The notes under the pieces: model-generated
Databases searched by the model: none
Told to the model about the DNA's origin: nothing
What the model saw: the letters and a program-made list of their open reading frames with translations, nothing else
Part shown: one piece after another, positions 1 to 9,821 of the stretch
How the letters are laid out: each line of letters begins with the position of its first letter
Position numbering within the stretch: the stretch's first letter is position 1
From: Candidatus Fermentibacterales bacterium
GTDB lineage: Bacteria > Fermentibacterota > Fermentibacteria > Fermentibacterales > JAFGKQ01
Assembly: GCA_016928495.1 (NCBI GenBank)
Contig: JAFGKQ010000247.1
Coordinates: 1 to 9,821 of the forward strand
Length of the DNA stretch: 9,821 nucleotides
Direction: 5' to 3'
Program-made: the position numbers and the translations under genes

Positions 1-696
1 CTCGTCCGGCAACACGTCGATCCTCCGGTGAGGAGCGAGCTGCGCGGCGTCCACGAAGATGTGGGCCCCAGCGGCGTGAGCCTTGGCGGCGAGCCCGTGT
101 ATCGGCTGTATGAAACCGGTGACGTTCGATGCGCCGGTGACCGCGACGAGCTCCACCCGGTCCCCGTACCTGGCGAGCTTCTCGTCGAAGTCGGCCTCAT
201 CGAGCCTGCCCTCGGGAGTGCAGCCAACCACCACGACCTCGGCGCTGCCCTTCCACGGCAGGTAGTTGGAGTGGTGCTCGAGTATCGTGGTGATGACCAC
301 TGCCCGTTCCGAGAAGCCGAAGCGGTGAGCGAGTTTGTTGACGGCCTCGGTGGCGTTCTTCCCGAACACCACCGTATTGGAGCCCGGACTGGCGCCAACG
401 AAGCGGAGCATGAGCTCCCTTGCCCTCTCGTAGGCGCGGGTACAGAAGCGGGACTTGAAGCCAGTCCCCCGGTGGACGCTCGAATAGTACGGGACGAAAC
501 GCTGGATCTCTTCCATGACCTCCATCAGGGGTGGGGTGGTGGAGGCGTTGTCGAGGTTGACGTAGGTGGTTCTGGTACCGTCCAGGAGGGGGATCGGGTG
601 CTCGACGCCTACGACCCGCCCTCTCATGCCGAGTGGGGTCCTACACGCGGGCGGGGAGCCTTCTCCGGTCGAGGATGCGGTTTCGTGCTGGCTCAT
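1..696 (-). CDS. Class V aminotransferase / cysteine desulfurase-like PLP enzyme, C-terminus cut off by the window
   Basis: The 232 visible residues are the N-terminal part of a fold-type I PLP enzyme of the aminotransferase class V / SufS-like family. Visible family marks are NLDNASTTPP (47-56), YSSVHRGTGFKS (71-82), the EHHSNYLPW block (140-148) whose His normally stacks on PLP, ASNVTG (189-194) and VDAAQ (215-219), whose Asp contacts the pyridine nitrogen and whose Gln contacts the PLP oxygen. The Schiff-base lysine and any sulfur-accepting cysteine loop would lie beyond the left edge, so catalytic competence and substrate cannot be judged. The ATG at 696 follows AAGGAG by 4 nt. The first 23 residues are an extension that looks disordered; Met24 is a less likely start because it has no ribosome site. 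The gene lies 77 nt downstream of the biotin carrier gene, on the same strand. Known members make alanine plus persulfide from cysteine, but several class V relatives act on other substrates, so I do not call it SufS. Confidence 0.88.
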   Translation of the reverse strand, partial: MSQHETASSTGEGSPPACRTPLGMRGRVVGVEHPIPLLDGTRTTYVNLDNASTTPPLMEVMEEIQRFVPYYSSVHRGTGFKSRFCTRAYERARELMLRFVGASPGSNTVVFGKNATEAVNKLAHRFGFSERAVVITTILEHHSNYLPWKGSAEVVVVGCTPEGRLDEADFDEKLARYGDRVELVAVTGASNVTGFIQPIHGLAAKAHAAGAHIFVDAAQLAPHRRIDVLPDE

Positions 697-734
697 GGTG
701 CTCCTTGCCGCGGTTCGATGTGGCTCACGGCACG

Positions 735-770
735 AAAACCTGCTCCGGACCCGCCCCGGGGAGGGGGAGC
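735..770 (-). terminator. Weak candidate stem-loop after the biotin carrier gene
   Basis: On the minus strand GCTCC (770-766) can pair with GGAGC (746-742). A further CCC/GGG pairing is possible inside, with a bulge, and TTTT follows at 738-735. It starts 4 nt after the carrier stop codon, a natural place for a terminator or attenuator before the aminotransferase gene. The stem is short and bulged and the T-run is only four bases, separated from the stem by AGG, so this is a tentative call. Confidence 0.25.
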
Positions 771-773
771 CGG

Positions 774-1277
774 CTACTCTATGACTACGAGCCTGTCTCC
801 GGTGTTGACCGAGTCGCCCGGCTTGACGTGGACATCGGCGATCGTCCCCGACTTGGGCGAGACCAGCTCGTTCTGCATCTTCATCGCTTCGAGAATGAGC
901 AGCTTCTGCCTGGCCTCTATCTCGTCGCCCTGCTTGACGAGGACATCCACGACCAGGCCGGGCATCGGCGCGGCCACGACAGCCTCACCCTTCTCGTGCA
1001 GCCCGGCAGATACGTACTCCCGCTCGTCTGCGACACGGAAGCTGAACAACTCGTCACGAACGGATACCTGGTAGCCGTCGGCGTACCTGCTCACCTCTAC
1101 GTTGTAGGAGATGTTGTCGACCAGTATGGAGAGATGGCTGGGGGAGATGCGGGCGATGCTGACCCTTCTCCTGGATTCGTCCAGGCTGACGTCGTAGATC
1201 TCTTCGAAGGGCTTCGCCTCGATCCTCTCGGCGTTTACCCTGAAGCTCCGCTCACCAGCCGATACGATATAGGCCAC
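774..1277 (-). CDS. Biotin carboxyl carrier protein of acyl-CoA carboxylase
   Basis: A 167-residue carrier subunit: it holds the biotin that shuttles carboxylate from the biotin carboxylase to the carboxyltransferase. The C-terminal biotinyl domain (about 95-167) shows APMPGLVVDV, then the EAMKMQNE biotinylation motif with target Lys at about 133, and closes with the usual GD-x-V-x-x-GD-x-L pattern. Residues 1-90 form a beta-rich N-terminal region like the small domain found before the biotinyl domain in propionyl-CoA-carboxylase-type carriers (family inference). I chose the GTG at 1277 because GGGAAGGG lies 6 nt upstream; an ATG at 1340 in the same frame would add 21 basic, poorly ordered residues and sit deep inside the preceding gene. 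The chosen start gives a 26-nt overlap with the biotin carboxylase gene, which suggests coupled translation. Confidence 0.93.
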   Translation of the reverse strand: MAYIVSAGERSFRVNAERIEAKPFEEIYDVSLDESRRRVSIARISPSHLSILVDNISYNVEVSRYADGYQVSVRDELFSFRVADEREYVSAGLHEKGEAVVAAPMPGLVVDVLVKQGDEIEARQKLLILEAMKMQNELVSPKSGTIADVHVKPGDSVNTGDRLVVIE

Positions 1278-2745
1278 CGTTCGCCCTTCCCGACATCCGC
1301 CACTGGCTGCCCGCGCCCTTTTCCCCGGGCTGGAGGTCAACCCTGCTCTCAGCCATTGCCACTATGGTCGCTGCCATTGCTGCGATCTCGATGTGCTCGC
1401 TCGTCTCGGTGTGCTCTATCTCCGAGACCATGCCCGTGTGATAGTCTCCCTCGAGGAAGGGTCCGAACCTGAGGGCCTTCTGGTGGAAGGGAATGGTCGT
1501 GAGGATGCCCCTGATCTTGTACTCCTTGAGGGCCCTGTCCATCCGGCTCAGGGCCTCCGCACGGTCTGCGCCCCAGGTTATCAGCTTCGCTACCAGCGGG
1601 TCGTAGTATATGGGAACCTCGTAGCCGACGCTGATGCCTGACTCGACCCTCACTCCCGGGCCGGCTGGCTCGATCAGCTCCTCTATGATGCCAGTTGATG
1701 GAAGGAAGGTCTGAGGGTCCTCTGCCGATATCCTGCATTCTATCGCTGCGCCGTTGATCCTGACCTGCTTCTGGGTCATGGGGAGCTTCTGGCCACCCGC
1801 AACGAGGATCTGCAGCTTCACGAGGTCCAGACCGGTTATCAGCTCCGTCACCGGATGCTCGACCTGTAGTCTTGCGTTGACCTCCAGGAAGTAGAAGTTC
1901 CTCTCGGAGTCGACCAGGAACTCGACAGTGCCGGCATTGACGTAGCCAGAGGCTCTTATGGCCCTGATTGCCGCCTCACCCATCTGCCTGCGCAGCTCGG
2001 GGGTCAGCGCGCAGCTCGGCGACTCCTCTATGAGCTTCTGGTAGCGCCTCTGGACCGAGCACTCCCTCTCGTTCAGATGGACGACGTTTCCGTGAGCGTC
2101 GGCTACGACCTGCACTTCTACGTGCCTGGGCCTGACGAGGTACTTCTCCAGGTAGACATCCGGGTTGTTGAAAGCAGAGACGGCCTCCGCGCGAGCCCTC
2201 TCCAGGGCTCCCGGAAGGTCCTGGTCGTTCTCTACGATACGGACCCCCTTGCCGCCACCTCCTCCGGAGGCTTTCAGCATCACCGGGTAACCGATGGCCT
2301 TCGCAACTGCGATGGCCTGCTCGCTGCTCTGGAGAGGCTCCTTTATCCCTGGCACGATCGGGATGCCAACGCTCTCGACGGTCTCCCTCGCTCTGGTCTT
2401 GTCTCCGACCAGGGCCATGGACTCGGAGCCCGGTCCGATGAAGATGATGCCCTGCTCCTCGCAGGCAGCCGGGAGCTCCGGGTTCTCGGCAAGAAAGCCG
2501 TAGCCGGGGTGGATGGCATCCGCACCGGACCTCCTGGCAACGTCCATGATCTTGTCGATGCGGAGGTAGCTCTCCCTCGAGGGTGCCGGCCCTATCTCGT
2601 ATGCCTCGTCGGCGTACCTCACATGCTTGGCGGCCCGGTCGACCTCGGAGTAGACGGCAACGGAGGTGATGTCCAGCTCCCTGCAGGCCCTCATCACCCT
2701 TACGGCGATCTCGCCCCTGTTCGCGACCAGGATCTTGGAGATCAT
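1252..2745 (-). CDS. accC: Biotin carboxylase subunit of acyl-CoA carboxylase
   Basis: ATP-grasp enzyme of 497 residues that carboxylates biotin on the carrier using bicarbonate and ATP. The order is complete: N-terminal domain opening ILVANRGEIAVRV (5-17), the HPGYGFLAEN block (79-88), the ATP-grasp glycine loop KASGGGGGKG (158-167), His208 in RPRHVE, ECSVQRR (228-234), FLEVNARLQVEHPVTE (286-301) with Glu288, Asn290, Arg292 and Glu296 at the E. coli AccC numbers, and Arg338 in ECRIS. All expected active-site residues are present. It is about 45 residues longer than E. coli AccC; the tail (about 453-497) has an Ala-rich helix followed by WRMSGR, a pattern I associate with larger acyl-CoA/oxaloacetate carboxylase families. 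The ATG at 2745 comes 3 nt after the carboxyltransferase stop and lacks a strong ribosome site, so it is probably translated by coupling. The symbol denotes the subunit type; the final acyl-CoA substrate is set by the carboxyltransferase. Confidence 0.96.
   Translation of the reverse strand: MISKILVANRGEIAVRVMRACRELDITSVAVYSEVDRAAKHVRYADEAYEIGPAPSRESYLRIDKIMDVARRSGADAIHPGYGFLAENPELPAACEEQGIIFIGPGSESMALVGDKTRARETVESVGIPIVPGIKEPLQSSEQAIAVAKAIGYPVMLKASGGGGGKGVRIVENDQDLPGALERARAEAVSAFNNPDVYLEKYLVRPRHVEVQVVADAHGNVVHLNERECSVQRRYQKLIEESPSCALTPELRRQMGEAAIRAIRASGYVNAGTVEFLVDSERNFYFLEVNARLQVEHPVTELITGLDLVKLQILVAGGQKLPMTQKQVRINGAAIECRISAEDPQTFLPSTGIIEELIEPAGPGVRVESGISVGYEVPIYYDPLVAKLITWGADRAEALSRMDRALKEYKIRGILTTIPFHQKALRFGPFLEGDYHTGMVSEIEHTETSEHIEIAAMAATIVAMAESRVDLQPGEKGAGSQWRMSGRANGGLYRIGW
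1284..1291 (-). promoter_or_regulatory. Ribosome binding site deciding the GTG start of the biotin carrier
   Basis: GGGAAGGG lies inside the 3' end of the biotin carboxylase gene, 6 nt before GTG 1277. It supports the GTG start over the in-frame ATG at 1340. Confidence 0.6.
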
Positions 2746-2748
2746 GGC

Positions 2749-4281
2749 CTAGAGGGGAAGGTTCCCATGCTTCTTGGGTGGGTTGCCGTCACGCTTCGAC
2801 TCGAGCGATCTAAGCGCGCTGATGAGCTTCGGCCTGGTCTCGTGGGGCTTGATCACCTCGTCTATGTAGCCCCGGTTGGCGGCTATGTAGGGATTGTTGA
2901 ACTTCTCGTTGTACTCGTCCACGAGGAGCTGGCGCCTCGCGGCAGGGTCCTCGTCGGAGGCGATGTCCCGTCTGAAGAGGATCTTGACGGCGCCCTCGGC
3001 TCCCATGACGGCTATCTGAGCGGTCGGCCAGGCGAAGTTCAGGTCGCACCTTATGTGTTTGGAGTTCATTGCTATGTAGGCGCCGCCATAGGCCTTCCTG
3101 GTGATTACCGTAAGCCTTGGCACGGTAGCCTCGCAGAAGGCGTAGAGCATCTTGGCGCCTTCCTTGATCACGCCCGAATGCTCCTGGCTGACTCCTGGGA
3201 GGAAGCCAGGCGCGTCCTCGAACACCACCAGCGGGATGTTGAAGCAGTCGCAGAAGCGGATGAAGCGCGCCCCCTTGACTGAGGTGAGGGTGTCGAGCAC
3301 TCCCGCGAGATGGTTTGGCTGGTTGGCTATGAGGCCCACCGGCCTTCCACCGAGCCTCGCGAAGCCCACTATGAGGCTGGGAGCGTACTCCCGATGCACC
3401 TCGAATATCCTGCCATCGTCCACGACCGCCCGGAGAACCTCCATCATGTCGTAGGGCTTCGAGGGATCGGGCGGGACCACGGAGTCCAGGGAGTCCTCCA
3501 TGCGGTCTGCCGGATCGCTGCTCTCGATGAGTGGAGGGTCTTCCATGTTGTTCTGCGGAAGGTAGGTGAGCAGCTCTCTTATCATCGAGAGACACTGCTC
3601 CTCCGACTCCGTGGCGAAGTGGGCCACCCCGCTGCGGGAGTTGTGGACCATGGCGCCGCCCAGCTCCTCGAAGGTCACCTCTTCGTGGGTTACCTCGCGG
3701 ATGACGTCCGGGCCCGTCAGGAACATGTAGCTGGATTGCTTCACCATGAACACGAAGTCCGTCAGGGCGGGGGAGTAAACCGCGCCTCCGGCGCAGGGGC
3801 CCATCACGGCCGAGATCTGCGGGATGACGCCCGAAGCCAGCACGTTCCTGAGGAAGACGTCGCCGTAGCCGGCAAGGGAGTCGACTCCCTCCTGTATCCT
3901 CGCGCCGCCAGAGTCCTTCAGTCCGATCACGGGTGCGCCATTGCGCAGGGCCAGGTCCTGGATCCTGCCTATCTTCTCGGCGTATGCCTGGGACAGCGAG
4001 CCGCCGAAGACCGTGAAATCCTCGGCAATGACGTAGACCAGCCTTCCGTGGATGTAGCCGTAGCCCGTCACTACTCCGTCACCCAGGACCTTCTTCGTCT
4101 CCATGCCGAAGTCGTTGCATCTGTGAGTGACGAACATGCCGAGCTCGCAGAAGGAATCTGGATCCAGCAGCAGGTTCACCCGCTCGCGAGCCGTAAGCTT
4201 GCCGGACTCGTGGTGCTGCTCGATCTTCTTCGCGCCACCGCCTGCGAGAGCCTCCGCTCTCAGATCATCGATTCTCTTCAT
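2749..4281 (-). CDS. Acyl-CoA carboxylase carboxyltransferase subunit (PccB/MmdA family)
   Basis: A 510-residue carboxyltransferase of the crotonase-like, PccB/MmdA type that moves CO2 from biotin to an acyl-CoA, most likely propionyl-CoA or acetyl-CoA. Two tandem domains are visible. The N-terminal one has [12 protein letters not shown] (87-98), [11 protein letters not shown] (122-132) and the oxyanion-forming [13 protein letters not shown] (161-173). The C-terminal one has [16 protein letters not shown] (355-370), [10 protein letters not shown] (396-405) and [16 protein letters not shown]. The position after GGAY, which by my recollection corresponds to the specificity residue of Streptomyces PccB (Asp) and AccB (Ile), is Ile403 here. 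The start is ATG 4281, preceded by GGAAGAGGGCGG; an upstream ATG at 4317 would add 12 residues not usual for the family. Because biotin carboxylase and carrier genes follow directly, the complex should be an ATP-driven carboxylase, not a sodium-pumping decarboxylase; no membrane decarboxylase subunit is seen. Confidence 0.95.
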
Positions 4282-4322
4282 CCGCCCTCTTCCCGGTGCG
4301 TCCCCTGGGCACGGCAACCGTG

Positions 4323-4351
4323 AGAATAAGGCAATTCAGGGGTGGCGGCAA
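4323..4351 (-). promoter_or_regulatory. Candidate sigma-70 promoter for the acyl-CoA carboxylase genes
   Basis: On the minus strand TTGCCG (4351-4346, 4 of 6 matches to TTGACA) is followed after exactly 17 nt by TATTCT (4328-4323, 4 of 6 matches to TATAAT). It lies in the 70-nt gap between the flavodoxin stop and the carboxyltransferase start, about 42 nt before that ATG. The -35 box touches the flavodoxin stop codon. If real, the carboxylase genes can be expressed apart from the upstream flavodoxin and lipoprotein genes. Consensus for this organism is unknown. Confidence 0.35.
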
Positions 4352-4930
4352 TCAGCCGGAGACGGAGCTGCCAGCCTCGCCGTCCGTGCCTGGTGTCCCG
4401 CCTCTCGCCATTCCGCCGAGCATGTTCCCCACGAATCCCTCTACCGGCTCCTGGTAGTCCTGCCTGGACTCCTTGCGAACGTTCCTGTCTATCAGGGAAA
4501 GGGTGGCCAGGGCGCGGACTCCGGAGACCTCCTGCATGTCCGAGAGGGTCTGGCTGGCCCCCGACCCGCGAAGCGTGCAGAAGAAAGCCGCGTTCCTCAG
4601 GCTCCCGGAGCAGTCCTCCAGGAAGGTCCGGATGGCGGGACACATCGTGAAGGCCCATACCGGAGAGCCCACCACCACCAGATCGAACTCCGAGGGATCC
4701 GTGTCGGGTCGGTCTATGGTCGTCTTCCTTCGAAGACCGGCGTCACGCCCGCCGCTCAGCCAGCCTGAGACTCCCGCTCGCTTCTTCGTGTCCGATATCT
4801 CCTCGAGGGTCACGTTCACGCCGCTGCTCTCGCGCAGCAGCTCCGCCATGCGCTCGGCTGCCTTCCTGGTCACCCCGGTTCTGGAGTAGTAGGTGACGAG
4901 GATCTTCCTGTCTTCTTCAGCAGGGGTCAT
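4352..4930 (-). CDS. Flavodoxin-like FMN protein
   Basis: A 192-residue cytoplasmic protein of the flavodoxin fold. The first strand and phosphate-binding loop read ILVTYYSRTGVTRKAAE (10-26), with SRTGVT the FMN phosphate loop. A middle loop SGWLSGGRDA (55-64) is typical of the longer flavodoxins annotated near NAD(P)H:quinone reductases, and VVVGSPVWAFTMCPA (85-99) gives the second FMN-binding loop. The last 25-30 residues are Gly/Ala/Ser-rich and probably disordered. The ATG at 4930 is chosen over an ATG at 5044 because the upstream 38 residues overlap the preceding gene and resemble no family sequence; its ribosome site is weak (GGGA about 12 nt away). The gene lies 40 nt after the propeller lipoprotein and 70 nt before the carboxyltransferase, all on one strand. 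Its redox partner cannot be told from this window. Confidence 0.87.
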   Translation of the reverse strand: MTPAEEDRKILVTYYSRTGVTRKAAERMAELLRESSGVNVTLEEISDTKKRAGVSGWLSGGRDAGLRRKTTIDRPDTDPSEFDLVVVGSPVWAFTMCPAIRTFLEDCSGSLRNAAFFCTLRGSGASQTLSDMQEVSGVRALATLSLIDRNVRKESRQDYQEPVEGFVGNMLGGMARGGTPGTDGEAGSSVSG

Positions 4931-4970
4931 TCGTGCGGCGTTCCCTTTCCGCGGTGTCTGCCGGGTCCCT

Positions 4971-6140
4971 TCAGTCGAGACCGAGCAGGTAGAGCTTCTG
5001 GAAGCCTTCGGGGTTCTGATGGTAGGCCAGGAAGCCGCCCTCATCCACGATTATCGTGTAATAGGGCCCTTCCGAGGGGCTCATCCGCAGTACGCATCCG
5101 TAGAGCCTGGATCCGTCCGCGGGATCGAAGACGTCGAAGAAGGGAACCGACTCGGTTCCCCGCCTCGCCCACAGGTTGCCCTCGGCGTCGACGCCGAGTC
5201 CCGTGACCATCTGCCTGTACGGCTCGGGGCGGTAGTTGAAGGCCACTCCCTGTGCGCCCATGTTCCTTACCCTCGTGTTCACGAAGTCCGCCTCTTCCTG
5301 GATCTCCTCTTCGGAGCGCTCTACCCTGGGGACGTCCATGCTGATGGTTCGGATCAGCTCGCCATCGGGGCTGAAGCACTGGATCAGGTAGTCCTCGGTC
5401 GAGTAGGGTGCTACGTAGACGTTGCCCCGGCTGTCCGCGGTATAGACGTAGGCGAAGAAGGTCCTCCTGAGGAACTCGGAGAGATCGGAGGGATCGAACA
5501 GGAAGCTGTCGGAGCGGTACACGACGTCCGGCTCGGTCGAATCCACCCTGTACCTGCCGACGACCATCTCCGCAACCGGTTGCCCCTCCTGGGCCTCTAT
5601 GGTGAGCTTGGATGCGATGTAGGAGCTGTCGCCCGCGCCGACCATGTAGAGCGGAGGGTTGTTGGAGAAGCCAGCCCGGAGCCCCTGCCACTCGCCGTCA
5701 TAGGAATAGAGGTGGATGCCGCCCTGGTACGCCGCGCAGACCGCGACGCCGGCCTCGTTCAGCGTGGCCATGGAAAGTGGATTGGTCATCTCTCCCGGGC
5801 CGCTTCCGAGCTTTCCGTACTGGAGGACGAAGTCGCCATCCGGCGTGTATCTCCGGACGCAGCTCATGACCCTGTCCATGACGTAGATGTCCCCATCGGG
5901 GCCATGAGAGACGGACTCGATGCTCCCGAACACGTAGCAGGAATCGCCGAGCTCGACTCCTATCGAGTCGATCAGGACGAGCTCTCTATCAGCTACCGCT
6001 CCGCCCGTCGCGGCGGAGTCACTCACACCCGCTCCGGGCGCCGGCTCGCCTCGGCCGCATGCCATGCAGAACGCGAGCACGCAGAGGCAGGAAAGCCCCG
6101 TTCCGGCAGCGGGACCGACACGCTGGATCGAAGACGACAA
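4971..6140 (-). CDS. 6-bladed beta-propeller lipoprotein with TTG start
   Basis: A 389-residue exported protein. From the TTG at 6140 the N-terminus is a signal peptide with Arg7, a hydrophobic core (about 16-27) and a probable lipid-attachment Cys28 in FCMAC; Cys at -3 is atypical for a lipobox. A low-complexity Gly/Ala/Ser linker (30-50) follows. The rest shows NHL/6-bladed-propeller repeats: GPDGDIYVMDR and RYTPDGDFVLQYG (80-109) with the family signature GKLGSGPGEMTNP (109-121), then SRGNVYVAPYS and CFSPDGELIRTI (237-266), and DAEGNLWARR with FDVFDPADGSRLYG (318-348). Six blades fit the length. Such proteins sit on the membrane surface and probably bind ligands or partners; no catalytic residues are recognised. 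TTG is preceded by GGGAGG at 6 nt. An in-frame ATG at 6209 would put 23 polar residues ahead of the signal peptide, which makes it unlikely. It is the first gene of the leftward series. Confidence 0.85.
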   Translation of the reverse strand: MSSSIQRVGPAAGTGLSCLCVLAFCMACGRGEPAPGAGVSDSAATGGAVADRELVLIDSIGVELGDSCYVFGSIESVSHGPDGDIYVMDRVMSCVRRYTPDGDFVLQYGKLGSGPGEMTNPLSMATLNEAGVAVCAAYQGGIHLYSYDGEWQGLRAGFSNNPPLYMVGAGDSSYIASKLTIEAQEGQPVAEMVVGRYRVDSTEPDVVYRSDSFLFDPSDLSEFLRRTFFAYVYTADSRGNVYVAPYSTEDYLIQCFSPDGELIRTISMDVPRVERSEEEIQEEADFVNTRVRNMGAQGVAFNYRPEPYRQMVTGLGVDAEGNLWARRGTESVPFFDVFDPADGSRLYGCVLRMSPSEGPYYTIIVDEGGFLAYHQNPEGFQKLYLLGLD

Positions 6141-6146
6141 GCAAAG

Positions 6147-6152
6147 CCTCCC
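6147..6152 (-). promoter_or_regulatory. Ribosome binding site that decides the TTG start of the propeller lipoprotein
   Basis: GGGAGG on the minus strand lies 6 nt before TTG 6140. The match is strong and the resulting N-terminus is a compact lipoprotein signal peptide, which the ATG at 6209 would not give. Confidence 0.6.
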
Positions 6153-6208
6153 ATCGGGTTGTTGCGCGCAGGTTCCACGCGCCTCACCATCATCGGCGAA
6201 CATGACCA

Positions 6209-6236
6209 TCCCGGGCCTCCTCGACTAGTCCCGGGA
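6209..6236. repeat. Inverted repeat with nested palindrome in the divergent intergenic region
   Basis: TCCCGGG (6209-6215) and CCCGGGA (6230-6236) form a 7-bp inverted repeat separated by 14 nt. The right arm overlaps a perfect 8-bp palindrome GACTAGTC (6223-6230), and TCCCGGGA (6229-6236) is itself palindromic. The cluster lies upstream of the candidate rightward promoter and before the leftward lipoprotein gene, a position suited to an operator controlling both directions. Short GC-rich palindromes can arise by chance in such DNA. The remaining intergenic sequence (6141-6336) shows no gene. Confidence 0.3.
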
Positions 6237-6257
6237 GTCGTGAGGGTTCCCCGATCC

Positions 6258-6286
6258 TTGAGCAGCGCCGCAAAAAGAGTTACCTT
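6258..6286 (+). promoter_or_regulatory. Candidate promoter for the hydrolase gene series
   Basis: TTGAGC (6258-6263, 4 of 6 matches to TTGACA) is followed after 17 nt by TACCTT (6281-6286, 3 of 6 matches, including the important first TA and last T). An A5 run lies in the spacer. Transcription would begin near 6293, giving a leader of about 44 nt before ATG 6337 with GGGGGAGG at 6321-6328 as ribosome site. Confidence 0.33.
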
Positions 6287-6336
6287 GGAGGGCCGCGAAC
6301 GAGCCTGTTGAACCCGTACTGGGGGAGGCGCTGCCA

Positions 6337-7947
6337 ATGAAGACATCCCCTGGCTCCATCGAGCTTTCGGTAACCCTCGCCCTGGCCCTGACCGGGGCGG
6401 TCGCCGCCTCGTCGCCGCTCGACCGGCTGGCGCTGGCGCCTGCCGGGGAGGAGAGGGAGTCGAGAACGCTGGAGTGCATAGAGAGCTATGCGGACCTCGA
6501 GGACTTCCTTGAGGCAGTCTCGGCCTGGCGTCCTGCCGCGAACCCTTCCCTGGAACCGATGGTGCTCTACGAGGACAGCATCGAGTACATCGACGGCATC
6601 ACGAGGCACTTCTACTTCGTCCTTCCGGGCACCGGCTCCGACGGACCGCGCCCGCTGCTCGTCTACCTCCATGGAGGAGTCAGCACCGAGGAGCTCGCGA
6701 GCTACTCTGCCGACGAGGTGCTCGGCGATCACATCCTCATACCCCGGGTCCTCGAGGAAGGGATGCTGGTGGCACTGCCATGTGCTCAACTCGGAGCCGT
6801 GTGGTGGGACCAGGCAGGAGAGCAGGGAATAGTGGAGATCGTCCGCTACATGAAGGCGCACTTCGATGTGGATGACTCGAAGGTCTTCGTGGGTGGCTTC
6901 TCGGACGGGGCCTCGGGCAGCTTCGGCCTGGCCATGCTGCGTCCGACCCCGTTTGCCGGCTTCATCGCCCTGTCCGGGCACATGGGGGTCGCCTCCCTCG
7001 ACGGCGGAAGGGCGACATACGCGCGGTCGCTCGCCGGGCGGATGGTCTACGCTGCCAATACCGACCTCGATCGCCTGTATCCCGCGGAGCAGATGCTGCC
7101 GACCATGGCTCTTGCGGAATCGGCGGGAGCCAGGATCGTCTACAGGGCCCCGGAGGGCTGGGGTCATGACTGGGGCTACGTGCCCGGCCTGGAGGGCGAG
7201 ATCCTCGACTTCATGCTGCAGGTCGGGAGGGAGGACTATCCCTCGGTCGTCGACTGGCAGACCGGCGAGCCCGGAGGGCGCGACTGGCTCAGGGTGGATT
7301 CGATCATCCCGTGGCCCCTGCTGGGCGAAGACTTCGACCACAACATGGTCATGGCATCCGACAGGCTCACCTTCGGCTTCTTCCCGGACTGGGAGTCGGA
7401 TAGCGACGGAGTCGGAGTTGCCGGAGTGGTGGAAGAAGGGGACTATCCGTCCGTGAGGATGGGGATGCAGTCCGGCGATGTGATCACCGGCTTCCGCGGC
7501 CGGGCGATCCGGACGATGGAAGATCTCTACGCAGCGATGGAGGGCATGAGCCCCGGCGATGCCTTTGCCATGACGCTGGAGAGAGACGGCCGGGAGCTGG
7601 AAGTGTCCGACCACTTCAACCCCCCGTCCTACTACTGGCTGTTCGAAAGGACTGGACCGTCCGTATACGTTAAGGCAACAATCAACGATAATGTGGTAAA
7701 TATAGAGACTAACAGGCTTTGTGTTCTTACTCTTCACTTGTCACAAGAGATGCTGGAGCTGGATCAGCCTGTTGAGATAGTATGCAACGGCATTGGCATC
7801 TTCCACGGCCTGATCGGACAGGATCTCGAGACTGCTGTCCGTTGTTTCTCGGAGACTCTGGACAGGCAGCGTGTCTACGTGGCCTCGATGAGACTGGATC
7901 TCGAGGAGCTGCTGCTGGCACTTCTGGCTTCCTCAACGGATGCGTGA
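6337..7947 (+). CDS. Exported alpha/beta hydrolase with PDZ domain and extra C-terminal domain
   Basis: A 536-residue protein with an apparent signal peptide (1-24, AVAAS region as cleavage site). Residues about 85-300 are an alpha/beta hydrolase of the esterase / depolymerase-like group: LLVYLHGG (107-114) gives the oxyanion strand-turn, GGFSDGASGS (186-195) is the nucleophile elbow with Ser189 in G-x-S-x-G, Asp243 or Asp245 in the stretch ending RLYP is the likely acid, and His277 in GWGHDWGY the likely base. Residues about 357-426 read as a PDZ domain (MGMQSGDVITGFRGRAI followed by a helix). Residues about 440-525 are a separate domain with VEIVCNG and alternating hydrophobic strands, of a type I associate with the C-termini of exported esterase-like hydrolases. 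GGGGGAGG lies 8 nt before the ATG. Likely substrate is an ester or peptide bond outside the cytoplasm; it cannot be named. The coding DNA for the start of the last domain is unusually AT-rich. Confidence 0.85.
   Translation: MKTSPGSIELSVTLALALTGAVAASSPLDRLALAPAGEERESRTLECIESYADLEDFLEAVSAWRPAANPSLEPMVLYEDSIEYIDGITRHFYFVLPGTGSDGPRPLLVYLHGGVSTEELASYSADEVLGDHILIPRVLEEGMLVALPCAQLGAVWWDQAGEQGIVEIVRYMKAHFDVDDSKVFVGGFSDGASGSFGLAMLRPTPFAGFIALSGHMGVASLDGGRATYARSLAGRMVYAANTDLDRLYPAEQMLPTMALAESAGARIVYRAPEGWGHDWGYVPGLEGEILDFMLQVGREDYPSVVDWQTGEPGGRDWLRVDSIIPWPLLGEDFDHNMVMASDRLTFGFFPDWESDSDGVGVAGVVEEGDYPSVRMGMQSGDVITGFRGRAIRTMEDLYAAMEGMSPGDAFAMTLERDGRELEVSDHFNPPSYYWLFERTGPSVYVKATINDNVVNIETNRLCVLTLHLSQEMLELDQPVEIVCNGIGIFHGLIGQDLETAVRCFSETLDRQRVYVASMRLDLEELLLALLASSTDA
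7661..7800 (+). other. AT-rich patch inside the hydrolase gene
   Basis: Bases 7681-7740 contain 21 G or C in 60 (35 %), and 7661-7800 contain 60 in 140 (43 %), while the flanking gene is well above 60 % by eye. The reading frame stays open and codons shift to types rare elsewhere in the window (GTT, GTA, ACA, AAT, ACT, CTT, TTG, TCA). The patch encodes the first half of the C-terminal domain after the PDZ domain. Confidence 0.75.
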
Positions 7948-7986
7948 TCCTGCGTCCGTTGGGGCGTGCCGGCATGAAGGGAGACG

Positions 7987-8433
7987 ATGGGAGAAGCTAT
8001 CGATTTCGAGCTGAGGGACCACCACAACGAGGTACTGGCCTTGAGCGGGGAGTCGAAGGGCAGAAAGGTGCTGCTCTCCTTCCATCCGTTGGCATGGACC
8101 CCGGTGTGCCGCAAACAGATGATGGATCTGGAGGCGTCCTTCGAAGAGCTGGAGTCACTCGGCGTTCTGGCGGTGGGGATAAGCGTGGATGCCTGGCCCT
8201 CGAAGCACGCCTGGGCAAGGGAGATGGGGACGAGGCGGCTGAGGCTCTTGTCGGATTTCTGGCCACATGGCGCGGTTGCCGGTAGCCTCGGGCTTTTCCG
8301 TGAGAGAGACGGGATCAGCGAGCGGGCGAACGTGCTCCTGGACGAGAGGCTTCGAGAGGTCTGGAGGAAGGTTTATCCCATAAGCGAGGCGCCCGACCTG
8401 CGGGAGGTCCTCGAGGCCATCAGGGGCCTCTGA
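7987..8433 (+). CDS. Peroxiredoxin (AhpC/TSA family, one cysteine)
   Basis: A 148-residue thioredoxin-fold peroxidase that reduces hydrogen peroxide or organic peroxides. The active-site loop reads SFHPLAWTPVCRKQM (31-45), giving the conserved Pro34, Thr38 and peroxidatic Cys41, and the supporting Arg is probably Arg113 in SERANVLLDE. The segment FWPHGAVAGSLGL (91-103) is typical of AhpE-like and related small peroxiredoxins. Cys41 is the only cysteine in the protein, so it should work as a 1-Cys enzyme that needs an outside thiol as reductant. No signal peptide is seen, so it is cytoplasmic, unlike its two neighbours. AAGGGAG lies 3 nt before the ATG. It starts 39 nt after the hydrolase stop and ends 18 nt before the next start, so the three genes probably share a transcript. 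Confidence 0.93.
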   Translation: MGEAIDFELRDHHNEVLALSGESKGRKVLLSFHPLAWTPVCRKQMMDLEASFEELESLGVLAVGISVDAWPSKHAWAREMGTRRLRLLSDFWPHGAVAGSLGLFRERDGISERANVLLDERLREVWRKVYPISEAPDLREVLEAIRGL

Positions 8434-8435
8434 GC

Positions 8436-8443
8436 GGGGGAGG
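8436..8443 (+). promoter_or_regulatory. Ribosome binding site for the TTG start of the C39-like peptidase gene
   Basis: GGGGGAGG lies 8 nt before TTG 8452, the same sequence and spacing as before the hydrolase ATG at 6337. The TGA of the peroxiredoxin at 8431-8433 is in the same frame, so the start must lie after it, and TTG is the first usable codon. Confidence 0.6.
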
Positions 8444-8451
8444 CGGGCGTC

Positions 8452-9821
8452 TTGCAGGCTGTCGGGGTCCTGGTCGTGCTGGCCGGCTTCGCTTCCGGTC
8501 CGGATCCGGCATGCATGACGACCGTTGCCGGCTTCCTGGACGGGGGAGCCCTGCTCACCTCCGGTACCGACCTCGGCCTCGCGCTGGTGCTTCCGGGGGC
8601 CGATCCCGTGTGGCTCTCGGAGATGCCGGGATCAGGCCGGAACTGCGTCACAGACGAGGAGAGCGGTCGCGTGATCTTCAAGGAGTGTGTTCCGGGCGAT
8701 CCTGCGTTGCAGCGGCTGGTGGGCTGGACGCTCGAGGGCGGGCGTGAGATCCTGATCGAGGCTCCGGTCCTGGCCGGCCCTTTCGAGGCAGGGTCCGGGT
8801 TCATCGCAGCGCTGGACGGCAGCCTCCTGAGGCTCGGCGCTTCCGCAGAGGTGCTCGACTCCTTCCGGGTGGAGGGGCTGTGCCCTTCGGTCTGCGAGGC
8901 GGGCGAGGTCATCTACTTCGTGGATGGCGCGGGCGATCTCCACTGCCTTGACGAGAGCCGGCCAGTTGGGGGTCATGGGACTGCTGCGTCGGTTTCGGCG
9001 TCCGAGTGCGGGTCCTGGGTGCTGGTCAGGAGAGTGGATGGGGCCTTCGACATTCTGGACTCCGCCGACGGCCGGCCTACCGTCGAGGCAAGACGGGGCC
9101 TGTTCCCCTGCTGGTCCCCCGATGGAGAGGTCCTCTACTGCGCTTCCGCCGCTGGCGGGGATGCAGAGCTGACAGGTCAGTTGATGGCGATGGACCCGCG
9201 GGCCGGACTCTCCAGAGAGATCCCGGTCGGGGCCGAGCTGCCGGCGAAGCCCCGGATGTCGGCCGACCTCGGTCTGTTGGTGACGGATGCCGGAACGGGC
9301 GCCCTTCTCGGAGGCGGTGACCTGCTCGACCCATGGAGAAGGCTGTTCGGCGAGCCCGTTCCCCGACACGGGCGCTGGCGCGCCAGCGACGATCCCCGGG
9401 CCGAGGTCGACGTGCCCTGGATGCACCAGAGGTGGGACACCCCCGACTGGTTCGACGGCTCCTGGTCCTGCGGGCCAACCTCCTGCCTGATGGCCGCCCA
9501 GTATTACGACAGGCTGACCCCGGACTCCATCTGGTGCAGCTCACCCTCTCCCGGCCACTGGAGCCGATGGGGCAACTACGTTCCCGAGCTCTTCACCTTT
9601 CTCGGCTACACCTACGACATCTGGGGCATCTCTCCCGGGGAGGTCTGGGTCCAGGGCGCCCACGGCTTCATCTGCCGCGAGCTGGGAGGCGCCTACTGGA
9701 GCTACATGACCGCATTCCTGTCCCAGTGCGGGCTCTACTCGGCCTGGGCAGGCACCGCCTGGTCCACGCTGACGGGCGAGCTGGACAGCGACTGGCCGGT
9801 GGTCTGCTCCAGCACGATCTA
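8452..9821 (+). CDS. Exported propeller-like protein with C39-type cysteine peptidase domain, C-terminus cut off by the window
   Basis: An open frame of 456 codons without a stop, running off the right edge. The N-terminus from TTG 8452 is a short hydrophobic segment (VGVLVVLAGFASG, 4-16), probably a signal peptide though it lacks a basic residue. Residues about 20-300 are beta-rich with TolB/PD40-like pieces such as CWSPDGEVLYCAS (220-232), so a propeller is likely. Residues about 319-456 are a C39-like peptidase domain: VPWMHQRWDTPDWFDG (321-336) with the oxyanion Gln326, then SWSCGPTSCLMAAQYY (337-352) with catalytic Cys340, and a Gly/Tyr/Trp-rich middle. The window stops near PVVCSSTI, just before the GH motif with the catalytic His would be expected. 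There are 15 cysteines in the visible part, many for a bacterial protein of this size. It follows the peroxiredoxin by 18 nt. Likely role is exported peptide cleavage or binding; the target is unknown. Confidence 0.85.
   Translation, partial: MQAVGVLVVLAGFASGPDPACMTTVAGFLDGGALLTSGTDLGLALVLPGADPVWLSEMPGSGRNCVTDEESGRVIFKECVPGDPALQRLVGWTLEGGREILIEAPVLAGPFEAGSGFIAALDGSLLRLGASAEVLDSFRVEGLCPSVCEAGEVIYFVDGAGDLHCLDESRPVGGHGTAASVSASECGSWVLVRRVDGAFDILDSADGRPTVEARRGLFPCWSPDGEVLYCASAAGGDAELTGQLMAMDPRAGLSREIPVGAELPAKPRMSADLGLLVTDAGTGALLGGGDLLDPWRRLFGEPVPRHGRWRASDDPRAEVDVPWMHQRWDTPDWFDGSWSCGPTSCLMAAQYYDRLTPDSIWCSSPSPGHWSRWGNYVPELFTFLGYTYDIWGISPGEVWVQGAHGFICRELGGAYWSYMTAFLSQCGLYSAWAGTAWSTLTGELDSDWPVVCSSTI

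Follow-up and report, generated by a model that had tools for sequence, protein, structure and literature searches.

Besides proteases, enzymes with the papain-like fold include amidases, transpeptidases and transglutaminases, and membership of the 'C39-like' family PF13529 (Peptidase_C39_2) alone is no proof of proteolysis. In family S9, which includes prolyl oligopeptidase and acylaminoacyl peptidase, an N-terminal seven-bladed propeller stands before a serine-type alpha/beta hydrolase. Type A cargo of the T9SS (TIGR04183/PF18962) combines a signal-like N-terminus, a catalytic domain and a C-terminal sorting domain. An older survey found the T9SS only in Bacteroidetes (PMC4793230), and a 2024 list of phyla with a possible T9SS does not name the Fermentibacteria phylum (PMC11285876). 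Among proteins with a CBM6-CBM35-CBM36_like_2 domain, a study on lectins of Bacteroides names golvesin and xanthan lyase as the characterised ones (PMC9166713).

Here, we describe a gene of a Fermentibacterales bacterium that apparently brings these familiar parts together in an undescribed arrangement; the open-licence literature yielded no paper that links C39-like peptidases to a propeller or to the T9SS. The gene lies at the end of the window, i.e., the whole stretch of 9,821 bp that was analysed. Its orthologues match the whole PF13529 profile and possess the Gln, Cys, His and Asn/Asp residues, but differ from other PF13529 proteins in the propeller in front and, within the order, in an extra invariant pair, Cys345/Cys408. 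They resemble T9SS type A cargo in all three parts and SprA and PorV are encoded in the genome, whereas the signal is without a basic n-region and the phylum is outside the PMC11285876 list. The likeness to the S9 enzymes, a works-like comparison only, lies in the N-terminal seven-bladed propeller before a hydrolase, but the catalytic domain here is C39-like and of the cysteine type. The orthologues also carry, above the cut-off, the domain of golvesin/xanthan-lyase-type proteins (PF25275; Bacteroides lectins Cbeg4 and Cbeg5), which is here joined to a peptidase, where those proteins have it in a lyase or as a lectin.

Gene frame, start and relatives

Because the window spans an entire contig (G000:C8) of a 2.3-Mb draft genome, its edge is an assembly end, and the gene is cut there at codon 456 with about the first 60% of it left. 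The features are as follows:

7987–8433: AhpC/TSA gene, upstream neighbour of the propeller-C39 gene, stopping at 8433
8436–8443, + strand: Shine-Dalgarno-like GGGGGAGG, 8 nt ahead of the TTG (sequence; orthologue upstream regions)
8452–9819, + strand: propeller-C39 gene, 456 codons, TTG start, 3' part lost at the contig end (sequence, orthologues)
8452–8514, + strand: hydrophobic N-terminus without Lys/Arg, presumably signal-peptide-like, codons 1–21
8515–9321, + strand: predicted seven-bladed beta-propeller, residues about 22–290 (AlphaFold2 model, VIA-align)
9403–9819, + strand: N-terminal part of Peptidase_C39_2 (PF13529), residues 318–456, the rest beyond the contig (Pfam match)
9427–9429, + strand: Gln326, putative oxyanion-hole residue (invariant in the alignment; role from papain-like peptidases)
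9469–9471, + strand: Cys340, putative catalytic nucleophile in WSCGPTS (22 of 22 sequences; kept in distant relatives)
9484–9486, + strand: Cys345, invariant in the order, may pair with Cys408 in a disulfide (alignment)
9673–9675, + strand: Cys408, invariant in the order, may pair with Cys345 in a disulfide (alignment)

A preliminary description of this DNA had claimed a TTG-started frame running to the window edge, and 8452–9819, in which DTPDWFDGSWSCGPTS is present, is indeed open for all its 456 codons. The openness itself is weak evidence because shuffled GC-rich windows give comparable open frames: in 100 base shuffles of the window (64% GC), the longest had a mean of 254 codons and a maximum of 496. 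That maximum would suit a chance product of high GC, a reading to which we give practically no credence and which homology rules out, since orthologues in many genomes are 41–50% identical across nearly the whole frame and the Pfam C39-like match likewise marks it as a real gene. The TTG start is supported by GGGGGAGG 8 nt upstream and by the orthologue starts, which coincide with that of the window gene and in three cases are also TTG. It had further been claimed that an ATG-only search demanding a stop codon would miss the gene; owing to the in-frame ATG at codon 22 (8515), such a search with open ends retains the gene, and what it drops is the signal peptide. With a complete orthologue as the query, the missing C39 end was found on no contig of the own genome. 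A match on C272 (845–1522; L024, a frame of about 654 aa) was rejected as that end, being a different protein of the same genome; what it has in common with the family is the Golvesin_C/T9SS tail region.

Homology searches gave matches in 29 of the 60 sampled genomes, i.e., in 28 of the 42 genomes of the order (the own genome included in both counts) and in one genome outside it. Counted from the best-supported, aligning start, complete relatives are 686–754 aa long and consist of a hydrophobic N-terminus, a propeller (~240–280 residues), PF13529 C39_2, PF25275 Golvesin_C and a T9SS sorting tail. In the window copy itself the catalytic His, the Asn/Asp, Golvesin_C and the tail would lie beyond the contig, and these parts are seen in the orthologues.

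Peptidase domain and propeller

The window copy scores 21.1 bits against PF13529 (profile positions 2–107 of 143), below the gathering cut-off of 24 bits because the frame stops within the C39 domain, and four complete orthologues score 38.5–42.6 bits, above the cut-off, with the whole profile covered. Cys340 and Gln326, the latter a putative oxyanion-hole residue by analogy, are invariant in the order, and GH(I/L) followed by ND is present in every orthologue long enough to reach that point. The same Gln, Cys, His and Asn/Asp are also kept in aligned relatives from other families. The preliminary description had recognised a C39-like peptidase, which is borne out by the Pfam matches of the orthologues and by their catalytic residues, including the GH and downstream Asp/Asn. 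None of the PDB sequences matched the C39 part, the weak matches being to T9SS tails and BamB propellers, and pLDDT was mostly below 50 for this part in the models of both the window protein and an orthologue.

The window peptidase belongs to PF13529 and not to the C39 proper of bacteriocin transporters. A bacteriocin-processing peptidase (MEROPS C39 proper) would come from a related superfamily with the same CGP motif, but the complete orthologues are without an ABC-transporter or membrane domain and have a signal, propeller, Golvesin_C and T9SS tail instead, a domain content that largely rules out this reading and leaves it very improbable.

The protein had also been described as cysteine-rich, and the count of 15 Cys in 456 aa (3.3%) is correct and high for the window, whose other proteins have 0.5–2.7%; orthologues have 1.2–3.3%. 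The importance of these cysteines is less well supported, since only Cys79, 340, 345 and 408 are invariant among the sequences covering them and the other 11 are not, and a cysteine-rich design was rejected because most are not conserved. Cys345 and Cys408 are kept in L063 and L064 from outside the order and absent in remoter relatives, and the alignment makes a disulfide between them plausible.

For residues 22–290, AlphaFold2 gave ten-residue mean pLDDT values of 69–94, except for 51 around residues 231–240. VIA-align matched the window model to Utp21 (Z 19.8, rmsd 3.6, 255 residues), tied with DDB2, WDR61 and others, all of which are seven-bladed WD40 propellers, and the model of an orthologue agreed (Z 18.7), with 27 strands from residue 28 to residue 279. 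The N-terminal half (residues about 17–290) is predicted from these models to be a seven-bladed WD40-type propeller. Of the TolB/PD40 propeller proposed earlier, the propeller stands, but the TolB/PD40 type is less well supported: the best structural matches are WD40, and a Pfam match to PD40 came up only in a distant relative (L064), with none for the window protein.

Between the window copy and its orthologues, mean identity is 71% for C39 and 28% for the propeller, and within the order it is 72% for C39, 62% for Golvesin_C and 34% for both the propeller and the tail. By these identities, the enzyme part appears to be held fixed while the propeller, as the candidate recognition part, drifts. 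The propeller could also be a steric gate admitting short peptides only, as in prolyl oligopeptidases, which would make the enzyme an oligopeptidase; acylaminoacyl peptidase, a Foldseek match of the propeller, has the same order of parts with the propeller before the catalytic domain. However, that match rests on the common propeller fold only, which is no information on function, and the fast divergence of the propeller fits a recognition part more; we consider such a gate quite unlikely.

Homologues with both halves occur inside and outside the order. Outside it, L063, L064, L065, L067, L069 and L070 have a propeller-like N-terminal region and then C39, followed in L063 and L064 by two Golvesin_C domains (Pfam), while for L065, L069 and L070 the alignment to the family profile takes in its Golvesin part; L066, L072 and L073 have C39 without a propeller in front. 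When the propeller regions alone were compared as profiles, the probability was 97.4% for L063/L064 (E 1.5e-11) and 88.7% for the L070 group (E 2.6e-6), with alignments spanning about 240–250 columns, and 0.9% for an unrelated propeller protein of the same window as a control. Because propellers of other families align along their length, the pairing of propeller and C39 is probably old, and inherited rather than re-invented.

Golvesin_C, sorting tail and T9SS genes

Complete orthologues match Golvesin_C (PF25275) with 42–52 bits (cut-off 31.6), and from the domain comparison in PMC9166713 we infer that this module binds carbohydrate. The TIGR04183 tail is present in three of four orthologues (34.2, 28.4 and 26.6 bits; cut-off 23), with no match in L005. 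The own genome (G000) encodes 52 TIGR04183 tails together with SprA (contig C152) and PorV (contig C208), both above the cut-off. A PorU-like sortase gene, which scores at most 290 bits against a cut-off of 420, adjoins PorV on C208, and GldL, a part of the T9SS motor, had no match in 8 genomes in a search that was run without a positive control. That the protein could sit at the surface, as the preliminary description proposed, is made more likely by the sorting tails of the orthologues together with the SprA and PorV genes of G000. No literature on Fermentibacteria with a T9SS was found, and the T9SS genes would extend this system to a phylum outside the 2024 list.

T9SS components and dozens of T9SS tails were also observed across the 42 sampled genomes of the order. 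Lys/Arg are absent from residues 2–10 in all 19 intact N-termini of the propeller-C39 family in the order (window, L004–L022). Most other T9SS cargo of the order, and also L063/L064, do have Lys/Arg in the N-terminal region, and an order-wide loss of the basic n-region in signals was rejected on this small sample.

Proposed role and neighbouring genes

We put the probability at about two in three that the gene of this fermenting anaerobe encodes a cysteine peptidase which is exported by the T9SS, tethered to carbohydrate and equipped with a propeller for recognition. The protein would be exported by Sec via its N-terminal signal and fold into a seven-bladed propeller and a C39-like papain-fold domain, with the Gln-Cys-His-Asn/Asp set that is intact in the family. 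The T9SS would carry it over the outer membrane and then release or anchor it; the propeller may choose which peptides or glycoproteins reach the peptidase beside it, or gate their entry, and Golvesin_C may keep the enzyme bound to polysaccharide, the outcome being digestion of external protein.

Alternatively, the target of the C39-like domain might be a bond in the cell wall or another bond that yields no nutrient (peptidoglycan stem peptide, amide hydrolysis, transpeptidation), and the protein would then be an enzyme that modifies surfaces and not one that digests protein for food. The range of reactions of the papain-like fold would allow this and Golvesin_C suggests a glycan target, but the export tail suggests work outside the outer membrane, away from the cell's own peptidoglycan, and no cell-wall-binding domain was found in the window protein or the complete orthologues. 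We regard this alternative as unlikely, though to be taken seriously. Relatives occur in 28 of the 42 sampled Fermentibacteria genomes, roughly two thirds, and also outside this group; as an exported peptidase, the family would give a starting point for understanding how these uncultured fermenters might live on protein from their surroundings. A bolder generalisation, which we hold to be a long shot, is that propeller-C39 proteins are old and widespread T9SS-exported cysteine oligopeptidases in which the propeller gates the papain-fold site, a cysteine counterpart of prolyl oligopeptidase, and that the T9SS of this phylum could work with no GldL motor of a recognisable kind.

No conserved neighbour genes pointing to a function were found. 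A conserved operon was rejected, as neither the AhpC/TSA nor the PDZ/hydrolase gene adjoins the orthologues examined, and an AhpC/TSA gene lies within a few kb only at L065, outside the order. A plasmid or viral origin of the contig was likewise rejected (no plasmid match, no viral relative). Elsewhere in the window, the gene at 6337–7947 (+ strand) encodes a protein that looks exported and joins a PDZ domain to a part weakly resembling an alpha/beta hydrolase (PHB-depolymerase-like). At 774–4317 (− strand), genes for biotin-lipoyl, biotin carboxylase and carboxyltransferase proteins follow one another, an arrangement of the kind found for acyl-CoA carboxylases or decarboxylase complexes.
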